Below, one piece after another: positions 1-64,000 of a stretch of 64,000 nt of DNA (position 1 is its first letter; every line of letters begins with the position of its first letter). The stretch is from an uncultured Eubacteriales bacterium (GTDB taxonomy: Bacteria; Bacillota; Clostridia; Peptostreptococcales; Anaerovoracaceae), in the NCBI GenBank assembly GCA_949285555.1, contig CASDYG010000006.1:1-64000 (forward strand), given 5' to 3'. The notes beneath the pieces were generated by a model. That model saw only the letters and a program-made list of their open reading frames with translations, was not told where the DNA came from and searched no databases. The position numbers and the translations under genes are program-made.

Positions 1-2335
1 AAATACTCACGTAACAGAGGCAGTGAAAGAGGGAGAAACAACTCATAAGGTACCTGCAACTGTCGTAGTAATCTTTGCAGACGGCTCAAAGGCAGCAGTC
101 AAGGGTAATGTAACTATTGAAAAAGCTGCTACCACTTTTGAGCCAACAATGAAGCACGAGCTTATAAATCTTGGCAAGGGTGATAAGATTACTGATAATC
201 TGGCAAGGCTTGTAGTAGATGCAGGTAAGCTTCCGGCAGGCACAGATATAGTCTTTGAACGTCCACTGGCAGATACTGATGAAACAGGTGCTAAGACGGC
301 AACTATACTTGTAACATATCCAGACTCATCTGTTGATAAGAAGACATTGAATATCAAGGTTACTTCAATGGCAGATAGATGGACATCAGAGAATGGCAAG
401 AACAGCTTCACAGGAAAGAACCAGACCTTTGATTACGGACAGGTACTGACAGGTGAAGATAAGTGGAACTTCGTAACTGAAAAAGATACCTTTGATGATA
501 CTCAGGTAACAATCACCTTAAATCCAGAGGTGAATACTTCACCTAATGCCGGAGGACATACTCAAAATATTGGTATAACTCTAACCTTTGCTGATGGATC
601 AACCCTTACAGGAAATGCCGTAGCTACTATCAGAACTGCTAAGGATACATATAATCCAGTAGCCGGTGACCTTGAGGTTCTATATGGTAATGACCCAACT
701 CCACAGGAGATAATGAATGCTGTAGTACCTTCTGGCAATATGACATATCCACCAGGAACTACAATCACATTGAACCCTGGATTTGATAATACAAATACCG
801 ACGGACCACAGGATGTTACATATACGGTTACATATCCAGATGGAAGCAGTGAGACAGTAGATGGTAAGATAACTGTAACGGATAATAGATCTGATAAGCT
901 GAAGTATGAGCCAGTACCAAAGAATATACCGGTAGTATATGGTAAGCCAGTACCACCTGTGACCGAGGGAATAACTAATTTATATGATGCTAATGATCCT
1001 ACAAACAAGAACAATCTACCTGAAGGAACACGCTTCAGCCCTGAAAAGGGTAATATAGATACTACTGTAGTAGGAAACCATGTAGTAGATGTAGAAGTTA
1101 TTTATCCAGATGGCACAAGTGAGAAAGTAAGAATAACCTATGTTGTAGGAAATGCTAATGATGCATTCGATCCACAGGCTAAGAAGCCGAACATCAAGGT
1201 TGCATTAAACAGCAATCCAGGACCAGTAGAGGCTAAGAGTGCCATAGTAACTGACGGACTTCCAGAAGGAACTAAATATGCCTTTGAAACACCAGTAGAT
1301 ACAAGTACTACTGGAACGAAAACAGGCGTAATTGTTCTTGTAACATATCCAGACGGAAGCGTAGATAAGGTACCTGTGGATATAGAGGTAACCAGTGAAG
1401 CTAAGACTTGGGTAGAGCGTAATGGAGAATTGATAGGAACTATTGCTACCTATGATTATGGTAGTAAGCTTGGACCTAATGATCTCCTAAAGCTGATTGA
1501 AAAGTCTGAACTGATTCCTGCAGATGCAACAATTAGTGTTGATCCAGCAATCAATACTACGCCTGAAAAGGGTGGACATAAGCAGCCTGTAAAGGTGAAG
1601 GTAACATTTGCAGATAAATCCTCGTTAACTGCTGATGCAACGGCAATTATAAAGACTGTTCTTGAGACGGTAGGTCTGACTGAAAAGATTCCAGGACTGG
1701 TGGTACATACAGGCGACAGCGTTACAAATGCAGATGCACCTAAGACGCTCATAACTGATAATCATCCAGATGGAACGAAGTACAGGTTCAAAGATCCTAT
1801 AGATACGAGCAAGCCTGGCGAGGTAGAGGTAACAGTCATCGTTGAATTCCCTGACGGAAGCGTTGGAGAAAAGAAGGTGAAGATAACTATCACTAATGAT
1901 GCGTACGAGTGGGAGAAGAAGCATGGTGGACTACAGACTGTACCAAGGAATTTCCCATGGGGTAGCAAGATTGGTGAAGGTGAGCTTAGAAGCCTGATTG
2001 TCGATGGAGATAAGCTGCCTAAGGGTGCAAAAATTATTGTAGAACCAGAGATAAATACGACACCTGATCAGGATAAGGATAGAATCCAGAATGTTAAGGT
2101 AACAGTAATATTTGAAGATGGTTCTAAGCTGAGTGGCAAGGTAAGAGTTGAAATTGATAAGAAGCCTGCTTCTGAAAAACCAGCTGTTAAGCCTAATAAG
2201 CCAGCTAAGCCTTCTAGGGGTAAAGCTCCAAAGACTGGAGATAATGCGATGATACCATATGCAGCGTTGCTGCTCGGAAGCATACTGCCTCTTGCAGTTA
2301 TTAAAAGAAAAAGATGGAACAAGGACGAAATGTAA
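1..2335 (+). CDS. Rib/alpha-like repeat cell-wall surface protein, C-terminal part (5' end outside window)
   Basis: The frame is open to the left edge, so only the last 777 or so residues are visible. The GTG at 23 has no ribosome binding site and is an internal Val codon. The visible part is built of repeated beta-rich modules of roughly 80-100 residues. Each ends in a strand with a [FY]xDGS signature (for example VTYPDGS, IFADGSK, VIFEDGSK), and I count about nine such strands. This is the pattern of Rib/alpha-like surface repeats, which form stalks of Gram-positive adhesins. The C-terminus is a Lys/Pro-rich wall-spanning stretch, then an LPXTG-like sorting signal APKTGD, a hydrophobic segment and a KRKR tail, so sortase anchoring to peptidoglycan is expected. 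The N-terminal ligand-binding region is not in view, so the target cannot be named. Confidence 0.85.
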   Translation, partial: NTHVTEAVKEGETTHKVPATVVVIFADGSKAAVKGNVTIEKAATTFEPTMKHELINLGKGDKITDNLARLVVDAGKLPAGTDIVFERPLADTDETGAKTATILVTYPDSSVDKKTLNIKVTSMADRWTSENGKNSFTGKNQTFDYGQVLTGEDKWNFVTEKDTFDDTQVTITLNPEVNTSPNAGGHTQNIGITLTFADGSTLTGNAVATIRTAKDTYNPVAGDLEVLYGNDPTPQEIMNAVVPSGNMTYPPGTTITLNPGFDNTNTDGPQDVTYTVTYPDGSSETVDGKITVTDNRSDKLKYEPVPKNIPVVYGKPVPPVTEGITNLYDANDPTNKNNLPEGTRFSPEKGNIDTTVVGNHVVDVEVIYPDGTSEKVRITYVVGNANDAFDPQAKKPNIKVALNSNPGPVEAKSAIVTDGLPEGTKYAFETPVDTSTTGTKTGVIVLVTYPDGSVDKVPVDIEVTSEAKTWVERNGELIGTIATYDYGSKLGPNDLLKLIEKSELIPADATISVDPAINTTPEKGGHKQPVKVKVTFADKSSLTADATAIIKTVLETVGLTEKIPGLVVHTGDSVTNADAPKTLITDNHPDGTKYRFKDPIDTSKPGEVEVTVIVEFPDGSVGEKKVKITITNDAYEWEKKHGGLQTVPRNFPWGSKIGEGELRSLIVDGDKLPKGAKIIVEPEINTTPDQDKDRIQNVKVTVIFEDGSKLSGKVRVEIDKKPASEKPAVKPNKPAKPSRGKAPKTGDNAMIPYAALLLGSILPLAVIKRKRWNKDEM

Positions 2336-2404
2336 GATTAAATGGATTGTATAAGCTGATATAACAGCTACATGAATTAGACGTTAGTATCCATTCCATA
2401 ATTT

Positions 2405-2431
2405 AGGTCCCCAGAGATGGGGACCTTTTTT
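2405..2431 (+). terminator. Intrinsic terminator of the Rib-repeat gene
   Basis: An 8-bp perfect stem (AGGTCCCC / GGGGACCT, loop AGAGAT) is followed by a run of six T, about 70 nt after the stop codon. Confidence 0.9.
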
Positions 2432-2642
2432 GTGTAGATAATTATGTGAAAATTCTGCTTATGAAAAAGTTACCTGTTAGCTGATAATTATTAGAAGATT
2501 TTTCTTAATAACGACGAACATTACAAATATGATGATAATGTACTTGTCTTAATTTATACTTTCAGCCTAATACTGCTATTCGGCTAATTAGCTGAAATAT
2601 GATCATTGAAAATGCTGATGTTGTGAAAACTTGATAATAGTA
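2432..2642. other. AT-rich intergenic stretch with an imperfect inverted repeat
   Basis: No gene is visible here. An inverted repeat at 2560-2597 (TTTCAGC...GCTGAAA, extended by TAAT/ATTA with one bulged base) has no T tract and lies about 50 nt upstream of the promoter of the next gene. It could be a regulator site or an RNA hairpin of unknown role. Confidence 0.35.
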
Positions 2643-2671
2643 TTGACATATATATATATATATAATAAACT
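2643..2671 (+). promoter_or_regulatory. Predicted promoter with a (TA) repeat spacer
   Basis: A perfect -35 TTGACA (2643-2648) is followed by a pure TA tract. A perfect TATAAT lies at 2661-2666 but is only 12 bp away. The alternative -10 TAAACT (2666-2671) has the ideal 17-bp spacing. Promoter strength should therefore depend on the number of TA units. Confidence 0.6.
2649..2664. repeat. (TA)8 dinucleotide microsatellite in a promoter spacer
   Basis: Eight uninterrupted TA units lie between the -35 box and the -10 region of the secreted-protein gene. Such tracts can change length by slipped-strand mispairing. Confidence 0.8.
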
Positions 2672-2688
2672 TTAATAGGAGGTATTAT

Positions 2689-3537
2689 ATGAATTATAGC
2701 AAGAAAATTATTTGTTCATTGATTGCACTTACCCTTATATTTACAAGTGTTGCATATGGTTCTAAAAGTGTACATGCAGATTCCTCTAAGGGAAAAACAC
2801 TTACTTTAAGTCAGGCTTTTAAGAAAGCCGGATGGTGGTTTGAAATTGAAACACCTATGGACGATAATGATGAAGAATATGTACCGTACGATGGAGATGC
2901 TGAAATATATAAAGCATTTTATTTCGATGGTAAGGGAAAGGTGACCATATATGATTATCTTTCATATGATTATTCTTTCAGCTCGGATACCAAGCTTAAG
3001 GATGTAGTTGGACTTTCTGATAAGAAGATAGAGAAAAAGATGAAAAAGGCCAATAAGGCAGGCTTTAAGAAGTTCAAAGAGAATCAACTGCTAACAAAGA
3101 ATGAAAAAGCTCGTAAATTAGCTAAGAAATTAAAGTATAAGGAACCTAAGAAGCAGAACTACTATATTTTCTTCTCAGTAAGTATGGATAAAGTGGATGA
3201 TGTGGAGCTATTATATGGTTCACCAAAGGATCTGCAGCGAAGGGAGATAGCAATGGCAGAAGATCCTGAAGTAGCAAACAGGGTGCGTGTTTCTACACCT
3301 TTAGGTGATATTGCAGATAAAATAAAGATAAAAAAATCTACTTTAGGTGGATATAGAAGCTTTCCTTGTACACTTTTGACAGTGATTAAAGATGAGAATA
3401 CCAACTTTGTCTATGATGAGGCAAATGCCAAAGGAGGGAATATCCGTAGTTGTGACGCATTTGATAGTTGGAAAGAAAGAAAAGAGCTTGTACAAAAGCT
3501 TACGGATCAAATTGAGAAGTATTATACTCTAAAGTAA
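2689..3537 (+). CDS. Secreted Lys-rich protein of unknown function
   Basis: 282 residues. The ATG is preceded by a strong TAGGAGG ribosome binding site. The N-terminus is a clear Sec signal: a KK pair, a hydrophobic core (IICSLIALTLIFTSVA) and a likely cleavage near VHA-D at residue 31. The mature part is hydrophilic and Lys-rich, with an aromatic/acidic first third (GWWFEIETPMDDNDEEYVPY) and mixed helical segments after that. Two cysteines occur in the C-terminal third (residues about 226 and 255). There is no sorting signal and no membrane anchor. I recognise no family. It lies alone between two terminators, behind the TA-tract promoter, next to a wall-anchored adhesin, which suggests an exported, perhaps variably expressed, surface or secreted factor. 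That role is inference only. Confidence 0.75.
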   Translation: MNYSKKIICSLIALTLIFTSVAYGSKSVHADSSKGKTLTLSQAFKKAGWWFEIETPMDDNDEEYVPYDGDAEIYKAFYFDGKGKVTIYDYLSYDYSFSSDTKLKDVVGLSDKKIEKKMKKANKAGFKKFKENQLLTKNEKARKLAKKLKYKEPKKQNYYIFFSVSMDKVDDVELLYGSPKDLQRREIAMAEDPEVANRVRVSTPLGDIADKIKIKKSTLGGYRSFPCTLLTVIKDENTNFVYDEANAKGGNIRSCDAFDSWKERKELVQKLTDQIEKYYTLK

Positions 3538-3585
3538 AATTATGTAAACATAGCTAAAAGGGGAGTGAATTAGTTCAAAGTTTAT

Positions 3586-3616
3586 GCGTAGTAGTGAATA
3601 GCTGCTACGCTTTTTT
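3586..3616 (+). terminator. Intrinsic terminator after the secreted-protein gene
   Basis: A 9-bp stem with one T-G pair (GCGTAGTAG / CTGCTACGC) is followed by six T. Confidence 0.85.
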
Positions 3617-3643
3617 GTGCAATTGCCTCTGCTGTGGTATACT
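3615..3643 (+). promoter_or_regulatory. Predicted promoter of the rdgB-yihY-ddl operon
   Basis: An extended -10 TGGTATACT (3635-3643; core TATACT 3638-3643) lies 17 bp downstream of a weak -35 TTGTGC (3615-3620). The -35 begins in the T tract of the preceding terminator. Confidence 0.5.
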
Positions 3644-3658
3644 TTTAGAGGAGGAATT

Positions 3659-4270
3659 ATGATTAAAGTAGTACTAGCATCACAAAATAAGCATAAGCTT
3701 GAAGAAATAGATCAGATAACTAGGGAGTTTGGATTTCAGCTGATTTCCAGAGATGAAGCGGGCATACCTAAAGATTTTGATGTCGTAGAGGATGGGGATA
3801 CGTTTGAGGAAAACTCCTATAAAAAGGCGAAGGCTATTGCAGACCTTTCCGGCATGATTACAATTGCAGATGATTCTGGACTTATGGTAGATTATTTAAA
3901 TGGAGATCCAGGTGTTCATTCTGCCAGATATGCAGGAGATGGCCATGATGATCAGGCTAATAATAAAAAGCTGATGAAGGAACTTGAAAATGTTCCGTTA
4001 GAGGATAGGAAGGCAGCCTTTGTCAGTGTCATAACTATGGTGTTTCCTGATGGTGAAAAAATAGTAGCTAAAGGTGTATGTAAAGGACACATAGCAGATG
4101 AGCCTCAGGGAGAAAATGGATTTGGCTATGATCCTCTCTTCATACCTACAGGCTATAACGATAGCTTTGCGGCGTTAGGAAGTGATGTGAAAAATAATAT
4201 AAGTCACAGGGCACTTGCTTTGATGGAATTAAAAAAGCAGCTGAAAAATATTAGTGATATGAGCTGGTAG
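3659..4270 (+). CDS. rdgB: XTP/dITP pyrophosphatase (non-canonical purine NTP pyrophosphatase)
   Basis: 203 residues, the normal length for the RdgB/HAM1 family, cytosolic. It hydrolyses XTP, dITP and ITP to the monophosphates and so keeps deaminated purines out of DNA and RNA. Visible family motifs are the N-terminal SQNKHKLEEI nucleotide-binding segment, the DDSGLMVDYLNGDPGVHSAR active-site loop, GENGFGYDPLF and the C-terminal SHRALAL. The start is the ATG at 3659 because AGAGGAGG lies just upstream (3647-3654). The longer frame beginning at 3617 starts inside the previous terminator and has no ribosome binding site. It is the first gene of a tight operon with yihY, ddl and a PAP2 gene (9-nt gap to yihY). 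Confidence 0.95.
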   Translation: MIKVVLASQNKHKLEEIDQITREFGFQLISRDEAGIPKDFDVVEDGDTFEENSYKKAKAIADLSGMITIADDSGLMVDYLNGDPGVHSARYAGDGHDDQANNKKLMKELENVPLEDRKAAFVSVITMVFPDGEKIVAKGVCKGHIADEPQGENGFGYDPLFIPTGYNDSFAALGSDVKNNISHRALALMELKKQLKNISDMSW

Positions 4271-4279
4271 GAGAGAATT

Positions 4280-5182
4280 GTGAAAAATCGTGCATATAGA
4301 GTTTTTATATTGGGAATGAAGCATATGACGGATCCATTTTATCAGGGTTTTCCGTCGCAAATGGCTTTTTATATGGTTTTGTCAATTGTGCCAATAGTTA
4401 TACTTCTTTCACAGCTTCTAGGAGTATTTGGCATATCTCTTTCATTACTTGATGGCACAATTGATAAATATGTTTCAGCTGAAGTAAGTGATATGCTTAA
4501 AAATTTGCTCAGCTACCACCCTGCTGGAGGTAGTAATATAATAATGGTTGTTACTGCCTTATGGGCAGCCTCAAAGGCACAAATGCCGATGATGCGAATG
4601 AGTAATTACGCCTTTTCAGACGGAAAATATATCAGTAAGGGGCCTATAAAGGAGCGAATTAACTCAATTATTTCCATGATATTGATTTTGGCTACCATTG
4701 CTTTTACTATGATAGTTCTAGTCTATGGACAGATGATTTTAACACTGGCATTAGGACCAATAATAGAGGGAAGCTATATTACCACAGTATGGGAATATTT
4801 AAGATGGCCGATTACAATTGTATTATATTTTTGTATGGTATTTGTAAACTATTACTTTTTACCGGCTGAAAAGCAAAAGGTGAAGGATATAATACCAGGC
4901 AGCTTGCTATGCTCAGTGGGTATGGTGGCAGCTACAATAGGTTATTCTATATATACTGGAAATGCCGGAAAGTATGACCTGCTGTATGGATCCCTTGCTA
5001 CCATTGTCGCGTTCTTATTTTGGTTATATTTTTTATCATATATAATGCATTTAGGGGTTATTTTTAATAAGGTATGGATAGACTCAAGGGCCATATCTGA
5101 AGAAGGAATGCAGGAGATAAAAAACAACTCTAATGATATGCATACTAATAAAATACAAGAAGAAATTAAGGAAGACCAATGA
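4280..5182 (+). CDS. YihY/BrkB family membrane protein
   Basis: 300 residues, GTG start at 4280 with TAGGAGAG upstream. The sequence has an N-terminal amphipathic segment (DPFYQGFPSQMAFYMVLSIVP) typical of the YihY/virulence factor BrkB family, followed by about six hydrophobic membrane helices and a charged cytoplasmic tail. The segment LWAASKAQMPMMRMSNYAF is the family's characteristic polar loop. These proteins were once called ribonuclease BN, but that activity belongs to another gene, and the actual function (transport or envelope role) is not established. The stop overlaps the ddl start by 4 nt (ATGA), so the two are translationally coupled, and an envelope function is plausible. Confidence 0.9.
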   Translation: MKNRAYRVFILGMKHMTDPFYQGFPSQMAFYMVLSIVPIVILLSQLLGVFGISLSLLDGTIDKYVSAEVSDMLKNLLSYHPAGGSNIIMVVTALWAASKAQMPMMRMSNYAFSDGKYISKGPIKERINSIISMILILATIAFTMIVLVYGQMILTLALGPIIEGSYITTVWEYLRWPITIVLYFCMVFVNYYFLPAEKQKVKDIIPGSLLCSVGMVAATIGYSIYTGNAGKYDLLYGSLATIVAFLFWLYFLSYIMHLGVIFNKVWIDSRAISEEGMQEIKNNSNDMHTNKIQEEIKEDQ

Positions 5183-6258
5183 GAAAGAAGATAGTTTGTG
5201 TTCTATTTGGAGGCTGTTCAAGCGAGTATGAAGTTTCATTAAAGTCAGCATACTCTGTACTTGAGCATATTGATCGACAGACATATAAAGTACTACCAAT
5301 AGGAATTACTAAAGAGGGTAAATGGTTTATTTATCTTGGTGATATAGAAAAGATTCCTCAGGATATCTGGATGCAAGAGGGGATAAAGGCTCATCTTTCA
5401 CCTAGCATGGGTGACGGTATTGTAGTAGAACAAAATGAGAGAAAGCTGGCTGATTATTTAGGTATATCTGATGCTCGCTACATTATGCCTGACTGTGTAT
5501 TTCCAGTTCTTCACGGAAAAAATGGGGAAGACGGAACAATTCAAGGGCTGCTTAAGCTTGCCAATATACCTGTTGTCGGATGTGGTATGGAAAGCTCTAT
5601 TGTGGGTATGGATAAGGATCTTGCACATCTCATTTGTGCAAAAAATAATATTTGTGTGCCATCTAGCTTTAGCTACAAAAGAATCGATAAGAAAAGTCAG
5701 TTAGAGGCGGCATCAAAGCTGGGTTATCCTCTATTTGTAAAGCCATCCAAGGCAGGCTCCTCCATGGGTATAACCAAGGTGCATTGTGAAGATGAGCTAA
5801 TGGATGCGATTCAAAAAGCTCTTGAGCATGATGATTTGGTAATCATGGAGGAAAATATTGATGGATTTGAAGTAGGTTGTGCTGTCTTTACTGATGAAAA
5901 GGGAGAGGTAGTCGTTAGTAAAGCAGATGAAATAGAGCTTTTTGTAGACTGGTTCGATTATGACGAAAAGTACAGCCAGTTTAAATCTAAAATACATATG
6001 CCGGCTAGGGTAAGTGAAGAAAAGCAGCTGGAAATACAAGAAATGGCTAAAGAGATATACAAGGTGCTTGGATGTGATGGCTTTGCCAGAGTGGACATAT
6101 TTCTTGAGAAGGGTGGCAGACTTGTATTTAATGAAATAAATACCATACCAGGTATGACAAGCTGTAGTAGATTCCCTAATATGCTCTTAAGCATCGGTAT
6201 TTCCTATTCGCAGATGCTTAAAATATTTATCGAAAATACGCTTAGCACGAGAGTGTGA
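5179..6258 (+). CDS. ddl: D-alanine--D-alanine ligase family protein, VanG-like (D-Ala or D-Ser substrate unresolved)
   Basis: 359 residues, an ATP-grasp ligase that makes the terminal dipeptide of peptidoglycan precursors in the cytosol. Motifs in order are: N-terminal LFGGCSSEYEVSL; PVLHGKNGEDGTIQGLL; the ATP-grasp lysine segment PLFVKPSKAGSSMGITKV; the acidic EENIDGFEVGCAVF; the omega-loop EIELFVDWFDYDEKY; and the metal-binding NEINTIPGMT. The spacing and wording (GFEVGCAVF, a DYxEKY loop, then SKIHMPAR) resemble what I recall of the VanG D-Ala-D-Ser ligase subgroup more than classical Ddl. There is no serine racemase (vanT) or VanXY gene nearby, and it sits in a housekeeping operon, so it may well be the sole cellular Ddl. 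It starts within the yihY stop and overlaps the PAP2 gene. Confidence 0.85.
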   Translation: MRKKIVCVLFGGCSSEYEVSLKSAYSVLEHIDRQTYKVLPIGITKEGKWFIYLGDIEKIPQDIWMQEGIKAHLSPSMGDGIVVEQNERKLADYLGISDARYIMPDCVFPVLHGKNGEDGTIQGLLKLANIPVVGCGMESSIVGMDKDLAHLICAKNNICVPSSFSYKRIDKKSQLEAASKLGYPLFVKPSKAGSSMGITKVHCEDELMDAIQKALEHDDLVIMEENIDGFEVGCAVFTDEKGEVVVSKADEIELFVDWFDYDEKYSQFKSKIHMPARVSEEKQLEIQEMAKEIYKVLGCDGFARVDIFLEKGGRLVFNEINTIPGMTSCSRFPNMLLSIGISYSQMLKIFIENTLSTRV

Positions 6259-6914
6259 TAATTAAAATGATTAAAATGAAAGATATTAAGAAATTTTTAT
6301 GTACTAGAAAAAAAGAACTTCTTTTAGCCCTGTATGTACCTATATATATTGGGCTGTTCTTTTTGGTAGAATTTATTATTGATGAAGGTGTGGACTACTT
6401 CCCATCATATATTTCTCTTGATAGTATCATACCCTTTGTCCCAGGGTTCGTCATATTTTATTATCTATGGTATCCTTTCCTGCTTTTTACCGGACTATGG
6501 TTATTATATAAAGATCTTACCGTGTATCGAGCCTACATGTATTCAATCATGTGGACATTTACATTTTTCCTGATATTTAGCTTTATTATTCCCAATGGAC
6601 AGCAGCTTAGGCCGGAGTATTTAGGTGATGGTGTATTTAACGCTATGATAGGTGGTATATATAATGCTGATACTTGTACGAATGTTATGCCATCGGTACA
6701 CAGCATAGGAGCAATACTTGCAGCAATGGCGCTTTTTTTCTCTCGTACGGTGTCCAGTTTTATGAAGCTCTTAGGAGTGCTACTGGGGATATTAATATGT
6801 GCATCTACATGTCTGATAAAGCAGCATTCTATTTTGGATACCTTAGCTATTATCCCGATGATGTTTTTTGTTTATTTCTTGTATTTTAAATCAGAAAAGC
6901 AGGACAGGAAATAA
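6255..6914 (+). CDS. PAP2 superfamily membrane phosphatase
   Basis: About 219 residues with six predicted membrane helices. The three phosphatase motifs are recognisable: C1-like NGQQLRPEY (about residue 116), C2 MPSVHS (about 145) and C3 STCLIKQHSILD, carrying the catalytic His and Asp. The family removes phosphate from lipid phosphates such as undecaprenyl diphosphate or phosphatidic acid at the membrane. A role in lipid-carrier recycling fits the neighbouring ligase, but the substrate is inferred. The C1 motif is degenerate. Start choice is uncertain: the GTG at 6255 overlaps the ddl stop, and ATGs at 6267 and 6276 are in frame, but none has a good ribosome binding site, which suggests coupled translation. 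Confidence 0.8.
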   Translation: MIIKMIKMKDIKKFLCTRKKELLLALYVPIYIGLFFLVEFIIDEGVDYFPSYISLDSIIPFVPGFVIFYYLWYPFLLFTGLWLLYKDLTVYRAYMYSIMWTFTFFLIFSFIIPNGQQLRPEYLGDGVFNAMIGGIYNADTCTNVMPSVHSIGAILAAMALFFSRTVSSFMKLLGVLLGILICASTCLIKQHSILDTLAIIPMMFFVYFLYFKSEKQDRK

Positions 6915-7094
6915 ATGCAAAATGGGGATTAAATAAGAAAGTAAAAAGCGAATGCCATAGCCTTTATAGTAAAAGGTACTTGATAGTGTCAGAATTGCTA
7001 GAAAATAGGCTGAAAAAACAAGAAAAATTAAGAAAAAAACAGAAGGCAGAAAAATATTGTTAATACATATTCATCTAAATCGTTAAAAACGTTG

Positions 7095-7136
7095 AAAAAT
7101 ACAGGTTATTTACTAATGTGAACAGCCTGTATTTTT
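7095..7136 (+). terminator. Probable terminator of the rdgB operon
   Basis: An 11-bp stem AAAAATACAGG / CCTGTATTTTT with a 20-nt loop. The T run is part of the stem. The preceding 180 nt (6915-7094) are AT-rich and hold nothing I recognise. Confidence 0.6.
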
Positions 7137-7148
7137 AACTATATTTAC

Positions 7149-7177
7149 TTGACTTTTCTTAAGAAATACTGTAATAT
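7149..7177 (+). promoter_or_regulatory. Predicted promoter of the M23 peptidase gene
   Basis: -35 TTGACT (7149-7154), 17-bp spacer, -10 TAATAT (7172-7177), about 45 nt before the start codon. Confidence 0.75.
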
Positions 7178-7222
7178 TATTATGCTATTATTAAAAAAAG
7201 TTAAGAAATAGGAATGAAATAT

Positions 7223-8377
7223 ATGAATAAGGCTAAACTTTATTGGAATAAAATGAGTCATGGACAAAGACATGCTATAGAGACTGCTTTTATTAGCATG
7301 ATAGTTACATGTCTTATTTTGATAATGATCTCACTTAGTTATAAGACCTATGCTACAAACGATTATTGGGCAATTTATGTTGGAGATGATAAGGTAGGAG
7401 TTGTAAGCAGTGAGTCTGCTGCAAATGAAGTAATAAGGGATGTAGAGTCTCATTTTGCTTCAAAAGCGGCAAGTGTAGAGCAAATTTCCGTACAGCCATC
7501 TCTGAGCAAGAAGATTGTCGAAGAAAATAAATCAAAAAAGATAAAGATTGATAGCTCTGAGGGTATAGTAAATAAAATACTCACTGGAGGAGTAGATGTT
7601 AAGGAGCACCATGTGGTGGCTGGTGATACTTTATGGAGCATTGCAAGTAGCTATGGCATAAGCATAGATCAGCTTAAGGAAATGAATCCGGATAAAAATT
7701 TGGATCTTATCCTTCCTGGAGATAAGGTTATTATCAGTAGCACAAGACCTATGGTAAGTGTTCATGTAGTGCAAAGAGTAACTACTAAGGAAAGCATCGA
7801 GCAGTCTACAAGATATGAGAGCAGCGCAGAGCTTTACGAGGATGAGGAACAAGTAAAGGAGCAGGGTGCAGCTGGTGTAAAGAAAATTGTTACCAGACAG
7901 ACCAAGGAGAATGACCGAGTTATTGCCAATGAAGTGATATCACAAGAGGTCATAAAGGAACCTGTAGAACGAGTAGTCGTTAAGGGAACAAAGAATAGAT
8001 TCAGATATCCTCTAGGAGGAATGATTTCATCTCCATTTGGCATGAGAATACATCCTGTTACTGGAGCTTATAGCATGCATACGGGAATAGATATTACAGG
8101 CAGCTATGGTGCTACGATTACTGCTTCCAGCGGCGGAAGAGTAAGCTTTACGGGCTATAAGGGTGGATATGGAAATACCGTAATCATTGATCATGGAAAT
8201 GGTTATAAAACCTTATATGCACATTGTAGCTCCATTTCAGTAAGTGTGGGAACGACAGTGAAGCAAGGACAGGCCATTGCAGCAGTAGGTACATCTGGAG
8301 TGGCAACGGGACCACATCTGCATTTCGAAATAATCAAAAATGGAAGTCCGATTGATCCACAGAGCATGCTTAGGTAA
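7223..8377 (+). CDS. M23 family peptidoglycan endopeptidase with LysM and G5 domains
   Basis: 384 residues. A membrane segment near the N-terminus (about 20-45) anchors the protein or acts as an uncleaved signal. After a Ser/Ala-rich region comes a LysM module beginning HHVVAGDTLWSIASSYGIS (about residue 132), then a G5-type module (about 185-255), then a C-terminal LytM/peptidase M23 domain with the zinc ligands HTGID and HLHF. It should bind and cut peptide crosslinks in the cell wall, acting outside the membrane in growth or division. The start is the ATG at 7223: ATAGGA (7208-7213) is nine bases upstream of it, whereas the upstream ATG at 7214 directly abuts that site. It is monocistronic, with its own promoter and terminator. 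Confidence 0.93.
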   Translation: MNKAKLYWNKMSHGQRHAIETAFISMIVTCLILIMISLSYKTYATNDYWAIYVGDDKVGVVSSESAANEVIRDVESHFASKAASVEQISVQPSLSKKIVEENKSKKIKIDSSEGIVNKILTGGVDVKEHHVVAGDTLWSIASSYGISIDQLKEMNPDKNLDLILPGDKVIISSTRPMVSVHVVQRVTTKESIEQSTRYESSAELYEDEEQVKEQGAAGVKKIVTRQTKENDRVIANEVISQEVIKEPVERVVVKGTKNRFRYPLGGMISSPFGMRIHPVTGAYSMHTGIDITGSYGATITASSGGRVSFTGYKGGYGNTVIIDHGNGYKTLYAHCSSISVSVGTTVKQGQAIAAVGTSGVATGPHLHFEIIKNGSPIDPQSMLR

Positions 8378-8417
8378 TTAAGCTGTAGCGTAAAATAATA
8401 TTTATAATCTTGATATT

Positions 8418-8444
8418 AGTCTGGTATTTTTGCCGGACTTTTTT
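8418..8444 (+). terminator. Intrinsic terminator of the M23 peptidase gene
   Basis: A 7-bp stem AGTCTGG / CCGGACT (one T-G pair) is followed by six T. Confidence 0.9.
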
Positions 8445-8518
8445 ATTTTGCTATTGTTATCTTATTATTAGGCTAATAAGGATTTTGAATAAAAAAATCA
8501 ACAAAAAATTTAATTTTA

Positions 8519-8545
8519 TTAGCACTCTTTATATTTGAGTGCTAA
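8519..8545 (+). promoter_or_regulatory. CIRCE element (HrcA repressor operator)
   Basis: A perfect TTAGCACTC, nine bases, GAGTGCTAA. This is the exact consensus of the CIRCE operator bound by HrcA. It lies 7 bp upstream of the clpB -35 box. Confidence 0.97.
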
Positions 8546-8552
8546 AAAACTA

Positions 8553-8581
8553 TTTACAAGCCTTGATTTTAGCAGTATAAT
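8553..8581 (+). promoter_or_regulatory. Predicted clpB promoter
   Basis: -35 TTTACA (8553-8558), 17-bp spacer, perfect -10 TATAAT (8576-8581). Confidence 0.85.
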
Positions 8582-8625
8582 AAATTCATAAAGATTGAAT
8601 ATGAAGTAATGATTAGGAGGTGACA

Positions 8626-11220
8626 ATGAATTTAGATAGATATACACAAAAAAGTGCAGAAGCTATAATGTCTGCACAAAATATAGCTACAGCCAAGGGC
8701 CACCAACAGCTGGAAATAGAGCATTTACATCTAGCTCTTATGCAGCAGAGTGAAGGGCTTATTCCAAGTATATTAAAGTCAATGGATAAGTCCACTGAAA
8801 GAATTATAGAGGGTTTAGAGGCCATCCTTGACAAAATGCCTAGGGTATCTGGAGCAGCTTCAGGAGTATATATGTCCAGAGGCATGCAGGGCCTCATGAT
8901 TAAGGCGGAAGAAGAATGCAAGCAGATGAAGGATGACTTTGTAAGTGTTGAGCATTTGTATCTGGCTATTTTAGAGGCAAAGGATTCCAAGGGGCAGGAA
9001 GTACTGAGAAAAGAAGGTATCAAAAAAGAGACCTTTCTACAGGCATTATTAAAGGTGAGAGGAAACCAAAGAGTGACTACACAAGATCCGGAAAATACAT
9101 ACGATGCTTTAAATAAGTATGGTAGAGATTTAGTAGAGCTTGCAAAAGCTGGAAAGCTGGACCCCGTAATTGGCAGAGACAAGGAAATAAGACATGCGGT
9201 AGAAATTCTATCCAGAAGAACCAAGAATAATCCTGTGCTGATAGGTGAACCAGGTGTTGGAAAGACTGCCGTAGTGGAAGGACTAGCACAAAGAATATTA
9301 AATGGAGATGTACCTGAGGGTCTTAAAGATAAGACTATTTTTGCTCTTGACATGGGTGCTTTAATAGCAGGGGCAAAATTTAGAGGTGAATTTGAAGAAA
9401 GGCTTAAAGCGGTAATAAATGAGGTAGAAAAATCTGATGGAAGGATTTTGCTTTTTATTGATGAAATACATAATATTGTAGGAGCAGGAGCTTCAGAGGG
9501 AGCCATGGATGCCGGTAATCTTTTAAAACCTAAACTGGCAAGAGGAGAACTTCACTGTATTGGAGCTACTACCCTTGATGAATATAGAAAGTATATTGAA
9601 AAAGATGCGGCACTTGAAAGGAGATTTCAAAAGATAATCGTAAATCAACCTTCTGTGGAAGACACTATTTCTATCCTTAGAGGCTTAAAGGAAAGATTTG
9701 AAATTCATCATGGAGTTCGTATCACTGATGATGCATTAATTGCCTGTGCGACTTTATCTGACAGATATATATCCGATAGATTTTTGCCGGACAAGGCGAT
9801 AGATTTAATGGATGAGGCAGCTGCAAAAATTAGAACGCAAATTGACAGTATGCCTCAGGAAATTGATGATATATCAAGAAGAATAATGCAGCTTGAAATA
9901 GAAAAGCAGGCTATAGGTCGTGAAAAGAATAAGGAAAATGATGGCAGGTTAAGCAGTCTTTCAGAAGAAATTGCTTCTTTAAAGGAAGAAGAAAAGGAAC
10001 TTAGAGGCAGGTGGGAGGCTGAAAAAAATGCAATCAGTCAGTTAAAGGCTACCAAGGAGCAGATTGAAGAGGTCAAGCTTCAAATTGAGGAGGCTAATAG
10101 AAAATATGACCTTGAGACTTTGGCAAAGCTAAGCTATGGAGTTTTACCGCAGCTGGAGAAAAAGCTGGGAGAAGAAAAGGATAAAGTTAGAGCGTCGGAG
10201 GAGAGCAGACTTTTAAAAGAAGAGGTAACTGATGAAGAAATAGCACAAATTGTATCTCAATGGACGGGAGTTCCAGTTACAAGATTAGTAGAAAGCGAAA
10301 GAGAAAAGCTGCTCAGATTAGATGAAATATTGCACAAAAGAGTAATTGGTCAAGATGAAGGTGTAACATCTGTAGCTGAGGCTATACTCAGGGCCAGAGC
10401 GGGATTGAAGGATGAAAATAGACCGATTGGTTCATTCATATTTTTAGGACCTACTGGCGTTGGAAAAACCGAGCTGGCCAAGGCATTATCCGAGGCTTTG
10501 TTTGATAGTGAAAAAAATCTTATCAGAATTGATATGTCAGAGTATATGGAGAAATATGCGGCTTCGAGATTAGTGGGAGCGCCTCCTGGATATGTAGGCT
10601 ACGAAGAGGGAGGACAGCTTACAGAAGCGGTGAGAAGAAAGCCATATAGCGTAATTCTTTTCGATGAAATAGAGAAGGCTCACCCTGATGTGTTCAATAT
10701 ATTATTACAACTTTTAGACGATGGTAGACTTACAGATAACCAGGGAAGAACGGTAGATTTTAAAAATACAATTGTGATTATGACATCTAATATTGGAAGT
10801 CAGACTCTCCTTGATAAACTTGAGAAGGATGGGGATATTGATGATACTACCAAGGAAAATGTTGAGTCCCAGTTACAGAGCTACTTCAGGCCAGAGTTCT
10901 TAAATAGAATTGATGATATAGTAGTATTTACTCCGCTGTCTAAAGATGAAGTAAGAAAGATAATTGACTTATCAATTAAGGCTCTTGAGGCCAGAATAAA
11001 TGCTAAGGGCTACCAGCTTGAAGTTTCAGATAAAGCAAAGGATATTATTGCTTTGCAGGCATATGACCCTGTATATGGAGCAAGACCGGTTAAGAGATAT
11101 ATTCAAAAGCATTTGGAAAATGAACTAGCAAGGGAGATAATCAAGGCCGATCATATGCAAGGCATGGTTCTAGTTGTGGATGGAAAAGGCGAGGAGCTTA
11201 TATATTCCGTTAGACAGTAA
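8626..11220 (+). CDS. clpB: ATP-dependent disaggregase ClpB
   Basis: 864 residues, the full family length. It works with DnaK to pull apart aggregated proteins in the cytosol after heat stress. Domains in order are: the N-terminal Clp-N repeat (about 1-145); AAA+ domain 1 with Walker A GEPGVGKT (about 206) and Walker B LLFIDEIHN; the long coiled-coil M domain (about 400-535), which distinguishes ClpB from ClpC; AAA+ domain 2 with Walker A GPTGVGKTE (about 608) and LFDEIEKAH; and the C-terminal small domain. The start is the ATG at 8626, five bases after AGGAGG. The GTG at 8620 overlaps that site. The CIRCE element upstream indicates control by HrcA; no CtsR gene is in the window. Confidence 0.98.
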   Translation: MNLDRYTQKSAEAIMSAQNIATAKGHQQLEIEHLHLALMQQSEGLIPSILKSMDKSTERIIEGLEAILDKMPRVSGAASGVYMSRGMQGLMIKAEEECKQMKDDFVSVEHLYLAILEAKDSKGQEVLRKEGIKKETFLQALLKVRGNQRVTTQDPENTYDALNKYGRDLVELAKAGKLDPVIGRDKEIRHAVEILSRRTKNNPVLIGEPGVGKTAVVEGLAQRILNGDVPEGLKDKTIFALDMGALIAGAKFRGEFEERLKAVINEVEKSDGRILLFIDEIHNIVGAGASEGAMDAGNLLKPKLARGELHCIGATTLDEYRKYIEKDAALERRFQKIIVNQPSVEDTISILRGLKERFEIHHGVRITDDALIACATLSDRYISDRFLPDKAIDLMDEAAAKIRTQIDSMPQEIDDISRRIMQLEIEKQAIGREKNKENDGRLSSLSEEIASLKEEEKELRGRWEAEKNAISQLKATKEQIEEVKLQIEEANRKYDLETLAKLSYGVLPQLEKKLGEEKDKVRASEESRLLKEEVTDEEIAQIVSQWTGVPVTRLVESEREKLLRLDEILHKRVIGQDEGVTSVAEAILRARAGLKDENRPIGSFIFLGPTGVGKTELAKALSEALFDSEKNLIRIDMSEYMEKYAASRLVGAPPGYVGYEEGGQLTEAVRRKPYSVILFDEIEKAHPDVFNILLQLLDDGRLTDNQGRTVDFKNTIVIMTSNIGSQTLLDKLEKDGDIDDTTKENVESQLQSYFRPEFLNRIDDIVVFTPLSKDEVRKIIDLSIKALEARINAKGYQLEVSDKAKDIIALQAYDPVYGARPVKRYIQKHLENELAREIIKADHMQGMVLVVDGKGEELIYSVRQ

Positions 11221-11346
11221 AGCTGGACAACTGAAAGGCTATTTATAAAATGTTTGAGCTGAAATAGACTTTATAGAGAAGAGTTTAAATTTAGGGTTGA
11301 TTCCTATTTGAATATTTTACTGGTCACTCAGAGGGCATAGATATAG

Positions 11347-11380
11347 CACCCTGCAAATATATATTTGCAGGGTGTTTGTT
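11347..11380 (+). terminator. Terminator of clpB built on a 28-bp perfect palindrome
   Basis: CACCCTGCAAATAT is immediately followed by its exact complement ATATTTGCAGGGTG, then TTTGTT. It can act in both directions. The flanking non-coding stretch (11221-11545) shows nothing else except the hairpin at 11466. Confidence 0.75.
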
Positions 11381-11465
11381 CATGCTTTTTATATTTATTT
11401 AGTGGATGAACACTGCTTATAACTCCTGAATACTGCTTAATCATTTAGATTTGATGTAGAGTGAA

Positions 11466-11505
11466 AAGCCTAGTTTAGGTGTTTGAAAACAAATGAAATA
11501 GGCTT
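11466..11505 (-). terminator. Possible terminator of the GntR gene
   Basis: A 7-bp stem AAGCCTA / TAGGCTT with a long 26-nt loop. On the minus strand the stem is followed by TTC. Weak. Confidence 0.35.
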
Positions 11506-11545
11506 CATGTATTTTGCGTCTATCATAATGGCATTATCGCCCTTA

Positions 11546-12190
11546 CTAAAATGGTATGATATCATATAATTGCTCTAATAGATGCAATGCTTTCTCAGTA
11601 TTATTTTCGTCTATCGCCTCTTGAAGGCTGGATACGATATCATTTATGGCTTTTAGCTCAGGTGGTGTTAAAATGGAAGCAGGATATAAATACTGTAGAT
11701 AAAGACTGAATTTCACAAGAGTATTATAGAGCTGATTTGAGTTGCAACCCTTATATATAATATGAAGGTATGACTGTAGTAAGCTAATAAGCTTCAATGA
11801 ATCCTTAATACGCATATAGTATTTTATTAGCTTATATACATTTGACAGGGATGTACGCTCCTCAAAATTCATGTTATTGATAGTATTTTCCAAGGCGAGT
11901 ATTCCCAGCGAATTACGACACTTACGTATTATTAACCCCTCTTCCTTGCTTATACCTACAACAAAGGTTCCTTTATTTTTGATATTGCGTGCAAGCCCCT
12001 CTCTTTCCAGTTGCCTGATAACCTCTCTGATAGGCGTCCTGCTGACGTTGAAAAGATCAGCTAATGAGGCTTCTCTAAGATGAGAGCCTTTAGGGTATAC
12101 TCCTGAAAGTATTTCGTAAAGCAGCTGATTATATATTTTTGCCACAAGGGGATTCGTATTGGCGATACTTTGATTTATAAAGTCCTTCAT
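11546..12190 (-). CDS. GntR family transcriptional regulator (FadR/FCD-like)
   Basis: 214 residues. The N-terminal winged helix-turn-helix (about 15-80) has the classic GntR signature: YEILSGVYPKGSHLREASLA, then LFNVSRTPIREVIRQLEREG and the wing KNKGTFVV. The remaining all-helical part (about 90-214) has the size and position of the FCD ligand-binding domain, but the His/Asp metal ligands of that domain are not obvious, so the effector cannot be guessed. It is transcribed away from nth with only 91 bp between them, and probably regulates itself from that shared region. No metabolic operon lies beside it to suggest a target. Confidence 0.9.
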   Translation of the reverse strand: MKDFINQSIANTNPLVAKIYNQLLYEILSGVYPKGSHLREASLADLFNVSRTPIREVIRQLEREGLARNIKNKGTFVVGISKEEGLIIRKCRNSLGILALENTINNMNFEERTSLSNVYKLIKYYMRIKDSLKLISLLQSYLHIIYKGCNSNQLYNTLVKFSLYLQYLYPASILTPPELKAINDIVSSLQEAIDENNTEKALHLLEQLYDIIPF

Positions 12191-12216
12191 ATATTCTCCA
12201 TTTCAAAATTATGTAC

Positions 12217-12230
12217 TATAATATATTATA
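12217..12230. promoter_or_regulatory. Palindromic divergent -10 region between gntR and nth
   Basis: A 14-bp perfect palindrome TATAATATATTATA gives a TATAAT -10 box on each strand (12217-12222 on +, 12225-12230 on -). It probably drives both nth and the GntR gene. No strong -35 is seen for either. Confidence 0.5.
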
Positions 12231-12281
12231 TAGCTTTAGAAAATATAGACAAGCAAGTAAAGCCAGAAAAGAGGAAATTTA

Positions 12282-12908
12282 ATGTTAAGTAAGCAAAAAA
12301 CATGTGAGCTTTTAGATATTTTAGATAGCACATATCCAGATGCGGAATGTGCACTTAATCATGAAAATATATTTCAATTAATTGTTGCAGTGGCGCTTTC
12401 GGCACAGACGACAGATAATAGCGTCAATAAAGTAACTCCAAATCTGTTTAAGAAATATCCTACTCCTAAGCTACTTATGAATGCAGACCAAAAGGATGTG
12501 GAAGAGCTTCTTAGAACAATAGGAATGTATCGTACTAAAAGTAAAAATATTATAGCTTTAGGTAGGGCAATTACAATGGAGCATGATGGAAAGGTGCCAG
12601 ATAAATATGAAGATCTGGTAAAGCTTCCCGGTGTAGGGCGAAAAACTGCCAATGTGGTACTCTCAGTAGGCTTTGGACAGCCTGCTATTGCAGTAGATAC
12701 CCATGTATTTCGATTGGCTAATAGAATGGGGATAGTAAAAGAAAAGGATGTATTAAAGACGGAAATAGGGCTTATGAAAAAAATACCGAAGGAAAGATGG
12801 TCTAAAGCTCACCATAGCCTTATTTTTCACGGCAGAAGTATCTGCTTTGCAAGAAATCCTGACTGTGAACATTGTCCTGTAGAAGAAATATGCTTAAAAA
12901 GATTATAG
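12282..12908 (+). CDS. nth: Endonuclease III (DNA glycosylase/AP lyase)
   Basis: 208 residues, the normal family length. It removes oxidised pyrimidines and nicks abasic sites in base excision repair. The helix-hairpin-helix LPGVGRKTANVV carries the catalytic lysine, and AVDTHVFRLANRMG carries the catalytic aspartate. The C-terminus has the four cysteines of the 4Fe-4S cluster with the canonical C-x6-C-x2-C-x5-C spacing (C..NPDC..C....IC). The start ATG at 12282 follows GAGG at 12271. It stands alone between the GntR gene (divergent) and a terminator. Confidence 0.97.
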   Translation: MLSKQKTCELLDILDSTYPDAECALNHENIFQLIVAVALSAQTTDNSVNKVTPNLFKKYPTPKLLMNADQKDVEELLRTIGMYRTKSKNIIALGRAITMEHDGKVPDKYEDLVKLPGVGRKTANVVLSVGFGQPAIAVDTHVFRLANRMGIVKEKDVLKTEIGLMKKIPKERWSKAHHSLIFHGRSICFARNPDCEHCPVEEICLKRL

Positions 12909-12928
12909 TAAAGGAAATAAAGAAGTCG

Positions 12929-12968
12929 TACGGTTGACTGTTTCTATATACAGCTCAATCGTATTTTT
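12929..12968 (+). terminator. Intrinsic terminator of nth
   Basis: A 9-bp stem TACGGTTGA / TCAATCGTA, extended inward by CTG/CAG, is followed by five T. Confidence 0.8.
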
Positions 12969-13103
12969 ATGCAATAATATATAAAACTATTATATATTGC
13001 AAAATCAAGCGGTTTGAGCAAAAATATATCGTAATTGTGTTGAAAAATCGTAAAAAATACAAAAAATAATTCAATATTAAATTCAAACTCAAAAGAAAAT
13101 ACC

Positions 13104-13132
13104 TTAAAATTTTTACTAAAAATGTATATAAT
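13104..13132 (+). promoter_or_regulatory. Predicted promoter of the giant surface protein gene
   Basis: -35-like TTAAAA (13104-13109), 17-bp spacer, perfect TATAAT (13127-13132), about 90 nt upstream of the start codon. Confidence 0.5.
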
Positions 13133-13225
13133 ATTACCATACTTTAATATTTGTGATTGAATGAGATAAAGTTTCCCCTTAAAATAGTACGAAATAGTAA
13201 ATTTTATAGTATTGGAAGGTGTTTT

Positions 13226-16200
13226 ATGAGTGGAAATAAAAGATTTAAGACGTGGATGAGTGTCATACTTTGTATGACTTTGTGCCTTTCTATGGTCACA
13301 TCATACACTCTTACAGGGCCGCTTATAGCTTCTGCTGATGAGCAGACTAATGGAACGGAGAAAGTGGCTGTAGAGGACAAGTCAGAAACAGGAAGTAGCG
13401 AAAATGATTCTGAAAATGTAAGTCCTGGCGAAGAAGATCAAACAGCCAGTCCTGAAGAAATATTAGCAAATAAAGAATCTCAGCTTCAAGAAGCTAAAAA
13501 GCAAGGTAATGCTGATAAGATCAAAAAGCTTGAAAAAGAGCTTGGTGAAGGCTATTTATCTTTGATTACAGAAATTTATGAAAAATATTATAGTGGAAAA
13601 AATGGAGAGAGGGTTGAAAGTCAGCTAAGAAATAATGAAGAAATTGCTTCATATCATGAGCTTAAGAAAGAAATAACTAATATATTAAATGATGAGACTG
13701 CTAAATGGGAAAAGCTAAAGGATGTTTATCTAAAAAGCAATGAATTTAATTATCCCAGAGAGCTAACTGATAGTGAGAAGCAGCTTTTGGATAAGCTTAA
13801 TGATGCAAGGTCAACACTTCCTCCATACATGCATGGAAGTAATCAATATGAAACACTTATTGAAGAATATAAAAATCTTTCAGATGAAATAGAGAATATA
13901 ACAGATCCTTTTACACAGGAACCTGCAAAAGAAGAAATAGAAAAAAAGACAGCTAAGCTGGAAGAGCTAGTTGCACTTCTTAATAAAGCATTAGAGGAAG
14001 GAAATATTAAAAGGGCATATACTGCGGGAAATGGAGTTGAAATTAAGGCATTTCTTCTGAACAGCTATATGTTTCCTACTAAGCTATTAGATGAAGAAGT
14101 ATATTATCTTCCTCAAAATGTGCCGGTAAATATATTGCTTCAATTTGCTAAGGATGAAAAAAATAACGACTTTGAAGTTGAAATTAAAGCACAGGGAGAG
14201 CATTTACTGGGAATAAGTCCTGCCAAGTTAAAGCTCTATTCTGGTGGAAATAATTATGATTTTAATCTTGAAGATGGCATATATAAAGCGAAGGTGAAAA
14301 ATTCACAGGCAGGTATAAGCCAAACGATATTTACCATAAAAGGTCTTACTGGAGAATTGCATCAGGGCTTTACTATGACAATTAGGGCTGGCTCAGGTGA
14401 CAAAATGAGCGAGCTTTCCAGAGAGTTTTTAATAACAAAATCAGGTTATAAAGATGATTTCAAAGTAGGTGGAATTGGTGATTTTAATGATGATACAAAG
14501 TCATATCCGGTTGTTGATGCAGGAAGTGCCGATGAAAAAGGCCTTGTAAATATTGATACGGATAAAATTGTTGATATCCTTCCTTATTTTGAGAAGAATA
14601 GTTACTGGATAGATGAAGTACTAAAGAATGGTACGCCAGACTCTGTTGAACTTGAGCATGCACGTATTGAAATTAAGCTTCCAAGCTTTGACGGCAAGCT
14701 TGCCAAGTATGTTGAAAGAAATGGCATAAAATATGAATATGATGCAGATAAAGGCATTTTAGTATTAGATGTTAGTAGAAAGCTTATTAAATCAAATATT
14801 AAGGTAGATGAGAATGGAATAGCATCTATAGGTGGGATACCAATTAGCAATGCCAAGCTAAAGGATGTAATTTTGTTTGATGGTAAGAATTATGTCTATA
14901 TAGACGGCGATGATAAGGTTTTTCCTGTAACTGTTATGGAAAAAAGAGCATTTGCTGACAATCCAAATCTATACTTAGTAGGAAATACAATTTATAAAAA
15001 AGACGGAGATAGTTTTACAAGGGTAGGAATTTATAGAGAAAACAGGCTCTATACTATAGATGGAGAAAACTATCTTGCCTATAATCCAGATACTAAGGAA
15101 CTTGAAGAAAAGCCGGTGTTTGTGGAAATGATGAGCGATGCACTTTTGCAATATCAAAATAAGTTTAAGGTAACAAAGGGTGTTGCATTTAACAAGGATG
15201 GTATTGCTCATCCGGAAATAGTGGAAGTTACAGGAAAAAGCATTGTACTAAAGGATGATGCGGAGAAGTATTTTGCCGGAAGAATAGTAACTGATGAAAA
15301 ACGTTTTGTTATTGATAATGAAAAAAGACTTCATGATGCAGAGGATTACAAAACGAAAACGGATGCTGTAGTAGATGAGAGTGGAAAGCTGACGGATATT
15401 GATGCGACAGGTCTTGAGCATAAGAAAATAAATAATAAGGACTATGTTGTATTTAATAATAAAACCTATGCTTTTTATAAAAAGGCTGTATTTGACAAAG
15501 AAAATATGGCTTTAATACCAGGTTACACATTTGAAGATAATTCTAGTGAGCATGCTCTTGTAGTAGATAGATATGGCAGACTAAAGGATTATTTTGCTTC
15601 ATTTAAGGATGGAGTGTGGACCTTTACACAGCAAAATAAAGACGGTAGCACGAATACAAGATCTACTTTGGAGGACAATGTTTTAGTAGAGGACTCTACG
15701 ATTATTGTGGGTGGCCAGGATAAGCTCATGACAGGAGATGAAGCGAAGAAGCTTGAGCGTGTAGAAGGTGATTATTATTATAATGGCACTATCTTTACAA
15801 AGGCAGATAGCAGCTCTGTAATTGGCGAATATTTTTATACCCAGCTATTTAAAATATTGCTTGAAAGCAAGGAAAAAACTGTAACTTATCAAAAAGACGG
15901 AAATACAGTTAATATAGATGATAAGAAAATAATTGAGGGGTCAACCGATAAAAATCTTTACTTTGAGTATGACGGAAAACTTTATGTAAAGGATAAGGAC
16001 AGAAATGTATACAAGCAGATAAATGGCAATGATGTTCTCACGGATAAAGATTTAGCTGTTATCCTTCAAAAAACTGATCAAGGTGACAAGCTTGCAGGTG
16101 AAGGGAAGCTGTACGACTTTTTAAATAAGGCAAAGATTGGCCTTAAGCTTCCAGGCTTTCATGTTGGACCTGAATTCATTTACACACTTATTACTACTGC

Positions 16201-19200
16201 AAGCTTAAAATATTTAGACCCATCTACGGGAGAAATAAAGGATGTATTTAGCAGCGTAGAAGGCAAAAAAGAGGTGGTAAAGAAATTCACCCTAAAGCCA
16301 ATGCCGGAGAAACCAGCTGATTTTGGAAAGAATGCTCCTCGTGAATTAACAAGTGGTAAGCCTATGGATTACCAGGTATTTAATCTCTTATTTAGAGGAA
16401 CTGATGATAGGGAGCGAGATTCTATTTTTACTCGTCTTTTTACAGAAGCAGATCTAACTGATAAAGAAAAAGCATTAAAGGATCTTATTGAAAAAGAATA
16501 TAAAATAATTTATAAAAAAGACATCAAATTTGTAGATGGAAAAATTGTAGCAGTAGATGAAAAGGGGAAAGAGTCCAGTGTAGAGAGAAGCCTAGCTTGG
16601 GAAATTTACATTTCCAGTGAGGATAAGGATGGATACCCTGCAGGAAATGATGAGCAAATCATCATTGATGATACTAACCTAGATAACAGGCTGGTTTATG
16701 AAACGGTAATATTTAGAGATACGGATGAAAACTATCAGCTTGCCAAGCAAACGGCGGAAAAAGCTGGTGAAAAATTCCAATCTTTAGATAGCTTAACCTC
16801 TATAGATGAGCTGGCCTCCATAGACCTAGGTGTAAATCCTTATTACACTCATCAGGCATTTGTTCCGGTAAGAGGGCTTAAAATAAAAGGAGAAGATGTT
16901 CTGGCATCTCTGGGAGATAAGGAAGAAGCCAGCATTACGTTAAATGTCGGTGGTGAGATTAGACCTGTAAAGATAATTAGAGATAGACAAAAGGGAACGA
17001 TTTCTATATCAGTTAAAGATGCTTTCTTAATGAGTGATGGTATAAGTCAGGTGCAAAAAGCATATGATCAGGAAAAGGCATTATATGCAGAGGAAATCAC
17101 TAATGCGGCTAGTATTGATGATATAAAGAAGATAATAGATACTCATTATAAGGATTCACCTTGTGAGAAAGAGCTACGGGCAATAGTTGATGAGCAATCT
17201 AAGATTATAGAGGAAAGCCCAGAGCATTTTAGCAAATTAAAAAATGCTATGATAAGTGTTCTGGAAAGAATGGACATAAACTACATTGAGGAAACTAAGA
17301 AATATAAGAATAGTAGCTTTAATGCTCTGAGGATAAGACTTAAAGAGGGTGTAAAAATAGGTGGTGCACTTAATCCATCTAATACAAGAAAAACCGTAAA
17401 TATTACATCAGTAATTAAGTCTGGCGTAGATCTGCCGTATACTGATGAATATGGAGAGAAGCTGACTAATTTTGAAATGTATTATACAAGATACATAAGA
17501 GAGGCGCTTCTTTCAGATGAATATAAGGACATAGTAAAAGGCAGGCTCAATGAAAATTCCGATCCGCAAAAATTCCTGTCCTTTGCTAAGGAAAATCTTT
17601 CAGAGAAGGCGTATAGGCAGCTACTTATGAATGCCCATAAAAAGGCAACTGCAGAAAATATTAAAACTCTTGTAAAGGGTGATAAGCTTGTAGACGCCAT
17701 GGGTATGATGATATACCATCCGGTAGAGGGTAGAGATTTAGCAATAAATGATCTTACTGACGCAAAGGGAAATCCATTAAAGGATAAGAACACAGGAGCT
17801 CTTATAAATGGATATTACACTGGTGGAAAAGGCATGGAGGAACTTGGTATAGTATCTGAAGAACTTGTACATCAGTCCATTAATTTGATAGGCTACTATC
17901 TGAACCCATTAGGCTATGATAGAGCTACCTTTGCAAATAGTGCAAATCATAAAATCATAAGCCCTAATCCAGCACCTACTTTATTTGGTGATAAAGATGC
18001 ATGGAAAAAGAAAATATGTCCTGACGGTATATTAGGATCATGTCTATTAAACTCAGGAATGATTGCAAGTGATGGTGAAGATGTGGATAAAATTCCGGAT
18101 TCATATCTGGAAAAATCAGGTTCAAATGTAACCATCTCATACGAACCGCCAACAACCACTCCGGATGAAGAAAAACCAAAGGTAGATAAGACATCAGATA
18201 AATCGGTAATAGATTTTAATGATGATGAGGCAGCGAAAAATATAAGCTTTAATGTAGCGCTGACTGTGGATCATAAATCTTTAAATAGCTATATTACAGA
18301 CCTTGCAATCAAAACTGGAAAAAGCATGGAAGAAATAATGAATGAAAATGCCGAGCTTCTTTCAAACTATAATGAAAATGGATATATGGTTATAAAAAAT
18401 GGTCTGCTGATAGATCTTCTTCCAGAAGTATTAGATACAAAGGATATGAAGGTGACAGTTAAGCTAGATGATAAAGCACTTTTAGCTGGTGGAGCTAATA
18501 AAAATTTGGATTTAGATGCATTTAAGGCAGGTCTAAAGCCAATCTATGTATCCGATTTAAATTCATATATTGATAGCATAAAGACTAAGGATAAAGATAA
18601 ATATGAAATTCTTGAAAAGATGCTTAGTTCGCTAAAGAGCAGGGGAGAGGCTATAGGCGAAAAGCAGGGTGCTGTGTTACTGTGGCTTCCGGAGTTTGAA
18701 GCGCCTCATGGTAGCAATAATCAAGTAGTGATGACGCTGGATAATCTTACTGTACATAAGGATAGCAGATATGGAATGTGGGAGAATAAATCTATTTATA
18801 CCAGTATCCCATGGGAAGGCTATTCATATAAGAAGTTCAGAGTTCAAAAGAAGAATGAAGGAAATGTAAATAAATATCTTCGAGTTTTTGATGCAGAAGG
18901 CAATCCATTAGTTACTGATGATGAATGGTTTCAGGGTACTGCTAACCTTACCTTAGGGGATAAATTTGATTACAAAATAACCTTTAAAGCTGATGCTACT
19001 ACAGATACTAGTAGTATGGGAGGCTATGAAAGCCTAATCTCAGAACTGGTATTTGAGGATATACTGCCAAATCTGGATGAATATGGTATAAGACCGGTAT
19101 TAAGGGAAAAAATCAAAGTGCCTCAGAATTTCCAGGTAACCTACTACGATAAGGAGGGAAGAATTCTTGAAGGAGACTTCGATCTTTCACAAGTATATAA

Positions 19201-20152
19201 GGTTAAAATGGAACTAAAGAACGGAAAAGGCATAAATCCAGCAGATGGTGCTGAACTCATATTACCTATGGAGATTCCTGAAATTAGTGGAAAGCTTGTG
19301 GATGGAAAGCTGGTTCTTGAAAATGGAAATGTTCTGGATCTTGAGAAAATAAAAGCTGGTAATAATGAAGCTATAAATACTGCACAGGTTAATGGTCAGC
19401 CATCAAATCCGGTAAAAATTAAACTCAAGGATGTTATGAACTTGCAGATTATAAAAATCTGGGAGGATATTAATGGCAAGAGCCTGTCAGAAGAATCACT
19501 GGCAAAAGTACCTGATTCAATATTCAATATTTATCAGATAGATGAAAATGGCTTAGAAAAGCTCTATGCACAGGTGACTGTAGGTAAGGAGAACGAGTTT
19601 AGCATTAAGCTTAAAGAACTACCTATCAAGCATGAGATTATAGTTTATAATAATGATGGAACTGTAAATGAAAAAGAATCGGTAATTCACAAATTCACAT
19701 ATAGAATTGAGGAAGTTAATGGTGACAAATATGGAGCAATAATTGTGGATGAGATTACCAGCAATGTACTAGGTGCAATTTATTTAGTGAAAAATATTGC
19801 TCCTGAAATACCAGTAGAGCCGGGAATCCCTGATAATCCAAATCCAAATGAGCCGGGAATTCCAGATAACCCAAATCCGAATGAGCCGGGAATCCCAGAT
19901 AATCCAAATCCAAATGAGCCGGGAATCCCAGATAACCCAAATCCGAATGAGCCGGGAATCCCTGATAATCCAAACCCAAATGAGCCGGGAATCCCTGATA
20001 ATCCAAATCCTAATGAGCCAGGCACACCAGATAAACCAAAGAATGAAAATCCTAAGACAGGAGATGATAACAGTATAGGTTTATATTTGGTAAGTATGCT
20101 ATTGGCAGTTGGATGCTTAGCTACGGCTAATAGAAGGAAAAAGTCAAGATAA
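13226..20152 (+). CDS. Giant cell-wall-anchored surface protein of unrecognised family
   Basis: 2308 residues. The start is the ATG at 13226, which follows GGAAGGTG; an upstream in-frame start-like codon at 13157 has no such site and would precede the signal peptide by 23 residues. Order of parts: a signal peptide (RFKTWMSVILCMTLCLSMV, cleavage near ASA-DE); an acidic linker; a helical, probably coiled-coil region (about 65-270); a very long middle of mixed beta/alpha character rich in Lys, Asp and Gly with hundreds of residues of no family I know; a Cna-B-like beta domain near residues 2070-2180; six exact 11-residue Pro repeats EPGIPDNPNPN; the sorting signal NPKTGDD; a hydrophobic helix; and RRKK. 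Sortase anchoring is clear from the C-terminus. An adhesin or large wall-spanning enzyme is possible, but no catalytic motif is seen. It is monocistronic. Confidence 0.88.
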   Translation: MSGNKRFKTWMSVILCMTLCLSMVTSYTLTGPLIASADEQTNGTEKVAVEDKSETGSSENDSENVSPGEEDQTASPEEILANKESQLQEAKKQGNADKIKKLEKELGEGYLSLITEIYEKYYSGKNGERVESQLRNNEEIASYHELKKEITNILNDETAKWEKLKDVYLKSNEFNYPRELTDSEKQLLDKLNDARSTLPPYMHGSNQYETLIEEYKNLSDEIENITDPFTQEPAKEEIEKKTAKLEELVALLNKALEEGNIKRAYTAGNGVEIKAFLLNSYMFPTKLLDEEVYYLPQNVPVNILLQFAKDEKNNDFEVEIKAQGEHLLGISPAKLKLYSGGNNYDFNLEDGIYKAKVKNSQAGISQTIFTIKGLTGELHQGFTMTIRAGSGDKMSELSREFLITKSGYKDDFKVGGIGDFNDDTKSYPVVDAGSADEKGLVNIDTDKIVDILPYFEKNSYWIDEVLKNGTPDSVELEHARIEIKLPSFDGKLAKYVERNGIKYEYDADKGILVLDVSRKLIKSNIKVDENGIASIGGIPISNAKLKDVILFDGKNYVYIDGDDKVFPVTVMEKRAFADNPNLYLVGNTIYKKDGDSFTRVGIYRENRLYTIDGENYLAYNPDTKELEEKPVFVEMMSDALLQYQNKFKVTKGVAFNKDGIAHPEIVEVTGKSIVLKDDAEKYFAGRIVTDEKRFVIDNEKRLHDAEDYKTKTDAVVDESGKLTDIDATGLEHKKINNKDYVVFNNKTYAFYKKAVFDKENMALIPGYTFEDNSSEHALVVDRYGRLKDYFASFKDGVWTFTQQNKDGSTNTRSTLEDNVLVEDSTIIVGGQDKLMTGDEAKKLERVEGDYYYNGTIFTKADSSSVIGEYFYTQLFKILLESKEKTVTYQKDGNTVNIDDKKIIEGSTDKNLYFEYDGKLYVKDKDRNVYKQINGNDVLTDKDLAVILQKTDQGDKLAGEGKLYDFLNKAKIGLKLPGFHVGPEFIYTLITTASLKYLDPSTGEIKDVFSSVEGKKEVVKKFTLKPMPEKPADFGKNAPRELTSGKPMDYQVFNLLFRGTDDRERDSIFTRLFTEADLTDKEKALKDLIEKEYKIIYKKDIKFVDGKIVAVDEKGKESSVERSLAWEIYISSEDKDGYPAGNDEQIIIDDTNLDNRLVYETVIFRDTDENYQLAKQTAEKAGEKFQSLDSLTSIDELASIDLGVNPYYTHQAFVPVRGLKIKGEDVLASLGDKEEASITLNVGGEIRPVKIIRDRQKGTISISVKDAFLMSDGISQVQKAYDQEKALYAEEITNAASIDDIKKIIDTHYKDSPCEKELRAIVDEQSKIIEESPEHFSKLKNAMISVLERMDINYIEETKKYKNSSFNALRIRLKEGVKIGGALNPSNTRKTVNITSVIKSGVDLPYTDEYGEKLTNFEMYYTRYIREALLSDEYKDIVKGRLNENSDPQKFLSFAKENLSEKAYRQLLMNAHKKATAENIKTLVKGDKLVDAMGMMIYHPVEGRDLAINDLTDAKGNPLKDKNTGALINGYYTGGKGMEELGIVSEELVHQSINLIGYYLNPLGYDRATFANSANHKIISPNPAPTLFGDKDAWKKKICPDGILGSCLLNSGMIASDGEDVDKIPDSYLEKSGSNVTISYEPPTTTPDEEKPKVDKTSDKSVIDFNDDEAAKNISFNVALTVDHKSLNSYITDLAIKTGKSMEEIMNENAELLSNYNENGYMVIKNGLLIDLLPEVLDTKDMKVTVKLDDKALLAGGANKNLDLDAFKAGLKPIYVSDLNSYIDSIKTKDKDKYEILEKMLSSLKSRGEAIGEKQGAVLLWLPEFEAPHGSNNQVVMTLDNLTVHKDSRYGMWENKSIYTSIPWEGYSYKKFRVQKKNEGNVNKYLRVFDAEGNPLVTDDEWFQGTANLTLGDKFDYKITFKADATTDTSSMGGYESLISELVFEDILPNLDEYGIRPVLREKIKVPQNFQVTYYDKEGRILEGDFDLSQVYKVKMELKNGKGINPADGAELILPMEIPEISGKLVDGKLVLENGNVLDLEKIKAGNNEAINTAQVNGQPSNPVKIKLKDVMNLQIIKIWEDINGKSLSEESLAKVPDSIFNIYQIDENGLEKLYAQVTVGKENEFSIKLKELPIKHEIIVYNNDGTVNEKESVIHKFTYRIEEVNGDKYGAIIVDEITSNVLGAIYLVKNIAPEIPVEPGIPDNPNPNEPGIPDNPNPNEPGIPDNPNPNEPGIPDNPNPNEPGIPDNPNPNEPGIPDNPNPNEPGTPDKPKNENPKTGDDNSIGLYLVSMLLAVGCLATANRRKKSR
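19817..20014 (+). repeat. Six tandem 33-bp repeats encoding EPGIPDNPNPN
   Basis: Six contiguous 33-nt units, in frame, with an identical 11-residue translation and only synonymous differences between units. A seventh, degenerate unit follows. They form the proline-rich wall-spanning stalk before the NPKTG sorting signal and could vary in number by recombination. Confidence 0.95.
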
Positions 20153-20153
20153 T

Positions 20154-20179
20154 AAAAAAGCCGCATTGCGGCTTTTTTT
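20154..20179 (+). terminator. Bidirectional terminator between the giant gene and thrC
   Basis: AAAAAAGCCGC, loop ATT, GCGGCTTTTTT: a perfect 11-bp stem with A and T tails, placed between the ends of two convergent genes, so it can stop both. Confidence 0.92.
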
Positions 20180-20187
20180 ATTTAAAA

Positions 20188-21657
20188 TTATAGTGAAAGC
20201 GTTCTGGTTATATATGCTTTCATATCTTTAGTAGAGATATCATCATCATGCAGTATGGGCTTTTTATCAAGCTGCATCAAAGGATAAGGTATTCTTGTAT
20301 TAGATGCCTTTTCCAATAGATAAATGTTTTTAATATCATCTGCATAATCTTTTTCTGTAATTGCATTTAATACTGTCGTAGCAAATTTGTAAGGACTAGC
20401 AGTAGAAGCTATAAGTGTAGTTGTTCTGTCTTTTGATGTTTCCATGTAGTCTTCCAAAACCTTTGTTGCTACTGCTGTATGTGGATCTATAAGGTAATTT
20501 AGAGCATAATATTTTTTAATAGTTTCCTTAACCTGATCCATGGTAGCATATCCACCATAAAAATCATCCTGCTCCAATATAGCATTTAGATTATAGAATC
20601 CTTCATCCTTCATTTGCTTCATAAGTAAGGATACCTTCACAGAGTCTTTGTTACATATTTCGTAAACTAATCTTTCTAAATTGCTAGAGATTATTATATC
20701 CATGGAAGGTGACGTGGTTAATATGAAATCCCTCCTTAAATCATAAGAACCAGAATTAAAGAAATCAGCAAGTATCTTATTGTCGTTAGAGGCACATATT
20801 AGCTTGTTAACAGGAAGTCCCATTTTCTTAGCGTAATATGCAGCAAGAATATTGCCGAAATTGCCAGTTGGAACACATATATTTATTTTGTCACCATTAC
20901 TAATTGAGCCAGCTTCTAAAAGCTTGATATATCCATATATGTAATAGACAACCTGTGGAACCAGACGACCTATGTTTATAGAATTAGCAGAGGAAATTAT
21001 AATTCCTTTTTGGGACAGCAGATGTGCGAATGAGGCGTCACCAAAGATTTCTTTTACAGAGCTTTGTGCCTGATCAAAATTTCCATCTATGGAGGCTACA
21101 TGGGTATTATTTCCAGCCTGAGTAAGCATTTGTAGTTCCTGCGCCTTGCTGACACCTCCTCTTGGATAGAAAACAATGATATGCGTATCCTCAATATTTG
21201 CAAAGCCTTCCAGTGCAGCTTTTCCAGTATCACCTGAGGTAGCAGTCAGAATGCAAACCTGATCTTTACGATTATTTTTTCTAAGACTGGTGATTAAAAG
21301 GTGAGGAAGAATGGAAAGTGCCATATCCTTAAATGCAGCAGTCTTGCCATGATATAATTCAAGAAAAAATTTATTGTCAACTGCACTGATTGCTGTTATA
21401 TCCTTTGTACTAAATTTTTCATCATATGCATTATAGACACAATTACGTATTTCTGATTCTGAAAAGTCTGTTAAAAATGCGGAAAGGATAGGAATAGCAA
21501 TTTCCTGATAAGATTTACCAACCATACTTTCTATACTAAACGGCATAGATGGTATATGCTCTGGAACAAATAAACCACCATCTGGGCTGATGCCTTGAAT
21601 GATAGCCTGTGACGCAGTAAGTATTTTGTTTTTATCTCTGGTACTGATATAATTCAT
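20188..21657 (-). CDS. thrC: Threonine synthase
   Basis: 489 residues, the long (yeast/E. coli type) PLP-dependent threonine synthase. It converts O-phosphohomoserine to threonine in the cytosol. The N-terminal MNYISTRDKN and GISPDGGLFVPE are typical. The PLP lysine lies in HGKTAAFKDMAL (about K110), and the phosphate-binding loop is TATSGDTGKAALEGF. CVPTGNFGNILAAYYAKKMG provides the second conserved loop. Homoserine dehydrogenase is also in the window (37 kb), but no homoserine kinase is. The ATG at 21657 follows CGAGGAAA on the minus strand. A good promoter (21705-21733) overlaps that of tRNA-Glu. Confidence 0.97.
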   Translation of the reverse strand: MNYISTRDKNKILTASQAIIQGISPDGGLFVPEHIPSMPFSIESMVGKSYQEIAIPILSAFLTDFSESEIRNCVYNAYDEKFSTKDITAISAVDNKFFLELYHGKTAAFKDMALSILPHLLITSLRKNNRKDQVCILTATSGDTGKAALEGFANIEDTHIIVFYPRGGVSKAQELQMLTQAGNNTHVASIDGNFDQAQSSVKEIFGDASFAHLLSQKGIIISSANSINIGRLVPQVVYYIYGYIKLLEAGSISNGDKINICVPTGNFGNILAAYYAKKMGLPVNKLICASNDNKILADFFNSGSYDLRRDFILTTSPSMDIIISSNLERLVYEICNKDSVKVSLLMKQMKDEGFYNLNAILEQDDFYGGYATMDQVKETIKKYYALNYLIDPHTAVATKVLEDYMETSKDRTTTLIASTASPYKFATTVLNAITEKDYADDIKNIYLLEKASNTRIPYPLMQLDKKPILHDDDISTKDMKAYITRTLSL

Positions 21658-21685
21658 AATTTTCCTCGAAAAAATATTTTTTTGC

Positions 21686-21714
21686 TTGATTTTTTTATTT
21701 TTTAAGTATATAAT
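21686..21714 (+). promoter_or_regulatory. Predicted tRNA-Glu promoter
   Basis: -35 TTGATT (21686-21691), 17-bp spacer, TATAAT (21709-21714), 31 bp before the tRNA 5' end. Confidence 0.75.
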
Positions 21715-21733
21715 AAATAAAGTTGTTTTTCAA
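21705..21733 (-). promoter_or_regulatory. Predicted thrC promoter
   Basis: On the minus strand: TTGAAA (21733-21728), 17-bp spacer, TATACT (21710-21705). Its -10 shares two bases with the -10 of the tRNA-Glu promoter. Confidence 0.7.
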
Positions 21734-21744
21734 CTGATTACTGT

Positions 21745-21819
21745 GTCGCCTTGGTCAAGTGGTCAAGACGTAGCCCTCTCACGGCTAAATCAGGGGTTCG
21801 ACTCCCCTAGGCGATACCA
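21745..21819 (+). tRNA. tRNA-Glu (anticodon CTC)
   Basis: A full cloverleaf with encoded CCA. Acceptor GTCGCCT / AGGCGAT (first pair G-T), anticodon arm TAGCC-CTCTCAC-GGCTA with anticodon CTC, T arm AGGGG-TTCGACT-CCCCT. It reads GAG codons and stands alone, away from the tRNA cluster. Confidence 0.93.
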
Positions 21820-21820
21820 T

Positions 21821-21841
21821 GCCCGTAAGGGCTTTTTTTTT
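21821..21841 (+). terminator. Terminator of tRNA-Glu
   Basis: A short GCCC-GTAA-GGGC hairpin with nine T directly after the CCA end. Confidence 0.9.
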
Positions 21842-21899
21842 GCTTTTTTCAGTGCTTTTTATAGATAAGCTATAATCATAAAGTTTGATTTCAGATAAA

Positions 21900-22844
21900 T
21901 CATAGTGTGTTTGTAGGAACAGGTGATGGAAGCTTAACTTCACTTATTGAAGTAGACACATTCATACCTTGATATAGATTTTGACTGATCATCTGATTAT
22001 TTATTCCATTTAATATTGTTCTTTTCATATAGCTCCATGGAGGTGAAATTAAAATTTTTCGATGTGCGTCTGCAGTTAACCTGTGAATTGTAACATTTTC
22101 AGGAATAAAAGTCAGCAGTTTAACTACAGTATTAACATAATGCTCAATAGATTCAAATGGCAGATAGCTACTGTGGGTTTTTTCCATAGGCGAGCCTTTG
22201 ACTATGTTAAGTAAGTGTAGCTTAATTCCCCATGTTCCCATCTTTACTGCATGCTCAATGGTATCTTTCATATCATTTTCATCTTCACCTGGGAGTCCAA
22301 GTATTACATGAGTCACTACAGGGATACCTGCATCAGTAAGCCTATGCATGGTTTCATCATAGACTTTTGTTTCGTACATACGATTTATGTTTTTGGCAAT
22401 GACATCATTTTTTGTTTGAAGCCCCAGTTCAAGCCACATAAAATTGTCCCGGTGTATCTCTTTCAGTAACTGTAAAACATCATCGCTGATACAATCAGGT
22501 CTTGTACCTATGATAAGGCCTTCAATTAAAGGTTCGGCCAAGAGACCATGGTAAAGCTCTGATAAATACTCGATACTACCATAGGTATTAGTATGATTTT
22601 GCAGGTAGGCAAGATATTTTGCTTTTGGCCATTTATCACTTAAACGCTGAATTTGTGTATGTATATTGTTTGAGGTAAACTCACCACTGCCGGTAGATGA
22701 GCAGAAAGAACATCCGCCAAAGCCTTTGCTACCGTCTCTATTTGGACAAGTAAAGCCACCGTCTATGGTTAGCTTGACGGTCTTCTCCTTGAAAATCTTT
22801 TTTAAATAATTGTTTATTGTATTGATTCTAATTGTATTTTTCAC
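21900..22844 (-). CDS. TIGR01212-type radical SAM protein (YhcC-like)
   Basis: 314 residues. The radical SAM cluster motif is in the N-terminus, CPNRDGSKGFGGCSFC, with the longer-than-usual cysteine spacing typical of the YhcC/TIGR01212 family. After it come LAYLQNHTNTYGS, LIIGTRPDCIS, WLELGLQTKNDVIAKNINR and THVILGLPGEDENDM, which are the conserved core of that family. The Fe-S cluster binds SAM and generates a deoxyadenosyl radical. The physiological substrate is unknown; a role in tRNA or other macromolecule modification is often suggested. An extended -10 promoter lies directly upstream on the minus strand. Confidence 0.93.
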   Translation of the reverse strand: MKNTIRINTINNYLKKIFKEKTVKLTIDGGFTCPNRDGSKGFGGCSFCSSTGSGEFTSNNIHTQIQRLSDKWPKAKYLAYLQNHTNTYGSIEYLSELYHGLLAEPLIEGLIIGTRPDCISDDVLQLLKEIHRDNFMWLELGLQTKNDVIAKNINRMYETKVYDETMHRLTDAGIPVVTHVILGLPGEDENDMKDTIEHAVKMGTWGIKLHLLNIVKGSPMEKTHSSYLPFESIEHYVNTVVKLLTFIPENVTIHRLTADAHRKILISPPWSYMKRTILNGINNQMISQNLYQGMNVSTSISEVKLPSPVPTNTL

Positions 22845-22850
22845 ACATTT

Positions 22851-22859
22851 ATTATACCA
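22851..22859 (-). promoter_or_regulatory. Extended -10 promoter of the radical SAM gene
   Basis: The minus strand reads TGGTATAAT, 7-15 bp before the start codon. The transcript would have almost no leader. Confidence 0.45.
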
Positions 22860-22895
22860 TATAGATATAGATAGAAATAGAAATAAGAGGTAGAT

Positions 22896-23075
22896 ATGGA
22901 TAGAGTTAAATTATTTAATCTTTTTTTATTTGTTTTCATGGCATTGTTAACCGGACTTAGTACATACAAAGCTTTTGAAAAGGCAGATTCTATTTCTATG
23001 AAAATAATAGTTATCGTTGTAGCACTTTTGCTAATGATTTTCTGGGTGAGAGTCTTTTTGAAAAAGAGGAATTAG
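22896..23075 (+). CDS. Small two-helix membrane protein (59 aa)
   Basis: A 59-codon ORF, MDRVKLFNLF to FLKKRN, with AAGAGG 5-10 bases upstream of the ATG and a terminator downstream. Two hydrophobic stretches (about 8-23 and 36-54) are joined by a short charged loop (YKAFEKADS), and the end is basic, so both termini are probably inside. It is divergent from the radical SAM gene. I do not recognise a family. The ribosome binding site, the codon use and the terminator make it a likely real gene. Confidence 0.65.
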   Translation: MDRVKLFNLFLFVFMALLTGLSTYKAFEKADSISMKIIVIVVALLLMIFWVRVFLKKRN

Positions 23076-23158
23076 CAGAAGCGGCAAAAAAAAGAGTGCA
23101 ATGAGTACAAGGTATATATAGGGTAAATGGATAAATTAAAAGTGACAAAAAATATGCT

Positions 23159-23206
23159 GACCTCCAGAAGTTAGAACTAAAAATCTAACAAATGGAGGTC
23201 GTTTTT
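23159..23206 (+). terminator. Two-tier hairpin terminator
   Basis: Outer stem GACCTCCA / TGGAGGTC and inner stem GTTAGA / TCTAAC, followed by GTTTTT. It ends the small membrane protein transcript and, with T-rich sequence on the other side, may also serve the convergent M20 gene. Confidence 0.8.
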
Positions 23207-23273
23207 ATAAGATATATTTTACATATTTTTCAAACAGATTAGAGCCAATAGGCTACCTGATAATTATCAGCAA

Positions 23274-24413
23274 TTATGCTAAGCTATCGCTGGTTCCTGT
23301 GAGTATGGTATCAAAAAGCCTTACTCCTTCAATAAGTATGGAATCATCAAAGTTAAAATCCTTGCTGTGAAGAGGTATCCCCGTACCTGTTCCAAGGAAA
23401 AAGAAAATACCAGGCAGTACTTTCTCAAAACAGGAAAAATCCTCTGCAATCATAACAGGCCTTCTAAGCTCAACATAGTTTAATGTGTTTAGATAGGGTT
23501 TAACTTTCATATAAAGCTCTTCATCATTTATAACTGCTGGATGACTTTTGGATAAATCGAGTGAAAAAGTGACACCGTAGGCTTTTTCGATAGACTCTCC
23601 TAGGTGTTTCATAGCTCGTGCTAAAATATCCCACGTTCTATCTTGAAATGTACGCATTGTCCCTTCGATTTTTGTATAGGGTGAAATCGCGTTTCTGACA
23701 GTACCACTTACCATATGACCAAATTTCAAGATGGAACGATCCTGTACATACAAGTCTTTAAATTCATATATTTTATTAACAAAGTCACATGCTGCCTGGA
23801 GGGCGTCGATTCCTTTTTCAGGTTCACCACAGTGACTGCTTTCACCTTCAATGGTTATGGAAACTTCAGTGGATTTTGCCATCATTGGGCCAGGCCTTGA
23901 GGCAATTTCTCCTTTTTCAAGCATAGGCCACAGATGCATGCCAAAAATACTTTTAACTTTGTATTTTTCCAGTATTTTTGAGTCAACGATAGCCTGTGCA
24001 CCATCTATAGTTTCCTCAGCAGGCTGAAATATTATAAGTACATTACAATTTACCGGCCTCATAGTTTTTTTATAACTATCAAGCAGATGTGCAAAGCCGA
24101 GCATTGTAGCCATGTGTCCATCGTGACCGCAGGCATGCATTGCTCCAAGATGAGTAGAGCAATATGAAAGTCCTGTATTTTCCTCAATTGGAAGTGCGTC
24201 CATGTCTGCCCGAAATGCTATAGTTTCTTCCTTATTAAAGTCAAATAGACAGGCAAGACCAGTAGTTGCTACAGTCTCAATTGTGCAATCATAATTGGAC
24301 ATAACTTCCTTTAAATAGGCTGCAGTTTTATATACCAAAAAGCCTAATTCCGGTATTTTGTGCAGGTTTCTCCTATGATCAATTATTTCTGATTGTAATT
24401 GTTTAAAGTCCAT
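23274..24413 (-). CDS. M20 family amidohydrolase (N-acyl amino acid or hippurate hydrolase type)
   Basis: 379 residues. The start is the ATG at 24413, directly after AAAGGAGGAG on the minus strand; an upstream in-frame codon at 24449 lies before that site. It is a di-metal peptidase/amidohydrolase of the M20D group: RRNLHKIPELGF at the N-terminus, AFRADMDALPIEE, MHACGHDGHMATMLG and FQPAEETIDGAQ supply the metal ligands and the catalytic Glu, and the dimerisation domain sits in the middle (about 180-290). Enzymes of this group cleave N-acyl or N-benzoyl groups from amino acids in the cytosol. The actual substrate, including N-acetyl-diaminopimelate, cannot be told here. Confidence 0.92.
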   Translation of the reverse strand: MDFKQLQSEIIDHRRNLHKIPELGFLVYKTAAYLKEVMSNYDCTIETVATTGLACLFDFNKEETIAFRADMDALPIEENTGLSYCSTHLGAMHACGHDGHMATMLGFAHLLDSYKKTMRPVNCNVLIIFQPAEETIDGAQAIVDSKILEKYKVKSIFGMHLWPMLEKGEIASRPGPMMAKSTEVSITIEGESSHCGEPEKGIDALQAACDFVNKIYEFKDLYVQDRSILKFGHMVSGTVRNAISPYTKIEGTMRTFQDRTWDILARAMKHLGESIEKAYGVTFSLDLSKSHPAVINDEELYMKVKPYLNTLNYVELRRPVMIAEDFSCFEKVLPGIFFFLGTGTGIPLHSKDFNFDDSILIEGVRLFDTILTGTSDSLA

Positions 24414-24555
24414 GACTCCTCCTTTTTGTGAGAGTCCAAAACCCTTCATTTAATCCTGTCTTATATATTGTACTACTTTTTTCACTCATAGTAAAAGAAA
24501 TATAACTTATAAAGGGATATTTCTTTTAAGTTTTATTTTTTGATATAATGAGGAA

Positions 24556-25383
24556 ATGAAGAAAAAAAGAGGGAAAAAGCGTAGAAAAAAATTTTTATTA
24601 TTTGAAACAAAGAAAAGAAGGGTGTTGACAGCAATATTTGCCTTTCTTTTATTGCTGTTATGCATTGATGTTGCAAGGCATTATATTTCTGCAAGAGAGC
24701 AGGGCGTATTTGCAAGTAAATATGATTATTCCAGATTTAACATTTCAGAGGGTTTCATGACATATGAAGATGATGAGTACAGGGGAGTAATTGTGATTGA
24801 TGTTTCAGAGCATCAGCATAAAATAGACTGGGAGGCAGTTAAAAAGCAGGGAATAAACCACGCCATGCTAAGGATAGGCTATAGAGGTACGACTACCGGA
24901 GAAATAAGAGAAGATGCATATTTTCGTGATAATTTCAAGGAAGCAAGATCTAATGGTATTAAATTAGGAGTTTATTTCTTTTCCCAGGCCACTACTAAAG
25001 AAGAGGCGGAAGAGGAAGCTAGATTTGTGCGTGATATTGTTTCACCTATGGAATTGGATTTACCTGTTGCATTTGATATGGAGCAAACAAGTGAAGAAGC
25101 TCGAATAGATATTCTTTCGGACGATGAACGTGAGGAAATTGCAAGTTCATTCATTAGAAGAATTAAGGATTATGGATTTAAGGCGATGATATATGGGAAT
25201 CCTCACTGGTTTGATAGTATGGTAGACCTGAAAAAAATAGAGGATTGCTATATATGGCTTGCTCACTATGAGGAGAGACCCACATTTCCTTACGGATTTC
25301 TAATGTGGCAGTATAGTGAAAGTGGCATGCTTGATGGTATAAATGGAAATGTAGATATGAATATATTGATGCTGAGAAAGTGA
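24556..25383 (+). CDS. Membrane-anchored GH25 family lysozyme (muramidase)
   Basis: 275 residues. A very basic N-terminus (KKKRGKKRRKK) and one hydrophobic helix (about 25-43) make a type II membrane anchor. The rest is a GH25 barrel: VIDVSEHQHKIDW, AMLRIGYRG, LGVYFFSQATT, then AFDMEQ carrying the catalytic acid pair, IYGNPHWF and LMWQYSESG near the end. It should cleave beta-1,4 bonds between MurNAc and GlcNAc in the wall, acting outside the membrane. Single gene, start ATG at 24556 after AGGA; a TATAAT at 24544-24549 lies so close that the transcript leader may be very short. Confidence 0.94.
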   Translation: MKKKRGKKRRKKFLLFETKKRRVLTAIFAFLLLLLCIDVARHYISAREQGVFASKYDYSRFNISEGFMTYEDDEYRGVIVIDVSEHQHKIDWEAVKKQGINHAMLRIGYRGTTTGEIREDAYFRDNFKEARSNGIKLGVYFFSQATTKEEAEEEARFVRDIVSPMELDLPVAFDMEQTSEEARIDILSDDEREEIASSFIRRIKDYGFKAMIYGNPHWFDSMVDLKKIEDCYIWLAHYEERPTFPYGFLMWQYSESGMLDGINGNVDMNILMLRK

Positions 25384-25530
25384 TATATTTATATGTCAAC
25401 TGATGCAAACTGCCATATGATATTAAAAAAATTCCAATCACTATACGTATGCAAGGTAACATGGACTCATTAAATCAAACAAGTAGTTGTTTCTAAATGA
25501 GAAATAAAAAAGCTAAGGACATTAGCAAAT

Positions 25531-25559
25531 TTGACAATTTGTAAAGAATATGATAGAAT
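25531..25559 (+). promoter_or_regulatory. Predicted promoter of the rimP-nusA-infB operon
   Basis: Perfect TTGACA (25531-25536), 17-bp spacer, TAGAAT (25554-25559). Confidence 0.85.
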
Positions 25560-25582
25560 TTCATATGTGTGTGGAGTGTTGG

Positions 25583-25608
25583 AGAGTGGGGTGACCCGCT
25601 CTTTCGTT
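25583..25608 (+). promoter_or_regulatory. Leader hairpin of the rimP-nusA operon (attenuator-like)
   Basis: An 8-bp stem AGAGTGGG / CCCGCTCT (loop GTGA) followed by TTCGTTTT, between the promoter and rimP. Bacillus nusA operons carry a leader terminator used for NusA autoregulation. This hairpin is in the same place and has a broken U tract, fitting a NusA-dependent weak terminator. Confidence 0.65.
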
Positions 25609-25623
25609 TTATTAGGAGAAAAG

Positions 25624-26124
25624 ATGAATACAAAAGCACTATTGCATGAACTGGAAGGTAATATTAATCTCTTCCTTAAAGATCGTGATTTGATTGTATA
25701 TGACATAGAATGGGTGAAGGAAGGAAGAGAGCAGTTTTTAAGAATATATATAGATAAGCCGTGGCAGGAAGGCATGGATAGAACCTATGTCAGTACAGTT
25801 GAATGTCAGCTTGTAAGTGAATTTGTCAGTGGCATGCTTGATGATGATCCACAGCTGAGTATGAAATATACACTGGAGGTTTCTTCACCCGGTCTTGAAA
25901 GAAGACTTAATCTGAGCCGAGATAACCATTTTGCACCATATATAGGTGAAAAAATTGCAATTAGCCTGTACAAAGCTTTAGATGGCTATGAGAAAATCGG
26001 CAAAAAAATAGAAGTGATATTGCTGGAAAATAAGCCAGACGAGTTAATTGTTGAAATAAATGAAGATAGACTGCATATTCCAAAGGATAATATTGCAAAG
26101 GTTAATGCAGTTTTTGAATTTTAG
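25624..26124 (+). CDS. rimP: Ribosome maturation factor RimP
   Basis: 166 residues, start ATG 25624 after TTAGGAGAAA; the longer frame from 25531 begins inside the promoter. RimP helps assemble the 30S subunit. The N-terminal domain (LIVYDIEWVKEGREQFLRIYID, about 18-40) and EVSSPGLERRL (about 83-93), the family signature, are both present, followed by the SH3-like C-terminal domain. First gene of the nusA operon, 22 nt before nusA. Confidence 0.96.
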   Translation: MNTKALLHELEGNINLFLKDRDLIVYDIEWVKEGREQFLRIYIDKPWQEGMDRTYVSTVECQLVSEFVSGMLDDDPQLSMKYTLEVSSPGLERRLNLSRDNHFAPYIGEKIAISLYKALDGYEKIGKKIEVILLENKPDELIVEINEDRLHIPKDNIAKVNAVFEF

Positions 26125-26146
26125 ATTGAAGGTAACGGAGGCATAA

Positions 26147-27811
26147 ATGGGTATTGAGCTAGGATTTTTTGATTCTATTGATAGCATCAAGCAGCAGATG
26201 GGTATTTCCAAAGAGAGACTTATAGAGATTGTTAAGGACTCAATTATAGCAGCTTATAGAAAAAATTATAACCCGGATGATCAGATTACTGTTGATATCA
26301 ATGAAGATAATGGAGAGGTGAGTATTTTACTTTTCAAGGATGTAGTTGAAGAGGTGGAAAATGCCAACGCTCAGATAAGTCTTAAGGATGCAAGGGAACA
26401 AATTGACCCAAGATATGAGGTGGGGGATATTATAACTTATCAAATTTCACCGAAAAATTTTGGCAGAATAGCTGCTCAAGATGCAAAGCAGAATATGATC
26501 CAAAAGATCAAGGAAGAGCATAAGGAAAATATTTACAACGAATATAAGGTGCGTGAAGGCGAGCTTATTACAGGAACGGTTGAAAAAGAATCCAGAAATA
26601 GACAGGGAAGAATCAACTACTTTGTGAATATTGGAAGTGGTGAAGGAATGCTCTCAAATAGAGATCAGATAAGAGGAGAGTCATTTAGAATCGGTTCCAG
26701 TGTAAGGGCAGTAATCTCTGAGGTGAGAAAAACTAGCAAGGATGTACAAATTGTGCTTTCCAGAACTACACCTGCATTTTTAGAAGGGATATTCCAGCTT
26801 GAAGTGCCTGAAATAGAAGATGGCATTGTAGAAATTGTATCCGTTGCAAGGGATGCTGGTTCTAGATCAAAGGTTGCAGTTGTAAGTCACGATGAAGAGG
26901 TAGATCCAATAGGTGCCTGTCTTGGTGGAGGGTTCATAAGAATTCAGCATATAAGCGATGAGCTTCATGGTGAGAAGATTGATCTTGTTGAATATAGGGA
27001 AAATCCAGAAGAGTACATCATAAATGCCCTGAAGCCGGCAAAGGTACTAAAGGTTATATTTGATGAAGATGATCTAAGCGCTTTGGTAGTAGTAGATGAT
27101 AATCAGCTTTCACTTGCCATAGGTAGATCTGGTCAAAATGTTAGACTGGCAGCCAAGGTTACAGGATATAAAATAGATATAAAAAGCTTATCTGACTTTG
27201 AAGCTATGTATGGTGAAAGTGACTACGAAAGAGCTCAGGAAGATGTTATTGCTTTAATAGGTGACTCTAATGAAGGACATATGTTAGATGATGCTACAGT
27301 AAGAAATTCAGAAGAGGAGGATGACGCTATGACAAATGATAACAAGGAAATGAATGTTTATGATAAGCATGAACTGGACGAGAAGGTGGATGTTGATGCA
27401 GAGCTTGCCAAGGACAGCTATGTAGCACAGGAAAAGAGTGGTACGGCTAAGGCTGCAAGAGAAATGGCAAGTCATGGAGCAGAGAATAGAGAGCTTACCA
27501 TAGAGGAAAAGGTGCAGGCTGAATACATAGATGGTGAAGATACGTATTTGAAAGATGAAGGTCCTGCTCATGAGGCTACTGCTACATATGTGGAAAATCA
27601 AGGCTGTGACAGGGATTTTGTCGCCTATGATGAAAATGAAAAGCCTCAGTGCATCAATGAAGATGAGCTTTTAGCACATGAAAGCTTCAAGGAACAAGGC
27701 AATGTTCAGGTAGCAAAGAACATGGAAAAGCTTGTGGCAGATGATGAAGAAAAAGGTAAGAGTTTAGAGGATGCAGTGTATGATGAATATGCTGACAAAG
27801 ATAATAAGTAG
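26147..27811 (+). CDS. nusA: Transcription termination/antitermination factor NusA with a long acidic tail
   Basis: 554 residues; typical Gram-positive NusA has about 370. The N-terminal RNA-polymerase-binding domain (1-125), S1 domain (about 135-200) and two KH domains (GACLGGGFIRIQHISDEL and LAIGRSGQNVRLAAK) cover the first 350 residues. The rest (about 365-554) is a low-complexity, strongly acidic extension rich in Glu, Asp, Lys and Ala, with no E. coli-type AR repeat recognisable. NusA controls pausing, termination and antitermination. The start ATG follows GGAGG. The stop overlaps the next start by one base. Confidence 0.96.
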   Translation: MGIELGFFDSIDSIKQQMGISKERLIEIVKDSIIAAYRKNYNPDDQITVDINEDNGEVSILLFKDVVEEVENANAQISLKDAREQIDPRYEVGDIITYQISPKNFGRIAAQDAKQNMIQKIKEEHKENIYNEYKVREGELITGTVEKESRNRQGRINYFVNIGSGEGMLSNRDQIRGESFRIGSSVRAVISEVRKTSKDVQIVLSRTTPAFLEGIFQLEVPEIEDGIVEIVSVARDAGSRSKVAVVSHDEEVDPIGACLGGGFIRIQHISDELHGEKIDLVEYRENPEEYIINALKPAKVLKVIFDEDDLSALVVVDDNQLSLAIGRSGQNVRLAAKVTGYKIDIKSLSDFEAMYGESDYERAQEDVIALIGDSNEGHMLDDATVRNSEEEDDAMTNDNKEMNVYDKHELDEKVDVDAELAKDSYVAQEKSGTAKAAREMASHGAENRELTIEEKVQAEYIDGEDTYLKDEGPAHEATATYVENQGCDRDFVAYDENEKPQCINEDELLAHESFKEQGNVQVAKNMEKLVADDEEKGKSLEDAVYDEYADKDNK

Positions 27812-28110
27812 TGGCTAGGAAGAAGGATCATAAGGCAAGGCTTCGAAGATGTATTGCTCTTAAAAGCTCTTTCCCTCAGAGCATGCTCTTAAGATTGGTA
27901 GAGCATGATGGAAAAATAATGGTGGATGAGAGTAGAAGTATAAGCGGCAGAGGAATGTACATACTGCCTACACCAGAAGCTTTGGAGCAGGCAATTAAAA
28001 CTAGAGCCTTTTCCAGGACGCTAAGAAAAAATATTGATGATGCCATCTTAAAAGAGGCGTACGAAGATATCAAAAAGTATATACGGGAGCATGAGGATGA
28101 CAAGTGTTAA
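27811..28110 (+). CDS. rnpM: RNase P modulator RnpM (YlxR)
   Basis: 99 residues, GTG start that shares its G with the nusA stop codon. The YlxR fold motifs are visible: an N-terminal basic segment with RRCIALKSSF, SMLLRLVEHDGKI and the GRGMYI loop. The Bacillus homologue binds RNase P RNA and modulates its activity. The position directly after nusA and before ylxQ is the conserved one. Confidence 0.92.
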   Translation: MARKKDHKARLRRCIALKSSFPQSMLLRLVEHDGKIMVDESRSISGRGMYILPTPEALEQAIKTRAFSRTLRKNIDDAILKEAYEDIKKYIREHEDDKC

Positions 28111-28420
28111 TGATAAGTGGATCACTTATATGGGATTTGCCAGAAAAAGTGGTAATTTGCTTTGGGGCAGCAACACTTTACTTTACAGCTTGTCCTCATC
28201 AAGAAAACCTTATCTTGTAATCATTTGTGATGAGGTAGGGGAAAATACTCGTAAAAAAATATTAAAGGCATGTGATAAGGCCCATGTCATGTGCCTGCAA
28301 AAAGGAAGCTGCGTTACTCTGTCCGAAAGACTAGGTCTGATTAATAAAGGCGTCTTTGGGATTTCAGATGAAAATTTAGCAAAGGCTATTATCTCATCTC
28401 TTGAATTAAATAATCTTTAA
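28097..28420 (+). CDS. ylxQ: L7Ae-family RNA-binding protein YlxQ
   Basis: 107 residues, L7Ae/L30e fold; its relatives bind kink-turn RNA. Recognisable parts are the N-terminal MGFARKSGNLLWGSNTLL and the central YLVIICDEVGENTRKKIL. The C-terminal LGLINKGVFGISDENLAKAI is typical. The ATG at 28097 is preferred, since GGGAG (28085-28089) lies seven bases upstream; the ATG at 28091 is too close. It overlaps rnpM by 14 nt, so coupled translation is expected. Confidence 0.88.
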   Translation: MTSVNDKWITYMGFARKSGNLLWGSNTLLYSLSSSRKPYLVIICDEVGENTRKKILKACDKAHVMCLQKGSCVTLSERLGLINKGVFGISDENLAKAIISSLELNNL

Positions 28421-28487
28421 GGAAAATAAGAGTAACACAGTAAAATATAAATAAGTGGGCTAAAGCTGGCAATTAGGAGGTATATGA

Positions 28488-31400
28488 ATGTCAAAAAAAA
28501 TCCACGAATTGGCTAAGGAGCTGGGTATGAAGAGCCGTGATGTGGTTGAAAAGGCACAGGAAATAGGTCTAAGTGTGAAAACGCACAGCTCTGCTATAAG
28601 TCCTGACGATGAAAAAAAGCTAAGAGCTGCAATAGGAGCTGATAGTGAAGCAGAAAAAGTAGATAAGGGAGATAAAGGAGAGAGTACCGAAATTGGAAAA
28701 GGGCTCATGGCTACAATTGTATCTCCACAAAAGCAAGCTCTTGGAGGATTACAGGCTAAGGCGGTTGTAAGCGATGACTACTTTAATAGTAATCGTAAGG
28801 CTATGGAAGAAAAGCGTAAGGAAGCGCAGATGCTTTCGCAAAAGCAAAGTAATTCTAAGGCTGTAGTCAAAGAGGATAAAGTGGCAAAAGCGGGCACTTT
28901 AGAAAAAGAGCCTGTAGCTGAAACTAGACAAAATGAGGAGAATAAAACTCCTGTAGAAAAAAAGAATGATGAAACTACAAAGGCAGGAAGTGATGTTAAA
29001 AAGACTGACACTGCCCATGTTGACGTACAAAAAGGTTCTCAAAAAAATATAGAAAAGGAGAAAATAGCTGATACCCATAAAAATGCTCAGGCTATTGAAA
29101 CTGCCTCCGAAAATAAAACAAATGCCTCAGCAAAGGAAATTAAAGGCGAGGCTACCACTAAAGCTACGCATAAAGTCCAGCTAGATAAGGAAAATGACAG
29201 CAAGAAGCATGTAGCTCATAATGCTAACGATAAGGGTAAGGAAAAGACACTTAAGGCTAAATCCAAGGAAGAGAAGCTTAGAAAGGCTCTTGATGAAATT
29301 AAAGTTCAGAAGGAGGAGGAAAAGCTTCAGGGTATTCGAAAGGTGGATCCTTCTCAGGTGTTTGCAAGAGATAATGAGGGAAGACCAGTTATTGCAGGTG
29401 TAAATATTCTAAAAAAGGCTGTTAAAAAGAAAAAGCCGGAGGATATTGACAGAAACAAAAATAATGATACAAGAAAGCATGATAGCAAACACGATAAAAC
29501 TAAATCCTCAGGAAGTAAAGAACGCAATTCTGATAAAAAAGAGGGATATGCTAATCGCAACAAGAAATCTCATGATGATCGCAGACGTGATGATGCTGTG
29601 GCAATGGAAACAAAGCCTAGCTATAGCAAAAGAGATGATAAGAAGAAAAAACAAAAGGGCGATAATAGAAAGAGTAAGTTCGAGAAGCTTGAAAGCAGAA
29701 ATAAGCTTAAGAGCTTAGATGGATATAGCCTAGAAAAGAAATCTCGTAAGAAGTACAAGAATAAGCCACAGGTGGAAGAAGCTCCTGCTATTGAGGAAAC
29801 ATTGCCAGAGGGTACAATAGTAGTTAACGTTCCGATAACAGTAGCCGGCTTCTGCGAGCAAGCTGAAGTATCTCAGGCTCAGGTAATTATGACGCTGATG
29901 AAGATGGGAATAATGGCCAATATAAATCAGAATATAGATGAAGACACACTTGCTGTACTTGCTGATGAACTGGGAATAGAGGTTGTTATTGGAAATGTAG
30001 AGGCAGATGAAATCGAAGAAGGTATTGAGCTGCATGAGGACAGTGAAGAGGAGCTAAGACATAGACCTCCAATTATTACTGTTATGGGACATGTAGATCA
30101 TGGTAAGACTTCTCTTCTTGATGCTATAAGAAAAACCAATGTAACAGCTAGTGAATCAGGTGGAATAACCCAGCATATTGGTGCTTCCGAGGTAGAGATA
30201 AATGGTGAGAAGATTGTATTCTTAGATACACCGGGACATGAAGCATTTACTGCTATGAGAGCGAGAGGAGCACATGTTACAGATATTGCAGTCCTAGTTG
30301 TTGCAGCTGATGACAGTGTAAAGCCGCAGACTATTGAATCTATCAGTCATGCTAAGGCAGCAGGTGTACCTATGATTGTTGCAATAAATAAAATGGATAA
30401 GCCAGGTGCTAATCCTGATAGGGTCAAAACTGACCTTTCAGAGCATGGTGTACTTGTAGAAGACTGGGGCGGAGATGTAATTAGCGTACCGGTATCTGCC
30501 AAGACTGGCGATGGTATTGTAAATCTACTTGAGATGATATTACTACAGGCTGAAGTCCTAGAGCTTAAAGCAAATCCAAACAGGCTTGCGCTTGGATCAG
30601 TTATTGAAGCAAGATTAGATAAATCTAAAGGTCCGGTGGCTACACTTCTAGTTACCAACGGTACGCTTAAATCTGGAGATAGTGTTGTTGCTGGTACATG
30701 TTCTGGCAGAATAAGGCTGATGACTGACTATAAGGGTGATACTATTAAGGAGGCCCCTCCTGCAACAGCTGTAGAAATATTAGGTCTTACAGAAGTACCA
30801 CAGGCAGGTGATGAGTTTAATGCGCTTAAAGATGACAAGCAGGCCAGAGAAATTGCTGAGACAAGGAAGATGAAGCTAAGGGAAGAGGTCTTGGCAAAGA
30901 ATGCTGGCACTACACTTGAGAAGCTATTTAGCCAAATCCAGGAGGGTGATGTTAAGGAGCTTAACCTCATAATCAAAGGAGATGTACAGGGTTCTGTTGG
31001 AGCTCTTGTGGCTTCCTTAGAAAAACTCAATAGCTCTGAAGTAAAGGTTAATGTGGTGCATACAGGTGTTGGTACGGTTACAGAATCAGATGTTATGCTT
31101 GCTGGAACTACAAACTCAATCATAATCGGTTTTAATGTTAGACCATCTACTGCTGTTACTACACTTGCGGATAGAGAAGGTATTGAAATTAGAACCTATC
31201 GTGTTATCTATGATGTAATAGATGATGTGGAAAATGCCATGAAGGGGCTTTTAGATCCTGAATTTAAGGAAGAAGTGCTTGGAAAAGTGGAAATCAGAAA
31301 TACATTTAAGGTTCCAGGTGTTGGCATAATAGGTGGAGCATATGTTACAGAGGGCAAAATTATTAGAAATGCTCAGGTAAGACTGGTCAGAGACGGAATC

Positions 31401-31562
31401 CTTATCCATGAAGGAAAGATTTCTTCACTGAAGCGATTCAAGGATGATGTTAAGGAAGTAAACAGTGGATATGAGTGTGGTATAGGAATTGAAGATTATA
31501 ATGATATAAAGGAGGGCGATTTGATCGAGTGCTTCCACATGGTGGAAGTGGAAAGATCATAA
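28488..31562 (+). CDS. infB: Translation initiation factor IF-2
   Basis: 1024 residues, longer than most. IF2-N (1-50, [21 protein letters not shown]) is followed by about 380 residues of Lys/Glu/Ala-rich low-complexity linker. A second IF2-N-type domain (about 440-510) follows. The GTPase domain starts with GHVDHGKT (G1, about 534), then DTPGHEAF (G3) and NKMDKPG (G4). Beta-barrel domain II, domain III and the fMet-tRNA-binding C-terminal barrel complete it. It brings initiator tRNA to the 30S subunit. The start ATG follows AGGAGG. Fifth gene of the rimP operon. Confidence 0.98.
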
Positions 31563-31574
31563 TGCGTCAAGAAT

Positions 31575-32330
31575 ATGATATTTTACTTTTCTGCTACAGG
31601 AAATTCCAAATATGTAGCCACTAAGCTAGAAGAAAAATTTAATGACAAAAGTATCAAAATTGATGATGCTCTTCGTCATGAGGAATTTGAATATGAGGCT
31701 GCTAAGGGAGAGAGAATCTTCCTTGTCTGTCCTACATATTACTTTAATCTACCTAATTTAGTGAGTGACTTTTTGGAGAAAATAACTTTCAAAGGAGAAC
31801 CTGCAGATTTTGTATGCGTTGCCACATGTGGTAGCTCTATAGGTGGCTTGGACCGAATCATTAAAAATAAACTGAAAGGGAAGAATTTAAATTTCAAAGC
31901 AGTTTATCCAGTAAGAATGATTGACAACTATGTGGTGTTTTTTAAGATGCCGCTACCAGAAGAAGAAACAATGAAGCAACGCAGAGCTGAAGAGGAACTG
32001 GATAATGTGATAGATAATATATTATTTAATTACAGAGTTCCTTACACATCCAATATATGGCAGGGAATCTTATCTGGCTTTGGAGGGCTAATATATAGAA
32101 AGCTAAATAAGACGAAAGCGTTTAAGGTAGATGAAAAGAAGTGCATAAAATGTGGACTTTGCCAATTTCATTGTCCAGCGAGAGCTATAACTATGAAGGG
32201 ACATCCTGTTTGGATTAAAGATCATTGTACGCATTGTATGGCATGCATTCAAAGATGTCCTGCACATTGTATAGATTATGGAGAAAAGACAAAGGATAGA
32301 GGCAGATATGTACATCCTATTTTAAAGTAA
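31575..32330 (+). CDS. EFR1-type flavodoxin-ferredoxin fusion protein
   Basis: 251 residues. The N-terminal half is flavodoxin-like, with an FMN phosphate loop FSATGNSKYVA and PTYYFNLPN. The C-terminal part has two 4Fe-4S ferredoxin motifs, CIKCGLCQFHCPA and CTHCMACIQRCPA (about residues 195-235). This domain order is that of the EFR1 ferredoxin family, thought to move electrons between FMN and iron-sulfur centres in anaerobes. The partner is unknown. It starts 12 nt after infB with a poor ribosome binding site, interrupting the otherwise conserved infB-rbfA order; a terminator follows it. Confidence 0.9.
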   Translation: MIFYFSATGNSKYVATKLEEKFNDKSIKIDDALRHEEFEYEAAKGERIFLVCPTYYFNLPNLVSDFLEKITFKGEPADFVCVATCGSSIGGLDRIIKNKLKGKNLNFKAVYPVRMIDNYVVFFKMPLPEEETMKQRRAEEELDNVIDNILFNYRVPYTSNIWQGILSGFGGLIYRKLNKTKAFKVDEKKCIKCGLCQFHCPARAITMKGHPVWIKDHCTHCMACIQRCPAHCIDYGEKTKDRGRYVHPILK

Positions 32331-32371
32331 ATGAGGATATATACTTACGGCTGGCATAGACCAGACATGAG

Positions 32372-32400
32372 GGGATTGCCGGCTGTGGTAATCCCTTTTA
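32372..32400 (+). terminator. Terminator between EFR1 gene and rbfA
   Basis: A 9-bp stem GGGATTGCC / GGTAATCCC (one G-T pair, loop GGCTGT) is followed by TTTTA. It could be partial, since rbfA to ribF have no clear promoter of their own. Confidence 0.65.
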
Positions 32401-32439
32401 TATTTGTCAGAATGTGGTATAGACTAATAAAGGAGAAAT

Positions 32440-32796
32440 ATGAATACTTTTAAACAAGGCAGACTGGGAGAAGAGATTAGAAAGCTAATAAGTAGCATGC
32501 TAATTACGGATATAAAGGATAAAAGGCTTCAGGATGCAATGATTACCATTTCTCAAGTAGATGTTACAAGAGATGGAAGCTATGCAACTTGTTATTTTAC
32601 CATTTTAAATGATAAAGGTGAGGATGAAAGCGTAGAAAGAGAAGTTCTTGCAGGGCTTAATAGTGCAAAGGGGCTTATGAAAAAACACATAGGACAAAGC
32701 ATTAAACTAAGGCGTGTACCTGAACTGATTTTTAAACGTGATAAATCATTAGAATATGGAAGACATATTGAAGAGATACTAAAAACTATAGAGTAG
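32440..32796 (+). CDS. rbfA: Ribosome-binding factor A
   Basis: 118 residues, the normal length, single KH-like domain. RbfA binds the 30S subunit during late maturation of the 16S 5' end. MNTFKQGRLGEEIRKLISSML, the VDVTRDGSYATCYFTI strand and LRRVPELIFKRDKSLEYG near the C-terminus are the family signatures. AGGAGA precedes the ATG. It is followed 8 nt later by nrnA. Confidence 0.96.
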   Translation: MNTFKQGRLGEEIRKLISSMLITDIKDKRLQDAMITISQVDVTRDGSYATCYFTILNDKGEDESVEREVLAGLNSAKGLMKKHIGQSIKLRRVPELIFKRDKSLEYGRHIEEILKTIE

Positions 32797-32804
32797 AGGA
32801 TTGG

Positions 32805-33764
32805 ATGAAAGAAAAAATTAAGGCTTTGAAAAAAGCTATATTAGATAGTGAAAAAATATATTTGTTTCCACATGTTAATCCAGATGGTGATGCTATGGGA
32901 GCTTCTGTAGCTTTATATTTGGCACTTAGAAAACTTGGAAAAAAGCCGGAAATAATTCTGGAGGAAAATTCTCCAGCTAATTTTAAATTTTTAGATAAAG
33001 ATTACAGTCGCATGGATTATGACAGCATCGAATCAGCCGATTTATCCATCGCTATTGATAATGGAGATCCAAACAGATTTCCTGAAAGAAAGGAACTGTT
33101 TTTTAAAGCAGCAGTTACAGCGTGTCTTGATCATCATAGAACATCTAAGGATATTTTTGATATTAGTATTATCGTTCCAAGTGCAGCCGCTACAGGAGAG
33201 CTAGTATATGAGCTAATAAAGGAGCTAGAAGTTGAGCTTGATGTTGAAATTGCTGAAGCTATTTATACTGCCATACTTACAGATACAGGCTGTTTTTGCT
33301 ATTCCAATGTGACAAGTCATATACATGGTATTGCAGCTGAGTTAATGGAAGTAGGGGCTAGAAACAATTATGTATATCGCATGGTTTATGAAACACAGCC
33401 ACTATATAAGGTGAAACTGAGATCTATGGCAGCAGAGAGTATAGAACTTTTTGCTGACGGAAAGTGTGCAATATGCCATGTGAAAAAACGATGGCTGGAT
33501 GAGCTTGGCGCACAAAAAGGTGATACAGATGGAATTATAGAAATTGCCCGTAGCGTTGCGGGGGTAAAGCTGGCAGCATTTTTAAGAGAAGAAGATGACG
33601 AGCAGATAAAGGTTAGCATGAGAGTTAGCGATGAGGGTAATGTAGCTCAGATTGCTGAAAAGTACGGTGGAGGAGGCCATAAAAAGGCAGCTGGATTTAC
33701 ATTGATGTTGCCACTTAATGAGGCTATGGAGCTAGTTAAAAAGGAGCTAGTTACATGCCTTTAG
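32805..33764 (+). CDS. nrnA: Bifunctional oligoribonuclease/pAp phosphatase NrnA (DHH family)
   Basis: 319 residues. Motifs of the DHH phosphoesterase family: FPHVNPDGDAMGAS (about 21-34), IAIDNGD, the namesake LDHHRTS (about D109) and, in the C-terminal DHHA1 domain, YGGGGHKKAAGF. The enzyme degrades nanoRNA and pAp in the cytosol. GAGGATTGG precedes the ATG at 32805. It overlaps truB by 10 nt. The order rbfA-nrnA-truB is conserved in Firmicutes. Confidence 0.96.
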   Translation: MKEKIKALKKAILDSEKIYLFPHVNPDGDAMGASVALYLALRKLGKKPEIILEENSPANFKFLDKDYSRMDYDSIESADLSIAIDNGDPNRFPERKELFFKAAVTACLDHHRTSKDIFDISIIVPSAAATGELVYELIKELEVELDVEIAEAIYTAILTDTGCFCYSNVTSHIHGIAAELMEVGARNNYVYRMVYETQPLYKVKLRSMAAESIELFADGKCAICHVKKRWLDELGAQKGDTDGIIEIARSVAGVKLAAFLREEDDEQIKVSMRVSDEGNVAQIAEKYGGGGHKKAAGFTLMLPLNEAMELVKKELVTCL

Positions 33765-34891
33765 TATATGATGGAAAATCTGTTTTAATAAGGGTAAATA
33801 AGGAGAAAGGTATTACATCTGGATCCGTAGTCTATGCTTTAAGAAAGCTCCTAGGTATTAAAAAAATTGGACACTGCGGAACGCTTGATCCCATGGCAGA
33901 GGGACTTTTGCCCATTTGCGTAGGTAAGACAACAAGATTTATTGAATACTTAGATGAAGACTACAAAACCTATAGGTGCACCATGTTTTTAGGTGTTGAA
34001 ACGGATACCCTAGATGCAGACGGAAAGATTATTTCAAAAAAGCTGGAAAATATAGATGTACTTGAGAATTTAAAAAAATCTGATTTTGAACATTTATTAA
34101 AAAATTTCTTGGGGCATATAAAGCAATACCCACCAATGTATTCTGCAGTACATGTAGGTGGAAAAAGGCTCTATGAATACGCCCGAGAGGGTCGGGTGGT
34201 AGAAATACCAAGCAGGAATGTTCACATTATGAGCATAAAAAGTTTAGATGTATCAGGTGAAGAGATATTTTTAAGTAATGGCATTGAGATAGATGGTGAA
34301 AAATTTACGCCAATACCTAAGCAAATTATGTGCTTTGAAGTGAGATGCTCTAAGGGAACCTATATAAGAAGTCTATGTAGAGATATCGGAGCAAGGCTTG
34401 GATTACCCGCCACAATGATTAAACTAGAACGCTCATCATGCGGAAAGATGCAGCTTGATGGAGCTATATCTAGTCGAGATATTTTTGCGTTGCTAGATGC
34501 CAAGAAGTTAAGTGAAATAGATAATAAAAGAACTAATTGTGAGTCTAAAAGTAGTATTAATTTAGATAAAATAGAACGAATTAGAAAAATAGAAGCTCAT
34601 TACGAGGGAATAGATGGATATTTGGTAAAGCTTGGTAAAATATTACTGGATGATAATGGCATCATGAAATTTACTAATGGACAGGCTATAGGCAAAAAAG
34701 GCTTTAAGATAATAGCAAAACCAAACATCGACTCTATGTATGAGGGATGTAGTAAATTTTCTAATAAATATAGGGTATATGATTTCAATGAAGAGACTTT
34801 TTACGGAGTAGGAAAGCTGGAAAATGGAAGTCTCAGGGGAGAAAAAGTAATAAATGAAGGTATTCAGAAAATTAGAGGAAATAAAGATTAG
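33755..34891 (+). CDS. truB: tRNA pseudouridine(55) synthase TruB with a long C-terminal region
   Basis: 378 residues against about 300 in most bacteria. It makes pseudouridine 55 in the T loop of tRNAs. The catalytic Asp is D45 in HCGTLDPMAEGLLP. YPPMYSAVHVGGKRLYEYAREG and CSKGTYIRSLCRDIGARLG follow as expected. Beyond residue 230 the usual short PUA-like tail is replaced by about 130 residues, with a Lys/Ser/Asn-rich stretch (about 245-270) and then a compact domain (AHYEGIDGYLVKLGKI to the end). It overlaps nrnA and ribF, so translation is probably coupled. Confidence 0.95.
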   Translation: MPLVYDGKSVLIRVNKEKGITSGSVVYALRKLLGIKKIGHCGTLDPMAEGLLPICVGKTTRFIEYLDEDYKTYRCTMFLGVETDTLDADGKIISKKLENIDVLENLKKSDFEHLLKNFLGHIKQYPPMYSAVHVGGKRLYEYAREGRVVEIPSRNVHIMSIKSLDVSGEEIFLSNGIEIDGEKFTPIPKQIMCFEVRCSKGTYIRSLCRDIGARLGLPATMIKLERSSCGKMQLDGAISSRDIFALLDAKKLSEIDNKRTNCESKSSINLDKIERIRKIEAHYEGIDGYLVKLGKILLDDNGIMKFTNGQAIGKKGFKIIAKPNIDSMYEGCSKFSNKYRVYDFNEETFYGVGKLENGSLRGEKVINEGIQKIRGNKD

Positions 34892-35795
34892 TGAGCCGCT
34901 TGCAATTGCACTTGGAAACTTTGATGGGGTTCATAGGGGGCATATGAAGCTTATAGAGCGTACTATTGAAGAGGGGAAAAAGCGTTCTTTAAAGACTGCT
35001 GTTTTAACATTTTCAACTCATCCTAAGAACCTAATTCCAAAGGAGGAGCCTGTAAAACTGCTTTTAAGCAATAAGGAAAAGGAAGAGATAATTGCAAATC
35101 TGGGAGTAGATTATATTTTCAATATACCCTTTGATCAACCTATGATGACAATGTCGGAAAGAGAATTTGCTCAAAAGTTTCTTTCAGAAAGGCTTCACAT
35201 GAAGTTAGGTGTAACAGGACATAATTATAGATTTGGATATATGGCGGGAGGTGACGTGTCAAGTCTTAAACTTATGGGAGATGAGTTTGGATATGAAACT
35301 GTCACTATTGATCCAGTGATAATAGATGATAATCTTGTTAGCTCAACTATGATTCGTACTATGATTGCAGCAGGTCAGGTAGATAGATGCATGACATACA
35401 TGGGAAGGAATTATACTGTAGCTGGTGAGGTAGTAGTCGGCAATAAATTGGGCAAAACTATCGGTTTTCCTACCTCAAACTTAGATCTTGATCATCGTAA
35501 AGTCACACCTCCAAATGGAGTCTATATAACTTTGTGCAGCTATGGGAAACATATTTATCCAAGCGTTACAAATGTAGGAAACAAACCTACAATAGGCGAA
35601 TATGAGCGAAATGCTGAAACTCATATTTTTGGATTTGACAAGGAATTATACGGCAAGGAAATAAAGGTTGAATTTCTGTTAAAGCTACGTGATGAGGTGA
35701 AATTTCATGGGCTACAGCCACTCAAAGAGCAAATACTCAGAGATTGTCGTGAAGCAAGAAATTATCACATTGAGCATGGCTATTTACATGAATAA
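34854..35795 (+). CDS. ribF: Bifunctional riboflavin kinase/FAD synthetase
   Basis: 313 residues. It phosphorylates riboflavin to FMN and adenylates FMN to FAD. The N-terminal adenylyltransferase has IALGNFDGVHRGHMKLI and LLSNKEKEEIIANLG; VTGHNYRFGYMAGGD and SSTMIR are also conserved. The C-terminal kinase has GRNYTVAGEVVVGNKLGKTIGFPTSN-like sequence and SVTNVGNKPTIGE. The start overlaps the truB end by 38 nt, and GGGAG lies upstream of it. Confidence 0.96.
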   Translation: MKVFRKLEEIKISEPLAIALGNFDGVHRGHMKLIERTIEEGKKRSLKTAVLTFSTHPKNLIPKEEPVKLLLSNKEKEEIIANLGVDYIFNIPFDQPMMTMSEREFAQKFLSERLHMKLGVTGHNYRFGYMAGGDVSSLKLMGDEFGYETVTIDPVIIDDNLVSSTMIRTMIAAGQVDRCMTYMGRNYTVAGEVVVGNKLGKTIGFPTSNLDLDHRKVTPPNGVYITLCSYGKHIYPSVTNVGNKPTIGEYERNAETHIFGFDKELYGKEIKVEFLLKLRDEVKFHGLQPLKEQILRDCREARNYHIEHGYLHE

Positions 35796-35811
35796 AGACT
35801 GCCAAAGATAC

Positions 35812-35840
35812 TTGATTAAAACCGTTTTAAATGGTATAAT
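35812..35840 (+). promoter_or_regulatory. Predicted rpsO promoter
   Basis: TTGATT (35812-35817), 17-bp spacer, TATAAT (35835-35840). Confidence 0.85.
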
Positions 35841-35843
35841 GAT

Positions 35844-35922
35844 AAGGATTTTGTGTCCTTTACTCGGTGGGTGGTCACTCCGTCCCCTTACTGGGAGAGG
35901 ATGAAATAAGAGAGGAGATATT
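35844..35922 (+). promoter_or_regulatory. Structured rpsO leader, possible S15 autoregulatory site
   Basis: The 5' leader contains AAGGA/TCCTT and TCCC/GGGA hairpins and a GGTGGG stretch before the ribosome binding site. Many rpsO mRNAs carry a leader that binds S15. The placement fits, but the fold was not computed. Confidence 0.4.
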
Positions 35923-36189
35923 ATGATTACAAAGGAAATGAAGCAGGAGCTGGTAAAGGAGTATGGACTTAAGGAAGGAGATACTGGATCTCCACAGGTG
36001 CAGATTGCAATACTAACTGCTAGAATCAATGATTTAAATGAGCACCTTAAGGTTCATAAGAAGGATCATCACTCAAGAAGAGGTCTACTTAAGATGGTAG
36101 GACAGAGGAGAAACCTTCTTAACTATCTTAAGGATCGTGATGTAGAGGCGTACAGAGATCTTATCTCTCGTCTAGGACTACGTAAGTAA
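35923..36189 (+). CDS. rpsO: 30S ribosomal protein S15
   Basis: 88 residues. The signature [20 protein letters not shown] and the helical [22 protein letters not shown] segment identify S15, which binds 16S rRNA in the central domain of the 30S subunit. AGAGGAG precedes the ATG at 35923. It has its own promoter and terminator after the ribF end. Confidence 0.99.
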
Positions 36190-36191
36190 TT

Positions 36192-36214
36192 AAGGGCGTT
36201 TGCCCTTTTTTTTT
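36192..36214 (+). terminator. Intrinsic terminator of rpsO
   Basis: AAGGGC / GCCCTT stem (loop GTTT) with nine T. Confidence 0.93.
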
Positions 36215-36404
36215 GCACTAGTTAGGACAAATATAAAATAGACTTAATATGCGTCAATGCTAGATTTGGAATGAAAAAATAACAAAAAAAGCCTTAATAT
36301 TTAGGAAATACAATATACTCAAAAAAAGATTAAACATTTAGATTTACAATAAAAAATTTATAATATATTTAAATAGATTAATAACTTATCTTAATATTAA
36401 AAAA
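36215..36404. other. AT-rich intergenic region, nothing recognised
   Basis: The A/T-dominated spacer between the rpsO terminator and the convergent SEC-C gene holds no ORF with a ribosome binding site and no clear promoter or repeat. Confidence 0.5.
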
Positions 36405-36430
36405 GGCTGGCAGCTTTTATAGCTACTACC
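36405..36430 (-). terminator. Probable terminator of the hom/SEC-C transcript
   Basis: The minus strand reads GGTAGTAGCT, ATAAA loop, AGCTGCCAGCC with a bulge or mismatch, then TTTTTT. Confidence 0.45.
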
Positions 36431-36510
36431 ATTCATGCGTTAGATGTTAGTTCTAACTGTTGGAGTAGATATAAATCCTACCAGCTTATTATTTTATTTT
36501 TCTACAACTA

Positions 36511-37014
36511 TTAAGCACCTTTGCCGCAGCATTTCTTGTACTTTTTGCCACTTCCACAAGGACAAGGCTCATTTCTTCCCGGAGCCTTTGTTCCAACAAC
36601 AATATTATCTCTTTTGTAGTCCTTATATATGCTTGCTCTTTTATCTTCACTAAGTACATCTGCCCATGCATCAATAGAATAAAGGTGATCCGCCTTTGCA
36701 CCAATCATGTTGTAAAAAAGCTTTTCAAAATCTATATTTAGGGTGAATGTATCATTTTCCTTTATATTATCAAGCTTCATTTCTTCATTAGTAAGAGATG
36801 TCTGGATACCATCTAAGAATCCCATGGCCATAACAGGTCTGATTTCAAACTGATTGCAAATTTCATCTATAGAGGTTTCCCATTTTGTCTTTTTTTCAGT
36901 AAGCAGGTGGGTATATATAGCTATTTCTGCCTTAGAATACTCCTCCCAAAACTTTTCAAATGTTGCATCTGTCTGTTCGTGTAATAGCTTTTCCCATTCT
37001 TGATAAAGTGACAT
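36511..37014 (-). CDS. SEC-C zinc-motif protein of unknown function
   Basis: 167 residues. The first 130 residues are helical with many aromatics and acidic residues (MSLYQEWEKLLHEQ..., FEKFWEEYSKAE). The last 20 are a SEC-C motif, GRNEPCPCGSGKKYKKCCG, a zinc-binding tag found at the C-terminus of SecA and of many unrelated proteins, often in contact with ribosomes or secretion factors. The main domain resembles small Clostridial SEC-C proteins of no assigned role. It follows hom on the minus strand with a 32-nt gap, so the two are probably cotranscribed. Confidence 0.85.
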   Translation of the reverse strand: MSLYQEWEKLLHEQTDATFEKFWEEYSKAEIAIYTHLLTEKKTKWETSIDEICNQFEIRPVMAMGFLDGIQTSLTNEEMKLDNIKENDTFTLNIDFEKLFYNMIGAKADHLYSIDAWADVLSEDKRASIYKDYKRDNIVVGTKAPGRNEPCPCGSGKKYKKCCGKGA

Positions 37015-37046
37015 ATTAACTCCTTAATATTAAATTCATATATATT

Positions 37047-38015
37047 TTACAAAAGTTTTGCGATTTGGGCAATATCTCCGGCTACAGCACTTCCAGTAGG
37101 GAAAGGACCGGCACCCTTGCCATAAAACATTACAGGTCCAGAAAGATCACCTTCTACATATATGGCATTGAATTCATCACAAACATTGTAGAGTGGATCT
37201 TCGGCTTCAAGAGCAGTAACTCCAACATTACAGCTAATGGATCCTTGCTCATTTATGTGTGCCTCTCCAATTAGGCGAAGACGTTTTCCGTCTTTTTTAG
37301 CTTCTTCAATATCTGTCATACCTATGTGAGATATACCCTGCCTTGAAATTTGTGTAGGTGGAATATAAGTTCCCAGTGCAAGATAGGTCAGGATCGACAG
37401 TTTATTGGCGACATCTATTCCTTCAATATCTGCTGTTGGATCTGCTTCAGCAAATCCCTTTTCTTGTGCTAATTTTAGCACTTGATCAAACTCCATACCC
37501 TCTCTTTCCATCATTGTAAGTATGTAATTGCAAGTACCATTAAGAATGCCACGAACCTTTGTAAATGAATTTGCACAAAGTGGTATACTAATAGCAGTTA
37601 GGCCAGGTATGGCACCTCCAACACTGGCTTCATAAAGCAGGCTAAGTCCTTTCTCGTCTGCAATCTGGTGAAGCTCTTTAAGTCCGTGAGCAAGTGCTGC
37701 CTTGTTGGCTGTGACTACATGCTTTCCTGCAAGTAGACAACTTTTCATGTATTCATATGCTGGGTGAATGCCACCGAGAGCCTCTGCAACAATTTCTACC
37801 TCTGCATCATTTAGAATAGCTTGAAAATCATCAGTAATAACTATATTTTCAGTATCCCAATTCCTCTTTTTATTTATATCGTTAACTAAAACATATTTTA
37901 TCTCTATATTTTTCCCTGTAAAGTCAGCTAAAGCATTCTTTTTGTTTAAAATAATTTGAGATGTTGCTCCTCCAACATTTCCAAGTCCTAAAATAGCTAT
38001 TTTAATAGTTCTCAT
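37047..38015 (-). CDS. hom: Homoserine dehydrogenase, short form without ACT domain
   Basis: 322 residues. It reduces aspartate semialdehyde to homoserine, the branch point to threonine and methionine. The Rossmann motif AILGLGNVGG opens the protein. TANKAALA, the GTCNYILTMMEREG signature, then FAEADPTADIEGIDVANKL with the catalytic Asp/Lys region are present. It ends at about 322 residues, lacking the C-terminal ACT domain of the usual 430-residue enzyme, so threonine feedback through ACT is not expected. The start is the ATG at 38015 with AAGGA upstream; the TTG at 38018 is less likely. thrC lies 16 kb away. Confidence 0.95.
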   Translation of the reverse strand: MRTIKIAILGLGNVGGATSQIILNKKNALADFTGKNIEIKYVLVNDINKKRNWDTENIVITDDFQAILNDAEVEIVAEALGGIHPAYEYMKSCLLAGKHVVTANKAALAHGLKELHQIADEKGLSLLYEASVGGAIPGLTAISIPLCANSFTKVRGILNGTCNYILTMMEREGMEFDQVLKLAQEKGFAEADPTADIEGIDVANKLSILTYLALGTYIPPTQISRQGISHIGMTDIEEAKKDGKRLRLIGEAHINEQGSISCNVGVTALEAEDPLYNVCDEFNAIYVEGDLSGPVMFYGKGAGPFPTGSAVAGDIAQIAKLL

Positions 38016-38078
38016 CAATAATTCCTTTCATATGATTTTTTATATTATATCATACTTATGGAGAATATATGCCTTAAG

Positions 38079-38087
38079 TGTTATAAT
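38079..38087 (+). promoter_or_regulatory. Extended -10 promoter of trmL
   Basis: TGTTATAAT, 36 bp before the start codon. No good -35. Confidence 0.5.
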
Positions 38088-38123
38088 AAAAATGCATAAC
38101 TTATTTATGAAATAGGAGGGAAA

Positions 38124-38594
38124 ATGTCCTTACATGTAGTTTTTGTTAATCCGGAAATACCACCAAATACAGGAAATATTGCACGCACATGTGCTGCTAC
38201 AAATACTGTACTTCACCTGGTTAAGCCACTTGGATTTGATATTGACAGTAAGGCGGTACGAAGGGCTGGACTGGATTACTGGGAATTTGTAAATCTTGAG
38301 GTACATGAATCATTAGATGATTTTTTAGCCAAGTATAAGGATAAAAGAATGTTTTTGGCTACAACGAAGGCGAAAAGACTTTATACTGAGAACGTGTATA
38401 AGGATGAGGATATGTTTTTGTTTGGACGAGAAACGGCAGGGCTTCCTAAAGAACTGATAGCTAAAAATATTGATCGAACCATTCGTATTCCCATGAGTGC
38501 AAATACAAGATTACGATCCTTTAACTTGTCCAATTCAGCCAATATAATATTGTTTGAAGCATTGAGGCAGCTAGGGTTTCCTGAGTTAAAATAA
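38124..38594 (+). CDS. trmL: tRNA (cytidine/uridine-34 2'-O-)methyltransferase TrmL
   Basis: 156 residues, minimal SPOUT methyltransferase that acts as a dimer at the wobble position of tRNA-Leu. NPEIPPNTGNIARTCAATN opens the protein; LFGRETAGLP and IRIPMSANTRLRSFNLSN make the knotted SAM-binding site. TKAKRLYTE is also typical. AGGAGGGAAA precedes the ATG. Divergent from hom. Confidence 0.96.
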   Translation: MSLHVVFVNPEIPPNTGNIARTCAATNTVLHLVKPLGFDIDSKAVRRAGLDYWEFVNLEVHESLDDFLAKYKDKRMFLATTKAKRLYTENVYKDEDMFLFGRETAGLPKELIAKNIDRTIRIPMSANTRLRSFNLSNSANIILFEALRQLGFPELK

Positions 38595-38689
38595 ATAATA
38601 CTATAGAATCAAGATATAGTTACAAAAATCATAGAAATAATGAAATATATGCCACACTTTAGATAATGGAGAATAGCTAGAATAAGTAA

Positions 38690-38824
38690 CTTAATGAAGC
38701 TGGCGGGAAAACACTAATTTTTAAGAACTGATGGCGTTGCAGTTTTACGATAAGCGTAGTGAGTGTAGAATAAGTTGGTGAAAAACTATGAAATCACATG
38801 GGCAGTCGAATGATTGCCTTTTTT
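38690..38824 (+). ncRNA. Structured intergenic region ending in a terminator (possible leader or small RNA)
   Basis: This stretch has several short complementary segments: AACTG/CAGTT (38725-38745 region), ACACTA/TAGTG and TAACTTA/TAAGTT. It ends with a good terminator, GGCAGTC-GAAT-GATTGCC plus six T (38801-38824). No ORF is inside. It may be the 3' end of the trmL transcript or a separate RNA. I could not match it to a known riboswitch. Confidence 0.4.
38801..38824 (+). terminator. Intrinsic terminator downstream of trmL
   Basis: A 7-bp stem GGCAGTC / GATTGCC (one G-T pair), loop GAAT, six T. Confidence 0.9.
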
Positions 38825-39091
38825 ATTACAAGACTTAAATGCCATAGTAATTGTCTTGTTTAAGTAAGTATCAATGAATAAGACCACACATAAAGGAGGA
38901 TGAGTATGTAAGAAGACAAGATTTTTCATCTATCTGCAATTCTAATTACACATATTTGCAATAGGGCATTAAGAGACTGAAATACTTTTTATTTACGGTT
39001 GCCAAGAAGCATTAAATGCACTAAAATATAATATAGAAGGAGGCTTCAAAAAAGCCGAAATGCGACTGAATTGCGAGGGAGGAATTAGAGA
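38825..39091 (+). other. Long gap leader with a start-stop codon pair
   Basis: The region upstream of gap carries ACAAGAC/GTCTTGT and competing ACTTAAA/TTTAAGT pairings near 38827-38866. It also carries a perfect GGAGG (38895-38899) followed by ATG AGT ATG TAA (38900-38911), a TATAAT at 39027-39032 without a good -35, and a GGCT/AGCC hairpin just before the gap ribosome binding site. Confidence 0.4.
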
Positions 39092-40108
39092 ATGGCAATT
39101 AAAGTTGGTATCAATGGTTTTGGAAGAATTGCAAGGGTAATTGTAAGGGTGGCTACTACTATGGAAGACGTAGATATAGCTGCAATAAATGTTAGGAATG
39201 CAGATTTGGAATACCTGCTATATATGTTGAAATATGATTCGACCTTTGGCAGATTTCCGAGGTCTCTTGATAAATATGAGGATGGACTTATAATAGATGG
39301 CAAAAAAGTGCCAGTATACAGCTTTTCCGATGCCGAATCCATTCCATGGAAGGATGCAGGCGTAGAATATGTAGTAGATGCTACAGGTGCATACACTACT
39401 ACAGAAAAAGCCATGGCACATATTAAGGCGGGTGCAAAGAAGGTAATCATATCTGCGCCAGCTAAAGATAAGGATACACCAACCTTTGTATATGGAGTGA
39501 ATTCTGATGAATATTGTAAGGATATGCAGGTAATATCCAATGCTTCATGTACTACCAATTGTCTTGCCCCTATCTGTAAGGTGTTAGAAGATAATTTTGG
39601 TATAGAGCAAGGCCTTATGTCCACTATTCATTCCGCTACAGCAAAGCAGAAGGTTGTGGATGCCAGATCTATGAAAGACTGGCGAACTGGAAGAAGCGTA
39701 TTTGGAAATATTATTCCATCTACTACTGGAGCTGCCAAGGCAGTAGGACTGGTTATTCCAGAGCTTGCTGGGAAAATGACAGGTATTTCCTATAGAGTAC
39801 CTACAGCAAATGTTTCTGTAATTGATCTAAATGTTTTACTTAAAAAGGATACCAATTATGAAGAAATTTGCAAGAAAATGAAGGAAGCTTCAGAATCCTA
39901 TCTAAAGGGAGTATTAGAGTTTGTGGATGATGAAGTAGTTTCCAGTGATTTTATTGGTGACGGACATACTTCAATATTTGATGCAAGAGAGGGAATTGAA
40001 TTAAATTCCAAGTTCTTTAAAATTATTGCATTTTATGATAACGAATATGGATATTCCAGCAAAACTCTGGAGATGATAAGGCATATGTATGAGGTAGACA
40101 ATAAATAG
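39092..40108 (+). CDS. gap: Glyceraldehyde-3-phosphate dehydrogenase, type I, with altered cofactor loop
   Basis: 338 residues. It oxidises glyceraldehyde 3-phosphate to 1,3-bisphosphoglycerate in glycolysis. The Rossmann GINGFGRIAR, the catalytic C153 in SNASCTTNCLAP, the His in MSTIHSATAKQ and the NIIPSTTGAAKAVG phosphate site are present. At the end of strand 2, where NAD-specific enzymes have AIND or VND, this protein reads AINVRNADLEY: the adenosine-ribose-binding Asp is replaced and an Arg follows. Dual or NADP use is therefore possible. GGGAGGAATTAG precedes the ATG. It heads gap-pgk-tpiA, though a hairpin follows its stop. Confidence 0.96.
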   Translation: MAIKVGINGFGRIARVIVRVATTMEDVDIAAINVRNADLEYLLYMLKYDSTFGRFPRSLDKYEDGLIIDGKKVPVYSFSDAESIPWKDAGVEYVVDATGAYTTTEKAMAHIKAGAKKVIISAPAKDKDTPTFVYGVNSDEYCKDMQVISNASCTTNCLAPICKVLEDNFGIEQGLMSTIHSATAKQKVVDARSMKDWRTGRSVFGNIIPSTTGAAKAVGLVIPELAGKMTGISYRVPTANVSVIDLNVLLKKDTNYEEICKKMKEASESYLKGVLEFVDDEVVSSDFIGDGHTSIFDAREGIELNSKFFKIIAFYDNEYGYSSKTLEMIRHMYEVDNK

Positions 40109-40130
40109 AGGCTTGTGTGCCTCTATTTTT
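40104..40130 (+). terminator. Hairpin overlapping the gap stop codon
   Basis: A 9-bp perfect stem AATAGAGGC / GCCTCTATT (loop TTGTGT) followed by TTT. It may reduce read-through into pgk or stabilise gap mRNA by processing. Confidence 0.65.
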
Positions 40131-40162
40131 CCATATTAAAATGCTTTTATGAGGAGAAACAG

Positions 40163-41347
40163 ATGAAGAAGACAATCAATGACATGAATGCCAAAGGAAA
40201 GCGAGTGCTTGTAAGATGTGATTTTAATGTGCCTATGAAGGATGGAGTTATCACAGATGATACCAGAATTAGAGCAGCGATTCCGACTATAAACAGACTT
40301 GTAGAAATGGGAGCCTGTGTGGTTCTTATGTCCCATATGGGAAGACCTAAGGGCGAGGTAGTGCCTGAGTTAAGTCTAAAGCCAGTAGCAGCAAGGCTAG
40401 CTGATTTACTGAAAAAGGATGTAGCATTCATTGGCTCTGATAAAGTCATAGATGAAGAGGTACTTGAAAAAGTACAGGCCTTAAAGCCGGGAGAAATTGC
40501 ACTTATTGAAAATTTGCGTTTTCGTGCAGAGGAAACAAAGGATGATGAAGCTTTCGCAGGTGAGCTTGCTAAAATGGGAGATGTATTTGTGCAGGAGGCC
40601 TTTGGAACGGTTCACCGAGCTCATAGTTCAACCCATGCTATTGCAAAGTTTCTTCCAGTGTACAGTGGGCTTCTAGTTGAAAAGGAAATAGCTTATCTGG
40701 GCGAGGCACTAAATAATCCTAAAAGGCCTTTGGTTGCAATAATGGGTGGTGCAAAGGTTAAGGATAAGCTGCCGGTTATTGAAAATCTGCTTAAAAAAGT
40801 GGACTGTCTCATAATTGGTGGTGGAATGAGCTACACATTTTTTAAATATCAGGGATATGAAGTGGGAACTTCCATAGTCGATGAAGAGAGCCTGGATCTA
40901 ATAGGTGATATTTTCAAAATTGCAGAAGAATCGGGCGCTAAGCTTTTGCTTCCTGTAGATGTGGTAGTATCCGATACCTTTTCTGAAAAGGGTAATATTA
41001 AGTCAGTAAGCGTAAAAGAAATTCCTTCTGATATGATGGGACTTGATATTGGACCCGTTACACGTGAAAAGTATGCAGAGGTTATAAAAAATGCTGCCAC
41101 AGTACTTTGGAATGGTCCGATGGGAGTATTTGAAATGAAGACTTTTGAGAATGGAACCAAAGCAGTAGCTGAAGCTATTGCCAAGTCAGAAGCTATATCT
41201 ATAATAGGTGGAGGAGATTCTGCGGCTGCTGTTTCCGGATTTGGTATGAAGGACCTCTTTAGTCATGTGTCCACTGGCGGTGGGGCATCGTTAGAATTTA
41301 TTGAGGGAAAGTCACTTCCTGGTATTGAAGTAATTGAAGATAAATAG
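40163..41347 (+). CDS. pgk: Phosphoglycerate kinase
   Basis: 394 residues, the normal length. It makes ATP from 1,3-bisphosphoglycerate. VLVRCDFNVPMKDG near the N-terminus is the family signature; SHMGRPKG, LIENLRFRAEE, AFGTVHRAHSS and the C-terminal GGGDSAAAV nucleotide loop follow. The start is the ATG at 40163 after GAGGAG; the longer frame from 40115 begins in the gap hairpin. tpiA starts 10 nt after its stop. Confidence 0.98.
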   Translation: MKKTINDMNAKGKRVLVRCDFNVPMKDGVITDDTRIRAAIPTINRLVEMGACVVLMSHMGRPKGEVVPELSLKPVAARLADLLKKDVAFIGSDKVIDEEVLEKVQALKPGEIALIENLRFRAEETKDDEAFAGELAKMGDVFVQEAFGTVHRAHSSTHAIAKFLPVYSGLLVEKEIAYLGEALNNPKRPLVAIMGGAKVKDKLPVIENLLKKVDCLIIGGGMSYTFFKYQGYEVGTSIVDEESLDLIGDIFKIAEESGAKLLLPVDVVVSDTFSEKGNIKSVSVKEIPSDMMGLDIGPVTREKYAEVIKNAATVLWNGPMGVFEMKTFENGTKAVAEAIAKSEAISIIGGGDSAAAVSGFGMKDLFSHVSTGGGASLEFIEGKSLPGIEVIEDK

Positions 41348-41357
41348 AGAGGTAAAA

Positions 41358-42107
41358 ATGAGAAAGTCTTTTGTTGCAGCTAATTGGAAAATGTATAAGG
41401 GTCCAAAAGCTACGGAGGAATTCCTAAGTGCATTTCAAAAAGTCAGTAATGAAAATATGCAGGTTGGAATTACAGTGCCATTTGTAAATTTAACTACTGC
41501 AAAAAATTTTATTTCAAAGCATGGTGTTAATTTGCTTTTAGGTGCACAGAATGTGTATTTTGAAAAGGAAGGGGCTTTTACAGGTGAAGTATCAATACCG
41601 ATGCTTGAGGAAATAGGAGTAGACTATGTAGTGATTGGACATTCAGAGAGAAGAAATATTTTTGGAGAGTCCGATGAACTTATAAATAAAAAGCTTTCTG
41701 CTTTATCAAAATCAACATTGCGTACAATTTTGTGTGTTGGTGAAAGTCTTGCTGAAAGAGAGTCGGGCAAAGAAAAAGAAGTGGTAGGTGCTCAGCTAAG
41801 AAAAAATCTGGATGGCATTGACAGCTGCTATGTTAAGGAGCTTACAATTGCCTATGAGCCTATTTGGGCAATCGGTACAGGGAAAACAGCCAGCGCAAAG
41901 GATGCTCAAGAAATGTGTGCCTTCATTAGAAAGTGCATAGAGAAGTTGTATGATGATACTGCTGCACAGGCTGTTCGCATACAGTATGGAGGAAGTGTAA
42001 AGGCGGAAAATACAAAGGAAATCCTTGATATGCCAGATATAGATGGTGCCCTTGTTGGTGGTGCCAGTTTAAATGCGGACGAGTTTGAGAAAATATATAA
42101 TTTTTAA
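41358..42107 (+). CDS. tpiA: Triosephosphate isomerase
   Basis: 249 residues. It interconverts dihydroxyacetone phosphate and glyceraldehyde 3-phosphate. Catalytic lysine in AANWKMYK, catalytic His in VIGHSERR, catalytic Glu in AYEPIWAIGTGKTA (about 165), and the phosphate-binding YGGSVK near the end. The ATG at 41358 follows AGAGAGG; an earlier in-frame start at 41334 lies within pgk and lacks such a site. No gpmI or eno follows; secG is next. Confidence 0.98.
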   Translation: MRKSFVAANWKMYKGPKATEEFLSAFQKVSNENMQVGITVPFVNLTTAKNFISKHGVNLLLGAQNVYFEKEGAFTGEVSIPMLEEIGVDYVVIGHSERRNIFGESDELINKKLSALSKSTLRTILCVGESLAERESGKEKEVVGAQLRKNLDGIDSCYVKELTIAYEPIWAIGTGKTASAKDAQEMCAFIRKCIEKLYDDTAAQAVRIQYGGSVKAENTKEILDMPDIDGALVGGASLNADEFEKIYNF

Positions 42108-42245
42108 TATATGCTTTCTTACTGAAATTAAAAATCAGGAGATATGGAAGTTTTTGTACATACTATCAGGTAATATATAATATTGTATGCTTTTTATAGC
42201 ACTTAAGTGATGTGAGTATGAAAACATGATAAAGCAATGGAAATC

Positions 42246-42274
42246 TTGATTTTTAACCTTTTTTATGATAAATT
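42246..42274 (+). promoter_or_regulatory. Predicted secG promoter
   Basis: TTGATT (42246-42251), 17-bp spacer, TAAATT (42269-42274). Confidence 0.6.
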
Positions 42275-42306
42275 AGTATAGTTACATTACTAGGAGGTGA
42301 ATATCT

Positions 42307-42540
42307 ATGAACACAGCTTTAATGGTACTGTTAGCCATTTGTAGCGTCATATTGATTGCTAGTGTTCTTCTTCAATCGGGTAATAGTGATGGACTGTCCG
42401 GATCTATATCTGGAGGTGCAGAGCAACTTTTCGGTAAGAAGAAAAGTAAAGGATATGAGGCAATATTGGAGAAAATTACAGTAGTAGCAGCTATCTGCTT
42501 TATAGTAATATCTCTAGCCCTTGTAGTATTATCAAAGTAG
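42307..42540 (+). CDS. secG: Protein translocase subunit SecG
   Basis: 77 residues, two membrane helices (about 3-22 and 55-75) joined by a Gly/Ser-rich cytoplasmic loop. LLQSGNSDGLSGSISGGAEQLFGKKKSKG is the family's hallmark region (here residues about 21-49). SecG assists SecYE during protein export. AGGAGGTG precedes the ATG. It is often near tpiA/pgk and rnr in Firmicutes; here hppA follows instead. Confidence 0.96.
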   Translation: MNTALMVLLAICSVILIASVLLQSGNSDGLSGSISGGAEQLFGKKKSKGYEAILEKITVVAAICFIVISLALVVLSK

Positions 42541-42561
42541 ATACTTATTTCATTAAGTATA

Positions 42562-42594
42562 TGCTATCTAGTTTGATAGCAGGAATTATTTTTT
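42562..42594 (+). terminator. Possible weak terminator between secG and hppA
   Basis: TGCTATC / GATAGCA hairpin with GGAATTATTTTTT after it, preceded by an ATACTTA/TAAGTAT hairpin at 42541-42560. Confidence 0.4.
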
Positions 42595-42605
42595 AGGAGG
42601 TATTT

Positions 42606-44621
42606 ATGATTAATTTGCAGTGGCTACCCGTTGTGGCTGCAGCTATTGGACTCATTGTGGCCTTCATCCTTGGTTCTTGGATTAGCAAGAGCAGTGAAGG
42701 AACAGACAGAATGAAGGAGCTGAGTGGCTTTATTAGAGAAGGTGCCATGGCGTTTCTTAAGAGAGAATATAGAACCATGGTTATAGTAGTAGCCGCTTTA
42801 TTCTTACTTATAGGCTTTGGACTTCATAATTGGATAACAGCCATTCTTTATTTATTAGGTGCTTTATTATCAGTACTAGCAGGATTTTTTGGCATGAATG
42901 TTGCAACAAAAGGTAATGTTAGAACAGCATGGGCAGCTAAAGAGTCAGGAATGGCAAAGGCACTTCAGATTGCTTTCAGAAGTGGTGCTGTTATGGGGCT
43001 TTGCGTATCAGGTCTTGGACTTATTGGACTTGGAATCGTATTTTGCGTACTAGATCTTGCTACCGTTACAGAGTGTGTTACAGGCTTCGGTCTTGGAGCT
43101 TCATCTATGGCTCTTTTTGGAAGAGTAGGTGGTGGTATCTATACGAAGGCAGCTGACGTAGGAGCAGACCTTGTTGGAAAGGTAGAGGCTGGTATTCCAG
43201 AGGATGATCCACGTAACCCTGCAGTTATTGCTGACAATGTAGGTGATAACGTAGGTGACGTTGCAGGTATGGGATCTGACCTTTTCGAATCATATGTTGG
43301 TTCCATTATTTCTGCCATTACTCTTGGAGCAGTAGCTGTTACCAATGCACCTAGTGATGCAAGCTTCACAACTTTAGATGCAGGTGCTTTTCCACTTCTT
43401 TTATCAGGACTTGGAATCATTGCATCTATTATAGGTATTCTATTTGTAAGAGGTGGAGAGGGTAAGAATCCTGCATCCGCACTTAATATGGGTACTTATA
43501 TCAGCGGTATCATAGTTATTATCGGCTCCGTTCTATTGAGCAAATATATGCTTGGAAGTCTTAACTATGCATATGCGATTATCGCTGGACTAATTGTAGG
43601 TATAGCTATTGGTAAGGTTACAGAAATTTATACCTCCGGTGACTACAAATTCGTAAAGAAAATTGCAGACCAGTCTCAGACAGGATCTGCCACCACTATT
43701 ATAAGTGGTCTTGGTGTAGGTATGCTATCTACGCTTTGGCCAATCCTATTTATAGTTGTTGGAATTATTGCCAGCTATTACTTTGCAGGACTTTATGGTA
43801 TTGCACTTTCAGCAGTAGGAATGCTTTCAACTACAGGTATGACAGTTGCTGTGGATGCTTATGGTCCAGTATCAGATAACGCTGGTGGTATAGCAGAAAT
43901 GGCCGAACTACCACATGAAGTAAGAGAAATAACTGACAAGCTTGACTCAGTTGGAAATACTACAGCAGCTATCGGTAAGGGATTCGCTATAGGATCAGCA
44001 GCTCTTACTGCATTAGCTCTATTTGCTTCATACGCAACAGTAGCAAAACTAGATATAGTTAGCCTGCTTGACCCAATTGTAATTGTTGGATTATTTATTG
44101 GAGCTATGCTTCCATTCCTATTCTCTGCTCTTACTATGAATTCAGTAGGAAAGGCTGCTAACCAGATGATAGAAGAGGTTAGACGCCAGTTCAGAGAAAA
44201 TAAGGGTATTATGGAAGGAACTACTAAGCCTGACTACGCTAGGTGTGTAGAAATTTCTACAGGCGCAGCATTAAAGGAAATGGTTATTCCAGGCTTAATG
44301 GCAATAATCGCTCCTATAGCTGTAGGATTTATTTTAGGAGCAGCTGCACTTGCTGGACTTCTTGGTGGAGCTCTATCATCCGGTGTTTTACTTGCTATCA
44401 TGATGGCAAATGCTGGAGGAGCATGGGATAATGCGAAAAAATACATAGAAGAAGGTCACTTTGGTGGAAAGGGATCTGACTCTCACAAGGCGGCAGTTGT
44501 AGGAGATACAGTAGGAGATCCATTTAAGGACACCTCTGGTCCATCTATCAATATCTTAATTAAGCTTATGACAATAGTTTCTCTAGTATTCGCACCATTA
44601 TTTGGAGCTGGATTATTCTAG
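42606..44621 (+). CDS. hppA: Membrane-bound ion-pumping pyrophosphatase, K+-dependent type
   Basis: 671 residues, about 16 membrane helices. It couples hydrolysis of pyrophosphate to Na+ or H+ export across the membrane. PPi/Mg-binding motifs are [19 protein letters not shown] and [32 protein letters not shown] and the C-terminal [17 protein letters not shown] complete the site. In [12 protein letters not shown] the position that decides potassium need is Ala, which marks the K+-dependent class. Most such Clostridial enzymes pump Na+, but the ion is not proven here. AGGAGG precedes the ATG. A terminator follows. Confidence 0.97.
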
Positions 44622-44687
44622 ATAGACATTATCAATATTTGTGACTGATTATATATGTCACAAAAGCAAGATGAATTTAATGTAATT

Positions 44688-44714
44688 AAAAAGGTGCCAG
44701 TCGGCACCTTTTTT
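44688..44714 (+). terminator. Intrinsic terminator of hppA
   Basis: A perfect stem AAAAAGGTGCC / GGCACCTTTTT (loop AGTC) with a T run. Confidence 0.93.
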
Positions 44715-44774
44715 ACTGTTTAGGCATATAATATAAATTTCTAAAAGAAAAATTTAAAAAAATAATGTTACCTA

Positions 44775-44802
44775 TTGACAACAAACTACAAAAGTGTATA
44801 AT
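44775..44802 (+). promoter_or_regulatory. Promoter of predicted short RNA A
   Basis: Perfect TTGACA (44775-44780), 16-bp spacer, perfect TATAAT (44797-44802). Confidence 0.88.
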
Positions 44803-44805
44803 ATA

Positions 44806-44821
44806 GTTAGCATTACCTAAC
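44806..44821 (+). promoter_or_regulatory. DtxR/IdeR-like operator at +1, copy A
   Basis: GTTAG-CATTAC-CTAAC, containing TTAGCATTACCTAA, which resembles the DtxR/IdeR box TTAGGNTANCCTAA. It overlaps the predicted start of transcription, the right place for a repressor. Confidence 0.5.
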
Positions 44822-44891
44822 ATATTGAGTTTTTCAAAAGTACCTCAAACAAATTGAAAAGCTACCCCCGATTAGTCGGGGGTTTCTTTTT
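44809..44891 (+). ncRNA. Predicted short RNA A (about 83 nt), or attenuated leader of the EamA gene
   Basis: From the predicted start (about 44809) to a strong terminator (44864-44891) there is no ORF. The transcript holds a TTGAG/CTCAA stem with loop, a single-stranded GUACCUC segment complementary to Shine-Dalgarno sequences, and a C-rich GCUACCCCC. The same promoter and 5' half recur in copy B, which supports a discrete RNA rather than only a leader. Confidence 0.55.
44864..44891 (+). terminator. Terminator of short RNA A
   Basis: ACCCCCG / CGGGGGT stem, loop ATTAGT, then TTCTTTTT. It lies 60 nt before the EamA start codon. Confidence 0.9.
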
Positions 44892-44951
44892 GTGATATAA
44901 TGTCACTACAGTGGCTATGATCAATAGCTTGTAAATAGGAGGGTTACAGAG

Positions 44952-45863
44952 ATGAAATGGCGTGCATATCTATCCGCACTTATAGTATCGGTAACAGTTG
45001 GCTTTTCTTTTCTGTTTGTTCGTGATACCCTGCATTTTACCACTACCTATGATGCCCTAACATATAGATTTATAGCTGGATTTTTACCTCTTGCTTTCAG
45101 CTTTCCATTCATGAAGGGCAGGGTGAATTTTTGCATTAAAAAGCTAAAAAAGCTTAGTGTAATAGGATTTGCATATCCACTTGTTTTCTTTGCTGGTCAA
45201 GCACTAGCTTTAAAACTTGGAAATGCAGTAGAAGTAGCTGGAATTTTTGCGATGGCTCCCGTGATAACACTAATACTTGCCGCAATAATATTAAAGGAAA
45301 CAACAACAGTCTTACAAAGACTATCGGTATTTGTTTCAGCAATAGGCGTAATTCTTATAGTAGCAAGTCATGGAATTTCAATTGAGAACATTTCCGTAGG
45401 TGGGATTTTAATAGCAATTTTGTCTACCATATCTTTTTCCGTCTATACAATTTTACTTAGGGGAACAAGAGGAGAGTATAATGGCTATGAATTTTTATTT
45501 TTCCTTATGGGGCAGGCAGTAGTAGTTAGCCTAATATTTTCCATACTAATGCATAGTATAGATGGGCAGTGGTATCAAATGATCATACCTCTAAAGAGCA
45601 GCACCTTCATAAGAGGCGTATTATATCTTTCTATACTTTCAACATTATTAAGTGCCTATCTGACAAGTTATAGTCTTAAATATATTACAGCTACACAGAT
45701 GAGTGTCTTTAATAATTTAAGTACCGTGATACAAATCTTGGCTGGTATTTTCATAGTGGGAGAGAAAACAAATATGATTCAGCTTATAGGTTGTGTGCTT
45801 ATTATTGTGGCTGTTTTATCAATTAATATTAAGAATATAAAAAATAAAGGGGAAAATACATAA
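44952..45863 (+). CDS. EamA/DMT family transporter
   Basis: 303 residues, ten predicted membrane helices in two EamA repeats (about 1-140 and 150-295). VTVGFSFLFVRDTLHF at the start, then VEVAGIFAMAPVITLILAAIILKE and, in the second repeat, YLTSYSLKYITATQMSVFNNL and LAGIFIVGEKTN are the usual conserved stretches of drug/metabolite exporters. The substrate (amino acid, nucleotide, drug or other) cannot be read from sequence. AGGAGGG precedes the ATG at 44952. It is flanked on both sides by copies of the same promoter-operator repeat. Confidence 0.9.
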   Translation: MKWRAYLSALIVSVTVGFSFLFVRDTLHFTTTYDALTYRFIAGFLPLAFSFPFMKGRVNFCIKKLKKLSVIGFAYPLVFFAGQALALKLGNAVEVAGIFAMAPVITLILAAIILKETTTVLQRLSVFVSAIGVILIVASHGISIENISVGGILIAILSTISFSVYTILLRGTRGEYNGYEFLFFLMGQAVVVSLIFSILMHSIDGQWYQMIIPLKSSTFIRGVLYLSILSTLLSAYLTSYSLKYITATQMSVFNNLSTVIQILAGIFIVGEKTNMIQLIGCVLIIVAVLSINIKNIKNKGENT

Positions 45864-45878
45864 ATTTTATGTTAGCTA

Positions 45879-45906
45879 TTGACAACATGCTATAAAGGTG
45901 TATAAT
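45879..45906 (+). promoter_or_regulatory. Promoter of predicted short RNA B
   Basis: TTGACA (45879-45884), 16-bp spacer, TATAAT (45901-45906). Confidence 0.88.
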
Positions 45907-45909
45907 ATA

Positions 45910-45925
45910 GTTAGCATTACCTAAC
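45910..45925 (+). promoter_or_regulatory. DtxR/IdeR-like operator at +1, copy B
   Basis: GTTAG-CATTAC-CTAAC, identical to copy A and in the same position relative to the -10. Confidence 0.5.
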
Positions 45926-45988
45926 ATATTAAGTTTTTCAAAAAAGTACCTCAAAAAAAAGAAAGGGTAGCCCCCTTCTTTTTTTTTT
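45913..45988 (+). ncRNA. Predicted short RNA B (about 76 nt)
   Basis: It has its own promoter and terminator, and no gene follows on this strand, since the next gene is convergent. It therefore cannot be a leader and is best read as a small RNA, unless it is a remnant of a duplicated promoter. The ACCUC segment is kept, while the TTGAG/CTCAA pairing of copy A is lost through G to A. Confidence 0.55.
45953..45988 (+). terminator. Bidirectional terminator between short RNA B and trkH
   Basis: An A-run with AAGAAAGGG, loop TAGCC, CCCTTCTT and ten T (one bulged A). The minus strand also gains a T run, so it can end trkH as well. Confidence 0.8.
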
Positions 45989-46055
45989 AAATTAAAGTTA
46001 TATATTCTAAACATGGTAGTATCTTAGCATTATGAAAGCTTATCCATTTTATACT

Positions 46056-47516
46056 TTATGAAAAAGCTTGGTTTGGCTTCCAAAATGACCTTGAAAATAT
46101 AATTAGTAGGGCATAGATTTCCAGCCTGCCAAATAACATAAGTGTAGCACATACAAGCTTACCAAAGCTTGAAAAGCAATTAAAGTCTCCATTTGCTATT
46201 TCTGCAAGCCCAGCACCGTTATTACTTAATGATGCAATTGCACCAGAGATAGTTGTCATTAGGTTCTGGTCCTCAAAGGATAGCAAAAACATGCCGATAG
46301 CAAGCACGAATAAATACATGAGGATGTATACACTAATGGATGATGCATTGGCAGCACTAACAATATTACCATTTATCAATACAGGCTTTACTGCCTTTGG
46401 ATGTATTCGTTTATAAATTCCTCGGATGATTAACTTTATGAATACCATTACCCTTATTATTTTTAATGAGCCGGCAGTTGAACCACTACACCCACCAATT
46501 AATAGTAAAATGAGCAAAATAAACTGAGATATATTTGGAAGCTCGTTGACATTTGTAATGGAAAAGCCTGATGTAGAAACATATCCTACTACCTGCACAA
46601 GTGCATCCCCCATGGCAGAGAAAAGATCATCATAGAGGCTACTGAGTCTCATAGCCACTCCCATTACAATAGATGTAATGATTATTAAGGAAATATACCA
46701 CTTGAGCTCAGGGTCCTTTTTAATTTTTTGCCACTGTTTAGTATATGTGTGAAAAAAGATTATAAAGTTGATAGAGCCAAGTATGGTGAAAAGCGTGATT
46801 ACAGCTTTGACATATGGTGAAAAGCCAAGAGCAATTTCTCCTCCTGTGCTATATATACCTGCCGTGCTTATGGTTGTCATCGTGTTTATAAGAGCTGGAA
46901 AGAGTCCCATTTTTGATAGATATAATAGTAGAAACTCAACTGCTGTTAAAAAGATGTATATTAAATATGTGGTTTTTGCTGTATCGCTTATTCTGGCAGA
47001 AGTCTTAACTATTTCAGGACCGGTTATTTCGCTTGAAGCCAGCTTAAGTCCACTTATTCCAAGGCTTGGAAGTATGGAGATTGTCAGTACAAGAATACCG
47101 ACACCGCCTAGCCAATTAGTAGTCGCTTTCCACATTAAAACAGCCATTGGAAGCTTGATTGGATCAATTACAAAGCCACCTGTCGTGGTCCAACCGGAAA
47201 TGGATTCAAAAAGGCAATCCACAAAGCTGTAATCAAGGCCGCTCAGGTAGTAAGGAAGTGTACCTATAAGACATATTACTATCCAGCTAATGGTAACAAG
47301 CATAAGACCATATCTGTTATTTAGAGTTGTCTTAAAAGGCCTCAATATCTTAAATAAGGCAAGACCAAGAAGTAGGGAGGTGAAGGCAATACTAATAAAT
47401 GCAGGAATCAGATAAAACTCCTGATATATATAGCCTACTATAATGGCGGGAATCATAGCTATGCCTTCAAAGATTAAAATGGTAGATAATGTTTTTACCA
47501 TTATGTATTTATTCAT
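46056..47516 (-). CDS. trkH: TrkH/KtrB family K+ channel subunit, second copy
   Basis: 486 residues, membrane protein with four membrane-pore-membrane repeats. The four selectivity-loop segments are visible: SGWTTTGGF (about 108), STAGIYSTGGE (about 216), YVSTSGFS (about 312) and LSNNGAGL (about 432). Each keeps the key Gly. It forms the K+ path gated by TrkA. The first two helices and LIGTLPYYLSG are typical. It follows trkA-trkH on the minus strand after a 124-bp gap with its own promoter, so it may be expressed separately. Confidence 0.95.
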   Translation of the reverse strand: MNKYIMVKTLSTILIFEGIAMIPAIIVGYIYQEFYLIPAFISIAFTSLLLGLALFKILRPFKTTLNNRYGLMLVTISWIVICLIGTLPYYLSGLDYSFVDCLFESISGWTTTGGFVIDPIKLPMAVLMWKATTNWLGGVGILVLTISILPSLGISGLKLASSEITGPEIVKTSARISDTAKTTYLIYIFLTAVEFLLLYLSKMGLFPALINTMTTISTAGIYSTGGEIALGFSPYVKAVITLFTILGSINFIIFFHTYTKQWQKIKKDPELKWYISLIIITSIVMGVAMRLSSLYDDLFSAMGDALVQVVGYVSTSGFSITNVNELPNISQFILLILLLIGGCSGSTAGSLKIIRVMVFIKLIIRGIYKRIHPKAVKPVLINGNIVSAANASSISVYILMYLFVLAIGMFLLSFEDQNLMTTISGAIASLSNNGAGLAEIANGDFNCFSSFGKLVCATLMLFGRLEIYALLIIFSRSFWKPNQAFS

Positions 47517-47555
47517 TTTATTACCTTGTCCTTAATGTTTGTTAATTGTTTGTAA

Positions 47556-47583
47556 ACTATAGTCAAAATGCAGATATTTGCAA
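47556..47583 (-). promoter_or_regulatory. Predicted promoter of the second trkH
   Basis: Minus strand TTGCAA (47583-47578), 16-bp spacer, TATAGT (47561-47556). Confidence 0.5.
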
Positions 47584-47640
47584 TTCTTTAATTGACATTC
47601 TTAGCCTGTTTAGATGAAAGTTATATACTTTAATATTCTC

Positions 47641-49110
47641 CTATGGCTTATTGGAGTTCCAATAGTGAGGTGAAAATAGCATTAAGAATGTAAATACTTC
47701 AAGTCTTCCTGCTATCATTGCAAGGCAAAGAACAAACTTGGATATTTCAGGTAGGCTTGAAAAGTTTTTCGTTGGTCCAACAATATTAAAGCCAGGGCCC
47801 ATATTACCCATGCAGGTAGCTACTGCCGAAAGCGAGCTTATTAAATCAGTTCCTACCAGCGTCAGAATGCCTGTGCAAATTAGCATGAAAAATAAATAGG
47901 TAAATATGAAATTGATTACATTTATGGATATATCCTGACTAACCGATCTGCCATTGAGCTTAATAGGGTGTATCCTGCTAGGGTGGAGCTTTCTTCCAAT
48001 AGCCCTTTTTATGAGCTTTAAAGCAAGTACAACTCTAACACATTTTATACCTCCACTTGTGGATGAGGAGCATCCTCCTATTAGTAGACAGAAGAAAATC
48101 AGCATTTGCCCCGTAATAGGCCATATTTCGTAATCGTGAGTAGCAAATCCTGTAGTGGTAAGAACGGAGGAAATTTGAAAAACTATATTTGTGAATAGTC
48201 TGTCATTGTCTGTATTCCATCCCTTTAGCTTCATAGTTACAAATATGATGATAGAGAAAATGAAGATAATTCCAAGATATAGTCTTAATTCATTATCCTT
48301 TATAAAGCTTTTCCATTTACCTCTAATCAGTAAAATGAAAAGAGAGAAGTTTGTACCACATAGAATCATATATACAATAGTAATCCAGTGAATATAAAGG
48401 CTCTTGAAATGCCCAAGACTATCATTATAAGTGGAAAAGCCTCCCGTTCCTACTGTTGCAAAGCTGTGATTCATTGCATCAAATAAATTCATACCACCAA
48501 GCAGATATAGGAAAATGAGACTGAAGGTAAAAAAGATGTAGATATAGTAGAGATTTTTAATCACATCGTTATATCTAGGTAAAAACTTATCACTGTTTAG
48601 TCCTCCGCTGGATTCTGCATCAGTCATAAGCTGCCCCTTAACGCCTGTATTAGCTAAAAAGGCAACCGTTAAAAATACAATACCCATACCACCTAGCCAA
48701 TGAGTAAATCCACGCCACATTAGTACGGAGCGAGGCAATACCTCAATATCGGTAAGTATGGAAGAACCCGTCGTAGTAAAGCCTGAAACAGATTCAAAAT
48801 ATGCATCGATAGCATTTGGAATTGCTCCTGTAGCAACAAAAGGAATTGCCCCTAGTGCTGAGCCGAAAAGCCAGGCCAGTACTACGGACAAAAAACCGTC
48901 GCGAGGTTTAAATTTAACCAGTGATGAAGGTATATATTTTCTTATAATACTTCCGATGAAGAAAGCAAAAAATGCAGTGTATATAAATACACGCATACAA
49001 AAATATTCCCCATAGTATATTGCTGTTGCTATAGGCAATATAAATGCGGCAGCCAGGACTAGTGATAAAAAGCCCAGGATTCTAAGCACATTTGAAAGAT
49101 TGACCGTCAT
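47641..49110 (-). CDS. trkH: TrkH family potassium uptake protein, first copy
   Basis: 489 residues with the same four-pore architecture: SGFTTTGSSI (about 109), TVGTGGFSTY, LTTTGFATHD and MGNMGPGFN (about 435). It carries K+ across the membrane together with TrkA. Its ATG is inside the trkA stop (4-nt overlap), so the two are coupled and probably made in fixed ratio. The sequence differs widely from the other copy (only motifs agree), so it is not a recent duplication. Confidence 0.96.
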   Translation of the reverse strand: MTVNLSNVLRILGFLSLVLAAAFILPIATAIYYGEYFCMRVFIYTAFFAFFIGSIIRKYIPSSLVKFKPRDGFLSVVLAWLFGSALGAIPFVATGAIPNAIDAYFESVSGFTTTGSSILTDIEVLPRSVLMWRGFTHWLGGMGIVFLTVAFLANTGVKGQLMTDAESSGGLNSDKFLPRYNDVIKNLYYIYIFFTFSLIFLYLLGGMNLFDAMNHSFATVGTGGFSTYNDSLGHFKSLYIHWITIVYMILCGTNFSLFILLIRGKWKSFIKDNELRLYLGIIFIFSIIIFVTMKLKGWNTDNDRLFTNIVFQISSVLTTTGFATHDYEIWPITGQMLIFFCLLIGGCSSSTSGGIKCVRVVLALKLIKRAIGRKLHPSRIHPIKLNGRSVSQDISINVINFIFTYLFFMLICTGILTLVGTDLISSLSAVATCMGNMGPGFNIVGPTKNFSSLPEISKFVLCLAMIAGRLEVFTFLMLFSPHYWNSNKP

Positions 49111-50471
49111 TTATTTTTTTCTCCTGCCTTGTTTTTCAATAACTTTTCAAGCTCACCGATATCTGATAGAAGACTTAACATAAGTACCCTATCATTTTCC
49201 TTTATGATAGTATCACCATCTGGAATAACTGCTCTACCTTGTCTGTGGATACCAGCAATCAGAACCCCTGAAGGCAGCTGCAATTTGCTAAGTGGAATAT
49301 TGGTGATTTTCATACCAGTTATAGCGATTATTTCCACAATTTCCGCCTGTCCTTGTATCAGGTGGGAGGATACGAGCTTTGTAGATCCTTGCATAAAATG
49401 CAGTATATTACTTGCTGTTATATTCAGAGGATTTAATACTATATCCACACCCATATGCTCGATGAGGTTTTTATAGCTGGCACGGCTCACCTTCGAAATA
49501 ACATTCTTTACATTATATTGTTTCGCAGTAAGTGCAAGGAGTAGATTTTCTTCATCATAGCCTGTGGCTGTAATAAATGCATCCATGTCCTCTACATTTT
49601 CGTCCAGCAACAGAGAGGTATCTGTACCATCGCCATGAAGCACCATAACATTCTTAAGATGTGTGGATAGATACTGACATCTCTGCTTGCTTTGCTCGAT
49701 AAGCTTTACGGAAATACCGAATTCTGATAACTTTTCAGCCAGATAAAATCCAGTTTTCCCACCACCTATAATCATGGCAGTTTGCAGACCAGTATATTTT
49801 TCACGATGATGTACCTGTTTATTTAGTTCGTAAATAACAGATTTTTCACCAGAAACATATAGAAAATCGTTTTCTTCTATAACATCCTCACCATGAGGCA
49901 GAGTGATTTTTCCATTTTTTGAAATGGCAATCACGATAATATTCGGCAAAATACTTCTAACCTGTGTCATATTCATGCCAATTAGCTGAGGATAATCCTT
50001 GGCTACAAATTCGAGCAGTGAAATTTGACCACTTGTGAAAATACCATTGCTAAGAGTATACATTTCCACTAGGTATTTGTATATTTCATTGGTAATTGCA
50101 AGATCTGGATTAACAAGCATATCAATGCTAAAATGTTCTTTTAAAAATCTAAACTGGTTCATATGCTCAGGATCTCTTACTCTGGCAATTACATGCTTAC
50201 ATCCCATTTTCTTGGCAGCAGAAGCAATGATGATATTGGCTTCATCACTATCTGTCGTAGAAAGTAAAAATGTATAGTCCTCGATTTTCATATTCTTTAA
50301 TACATTTGTATCTCTGGCATCTTCATTGATGGTCATAACATCTAACTGCTGTCCGATTCTTTGTAGCTTTTCTTCATCAGTATCTATAATGGTGATACCA
50401 TAGTCACCTTCTAAAAGTGCTTCTGCTACTTTTATTCCTAATTTCCCAGCACCTACAATGGCAACGTTCAT
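49107..50471 (-). CDS. trkA: Trk potassium system regulatory subunit TrkA
   Basis: 454 residues, cytoplasmic. Two tandem halves are each an RCK Rossmann fold plus a TrkA-C domain: half one opens with MNVAIVGAGKLGIKVAEALL, half two with TAMIIGGGKTGFYLAEKLSE (about residue 232). Each has the acidic residue that binds the adenosine ribose (IIDTDEE; LIEQSKQ, where Glu is followed by Gln). It gates TrkH in response to NAD(H) or ATP/ADP. The start is the ATG at 50471 with AAGAGG upstream; a longer frame from 50507 has no such site. Confidence 0.95.
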   Translation of the reverse strand: MNVAIVGAGKLGIKVAEALLEGDYGITIIDTDEEKLQRIGQQLDVMTINEDARDTNVLKNMKIEDYTFLLSTTDSDEANIIIASAAKKMGCKHVIARVRDPEHMNQFRFLKEHFSIDMLVNPDLAITNEIYKYLVEMYTLSNGIFTSGQISLLEFVAKDYPQLIGMNMTQVRSILPNIIVIAISKNGKITLPHGEDVIEENDFLYVSGEKSVIYELNKQVHHREKYTGLQTAMIIGGGKTGFYLAEKLSEFGISVKLIEQSKQRCQYLSTHLKNVMVLHGDGTDTSLLLDENVEDMDAFITATGYDEENLLLALTAKQYNVKNVISKVSRASYKNLIEHMGVDIVLNPLNITASNILHFMQGSTKLVSSHLIQGQAEIVEIIAITGMKITNIPLSKLQLPSGVLIAGIHRQGRAVIPDGDTIIKENDRVLMLSLLSDIGELEKLLKNKAGEKNK

Positions 50472-50596
50472 AAAAACCTCTTTTCCATGAGAACTTCTTG
50501 CTTGCAAATAATATATTTATATGATTTATATGCGTTCACTTAATTCTGAAATAGTAATCCAGAATTTAATGAGAAATTCCCCAAAAACAATTAGGC

Positions 50597-50612
50597 CTTA
50601 GGCTAACCTAAG
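50597..50612. promoter_or_regulatory. DtxR/IdeR-like palindrome between trkA and the MBL gene
   Basis: CTTAGG-CTAA-CCTAAG contains TTAGGCTAACCTAA, an excellent fit to the DtxR/IdeR box. It lies in the divergent spacer. Flanking GGC/GACC bases could also extend it as a hairpin, so a terminator-like role is not excluded. Confidence 0.5.
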
Positions 50613-50656
50613 ACCATAAATATTTTAAATCAAGTAAAGTTTTTTTGCAAGTATAC

Positions 50657-50685
50657 AAGACATTGATAAGTAAATTTGCTATAAT
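50657..50685 (+). promoter_or_regulatory. Extended -10 promoter of the MBL hydrolase gene
   Basis: TGCTATAAT (50677-50685) with -35-like AAGACA (50657-50662), 17-bp spacer. Confidence 0.6.
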
Positions 50686-50704
50686 GTGAAAAATGGAGGA
50701 AAGT

Positions 50705-51319
50705 ATGATAAAAATAGACAGACTAGTAGCAGGCTATTTATCTACGAATAGCTATCGAATATATTATAATGATGGTGGGGAAGGATATGTCATAGATCCG
50801 GGTTATAGATGGGAAGAACATGTGGCTTTTATCAAAGAGCATGATCTTAATATTAAAGGAATACTTCTTACTCACGCCCATCATGACCATGTAGGTGCGG
50901 CAAAAAAAATAAGTGAAGCTATAAATACGCCAATCTATATACATGAACGAGATAATACCATGTATAAGAATCAAGGTGATATTCTGCTCAAAGGTGGAGA
51001 AATACTCATGCTGGAAGAAACAGAAATACATGTACTTAACATGCCTGGTCATACTCCAGGTGGCGTAGGATTTTATCTACCTAAAGAAAAGATTTGCTTT
51101 ACAGGTGATACTCTTTTTGATGTAGATATGGGATTTTCTAAATTTGAGGGTGGAAGTGAAAAAGAGCTAATGTGGACAACTCAAAATGTATTGGATAAAC
51201 TCCCAGATGACGTGACCATTTATCCAGGGCATGATGTAAAGGCTACAATGGAGTATGTGAGAAAACAGAATGTAGATTTTCAAACGCTTCTTTCTGGCAA
51301 AGAAAGGGTATTTGAATAA
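50705..51319 (+). CDS. MBL-fold metallo-hydrolase (glyoxalase II-like)
   Basis: 204 residues. The zinc motif THAHHDHVGA (about 57-66) plus later GHTPGGVG, FTGDTLF and PGHD provide the two-metal site of the metallo-beta-lactamase fold. The layout is that of small glyoxalase II-like hydrolases, which cleave thioesters such as S-lactoylglutathione. Clostridia often lack glutathione, so the real thioester is unknown. The ATG at 50705 is preferred because GGAGG (50695-50699) sits five bases before it; the ATG at 50693 overlaps that site. Confidence 0.92.
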   Translation: MIKIDRLVAGYLSTNSYRIYYNDGGEGYVIDPGYRWEEHVAFIKEHDLNIKGILLTHAHHDHVGAAKKISEAINTPIYIHERDNTMYKNQGDILLKGGEILMLEETEIHVLNMPGHTPGGVGFYLPKEKICFTGDTLFDVDMGFSKFEGGSEKELMWTTQNVLDKLPDDVTIYPGHDVKATMEYVRKQNVDFQTLLSGKERVFE

Positions 51320-51360
51320 CTATAGAATTTTGATATGGCAATATAATTAGGAGTGATATT

Positions 51361-52233
51361 TTGAATATAGAAAAAAATATAACGAATTTTAATTTTTCAA
51401 ACCTTGATGTAAGGATGATTGCTTTGGATTTAGATGGTACATCCATTAGTCCAGCTAATGTATTCACCTCTAGAACAGTGGAAAGCTTTAAACTTGCACA
51501 CAAAAAAGGCGCGAATGTGGTTATTGCCACAGGCCGAGCTTTTCATTCACTTCCGCAGCATATTTGGGAGCTAGAATTTATAGATTATGTTATAACCTCT
51601 AATGGAGCTGTTACAACTAGGCTTGAAGGAGAAAAGCATGAAATTGTTGATACTAGCTACATTCCTGAAGCTGCGGTTGAGAGCATTGTTCAAATTATGA
51701 GAAAATCATCTCTTGTTATGGAAATATTTACACAGGGTGCTTCTTATATTGGTAGAAAAGCCTTAGAAGAAATTTTAGAGGATAAGCACCCATATAGGGA
51801 TAAGGAGTATGTTAGAAATACCAGAAAAGTGACTGAAGATATATTTGAGTTTGCTTTACAAAATAAAGAGCATATTGAGAATATCAGCGTTACATTTCCT
51901 GAAGCAGAGCAAAAAAGCAAGGTGATGGAAATGTTTTCTGAAGTAGAAGCAGTTCATCTGACTTCTTCATTTCCATATAATGTAGAAATAGGAAATGTTA
52001 CTGCAACTAAAGGCGAGGCACTTAAGCATCTTTTGGCAAAATTTCACCTATCAGCGGATAATTTAATGGCTTGTGGAGATAGCCTAAATGATCTTGAAAT
52101 GCTTAAGCTTGCCAAAGTAGGCGTAGCAATGGGAAATGCCAGCGAAGAAATTAAGGCAGAATGCAAATATATCACGGCTTCTAATAAGGAGGATGGAGTA
52201 GCTGTGGCTATTGAGCAGGTGTTTAAAGCATGA
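51361..52233 (+). CDS. Cof-type HAD family phosphatase
   Basis: 290 residues, TTG start at 51361 with AGGAG nine bases upstream. The HAD nucleophile motif is ALDLDGTS (about 21-28). Motif II is the Thr in VIATGRAF, the C2B cap lies in the middle, and motif IV is CGDSLNDLEMLKLA with VGVAMGNASEEIK after it. These soluble enzymes dephosphorylate sugar phosphates or pyridoxal phosphate; the substrate here is not predictable. It follows the MBL gene by 41 nt and is probably cotranscribed. Confidence 0.93.
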   Translation: MNIEKNITNFNFSNLDVRMIALDLDGTSISPANVFTSRTVESFKLAHKKGANVVIATGRAFHSLPQHIWELEFIDYVITSNGAVTTRLEGEKHEIVDTSYIPEAAVESIVQIMRKSSLVMEIFTQGASYIGRKALEEILEDKHPYRDKEYVRNTRKVTEDIFEFALQNKEHIENISVTFPEAEQKSKVMEMFSEVEAVHLTSSFPYNVEIGNVTATKGEALKHLLAKFHLSADNLMACGDSLNDLEMLKLAKVGVAMGNASEEIKAECKYITASNKEDGVAVAIEQVFKA

Positions 52234-52362
52234 TAAGTTTATTCTTTAAATGTATTTACTTGCTATATCTTATCATAACATAGGTAAGTATAATACAGGT
52301 TACAAGAAATAGAGCATACATAGAATATAAACTAGTACTACAAGTTTTTCTAAATTTAATCG

Positions 52363-52444
52363 AACACAAAATAAAGTTGCCCTAAAAGTTAGAGTAAAAC
52401 TTTAATAAATATATTTAGGTACCAATACTATTTTGTGTTTTTTT
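52363..52444 (+). ncRNA. Long hairpin element with T tail (terminator or small structured RNA)
   Basis: A perfect 11-bp outer stem AACACAAAATA / TATTTTGTGTT encloses nested pairs TTG/CAA, CCTAAA/TTTAGG and AAGTT/AACTT, and is followed by a T run. The whole forms one elongated hairpin of about 77 nt. It lies 130 nt after the HAD gene. It could be that gene's terminator, a miniature mobile element or a separate RNA. Confidence 0.5.
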
Positions 52445-52575
52445 ACTGTTAATTTTAGATGAGTTGATTTAGGAAAAGTATTGCACATCTTATATAACAC
52501 ATATAACTTAAAAAATAGTTTAAAGTATGACAAATACACAGATTTTAAAAGAAAAAAAGTTTTTTAATATAATCA

Positions 52576-52604
52576 TTGTAACCTTTGATATAAAGTAATA
52601 TAAT
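52576..52604 (+). promoter_or_regulatory. Predicted promoter upstream of a 5-codon ORF and a membrane protein gene
   Basis: TTGTAA (52576-52581), 17-bp spacer, TATAAT (52599-52604). A second, weaker TTGATA/TATAAT pair with 19-bp spacing lies at 52728-52758. Confidence 0.7.
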
Positions 52605-52634
52605 TATCACATTAAAGATAGGAGGTATAGACCC

Positions 52635-52652
52635 ATGGGCTATTTAAAATAG
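52635..52652 (+). other. Five-codon ORF (MGYLK) with a strong ribosome binding site
   Basis: AGGAGG (52620-52625) is followed nine bases later by ATG GGC TAT TTA AAA TAG. It is too short to be a normal gene but sits where a leader peptide would, 144 nt before the membrane protein gene. Confidence 0.4.
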
Positions 52653-52796
52653 AAATAAAGTAGTGTTATAGAATGGGAAAACGAGATGACACTATACATA
52701 AGTCTATATCTTTATTGGTAATTAGTTTTGATAAAGCACATTTAATACGATTTATAATTAAAACATATTAGTGAATACTGAAGAAGGGAGTGTTAT

Positions 52797-53066
52797 ATGA
52801 TGACTTCTTCTCAAATAAATGATAACAAATCATATAATTCCGATATCACATTTTATATAGTTATGATAACGGAGCTAATAGTGGTATTAGCCTATGGATA
52901 TTTTATAACCATAGCTCAAAATAGAGAGCATATGCCGTACATTGTCGCTGGGCTTGCGATAATGATTCCAATAATTATTTCAATGATATTCATAAGACCA
53001 AAGCAAAAATTCGTATTTCTGCTATTGGCGTTTATGCACATACTATTTTTGGTGAAAATGCTATAA
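52797..53066 (+). CDS. Small three-helix membrane protein of unknown function
   Basis: 89 residues, with GAAGGGAG before the first of two adjacent ATGs. An N-terminal polar stretch (about 1-18) is followed by three hydrophobic helices (about 19-40, 47-66 and 70-88) with a short basic loop FIRPKQKF between the last two. No family is recognised. It is alone between the 563-bp structured spacer (52234-52796) and a good terminator. That, and the ribosome binding site, argue that it is real. Confidence 0.7.
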   Translation: MMTSSQINDNKSYNSDITFYIVMITELIVVLAYGYFITIAQNREHMPYIVAGLAIMIPIIISMIFIRPKQKFVFLLLAFMHILFLVKML

Positions 53067-53078
53067 ATATTAAAGTAA

Positions 53079-53103
53079 AAGGGCTTTGAGCCCTTCTTTT
53101 TTT
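53079..53103 (+). terminator. Intrinsic terminator of the small membrane protein gene
   Basis: AAGGGCT-TTG-AGCCCTT stem-loop followed by TCTTTTTTT. Confidence 0.92.
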
Positions 53104-53292
53104 GATAATTATCAAGCTATGTAATGACTTAGAATTCCTCTAAAGCTTTTACTATTTAGCATTCAATTTTATCTGTCTACGTCACCATTTTATAAAAAAT
53201 AAAAAGTTGAAAATTGACTAGTTTTTCTACTTTTTGATGTGAGCACCTTAAAAAAATTTTGATAAAATTTGGATTAAAGGCAGGTGATACAT

Positions 53293-53625
53293 ATGGGAGC
53301 TAATTATGATAAGAAATTAGGCAGCCTAGGAGAGGACATGGCTAAGCTAGCTTTTGAACAGAGAGGATATAAATATTTAGCCAGAAACTTTTATTCAAAA
53401 CATGGTGAAGTGGATTTGATTTTTGAAAAGCAGGATGTCATATATTTCGTAGAGGTGAAAGTTAGATTTAACAATGATGAGGGTGCCATTTATTCAATTG
53501 ATGGGCAAAAGCTTTCGTCCATGAAAAAAACAGCAATTGAATATTTGAAGCAAAGTAAGTATTTTTTCAAAGCCATAGAATTTATTGCAGTTGCAATAGA
53601 TGTTCATACAGTAGATATAGAATAG
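53293..53625 (+). CDS. yraN: YraN/UPF0102 family nuclease-fold protein
   Basis: 110 residues. The family pattern is complete: KLGSLGEDMAKLAFEQRGY, LARNFYSKHGEVDLIF with the acidic E-x-D of a restriction-endonuclease-like fold, then FVEVKVR with the E-x-K. The biochemical role is not settled; it is usually found beside comM and dprA, as here. The ATG at 53293 is preferred over the GTG at 53284, which lies inside the GCAGGTG ribosome binding site. comM follows after 9 nt. Confidence 0.92.
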   Translation: MGANYDKKLGSLGEDMAKLAFEQRGYKYLARNFYSKHGEVDLIFEKQDVIYFVEVKVRFNNDEGAIYSIDGQKLSSMKKTAIEYLKQSKYFFKAIEFIAVAIDVHTVDIE

Positions 53626-53634
53626 GAGCAACGT

Positions 53635-55344
53635 ATGCAGATAAGATCAAATACAACAGTAAATACCCCTATAAGAAGCCATGTGGTGATAACCTCAGCC
53701 ATATGCGGAGATACTGCTAAAGTAGTTAAGCTGGAGTGCCTCAGCCAAAATGGTCTGCCCAAAATTATGCTGGCGGGAGTCAAACAAAGTAAATTTGTCT
53801 CTTCCATAACTCGGATTAGAAGTATGTTAAAGGCCATAATTGATATTAAGCTAAACAAGAAATTCACTTTAAATTTTAATCCTAACTTGGAAGATGTAAT
53901 AAGTGTGGAGCATATGGAATTACCCATTGCCATAGCGTTAACTGCCACATGTAAGAAAGAAAATAATAGAAATACTAGACTTGCAGCCATTGGAAATATA
54001 TCTCTTTTAGGAAATATAGAGCCGCTAGAATACTTTTATCCCCTTCTTTTAGCTTTACTGCACTCTGATGCCGAATATATTTTGGTGCCATGGGAAAACT
54101 TAAAAGGATTTAAAATTAATGACGAAAGAGTTATAGGAATTAGCAATTTTACTGATATTTTGGATACAAATGGAAATATTGATATTGACTTTAATAAACT
54201 TAGGGAAAAGTACGTTAAGAACTATTATAAAGAACCTTATGAAGAACATCAGCAAAGTGACACCCTATATAATGAAAATAAAATGCTAAATGATTGCATA
54301 ATAGATAATAACGTGGAGGGGAATAGAGATAATAATGACAGTGATTTTATAATTGAAAATGAACTCATTATGAAGATAATGACTGCCATATGTGGAAAGC
54401 ATAACATATTAGTGGAAACAAATCATGATAATAGGCTTAAGTCTTTTATGGATATATTTAATAAAATTTTTGTTCCAGAAAAAATGGATTTAATTGATAG
54501 ATCACTTATAGAGTTATGTAAGAAAAGCTACGCCTATAGCACCAATAGTAATATTTTTAGAAGAAATAATGCCCAGGGACAGTTCATATATAATATGGTG
54601 GTTTTGGATGGAACAGAATCAGTTAAGGAGATGCTGGTATCAGATAAAAATATGGGACTTGGATATATTTATTTAGCTCATAAAGGAATACTTTGTATAA
54701 AGGACACAGCTAGTCATAGCACAGCGTTTTTACGAGGATTATGTAGGGTGCTTGGCTATGGGGATTCACAGGAGGAGAAGGAAAATAGGAAGAGCAGGTA
54801 TAGTGAAAATGTGAAGTTAAGTGATTACTTTAGTCCACTTTGCATATTTGCTATGAAAAGCTGTAAATGTGGAGGACTTTTTTCAAATGCAAAACGATGT
54901 AGCTGTAGTTTACATGATATTTATAAATATCGTCAGACACCAGCCAAGTATTTAAAAGAGCATATCAAAATTTATATAAATTTAGATGATTTATCAACGG
55001 AGCTAGAAGAAGCATTAAGCCTAAATAATTTAGATAGTATCAGATATAAAATAAAAGTTGCAATGAGGCAAATAAAAAATATAAAAAGGTGTGGGAATAA
55101 TTATATTTGCCATAATAGGGAGGATAGAAACGTAGAAAGTATACATAAAACTCAAATGGGAGAAGTGCTATACGAAGAAAAAGAAATTAGAAGTTTTATT
55201 AAAACACATGAAATTACTGATTTAGATGAATCTTCTCTACTTGATGTAGCTACCAGTATTATGGTACTAAATGGGAAAGAGGAAATAAATCAGCAGGAGC
55301 TTATGGAAGCTGCTAATATGATGAGGATTAAAGAATATGAGTGA
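53635..55344 (+). CDS. ComM/YifB-like protein with degenerate ATPase motifs
   Basis: 569 residues. The N-terminal ChlI/Lon-S5-like domain (about 15-175) aligns with ComM: GLPKIMLAGV for GLPAFDIVGL, MELPIAIAL for FDLPIAIGI, and IGNISLLGNIEP for IGELSLDGSLRP. The AAA+ part is recognisable but inactive-looking. GKHNILVETNHDNRLKS (about 254) stands where GHN...GPPGSGKT belongs. YLAHKGILCIKDTASHS (about 346) replaces SLAHxGVLFLDELPEF. The four-Cys knuckle CKCGGLFSNAKRCSC survives, but SGPLLDRIDI after it has become TPAKYLKEHIKIYI, losing the arginine. ComM is a DNA helicase for branch migration in transformation. This copy should not hydrolyse ATP. Position between yraN and dprA confirms orthology. 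The frame is intact, and it overlaps dprA by 8 nt. Confidence 0.85.
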   Translation: MQIRSNTTVNTPIRSHVVITSAICGDTAKVVKLECLSQNGLPKIMLAGVKQSKFVSSITRIRSMLKAIIDIKLNKKFTLNFNPNLEDVISVEHMELPIAIALTATCKKENNRNTRLAAIGNISLLGNIEPLEYFYPLLLALLHSDAEYILVPWENLKGFKINDERVIGISNFTDILDTNGNIDIDFNKLREKYVKNYYKEPYEEHQQSDTLYNENKMLNDCIIDNNVEGNRDNNDSDFIIENELIMKIMTAICGKHNILVETNHDNRLKSFMDIFNKIFVPEKMDLIDRSLIELCKKSYAYSTNSNIFRRNNAQGQFIYNMVVLDGTESVKEMLVSDKNMGLGYIYLAHKGILCIKDTASHSTAFLRGLCRVLGYGDSQEEKENRKSRYSENVKLSDYFSPLCIFAMKSCKCGGLFSNAKRCSCSLHDIYKYRQTPAKYLKEHIKIYINLDDLSTELEEALSLNNLDSIRYKIKVAMRQIKNIKRCGNNYICHNREDRNVESIHKTQMGEVLYEEKEIRSFIKTHEITDLDESSLLDVATSIMVLNGKEEINQQELMEAANMMRIKEYE

Positions 55345-56044
55345 AGGACGATATAACTATGTTCATGGAGGGAATTTAATCGCAAGCATAAGAGAAAATT
55401 ATCATGTTATAAAAAGGGGAGATAAGCTATACCCTGATTCATTACTGGATGCACCATGCCCTCCTGAAAAAATATTTGTGTATGGAAATTTAAAGCTCCT
55501 TGAAAAAGAAAAGATAGCTGTTGTAGGATCAAGAGACTGTTCAGAATATGGAAAGAAAATGAGTGAGAAAATAGCAACTAAGTTATCGGAAGCAGATAAG
55601 GTGGTGGTTAGTGGCCTTGCAAGAGGAATTGACAGCTACGCTCACATAGGAGGATTAAAAGGAGAAGGAGGAACTATTGGGATATTAGGTTGTGGTTTAG
55701 ATATTTGCTATCCGGCTAGCAACTGGCAATTATTTGAAAGAGTAGCAAATGAAGGGCTCTTGATTTCTGAATGGGAACTTGGTAGTCAGCCAAGAAGATA
55801 TACCTTTCCTATGAGAAACAGGCTGATAGCTGCAATCTCAGCTGCTACTGTTGTGGTAGAAGCAGCCACCCGAAGCGGAGCACTTATTACAGCAGAGCTT
55901 GCCATTGAAATGGGTAGAGAAGTGTATAGCATGCCAGGAAATATCAGTTCAATTAACAGTCTGGGTACAAATAGGCTAATTCAATATGGAGCTAGACCTT
56001 TAGTTGTGATTGAAGAAATGCTAAGAGATTTGGGACTAAAATAA
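55337..56044 (+). CDS. dprA: DNA-processing protein DprA, Rossmann core only
   Basis: 235 residues against about 290-370 in most DprA. The Rossmann-like DNA-binding core is whole: VVGSRDCSEYG, VVVSGLARGIDSYAH, IGILGCGLDICYP, PMRNRLIAA and VVEAATRSGALITAELA, then PGNISSINSLGTNRLI. It protects incoming single-stranded DNA and loads RecA during transformation. The N-terminal SAM domain is missing. The C-terminal winged helix is not fused but lies in the next ORF, one base after the stop. The start overlaps comM. Confidence 0.92.
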   Translation: MSEGRYNYVHGGNLIASIRENYHVIKRGDKLYPDSLLDAPCPPEKIFVYGNLKLLEKEKIAVVGSRDCSEYGKKMSEKIATKLSEADKVVVSGLARGIDSYAHIGGLKGEGGTIGILGCGLDICYPASNWQLFERVANEGLLISEWELGSQPRRYTFPMRNRLIAAISAATVVVEAATRSGALITAELAIEMGREVYSMPGNISSINSLGTNRLIQYGARPLVVIEEMLRDLGLK

Positions 56045-56045
56045 A

Positions 56046-56243
56046 ATGTATTATCAGGGGAATTTTATTAGTAATGTACTGATTAGTGAAGCACTAGAGC
56101 ATATTAAGAAAGATGATGGGGTATATTTTTTTACACTTGCCAAAAAAATGAATATTGACACCAACAGGCTTCGTGTTATAATATCTGTTTTAGAAATAGA
56201 AGGAGCTATCGAGAATGTTTCGGGAAGATTATTTTTAATGTAA
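56046..56243 (+). CDS. Separate winged-helix domain of DprA
   Basis: 65 residues: ISEALEHIKKDDGVYFFTLAKKMNIDTNRLRVIISVLEIEGAIENVSG has the helix-turn-helix plus wing pattern of the DprA C-terminal (DML1-like) domain. The ATG is one base after the dprA TAA, in another frame, so it would be translated by reinitiation. No Shine-Dalgarno sequence of its own is clear. Removing the T at 56042 would fuse both frames, so this is either a real gene split or a frameshift. topA follows 42 nt later. Confidence 0.7.
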   Translation: MYYQGNFISNVLISEALEHIKKDDGVYFFTLAKKMNIDTNRLRVIISVLEIEGAIENVSGRLFLM

Positions 56244-56285
56244 TGATTGTGCCCTATGACATTTATCGAAGCAAAGGAGCATAAT

Positions 56286-58382
56286 TTGGCAGTAAAGAGT
56301 ACAAAATCAAAAGTAAACCATGGTGATAAAAAAGGAAGTCTGCTAATAGTCGAGTCACCATCGAAAGCCAAGACAATAGGCAAATATTTAGGGAGCAAAT
56401 ACAATGTAATTGCTTCAGTAGGACATATAATTGATTTGCCAAAAAGCAAGCTTGGAGTAGATACAGAAAATAATTTTGAACCTGAATATATTCAGGTTCG
56501 TGGAAAAGCAAAGGTTATAAAAGAAATAAAGTCTGCGGCAGCTAAAGCAGAAAATATTTATGTGGCTACTGACCCAGATAGGGAAGGAGAGGCTATAGCA
56601 TGGCATATAGGAAGTCTTATAGGACTGCCTGATGGTGATGATTGGCGTGTAACTTTTAATGAAGTAACAAAGGATAAGGTACTAGAAGCTTTGAAAAGTC
56701 CTCACAGTCTTGACATGGGGCTGGTAAATGCACAGCAGGCAAGGAGGGTGCTAGATAGGCTCGTAGGATATAAGCTTAGCCCATTATTATGGAGGAAAGG
56801 TGGTAAGGGTCTTACGGCAGGTAGGGTACAGTCTGTAGCTCTTCGTATTATCTGTGACAGAGAGGATGAAATAGATGCCTTTGTTCCTCAGGAATACTGG
56901 GAAATTTACGGAAATTTTCAGCTCGATGACGGGAGCGTCATTAAAGCCATACTGCATAATAAAACGGGTAGTAAAAAGAAGTTAAATATTACTTCTGGAG
57001 AAATGGTAGAGGATATAGCAGGCAGCTTGGGAACAAATGGCGTTATTTCCAGTACAGAAAAAAAACTCACTAAGAGAAGTCCTGCACCTCCGTTTACTAC
57101 AAGTAGTATGCAGCAAGATGCAGCTACAAGATTAGGTTTTTCATCGAAGAAGACGATGCAAATTGCCCAACAGTTATATGAAGGTATAGAAATAAAAGGT
57201 AAGGGAACTACAGGTCTTATCACATATCTGAGAACTGACTCTGTTAGAATTTCTCCGCAGGCTAAGGCGGCTGCTAAAGAATATATTACGGGTATTCATG
57301 GGGAAAAATATTATAAAAATAATGTTTTTTCAAATAAGAAAAAAGATATACAAGATGCTCATGAGGCTATCAGACCTAGTGATGTGTACATGCATCCAGA
57401 GAGTATAAAATCATCTCTTACAGCAGATCAGTTTAAGCTCTATAATTTAATATGGAGAAGATTTGTAGCGTCACAGATGGCACCATCTGAATTTCAATCC
57501 ACTAATGTAGTAATAAGCCAGGGTGAATATGACTTTAAAGCTAATGGATCAATACAAGTATTTGATGGTTACAAGAAAGAGTATAATTTCTCTGGGGATG
57601 AAAGAGATAAGCTAATTCCAGAAGTGGAAAAGGGAGACGAAGTAAAGCTGATTGAACCAATTGAAAAGCTACAAAAATTCACCAATCCACCAGCACGCTT
57701 TACAGAAGCAAGTATAGTAAAGGAATTGGAAGACAAAAACATTGGAAGACCTAGTACATATGCAACAATCATTTCCACACTGCTTGATAGGAATTATGTA
57801 GTAAAACAGGAAAAGCAGCTTGTACCTACGACAATTGGAAGATTGGTGACAAATGCTTTTAAAAAATATTTTGATAATATTGTTGATGTAGGTTTTACTG
57901 CCAGCATGGAGGAAAACCTAGACGATGTAGAAAAGCAGGAAAAAAATTGGCATGACGTTATCCATAGCTTTTATGAAGGATTTGAAGAAAAGCTTGAAAA
58001 CGCTATGGCTAATATGGAATATTTAAAGGTGCCACCTAAAGAAAGTGGAGAGATTTGCGAAAAGTGTGGCAGGCCAATGCTGATACGAGAGGGAAGGTTT
58101 GGACCATTTTTGGCGTGCAGTGGATTCCCAGACTGTAAAAATAGTAAACCTATTCAAAAAAAGCTGGGAGTTAAATGTCCAAAATGTGGTGGTGAAATAA
58201 TTGAGCGTAAAAGCAAGAAGGGACGCATTTTTTACGGATGTAGTAATTATCCGGAATGTGATTTTGTATCTTGGGACCCACCTACGGGAGTATCATGTCC
58301 TAAATGTGGCAGCCCGATGACAAAGAAGCCGAAGGCAAAGTACAGCATGTGTACAAATAAGGACTGTGGGTATAAGGAATAG
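56286..58382 (+). CDS. topA: DNA topoisomerase I
   Basis: About 698 residues. It relaxes negative supercoils through a Tyr-DNA intermediate. TOPRIM domain: LLIVESPSKAKTIGKYLG, ATDPDREGEAIAWHI. Catalytic Tyr in GLITYLRTDS (about 314). Three C-terminal zinc fingers: CEKCGRPML...CSGFPDC, CPKCGGEI...CSNYPEC and CPKCGSPM...CTNKDC. The start is probably the TTG at 56286, which has AAAGGAG six bases before it; ATG 56256 and TTG 56247 lack one. The dprA-topA order is common in Firmicutes. Confidence 0.95.
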   Translation: MAVKSTKSKVNHGDKKGSLLIVESPSKAKTIGKYLGSKYNVIASVGHIIDLPKSKLGVDTENNFEPEYIQVRGKAKVIKEIKSAAAKAENIYVATDPDREGEAIAWHIGSLIGLPDGDDWRVTFNEVTKDKVLEALKSPHSLDMGLVNAQQARRVLDRLVGYKLSPLLWRKGGKGLTAGRVQSVALRIICDREDEIDAFVPQEYWEIYGNFQLDDGSVIKAILHNKTGSKKKLNITSGEMVEDIAGSLGTNGVISSTEKKLTKRSPAPPFTTSSMQQDAATRLGFSSKKTMQIAQQLYEGIEIKGKGTTGLITYLRTDSVRISPQAKAAAKEYITGIHGEKYYKNNVFSNKKKDIQDAHEAIRPSDVYMHPESIKSSLTADQFKLYNLIWRRFVASQMAPSEFQSTNVVISQGEYDFKANGSIQVFDGYKKEYNFSGDERDKLIPEVEKGDEVKLIEPIEKLQKFTNPPARFTEASIVKELEDKNIGRPSTYATIISTLLDRNYVVKQEKQLVPTTIGRLVTNAFKKYFDNIVDVGFTASMEENLDDVEKQEKNWHDVIHSFYEGFEEKLENAMANMEYLKVPPKESGEICEKCGRPMLIREGRFGPFLACSGFPDCKNSKPIQKKLGVKCPKCGGEIIERKSKKGRIFYGCSNYPECDFVSWDPPTGVSCPKCGSPMTKKPKAKYSMCTNKDCGYKE

Positions 58383-58429
58383 TATAGATTATTTTTATTA
58401 AGCTTTTGTTAGTTGTGAAAATATGAATA

Positions 58430-58438
58430 TGTTATAAT
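58430..58438 (+). promoter_or_regulatory. Extended -10 promoter of hslVU
   Basis: TGTTATAAT, 28 bp before the start codon; no convincing -35. Confidence 0.5.
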
Positions 58439-58465
58439 AAAAGCGTTTTAATAAAGGAGGTAGCT

Positions 58466-59002
58466 GTGGAATTTCACGGTACGACAATATGCGCTGTTAG
58501 ACGAGATAATGGAGATATAGCAATAGGTGGAGACGGACAGGTAACCATGGGGAAAAGTGCAATTATGAAAAATGGTGCCAAAAAAGTAAAGAAAATCTAC
58601 AATGGTACTGTGCTAAGTGGTTTTGCCGGCTCTGTAGCTGATGCATTTTCCCTGACGGAAAAATTCGAAAAAAAATTAGATGAGCATGGTGGGAACCTCA
58701 AAAGGGCTGCAGTATCTTTAGCACAGCTATGGCGTTCAGATAAAGGTATGCGAAATCTGGAGGCACTCATGATTGTGGCAGATAAAGATGAACTTTTGGT
58801 AGTATCTGGCAATGGAGAGGTAATAGCCCCTGATGAGCCATATATTGCCATTGGATCAGGAGGTAATTATGCATATGCAGCAGCTAGTGCACTATATAAT
58901 AATACTGATTTAAGTGCTGAGGACGTAGTTATGAAATCGCTGAAAATTGCTGCATCTATTTGTGTATATACTAATGATCATATTTCAATTGAAAAGCTGT
59001 AA
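58466..59002 (+). CDS. hslV: ATP-dependent protease peptidase subunit HslV
   Basis: 178 residues, GTG start after AAAGGAGG. The propeptide MEFHG is followed by the nucleophile Thr of [27 protein letters not shown] and [12 protein letters not shown] are the proteasome-like core. It forms the dodecameric proteolytic chamber driven by HslU. The Thr nucleophile differs from the Ser of the Bacillus CodW enzyme. No xerC precedes it and no codY follows, unlike Bacillus. hslU starts 15 nt later. Confidence 0.96.
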
Positions 59003-59017
59003 TAGTAGGAGAAAGAG

Positions 59018-60454
59018 ATGTCAGATAAAAAACAGATGAAGGACATGACCCCAAAGGAGATTGTTGCTGAACTAGACAAATACATCATAGGACAGGAGGA
59101 AGCGAAAAAATCCGTCGCTATTGCCCTTAGAAACAGATATAGAAGAAGTAAGCTTGATGCTGAGCTTCGTGAAGAAGTAACGCCTAAAAATATTTTGATG
59201 ATGGGACCTACCGGTGTTGGAAAAACTGAAATTGCACGTAGGCTAGCCAAACTTATGGATGCACCATTTGTAAAGGTGGAAGCTACTAAATTTACCGAGG
59301 TAGGATATGTGGGTCGTGATGTAGAATCCATGATCAGAGATCTGGTAGAGGCATCAGTTAGACTTGTAAAAAATAGAAAGCTTGAAGAAAAGAGAGAAAT
59401 TGCTGAGAAACTGGCTGAGGATGCTCTTGTAGCTGCTTTGGTACCAGATAAGTCGGAAAAGAAAAAAACTACCACGCCTCTTAATGTAATGGAGCTTTTT
59501 TCAAGACCAGATTATAAGACGCAAAAGGAAGAATACGAGGAATCCATAGAAAAGTCATCAGATACTAAGGATACTAATATAGCGATGGCTAGAGAGCAGG
59601 TGAGAAAGCAGCTCAGAGAGGGACTACTTGAGGATGAAATTGTTGAAATAACTGTTGATGTTCCAATGTTTGATTCCGGAAACCTAGATGTAGGTGGCTC
59701 TGGCATGTCTATAGCTATCGGCAATATTTTCGGTGGAAATGCTCCTACTCAAAAGAAATCCAGGAAGATGCACGTTCGAGATGCTAGAAAGACTCTAATA
59801 GATAATGAATCACAAAAGCTAATCGATATGGATGAGGTTAGTAGTGAGGCTTTATTTAATGCGGAGGAAAATGGCATTATATTTATTGATGAAATAGATA
59901 AGATTGCTTCAAACGGATTTAAACAGGGAGCTGATGTTTCAAGAGATGGTGTGCAAAGAGATATTCTCCCAATCGTGGAGGGTAGTGTTGTGAATACCAA
60001 GCACGGTACCATAAAAACAGATCATATATTGTTTATAGGCTCTGGTGCATTTCACATGGCAAAACCATCTGATCTTATTCCAGAACTTCAAGGAAGATTT
60101 CCAATTAGAGTAAATTTAAAATCTTTAAATAAAGAAGATTTTAAAGCCATTCTTACTGTACCTCAAAATGCCCTTATAAAGCAAAATATAGCCTTAATGG
60201 CAACAGAAGGACTTAGTCTTAGCTTTGACGATGAGGCATTAGAGGAAATTGCTGAAATGGCATACCTGATGAACATCGAACAGGAAAATATTGGAGCGAG
60301 AAGACTGCATACAATCCTTGAAAAGTTATTAGAAGAAATATCCTTTGAGGGATCAGATGCTGCTGAAAAAAATATAGTAATAGACAGAGAGTATGTAAGA
60401 GGTGTATTTGCCTCAAAAATAGATGCTCACGATCTTGATAGATATATATTGTAG
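59018..60454 (+). CDS. hslU: ATP-dependent protease ATPase subunit HslU
   Basis: 478 residues, hexameric AAA+ unfoldase for HslV. MTPKEIVAELDKYIIGQEEAK is the N-terminus of the family. Walker A GPTGVGKTE (about 64), the GYVGRDVESMIRDL pore loop region, an inserted helical I domain (about 110-240), Walker B IIFIDEIDK, and GSGAFHMAKPSDLIPELQGRFPIR-type sensor region follow. The last residues are DLDRYIL, the tail that docks into HslV. Confidence 0.97.
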   Translation: MSDKKQMKDMTPKEIVAELDKYIIGQEEAKKSVAIALRNRYRRSKLDAELREEVTPKNILMMGPTGVGKTEIARRLAKLMDAPFVKVEATKFTEVGYVGRDVESMIRDLVEASVRLVKNRKLEEKREIAEKLAEDALVAALVPDKSEKKKTTTPLNVMELFSRPDYKTQKEEYEESIEKSSDTKDTNIAMAREQVRKQLREGLLEDEIVEITVDVPMFDSGNLDVGGSGMSIAIGNIFGGNAPTQKKSRKMHVRDARKTLIDNESQKLIDMDEVSSEALFNAEENGIIFIDEIDKIASNGFKQGADVSRDGVQRDILPIVEGSVVNTKHGTIKTDHILFIGSGAFHMAKPSDLIPELQGRFPIRVNLKSLNKEDFKAILTVPQNALIKQNIALMATEGLSLSFDDEALEEIAEMAYLMNIEQENIGARRLHTILEKLLEEISFEGSDAAEKNIVIDREYVRGVFASKIDAHDLDRYIL

Positions 60455-60555
60455 ATAATGTGAACTTTACATGCTAATATTTATAAAAATATGTAATAAT
60501 TTGTAAGGCAAATTAGAAATACAGCTATATTAAAACTATAATATGGGAGGAGAGC

Positions 60556-61926
60556 TTGATTAAATTTACTGATGATAACAAAGTCATTGAGAGAGAGGCA
60601 GGGTTCTCCTCTATTTTAGTTGGTGTGTACCCAAAGGCAGGTGATGCAAAAAACTATCGAGATGTGGTTACAATGCAAGCAGAAGATTCACTAAGCGAAC
60701 TGGAAGCTTTAGTTGAAGCAGCTGAAGGGGAGGTTATAGGAGTAAGGGCTTATTATCCTAAATCTATAAATCCTGCATTTTACATGGGAAGGGGTGCTGT
60801 AGAGGAGATTGCTGATTTAGTGGCAAAGCTGGAAGCCGATACAGTGGTTTTTGATAGTGAGCTATCTGGAATCCAGCTTAGAAATCTGGAGGAAGCACTA
60901 AATGTCAAGGTTATTGACAGAACTATCCTTATTTTAGATATTTTTGCAAGTAGAGCAACATCTAAGGAAGGTTCATTGCAGGTGGAGCATGCTCAATTAA
61001 AATATCGTATGAGCAGGCTTACTGGCTTTGGCAAGGCTCTGTCAAGACCTGGAGGAGGTATAGGAACTAGAGGCCCCGGTGAGAAAAAGCTTGAGACTGA
61101 TAGAAGACATATTGAGAGCAGACTCATTGCCATTGAAAATGATATAAAAAAGAGCAGGCGTACTAGGAATTTACATCAGCAGGCTCGTAGAAAATCCGGG
61201 CTACCGATAGTTGCTCTTGTAGGATATACAAATGTTGGTAAGTCAGCCATAATGAACAAGCTGCTTGATCTGAACCCAGAAAACAAACCTGAAGTAGATG
61301 AGTATTCATCTAAAAAGGTATTTGAAAAAAATCAGCTTTTTGCTACCTTAGATACACATCACCGTAGGGTGAAGCTAGACAGCAGAGGCGAACTCATATT
61401 GATTGATACGGTAGGATTCGTCAGCAAGCTGCCACATAGTCTTATTTCGGCTTTTAAATCTACACTTGAAGAGCTTAAGGATGCAAGTGTAGTTTTGCAT
61501 GTACAAGATATATCCAGCGATCATATGTTGCAGGAAGCAAGGGTTACAAAGTCGGTCATGAAGGAACTAGGTGTGGAAGAAGAAAAAGTAATCAATGTAT
61601 ACAATAAGAGCGATTTACTAGAGGAATCTATACTGGAAAAAAAGCTTGTAGAAGATGTATGTGCTGGCAATAATTTAGAAACTCATATAATTTCCGCAAA
61701 AACTGGAAGTGGATTAAAAAAGCTTATAAATTCAATTTATGAGGTCGCATATGGAGTGGAAATAGAACTGAAATTTAGGCTGCCTTTTGATAAGGGGGAT
61801 GTATTTTCGAAGCTGTGTAAGGCTGCAAGCAGCATGGTTTATGAATACGATGAAAATGGAATAATCGGAAGCTGCAAACTAATAGAAGAGGATTATAATC
61901 GCTTTAAAGAGTATGAAATAAAATGA
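60556..61926 (+). CDS. hflX: GTPase HflX
   Basis: 456 residues, TTG start next to GGGAGGAGAG. The HflX N-domain comprises about residues 15-200, with AYYPKSINPAFYMGRGAVEEI, IQLRNLEEALNVKVIDRT and the glycine-rich SRPGGGIGTRGPGEKKLETD. The G domain has GYTNVGKSA (about 223), DTVGF and NKSD. A C-terminal domain follows. HflX splits stalled 70S ribosomes after stress. It overlaps yigZ by 4 nt. The 101-bp spacer before it holds a TATAAT at 60537-60542 that may be its promoter. Confidence 0.96.
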   Translation: MIKFTDDNKVIEREAGFSSILVGVYPKAGDAKNYRDVVTMQAEDSLSELEALVEAAEGEVIGVRAYYPKSINPAFYMGRGAVEEIADLVAKLEADTVVFDSELSGIQLRNLEEALNVKVIDRTILILDIFASRATSKEGSLQVEHAQLKYRMSRLTGFGKALSRPGGGIGTRGPGEKKLETDRRHIESRLIAIENDIKKSRRTRNLHQQARRKSGLPIVALVGYTNVGKSAIMNKLLDLNPENKPEVDEYSSKKVFEKNQLFATLDTHHRRVKLDSRGELILIDTVGFVSKLPHSLISAFKSTLEELKDASVVLHVQDISSDHMLQEARVTKSVMKELGVEEEKVINVYNKSDLLEESILEKKLVEDVCAGNNLETHIISAKTGSGLKKLINSIYEVAYGVEIELKFRLPFDKGDVFSKLCKAASSMVYEYDENGIIGSCKLIEEDYNRFKEYEIK

Positions 61927-62558
61927 TATTATATAAAACAGCATATAAACGGGCAGAGGCCAGCATTGAAATAAAAAGATCTAAGTTTATCGCTCATGGT
62001 ACACCTGTAGATACCATAGAGCAGGCAAGAGCTTTTATAGAAGAAATCAAGGAAATGCACAAAGATGCTACTCATAATGTACCTGCGTTTATAGTAGGAA
62101 ACAAAATGGAGCATATGTGGGCAAGTGATGACGGAGAACCTCAGGGGACATCAGGGCCTCCAATATTAAAGCTTTTAGAAAATGAAGGCATTACCAATAT
62201 TGCTTTAGTGGTAACAAGATACTTTGGTGGGACAAAGCTAGGTACAGGTGGGCTTGTGCGTGCATACACAGATGCTGTAAAGGCATACCTTGATGTAGCA
62301 GGATTAGCCTTTGGCATGGATATGCGCAGGTTACGCCTTAAGCTTGACTATGATAAATATAGTATCCTGGAAAAAAACATTACTAATTTTAGAGGAAGAA
62401 TAGATAAGGTTGAGTATGATCAGAGGGTACATGTGGATGTAGTTATTCCGGTGGAAGATGAGGAAGGATTTGAAGGTTATCTGTCCAATCTTGCATTAGG
62501 AAGACGTGTAATAGAAGAAAAAAAAGATATTATTTCATTGATTAAGTCAGATAAATAA
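61923..62558 (+). CDS. YigZ/IMPACT family protein
   Basis: 211 residues. The N-terminal UPF0029 domain has KRSKFIAHGTPV, ATHNVPAFIVG, ASDDGEPQGTSGPPIL and VVTRYFGGTKLGTGGLVRAY, the strongest family marks. A smaller C-terminal DUF1949-like domain follows. The yeast relative IMPACT/YIH1 affects translation control; the bacterial function is unknown. The ATG lies in the hflX stop, so coupling is expected. The following 290 nt contain only the tRNA promoter. Confidence 0.93.
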   Translation: MILYKTAYKRAEASIEIKRSKFIAHGTPVDTIEQARAFIEEIKEMHKDATHNVPAFIVGNKMEHMWASDDGEPQGTSGPPILKLLENEGITNIALVVTRYFGGTKLGTGGLVRAYTDAVKAYLDVAGLAFGMDMRRLRLKLDYDKYSILEKNITNFRGRIDKVEYDQRVHVDVVIPVEDEEGFEGYLSNLALGRRVIEEKKDIISLIKSDK

Positions 62559-62797
62559 ATTTAGGAAAAGATAAGATAAAAGATTTCTTTAAGACTGTAA
62601 ACAGCATATGCGATGAATCATGTTTTGGGTTAAAATGTAATGCTATATGAACTTTTACGAATATTTTTACTGGCTGGTTGATGAGTAATTTAAAGTAATT
62701 TAAGAGGATATTTAGATTTACTGACTGTAAAATATATATTGAAAATATGTAAATTTCAATACCTAACCAGAATACATGAGAAATTTTTAAAAAGTGC

Positions 62798-62826
62798 TTG
62801 ACAAACAGTTTATTTTCATATAACAT
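62798..62826 (+). promoter_or_regulatory. Predicted promoter of the tRNA cluster
   Basis: Perfect TTGACA (62798-62803). The -10 is TAACAT at 17-bp spacing (62821-62826) or TATAAC at 15 bp (62819-62824). Confidence 0.75.
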
Positions 62827-62848
62827 ATATAAATGTGCTAAGGCATAC

Positions 62849-62924
62849 GGGCGCATAGCTCAGCTGGGAGAGCACCTGCCTTACAAGCAGGGGGTCATAG
62901 GTTCGAGCCCTATTGCGCCCACCA
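62849..62924 (+). tRNA. tRNA-Val (anticodon TAC)
   Basis: Acceptor GGGCGCA/TGCGCCC, anticodon arm CCTGC-CTTACAA-GCAGG, encoded CCA. First gene of the cluster. Confidence 0.96.
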
Positions 62925-62941
62925 TACAATCACAAAAAATT

Positions 62942-63018
62942 GGCCTGGTAGTTCAGTTGGTTAGAATGCCAGCCTGTCACGCTGGAGGTCGACGGTTCGA
63001 GCCCGTTCCAGGTCGCCA
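62942..63018 (+). tRNA. tRNA-Asp (anticodon GTC)
   Basis: Acceptor GGCCTGG/CCAGGTC, anticodon arm CCAGC-CTGTCAC-GCTGG, discriminator G as usual for Asp, encoded CCA. Confidence 0.96.
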
Positions 63019-63031
63019 ATTTTTTATACTT

Positions 63032-63106
63032 GCTGGCGTGGCTCAACGGTAGAGCAGCTGATTTGTAATCAGCAGGTTGGGGGTTCGATTCCCTCCGCCA
63101 GCTCCA
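63032..63106 (+). tRNA. tRNA-Thr (anticodon TGT)
   Basis: Acceptor GCTGGCG/CGCCAGC, anticodon arm GCTGA-TTTGTAA-TCAGC, encoded CCA. Confidence 0.96.
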
Positions 63107-63135
63107 ACCTCATTACTCACGAGGCTAGGGTATTT

Positions 63136-63220
63136 CGAGGGATTCCCGAGTGGCCAAAGGGGGCGGACTGTAAATCCGTTAGCTTTGCTTTCGATGGTTC
63201 GAATCCATCTCCCTCGACCA
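63136..63220 (+). tRNA. tRNA-Tyr (anticodon GTA)
   Basis: Class II tRNA with a long variable arm (TTAGCTTTGCTTTC region). Acceptor CGAGGGA/TCCCTCG, anticodon loop CTGTAAA, encoded CCA. The first base is C. Confidence 0.94.
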
Positions 63221-63227
63221 ATTATAA

Positions 63228-63302
63228 GCGGAAGTGGCTCAGGGGTAGAGCATCGCCTTGCCAAGGCGAGGGTCGCGAGTTCGAATCTCGTCTTCCGCTC
63301 CA
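63228..63302 (+). tRNA. tRNA-Gly (anticodon GCC)
   Basis: Acceptor GCGGAAG/CTTCCGC, anticodon arm TCGCC-TTGCCAA-GGCGA, encoded CCA. Confidence 0.96.
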
Positions 63303-63306
63303 ATAT

Positions 63307-63380
<74 letters not shown>

Positions 63381-63398
63381 TTTTTTTCTTAAAAGTGT

Positions 63399-63475
63399 GG
63401 GCTCATAGCTCAGTTGGATAGAGCAACGGCCTTCTAAGCCGTGTGTCCGGGGTTCGAATCCCTGTGGGCTCACCA
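63399..63475 (+). tRNA. tRNA-Arg (anticodon TCT)
   Basis: Anticodon arm ACGGC-CTTCTAA-GCCGT, encoded CCA. The acceptor GGGCTCA/TGGGCTC contains two G-U pairs. Confidence 0.94.
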
Positions 63476-63495
63476 TTTTTTGCAAGGTGAGATAG

Positions 63496-63570
63496 TGGGG
63501 TATAGCCAAGCGGTAAGGCGACGGACTTTGACTCCGTCATGCGTAGGTTCGATTCCTGCTACCCCAGCCA
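63496..63570 (+). tRNA. tRNA-Gln (anticodon TTG)
   Basis: Acceptor TGGGGTA/TACCCCA, anticodon arm ACGGA-CTTTGAC-TCCGT, discriminator G, encoded CCA. Confidence 0.96.
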
Positions 63571-63574
63571 ACAG

Positions 63575-63650
63575 GATCCATTAGCTCAGTCGGTAGAGCA
63601 CTTGACTTTTAATCAAGGTGTCCGGAGTTCGAATCTCCGATGGATCACCA
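63575..63650 (+). tRNA. tRNA-Lys (anticodon TTT)
   Basis: Acceptor GATCCAT/ATGGATC, anticodon arm CTTGA-CTTTTAA-TCAAG, encoded CCA. Confidence 0.96.
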
Positions 63651-63678
63651 ATTTATTAGCCCAATGTAGAATCCATGT

Positions 63679-63767
<89 letters not shown>

Positions 63768-63776
63768 TACAGATCT

Positions 63777-63869
63777 GGAGAAGTACTCAAGAGGCTGAAG
63801 AGGACGGTTTGCTAAACCGTTAGGGTTCATATTAGGGCCGCATGGGTTCGAATCCCATCTTCTCCGCCA
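63777..63869 (+). tRNA. tRNA-Ser (anticodon GCT)
   Basis: Class II, long variable arm. Acceptor GGAGAAG/CTTCTCC, anticodon arm ACGGT-TTGCTAA-ACCGT, encoded CCA. Confidence 0.96.
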
Positions 63870-63872
63870 TGT

Positions 63873-63948
63873 AGGGGTATAGCTCAGTTGGTAGAGCAGT
63901 GGTCTCCAAAACCACGTGTCGTGGGTTCGATTCCTACTGCCCCTGCCA
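63873..63948 (+). tRNA. tRNA-Trp (anticodon CCA)
   Basis: Acceptor AGGGGTA/TGCCCCT (one T-G pair), anticodon arm GTGGT-CTCCAAA-ACCAC, encoded CCA. Confidence 0.95.
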
Positions 63949-63961
63949 TTCACGAAATCAT

Positions 63962-64000
63962 CGGGGTGTAGCGCAGCTTGGTAGCGCAACTGGTTTGGGA
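63962..64000 (+). tRNA. tRNA-Pro (anticodon TGG), cut by the window edge
   Basis: Acceptor 5' strand CGGGGTG, D arm AGCGCAG...GTAGCGC and anticodon loop TTTGGGA are visible. The 3' half is outside the window. Confidence 0.9.

Follow-up and report, generated by a model that had tools for sequence, protein, structure and literature searches.

In the stretch of DNA analysed here (64,000 nucleotides; hereafter, the window), two similar units, termed A and B, lie as direct repeats on either side of a gene for an EamA-family transporter. We propose that they specify a lineage-specific, Hfq-independent pair of small RNAs (sRNAs) that is controlled by a DtxR-family repressor and probably spares iron, a reading to which we give a probability of roughly 55%.

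The two units share one layout, and their anatomy is beyond what chance would produce (Table 1). In both, the box GTTAGCATTACCTAAC begins three bases 3' of the -10 hexamer, and the expected transcription start (~44809 in A, ~45913 in B) falls inside it. The preliminary description of the window had claimed TTGACA-16-TATAAT promoters, a shared palindrome at the predicted +1, an ORF-free stretch with an intrinsic terminator in each unit and the absence of a gene 3' of B on its strand, and all of these elements were borne out: both promoters are perfect, the palindrome is identical, each unit has its own promoter with a predicted transcript within the 50-200 nt range, no protein gene lies in either of them, and the next large ORF beyond B is on the opposite strand. 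Perfect TTGACA-16/18-TATAAT promoters are scarce in this genome, with 18 in 863 kb (the window plus 40 further stretches). A terminator-like hairpin lies within 130 bases of just 3 of them, two being the promoters of A and B. The third is found at position 9099 of another stretch (L211; G000:C2:20001-40000). In addition, 6 terminator-like hairpins were found on the two strands of positions 44600-46100, versus 0.8 in shuffled sequences, and those of A (44864-44883) and B (45963-45977) are both on the + strand. The terminator of B looks like one when read on the - strand too, so trkH may also make use of it.

Table 1. Features of units A and B and their surroundings in the window, and further exact GTTAG-N6-CTAAC sites in the same genome (contig:position)
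Feature	Position	Strand	Remarks
Unit A	44775-44891	+	promoter, box, ORF-free body, intrinsic terminator
Promoter of A	44775..44802	+	TTGACA 44775-44780, TATAAT 44797-44802, 16-base spacer; 12/12 consensus
DtxR-type box of A, GTTAGCATTACCTAAC	44806..44821	+	exact; spans expected start site
Predicted RNA A, ~83 nt	44809..44891	+	inferred from -10 and terminator
U-rich block of A, UUGAGUUUUUCA	44825..44836	+	could pair with gene starts
GUACCUC anti-Shine-Dalgarno segment of A	44840..44846	+	loop of predicted hairpin; same in B
Intrinsic terminator of A	44864..44891	+	8-pair stem, 6 G-C, T-rich tail
Candidate extended -10 of EamA gene, TGATATAAT	44893..44901	+	read from the sequence; good -35 not seen
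EamA-family transporter gene, 303 aa	44952..45863	+	PF00892
Unit B	45879-45988	+	promoter, box, ORF-free body, intrinsic terminator
Promoter of B	45879..45906	+	TTGACA 45879-45884, TATAAT 45901-45906, 16-base spacer; 12/12 consensus
DtxR-type box of B, GTTAGCATTACCTAAC	45910..45925	+	identical to the box of A
Predicted RNA B, ~76 nt	45913..45988	+	inferred; mostly unstructured 5' of terminator
U-rich block of B, UUAAGUUUUUCA	45929..45940	+	one substitution relative to A
GUACCUC anti-Shine-Dalgarno segment of B	45946..45952	+	same as in A
Intrinsic terminator of B	45963..45988	+	terminator-like on - strand too
Large ORF, trkH by eye	46056-47516	-	first large ORF beyond B
Box site	C3:184871		before DUF2325 gene, then DUF3793
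Box site	C3:251123		before ahpC; box again directly 3' of TATAATATA
Box site	C3:251843		before thioredoxin-reductase-like gene
Box site	C4:76129		before long ORF with signal-like start
Box site	C7:27599		before feoA-feoA-feoB
Box site	C10:24943		before TetR gene
Box site	C10:25710		before ABC transporter gene

Aligned from the TGTTA 5' of the -35 hexamer to just past GTACCTCAAA, A and B form a block of 88 columns with 7 substitutions and one 2-base indel, all of which spare the promoter hexamers, the box and the GTACCTC stretch, and this likeness could come from a recent duplication. The terminators of the two units are different sequences. RNA A is predicted to fold into a stem of about ten pairs that presents GUACCUC in its loop, followed by the strong terminator (-22 kcal/mol; z = -3.9 for the whole RNA against shuffles), and RNA B to stay open up to its terminator (z = -2.2). 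Without their terminators, the bodies fold no better than shuffles (z = 0.69 for A and 0.75 for B). A conserved TGTTA(C/G)CTATTGACAACA overlies each -35 hexamer (44766-44783 and 45870-45887) and can be read as a degenerate GTTAG-N6-CTAAC, which in B takes the form GTTAG-CTATTG-ACAAC; GTTAACTATTGACAAC is also present at the feo promoter of a relative, G136 (L105, L126). We postulate that this conserved site may be a second, weaker operator.

The box of A and B, described earlier as DtxR-like, proved to be shared with feo and other iron-linked genes, both in this genome and in its relatives. The 1.45-Mb genome (G000, ~90% complete) contains 9 exact copies of GTTAG-N6-CTAAC versus one match for a reversed-pattern control, and a box with one mismatch precedes a NEAT-like gene (Pfam score 32.2 bits, cut-off 32.8). 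Across the genus set, which comprises G000 together with G083, G136, G170 and G197, an exact box is found before feoA in all five genomes (with Pfam run for G000 and the others assigned by eye). The four relatives hold 29 exact sites, and others among these lie, by eye, before ahpC-like genes (two genomes), a DUF2325-like gene (one genome) and several ABC and TetR genes; as the exact sites in the relatives have no control count of their own, the argument there is their gene context. When one mismatch was allowed, the box was found 30 times in G000 versus 24 for the control, and 16-30 times in each of the relatives, which is below the control (39-49). With 3 mismatches, the 14-base core given in the preliminary description is no commoner in the window than chance predicts (14 found, 15.4 expected). 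The informative object is the exact GTTAG-N6-CTAAC rather than this loose core.

The preliminary description had also proposed a genome search for a DtxR/IdeR/MntR regulator, and this search uncovered a DtxR-family gene encoding 121 aa, with both PF01325 and PF02742 scoring over cut-off. It has the same orientation as feoB and is separated from the 3' end of that gene by ~2.8 kb and four ORFs. In G136, dtxR and feoA are divergent with the box between them, and in G083, G197 and G170, the feo box lies slightly more than 3 kb from dtxR. From this co-occurrence, we infer that the DtxR protein of this genome binds GTTAG-N6-CTAAC. The presence of the box at the feo sites makes iron a likelier signal than manganese, in a comparison that for metal uptake covered iron genes only.

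With regard to the wider family, TATAAT followed by the box within 0-8 bases was found in 90 of 349 genomes, versus 4 control matches, and this combination is likely to mark candidate iron regulons across the family. We inspected 30 of these loci by eye (L157-L186) and found that L168, L179 and L181 precede feo-type genes, that L184 serves feo and that L159 and L162 lie before DUF3793-like genes; box loci preceding ABC transporter and heavy-metal-domain ORFs were also seen. No clear unit resembling A or B was seen among these 30 loci. As candidates for ORF-less units, L162 was rejected with its DUF3793-like gene on the other strand, and L164 resembles a terminator hairpin; L163, L166, L171 and L183 were assigned neither as gene-serving nor as A/B-like. 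One further stretch, from another genus of the family (L151; G194:C6:19600-20700, positions 528-645), has an exact box with a TTGACA-17-TATCAT promoter in front of it and a hairpin ending in a T-rich tail behind it, and no ORF of at least 40 aa lies between these elements. By eye, a Clp-like ORF precedes this arrangement and a T-box-like leader follows it. It may represent an analogous iron-controlled small RNA of unrelated sequence.

Beyond the promoter, conservation of the RNA body was found between A and B only and in none of the relatives searched. More specifically, when a model of the 88 columns was run on 247 of the 349 family genomes, the four other genus members included, it detected homologues in G000 alone; this search used strict filters and scored up to 17 candidates per genome. 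B and A themselves scored 98.8 and 95.2 bits, and everything else at most 20.9, the score of the next match, at the feo promoter of G136. The model matched 68 places (A and B included), and inspection of 28 further ones and two own sites (ahpC and NEAT-like) revealed, by eye, groES promoters of HrcA/CIRCE-like type, DtxR-type promoters, and other promoters or coding sequence. Searched for as a sequence pattern with 2 mismatches allowed in 296 family genomes, the RNA body was found only in G000 and, with 2 mismatches, once in G077. By eye, the G077 site precedes another promoter and a feoA-like start, and it was rejected as a homologue. BLAST searches of the genus returned, beyond A and B, short promoter fragments only; the composite unit pattern was found nowhere in the contigs of the genome collection, and the core pattern nowhere in viral contigs. 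At gathering score, the Rfam matches in the window were confined to tRNAs, with no RyhB, PrrF, FsrA or other family among them. A cluster of 12 tRNA genes is located near the end of the window (62849-63945).

The cassette of A, the EamA gene and B follows a gene named hppA by eye. In the three relatives readable at this place, it is absent, and different sequence and genes follow hppA over ~1.5 kb (the G197 contig leaves ~90 bases after hppA, and a second hppA-like match of G170 is outside this comparison). The best match of the EamA protein in the four other genus genomes has 26% identity, and the genome collection yielded no relatives of it, in a search whose reach is limited to close relatives and from which near genomes may be missing. 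Given its absence after hppA and the lack of a detected homologue, this lineage seems to have acquired the cassette or made it anew. The preliminary description had considered the case in which relatives keep the promoter while the RNA part changes; at the locus itself, this case does not arise, because it is the whole cassette that is missing, but the relatives do keep only the promoter and box. Most trans-acting sRNAs are said to be poorly conserved (PMC9410917).

Pairing of the RNAs with mRNA starts was assessed on 779 ORF starts, drawn from ~60% of the genome, in samples of 397 and 382. Judged by the mean of the top 10 pairings, none of 160 dinucleotide shuffles matched the real core of either A or B. 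With GUACCUC kept and the part 5' of it shuffled, 3 (A) and 4 (B) of 160 were as good, and since shuffling this part lowers pairing, the U-rich block appears to add to it. The single best pairing energy is unexceptional (14 of 160 shuffles as good for A, 3 of 160 for B). Likewise, perfect seed matches of at least 8 bases did not exceed shuffles: 5 were found versus a mean of 3.3 in plain shuffles (78 of 300 had as many) and of 7.1 in shuffles that keep GAGG (206 of 300). Of the anti-Shine-Dalgarno pairing claimed earlier for GUACCUC, the mean of the top 10 pairings stands out from shuffles, but exact seeds do not.

The iron-starvation role claimed earlier, insofar as it implies specificity for iron-protein targets, was not supported. 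A preset test on sample 2, with 11 crudely labelled proteins of 382, showed no better pairing of proteins with iron-sulphur motifs (p = 0.77 for A, 0.88 for B and 0.87 for their sum). In sample 1, iron proteins had crowded at the top (rubrerythrin, NuoF-like, cysteine desulfurase, DUF2148 and HemA); sample 2 did not confirm this, and a test with patterns chosen after viewing the list was not counted. Among individual genes, rubrerythrin ranks 2 (A) and 3 (B) of the 779 starts, and starts above it include an isoleucyl-tRNA-synthetase-like gene (by eye). With either copy, its start-codon region is predicted to form 12 base pairs and its Shine-Dalgarno sequence a further 6, and the net gain on cofolding is about -21 kcal/mol. 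The desulfoferrodoxin gene, ~0.9 kb from rubrerythrin and oppositely oriented, has an exact GAGGTAC and a small net gain (about -7), and the longest exact seed match, 9 bases, is with a DUF2148 ferredoxin-domain gene. We regard rubrerythrin, desulfoferrodoxin and the DUF2148 gene as predicted targets, with the rank of candidates only. Rubrerythrin is clustered with desulfoferrodoxin, on the - strand, and with an ORF that is Fur/PerR-like by eye (positions 15285-17102 of stretch L195; G000:C3:1-20000), and this oxidative-stress cluster contains no exact DtxR-type box. No Hfq was found in the five genus genomes, in a search whose control was positive in 5 of 14 and with G000 ~90% complete.

Our proposal is that a single small non-coding RNA gene is present here in two copies, A and B. 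With iron in ample supply, an iron-loaded DtxR-family repressor would occupy the box across the start site, and because the expected start lies inside the box, the bound repressor should block initiation. When iron is low, both promoters would fire and produce RNAs of ~83 and ~76 nt that end at the intrinsic terminators. Their shared core (UUrAGUUUUUCA, an A-rich spacer and GUACCUC) would be complementary to mRNA starts, with GUACCUC covering the Shine-Dalgarno sequence and the U-rich block covering starts of the AUGAAA type. The translation of some mRNAs would thereby probably be lowered and iron spared, without Hfq.

The units could instead be tied to the EamA gene. A would then be an iron-controlled promoter with an attenuated leader of that gene, leaky at its terminator so that the transporter would be expressed under iron starvation, and B a promoter relic of a tandem duplication whose second gene was lost, with no RNA function. 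Such an origin would fit units that flank EamA as direct repeats, with A ending 60 bases 5' of the EamA start on the same strand, and the 130 bases from its box to that start are a distance seen where other boxes serve genes. Moreover, among the 38 exact sites of the genus (9 own and 29 in relatives), 36, A included, have an ORF of at least 70 aa starting within 200 bases. The exceptions are B and L100 (28 of the 29 relatives' sites have such an ORF); L100, flanked by a tRNA-like stretch and a hairpin and with no promoter seen by eye, was rejected as an A/B-like unit. That B has no such ORF counts for the sRNA reading, as does the terminator-like hairpin between box and ORF, which was found, among these 38, only in A (8 pairs, 6 G-C) and, weaker, in L121 (8 pairs, 3 G-C). 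The strong 8-pair terminator that ends A speaks against a leader, as does the candidate extended -10 of EamA itself, and a relic would not be expected to retain a 12/12 promoter, an exact box, GUACCUC and a terminator of its own, as B does; nor was an EamA remnant noticed after B. On balance, we consider this explanation unlikely, if by no means far-fetched. It is very unlikely, in our view, that the units act in cis or merely as sites, with the EamA mRNA ending in B, which would also be antisense to the 3' region of trkH, or with the boxes serving as decoys that titrate DtxR. In our scan, the first + strand terminator past the EamA stop (45863) was that of B, where an EamA mRNA would therefore end, and on the - strand this hairpin is terminator-like too. 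However, overlap with a trkH mRNA would be confined to the terminator region, and a decoy needs neither a perfect promoter nor a terminator.

Other alternatives concern the signal, the target set or the product. That the same RNAs respond to manganese, another metal or peroxide rather than iron has some appeal, because DtxR-family proteins include MntR, and the boxed ahpC and thioredoxin-reductase-like genes belong to oxidative stress; the exact box upstream of feoA in all genus genomes and the one-mismatch box before the NEAT-like gene weigh against it, and we give it little credence. A narrower version of the DtxR-controlled, Hfq-independent, lineage-specific pair holds that in low iron the RNAs shut off rubrerythrin and desulfoferrodoxin, by pairing over both Shine-Dalgarno sequences and, for rubrerythrin, over the start codon too, while the box turns on ahpC and the thioredoxin-reductase-like gene, so that an iron-dependent oxidative-stress defence would be exchanged for an iron-free one. 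This swap strikes us as doubtful, and decidedly improbable in its full form. Finally, the notion that the units encode a very short peptide starts from a TTG-initiated frame of 10 codons within A. B has TTA at the position of this TTG, the 2-base indel between the copies shifts the frame, and no ribosome-binding site was seen; with the frame thus broken by the comparison of A and B, a peptide is hardly credible.

If the sRNA pair is real, the same regulatory solution would have arisen anew from an unrelated sequence, in a lineage with small genomes and no detectable Hfq, and A and B would form a precise and easily testable locus. The DtxR-type box is useful on its own as a marker of what is likely an iron regulon throughout the family. 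None of the open-licence PMC papers retrieved on DtxR in clostridia describes, in its title or the opening of its abstract, a DtxR-controlled sRNA in Clostridia; with the literature limited in this way, that is only a weak sign that there is none.

Several groups are known to have iron-sparing small RNAs under Fur control, and in mycobacteria such an RNA has an IdeR site, IdeR being a repressor of the DtxR family. RyhB, PrrF and FsrA are Fur-controlled, and PrrF1 and PrrF2 are a pair of near-identical copies. A and B would resemble RyhB and PrrF in functional logic, and PrrF also in occurring as paired copies; Fur control sets RyhB, PrrF and FsrA apart from A and B, which have no Rfam match. 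RyhB and PrrF are also Hfq-dependent, according to one publication (PMC9410917), whereas no Hfq was found here. The same publication presents FsrA of Bacillus subtilis as an iron-sparing sRNA that binds the Shine-Dalgarno sequence via a C-rich motif and is said to depend on FbpA, FbpB and FbpC (PMC9410917); the C-rich, Shine-Dalgarno-directed design would be common to A and B, and the Fbp dependence is a difference. A similar design is reported there for staphylococcal IsrR, an iron-repressed Gram-positive sRNA with C-rich single-stranded regions, for which models of the complexes include the Shine-Dalgarno sequence (PMC9410917). As far as that account goes, IsrR differs from A and B in being under Fur rather than DtxR, in its genus-wide conservation and in its three stem-loops.

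None of these systems is claimed as a homologue, and by its logic, the nearest one would be MrsI. In a review, MrsI (ncRv11846) of mycobacteria is described as an iron-starvation sRNA ~100 nt long whose start lies near an IdeR site, whose terminator is predicted and whose short seed pairs with the 5' UTR of iron-protein mRNAs (PMC11188477). It differs from A and B in sequence and organism, in being a single gene rather than a pair and in having known targets; it is also described as highly structured, whereas B is predicted to be almost unstructured before its terminator. By the same description, what MrsI would share with A and B is a DtxR-family operator near the start, a terminator and the logic of a seed.
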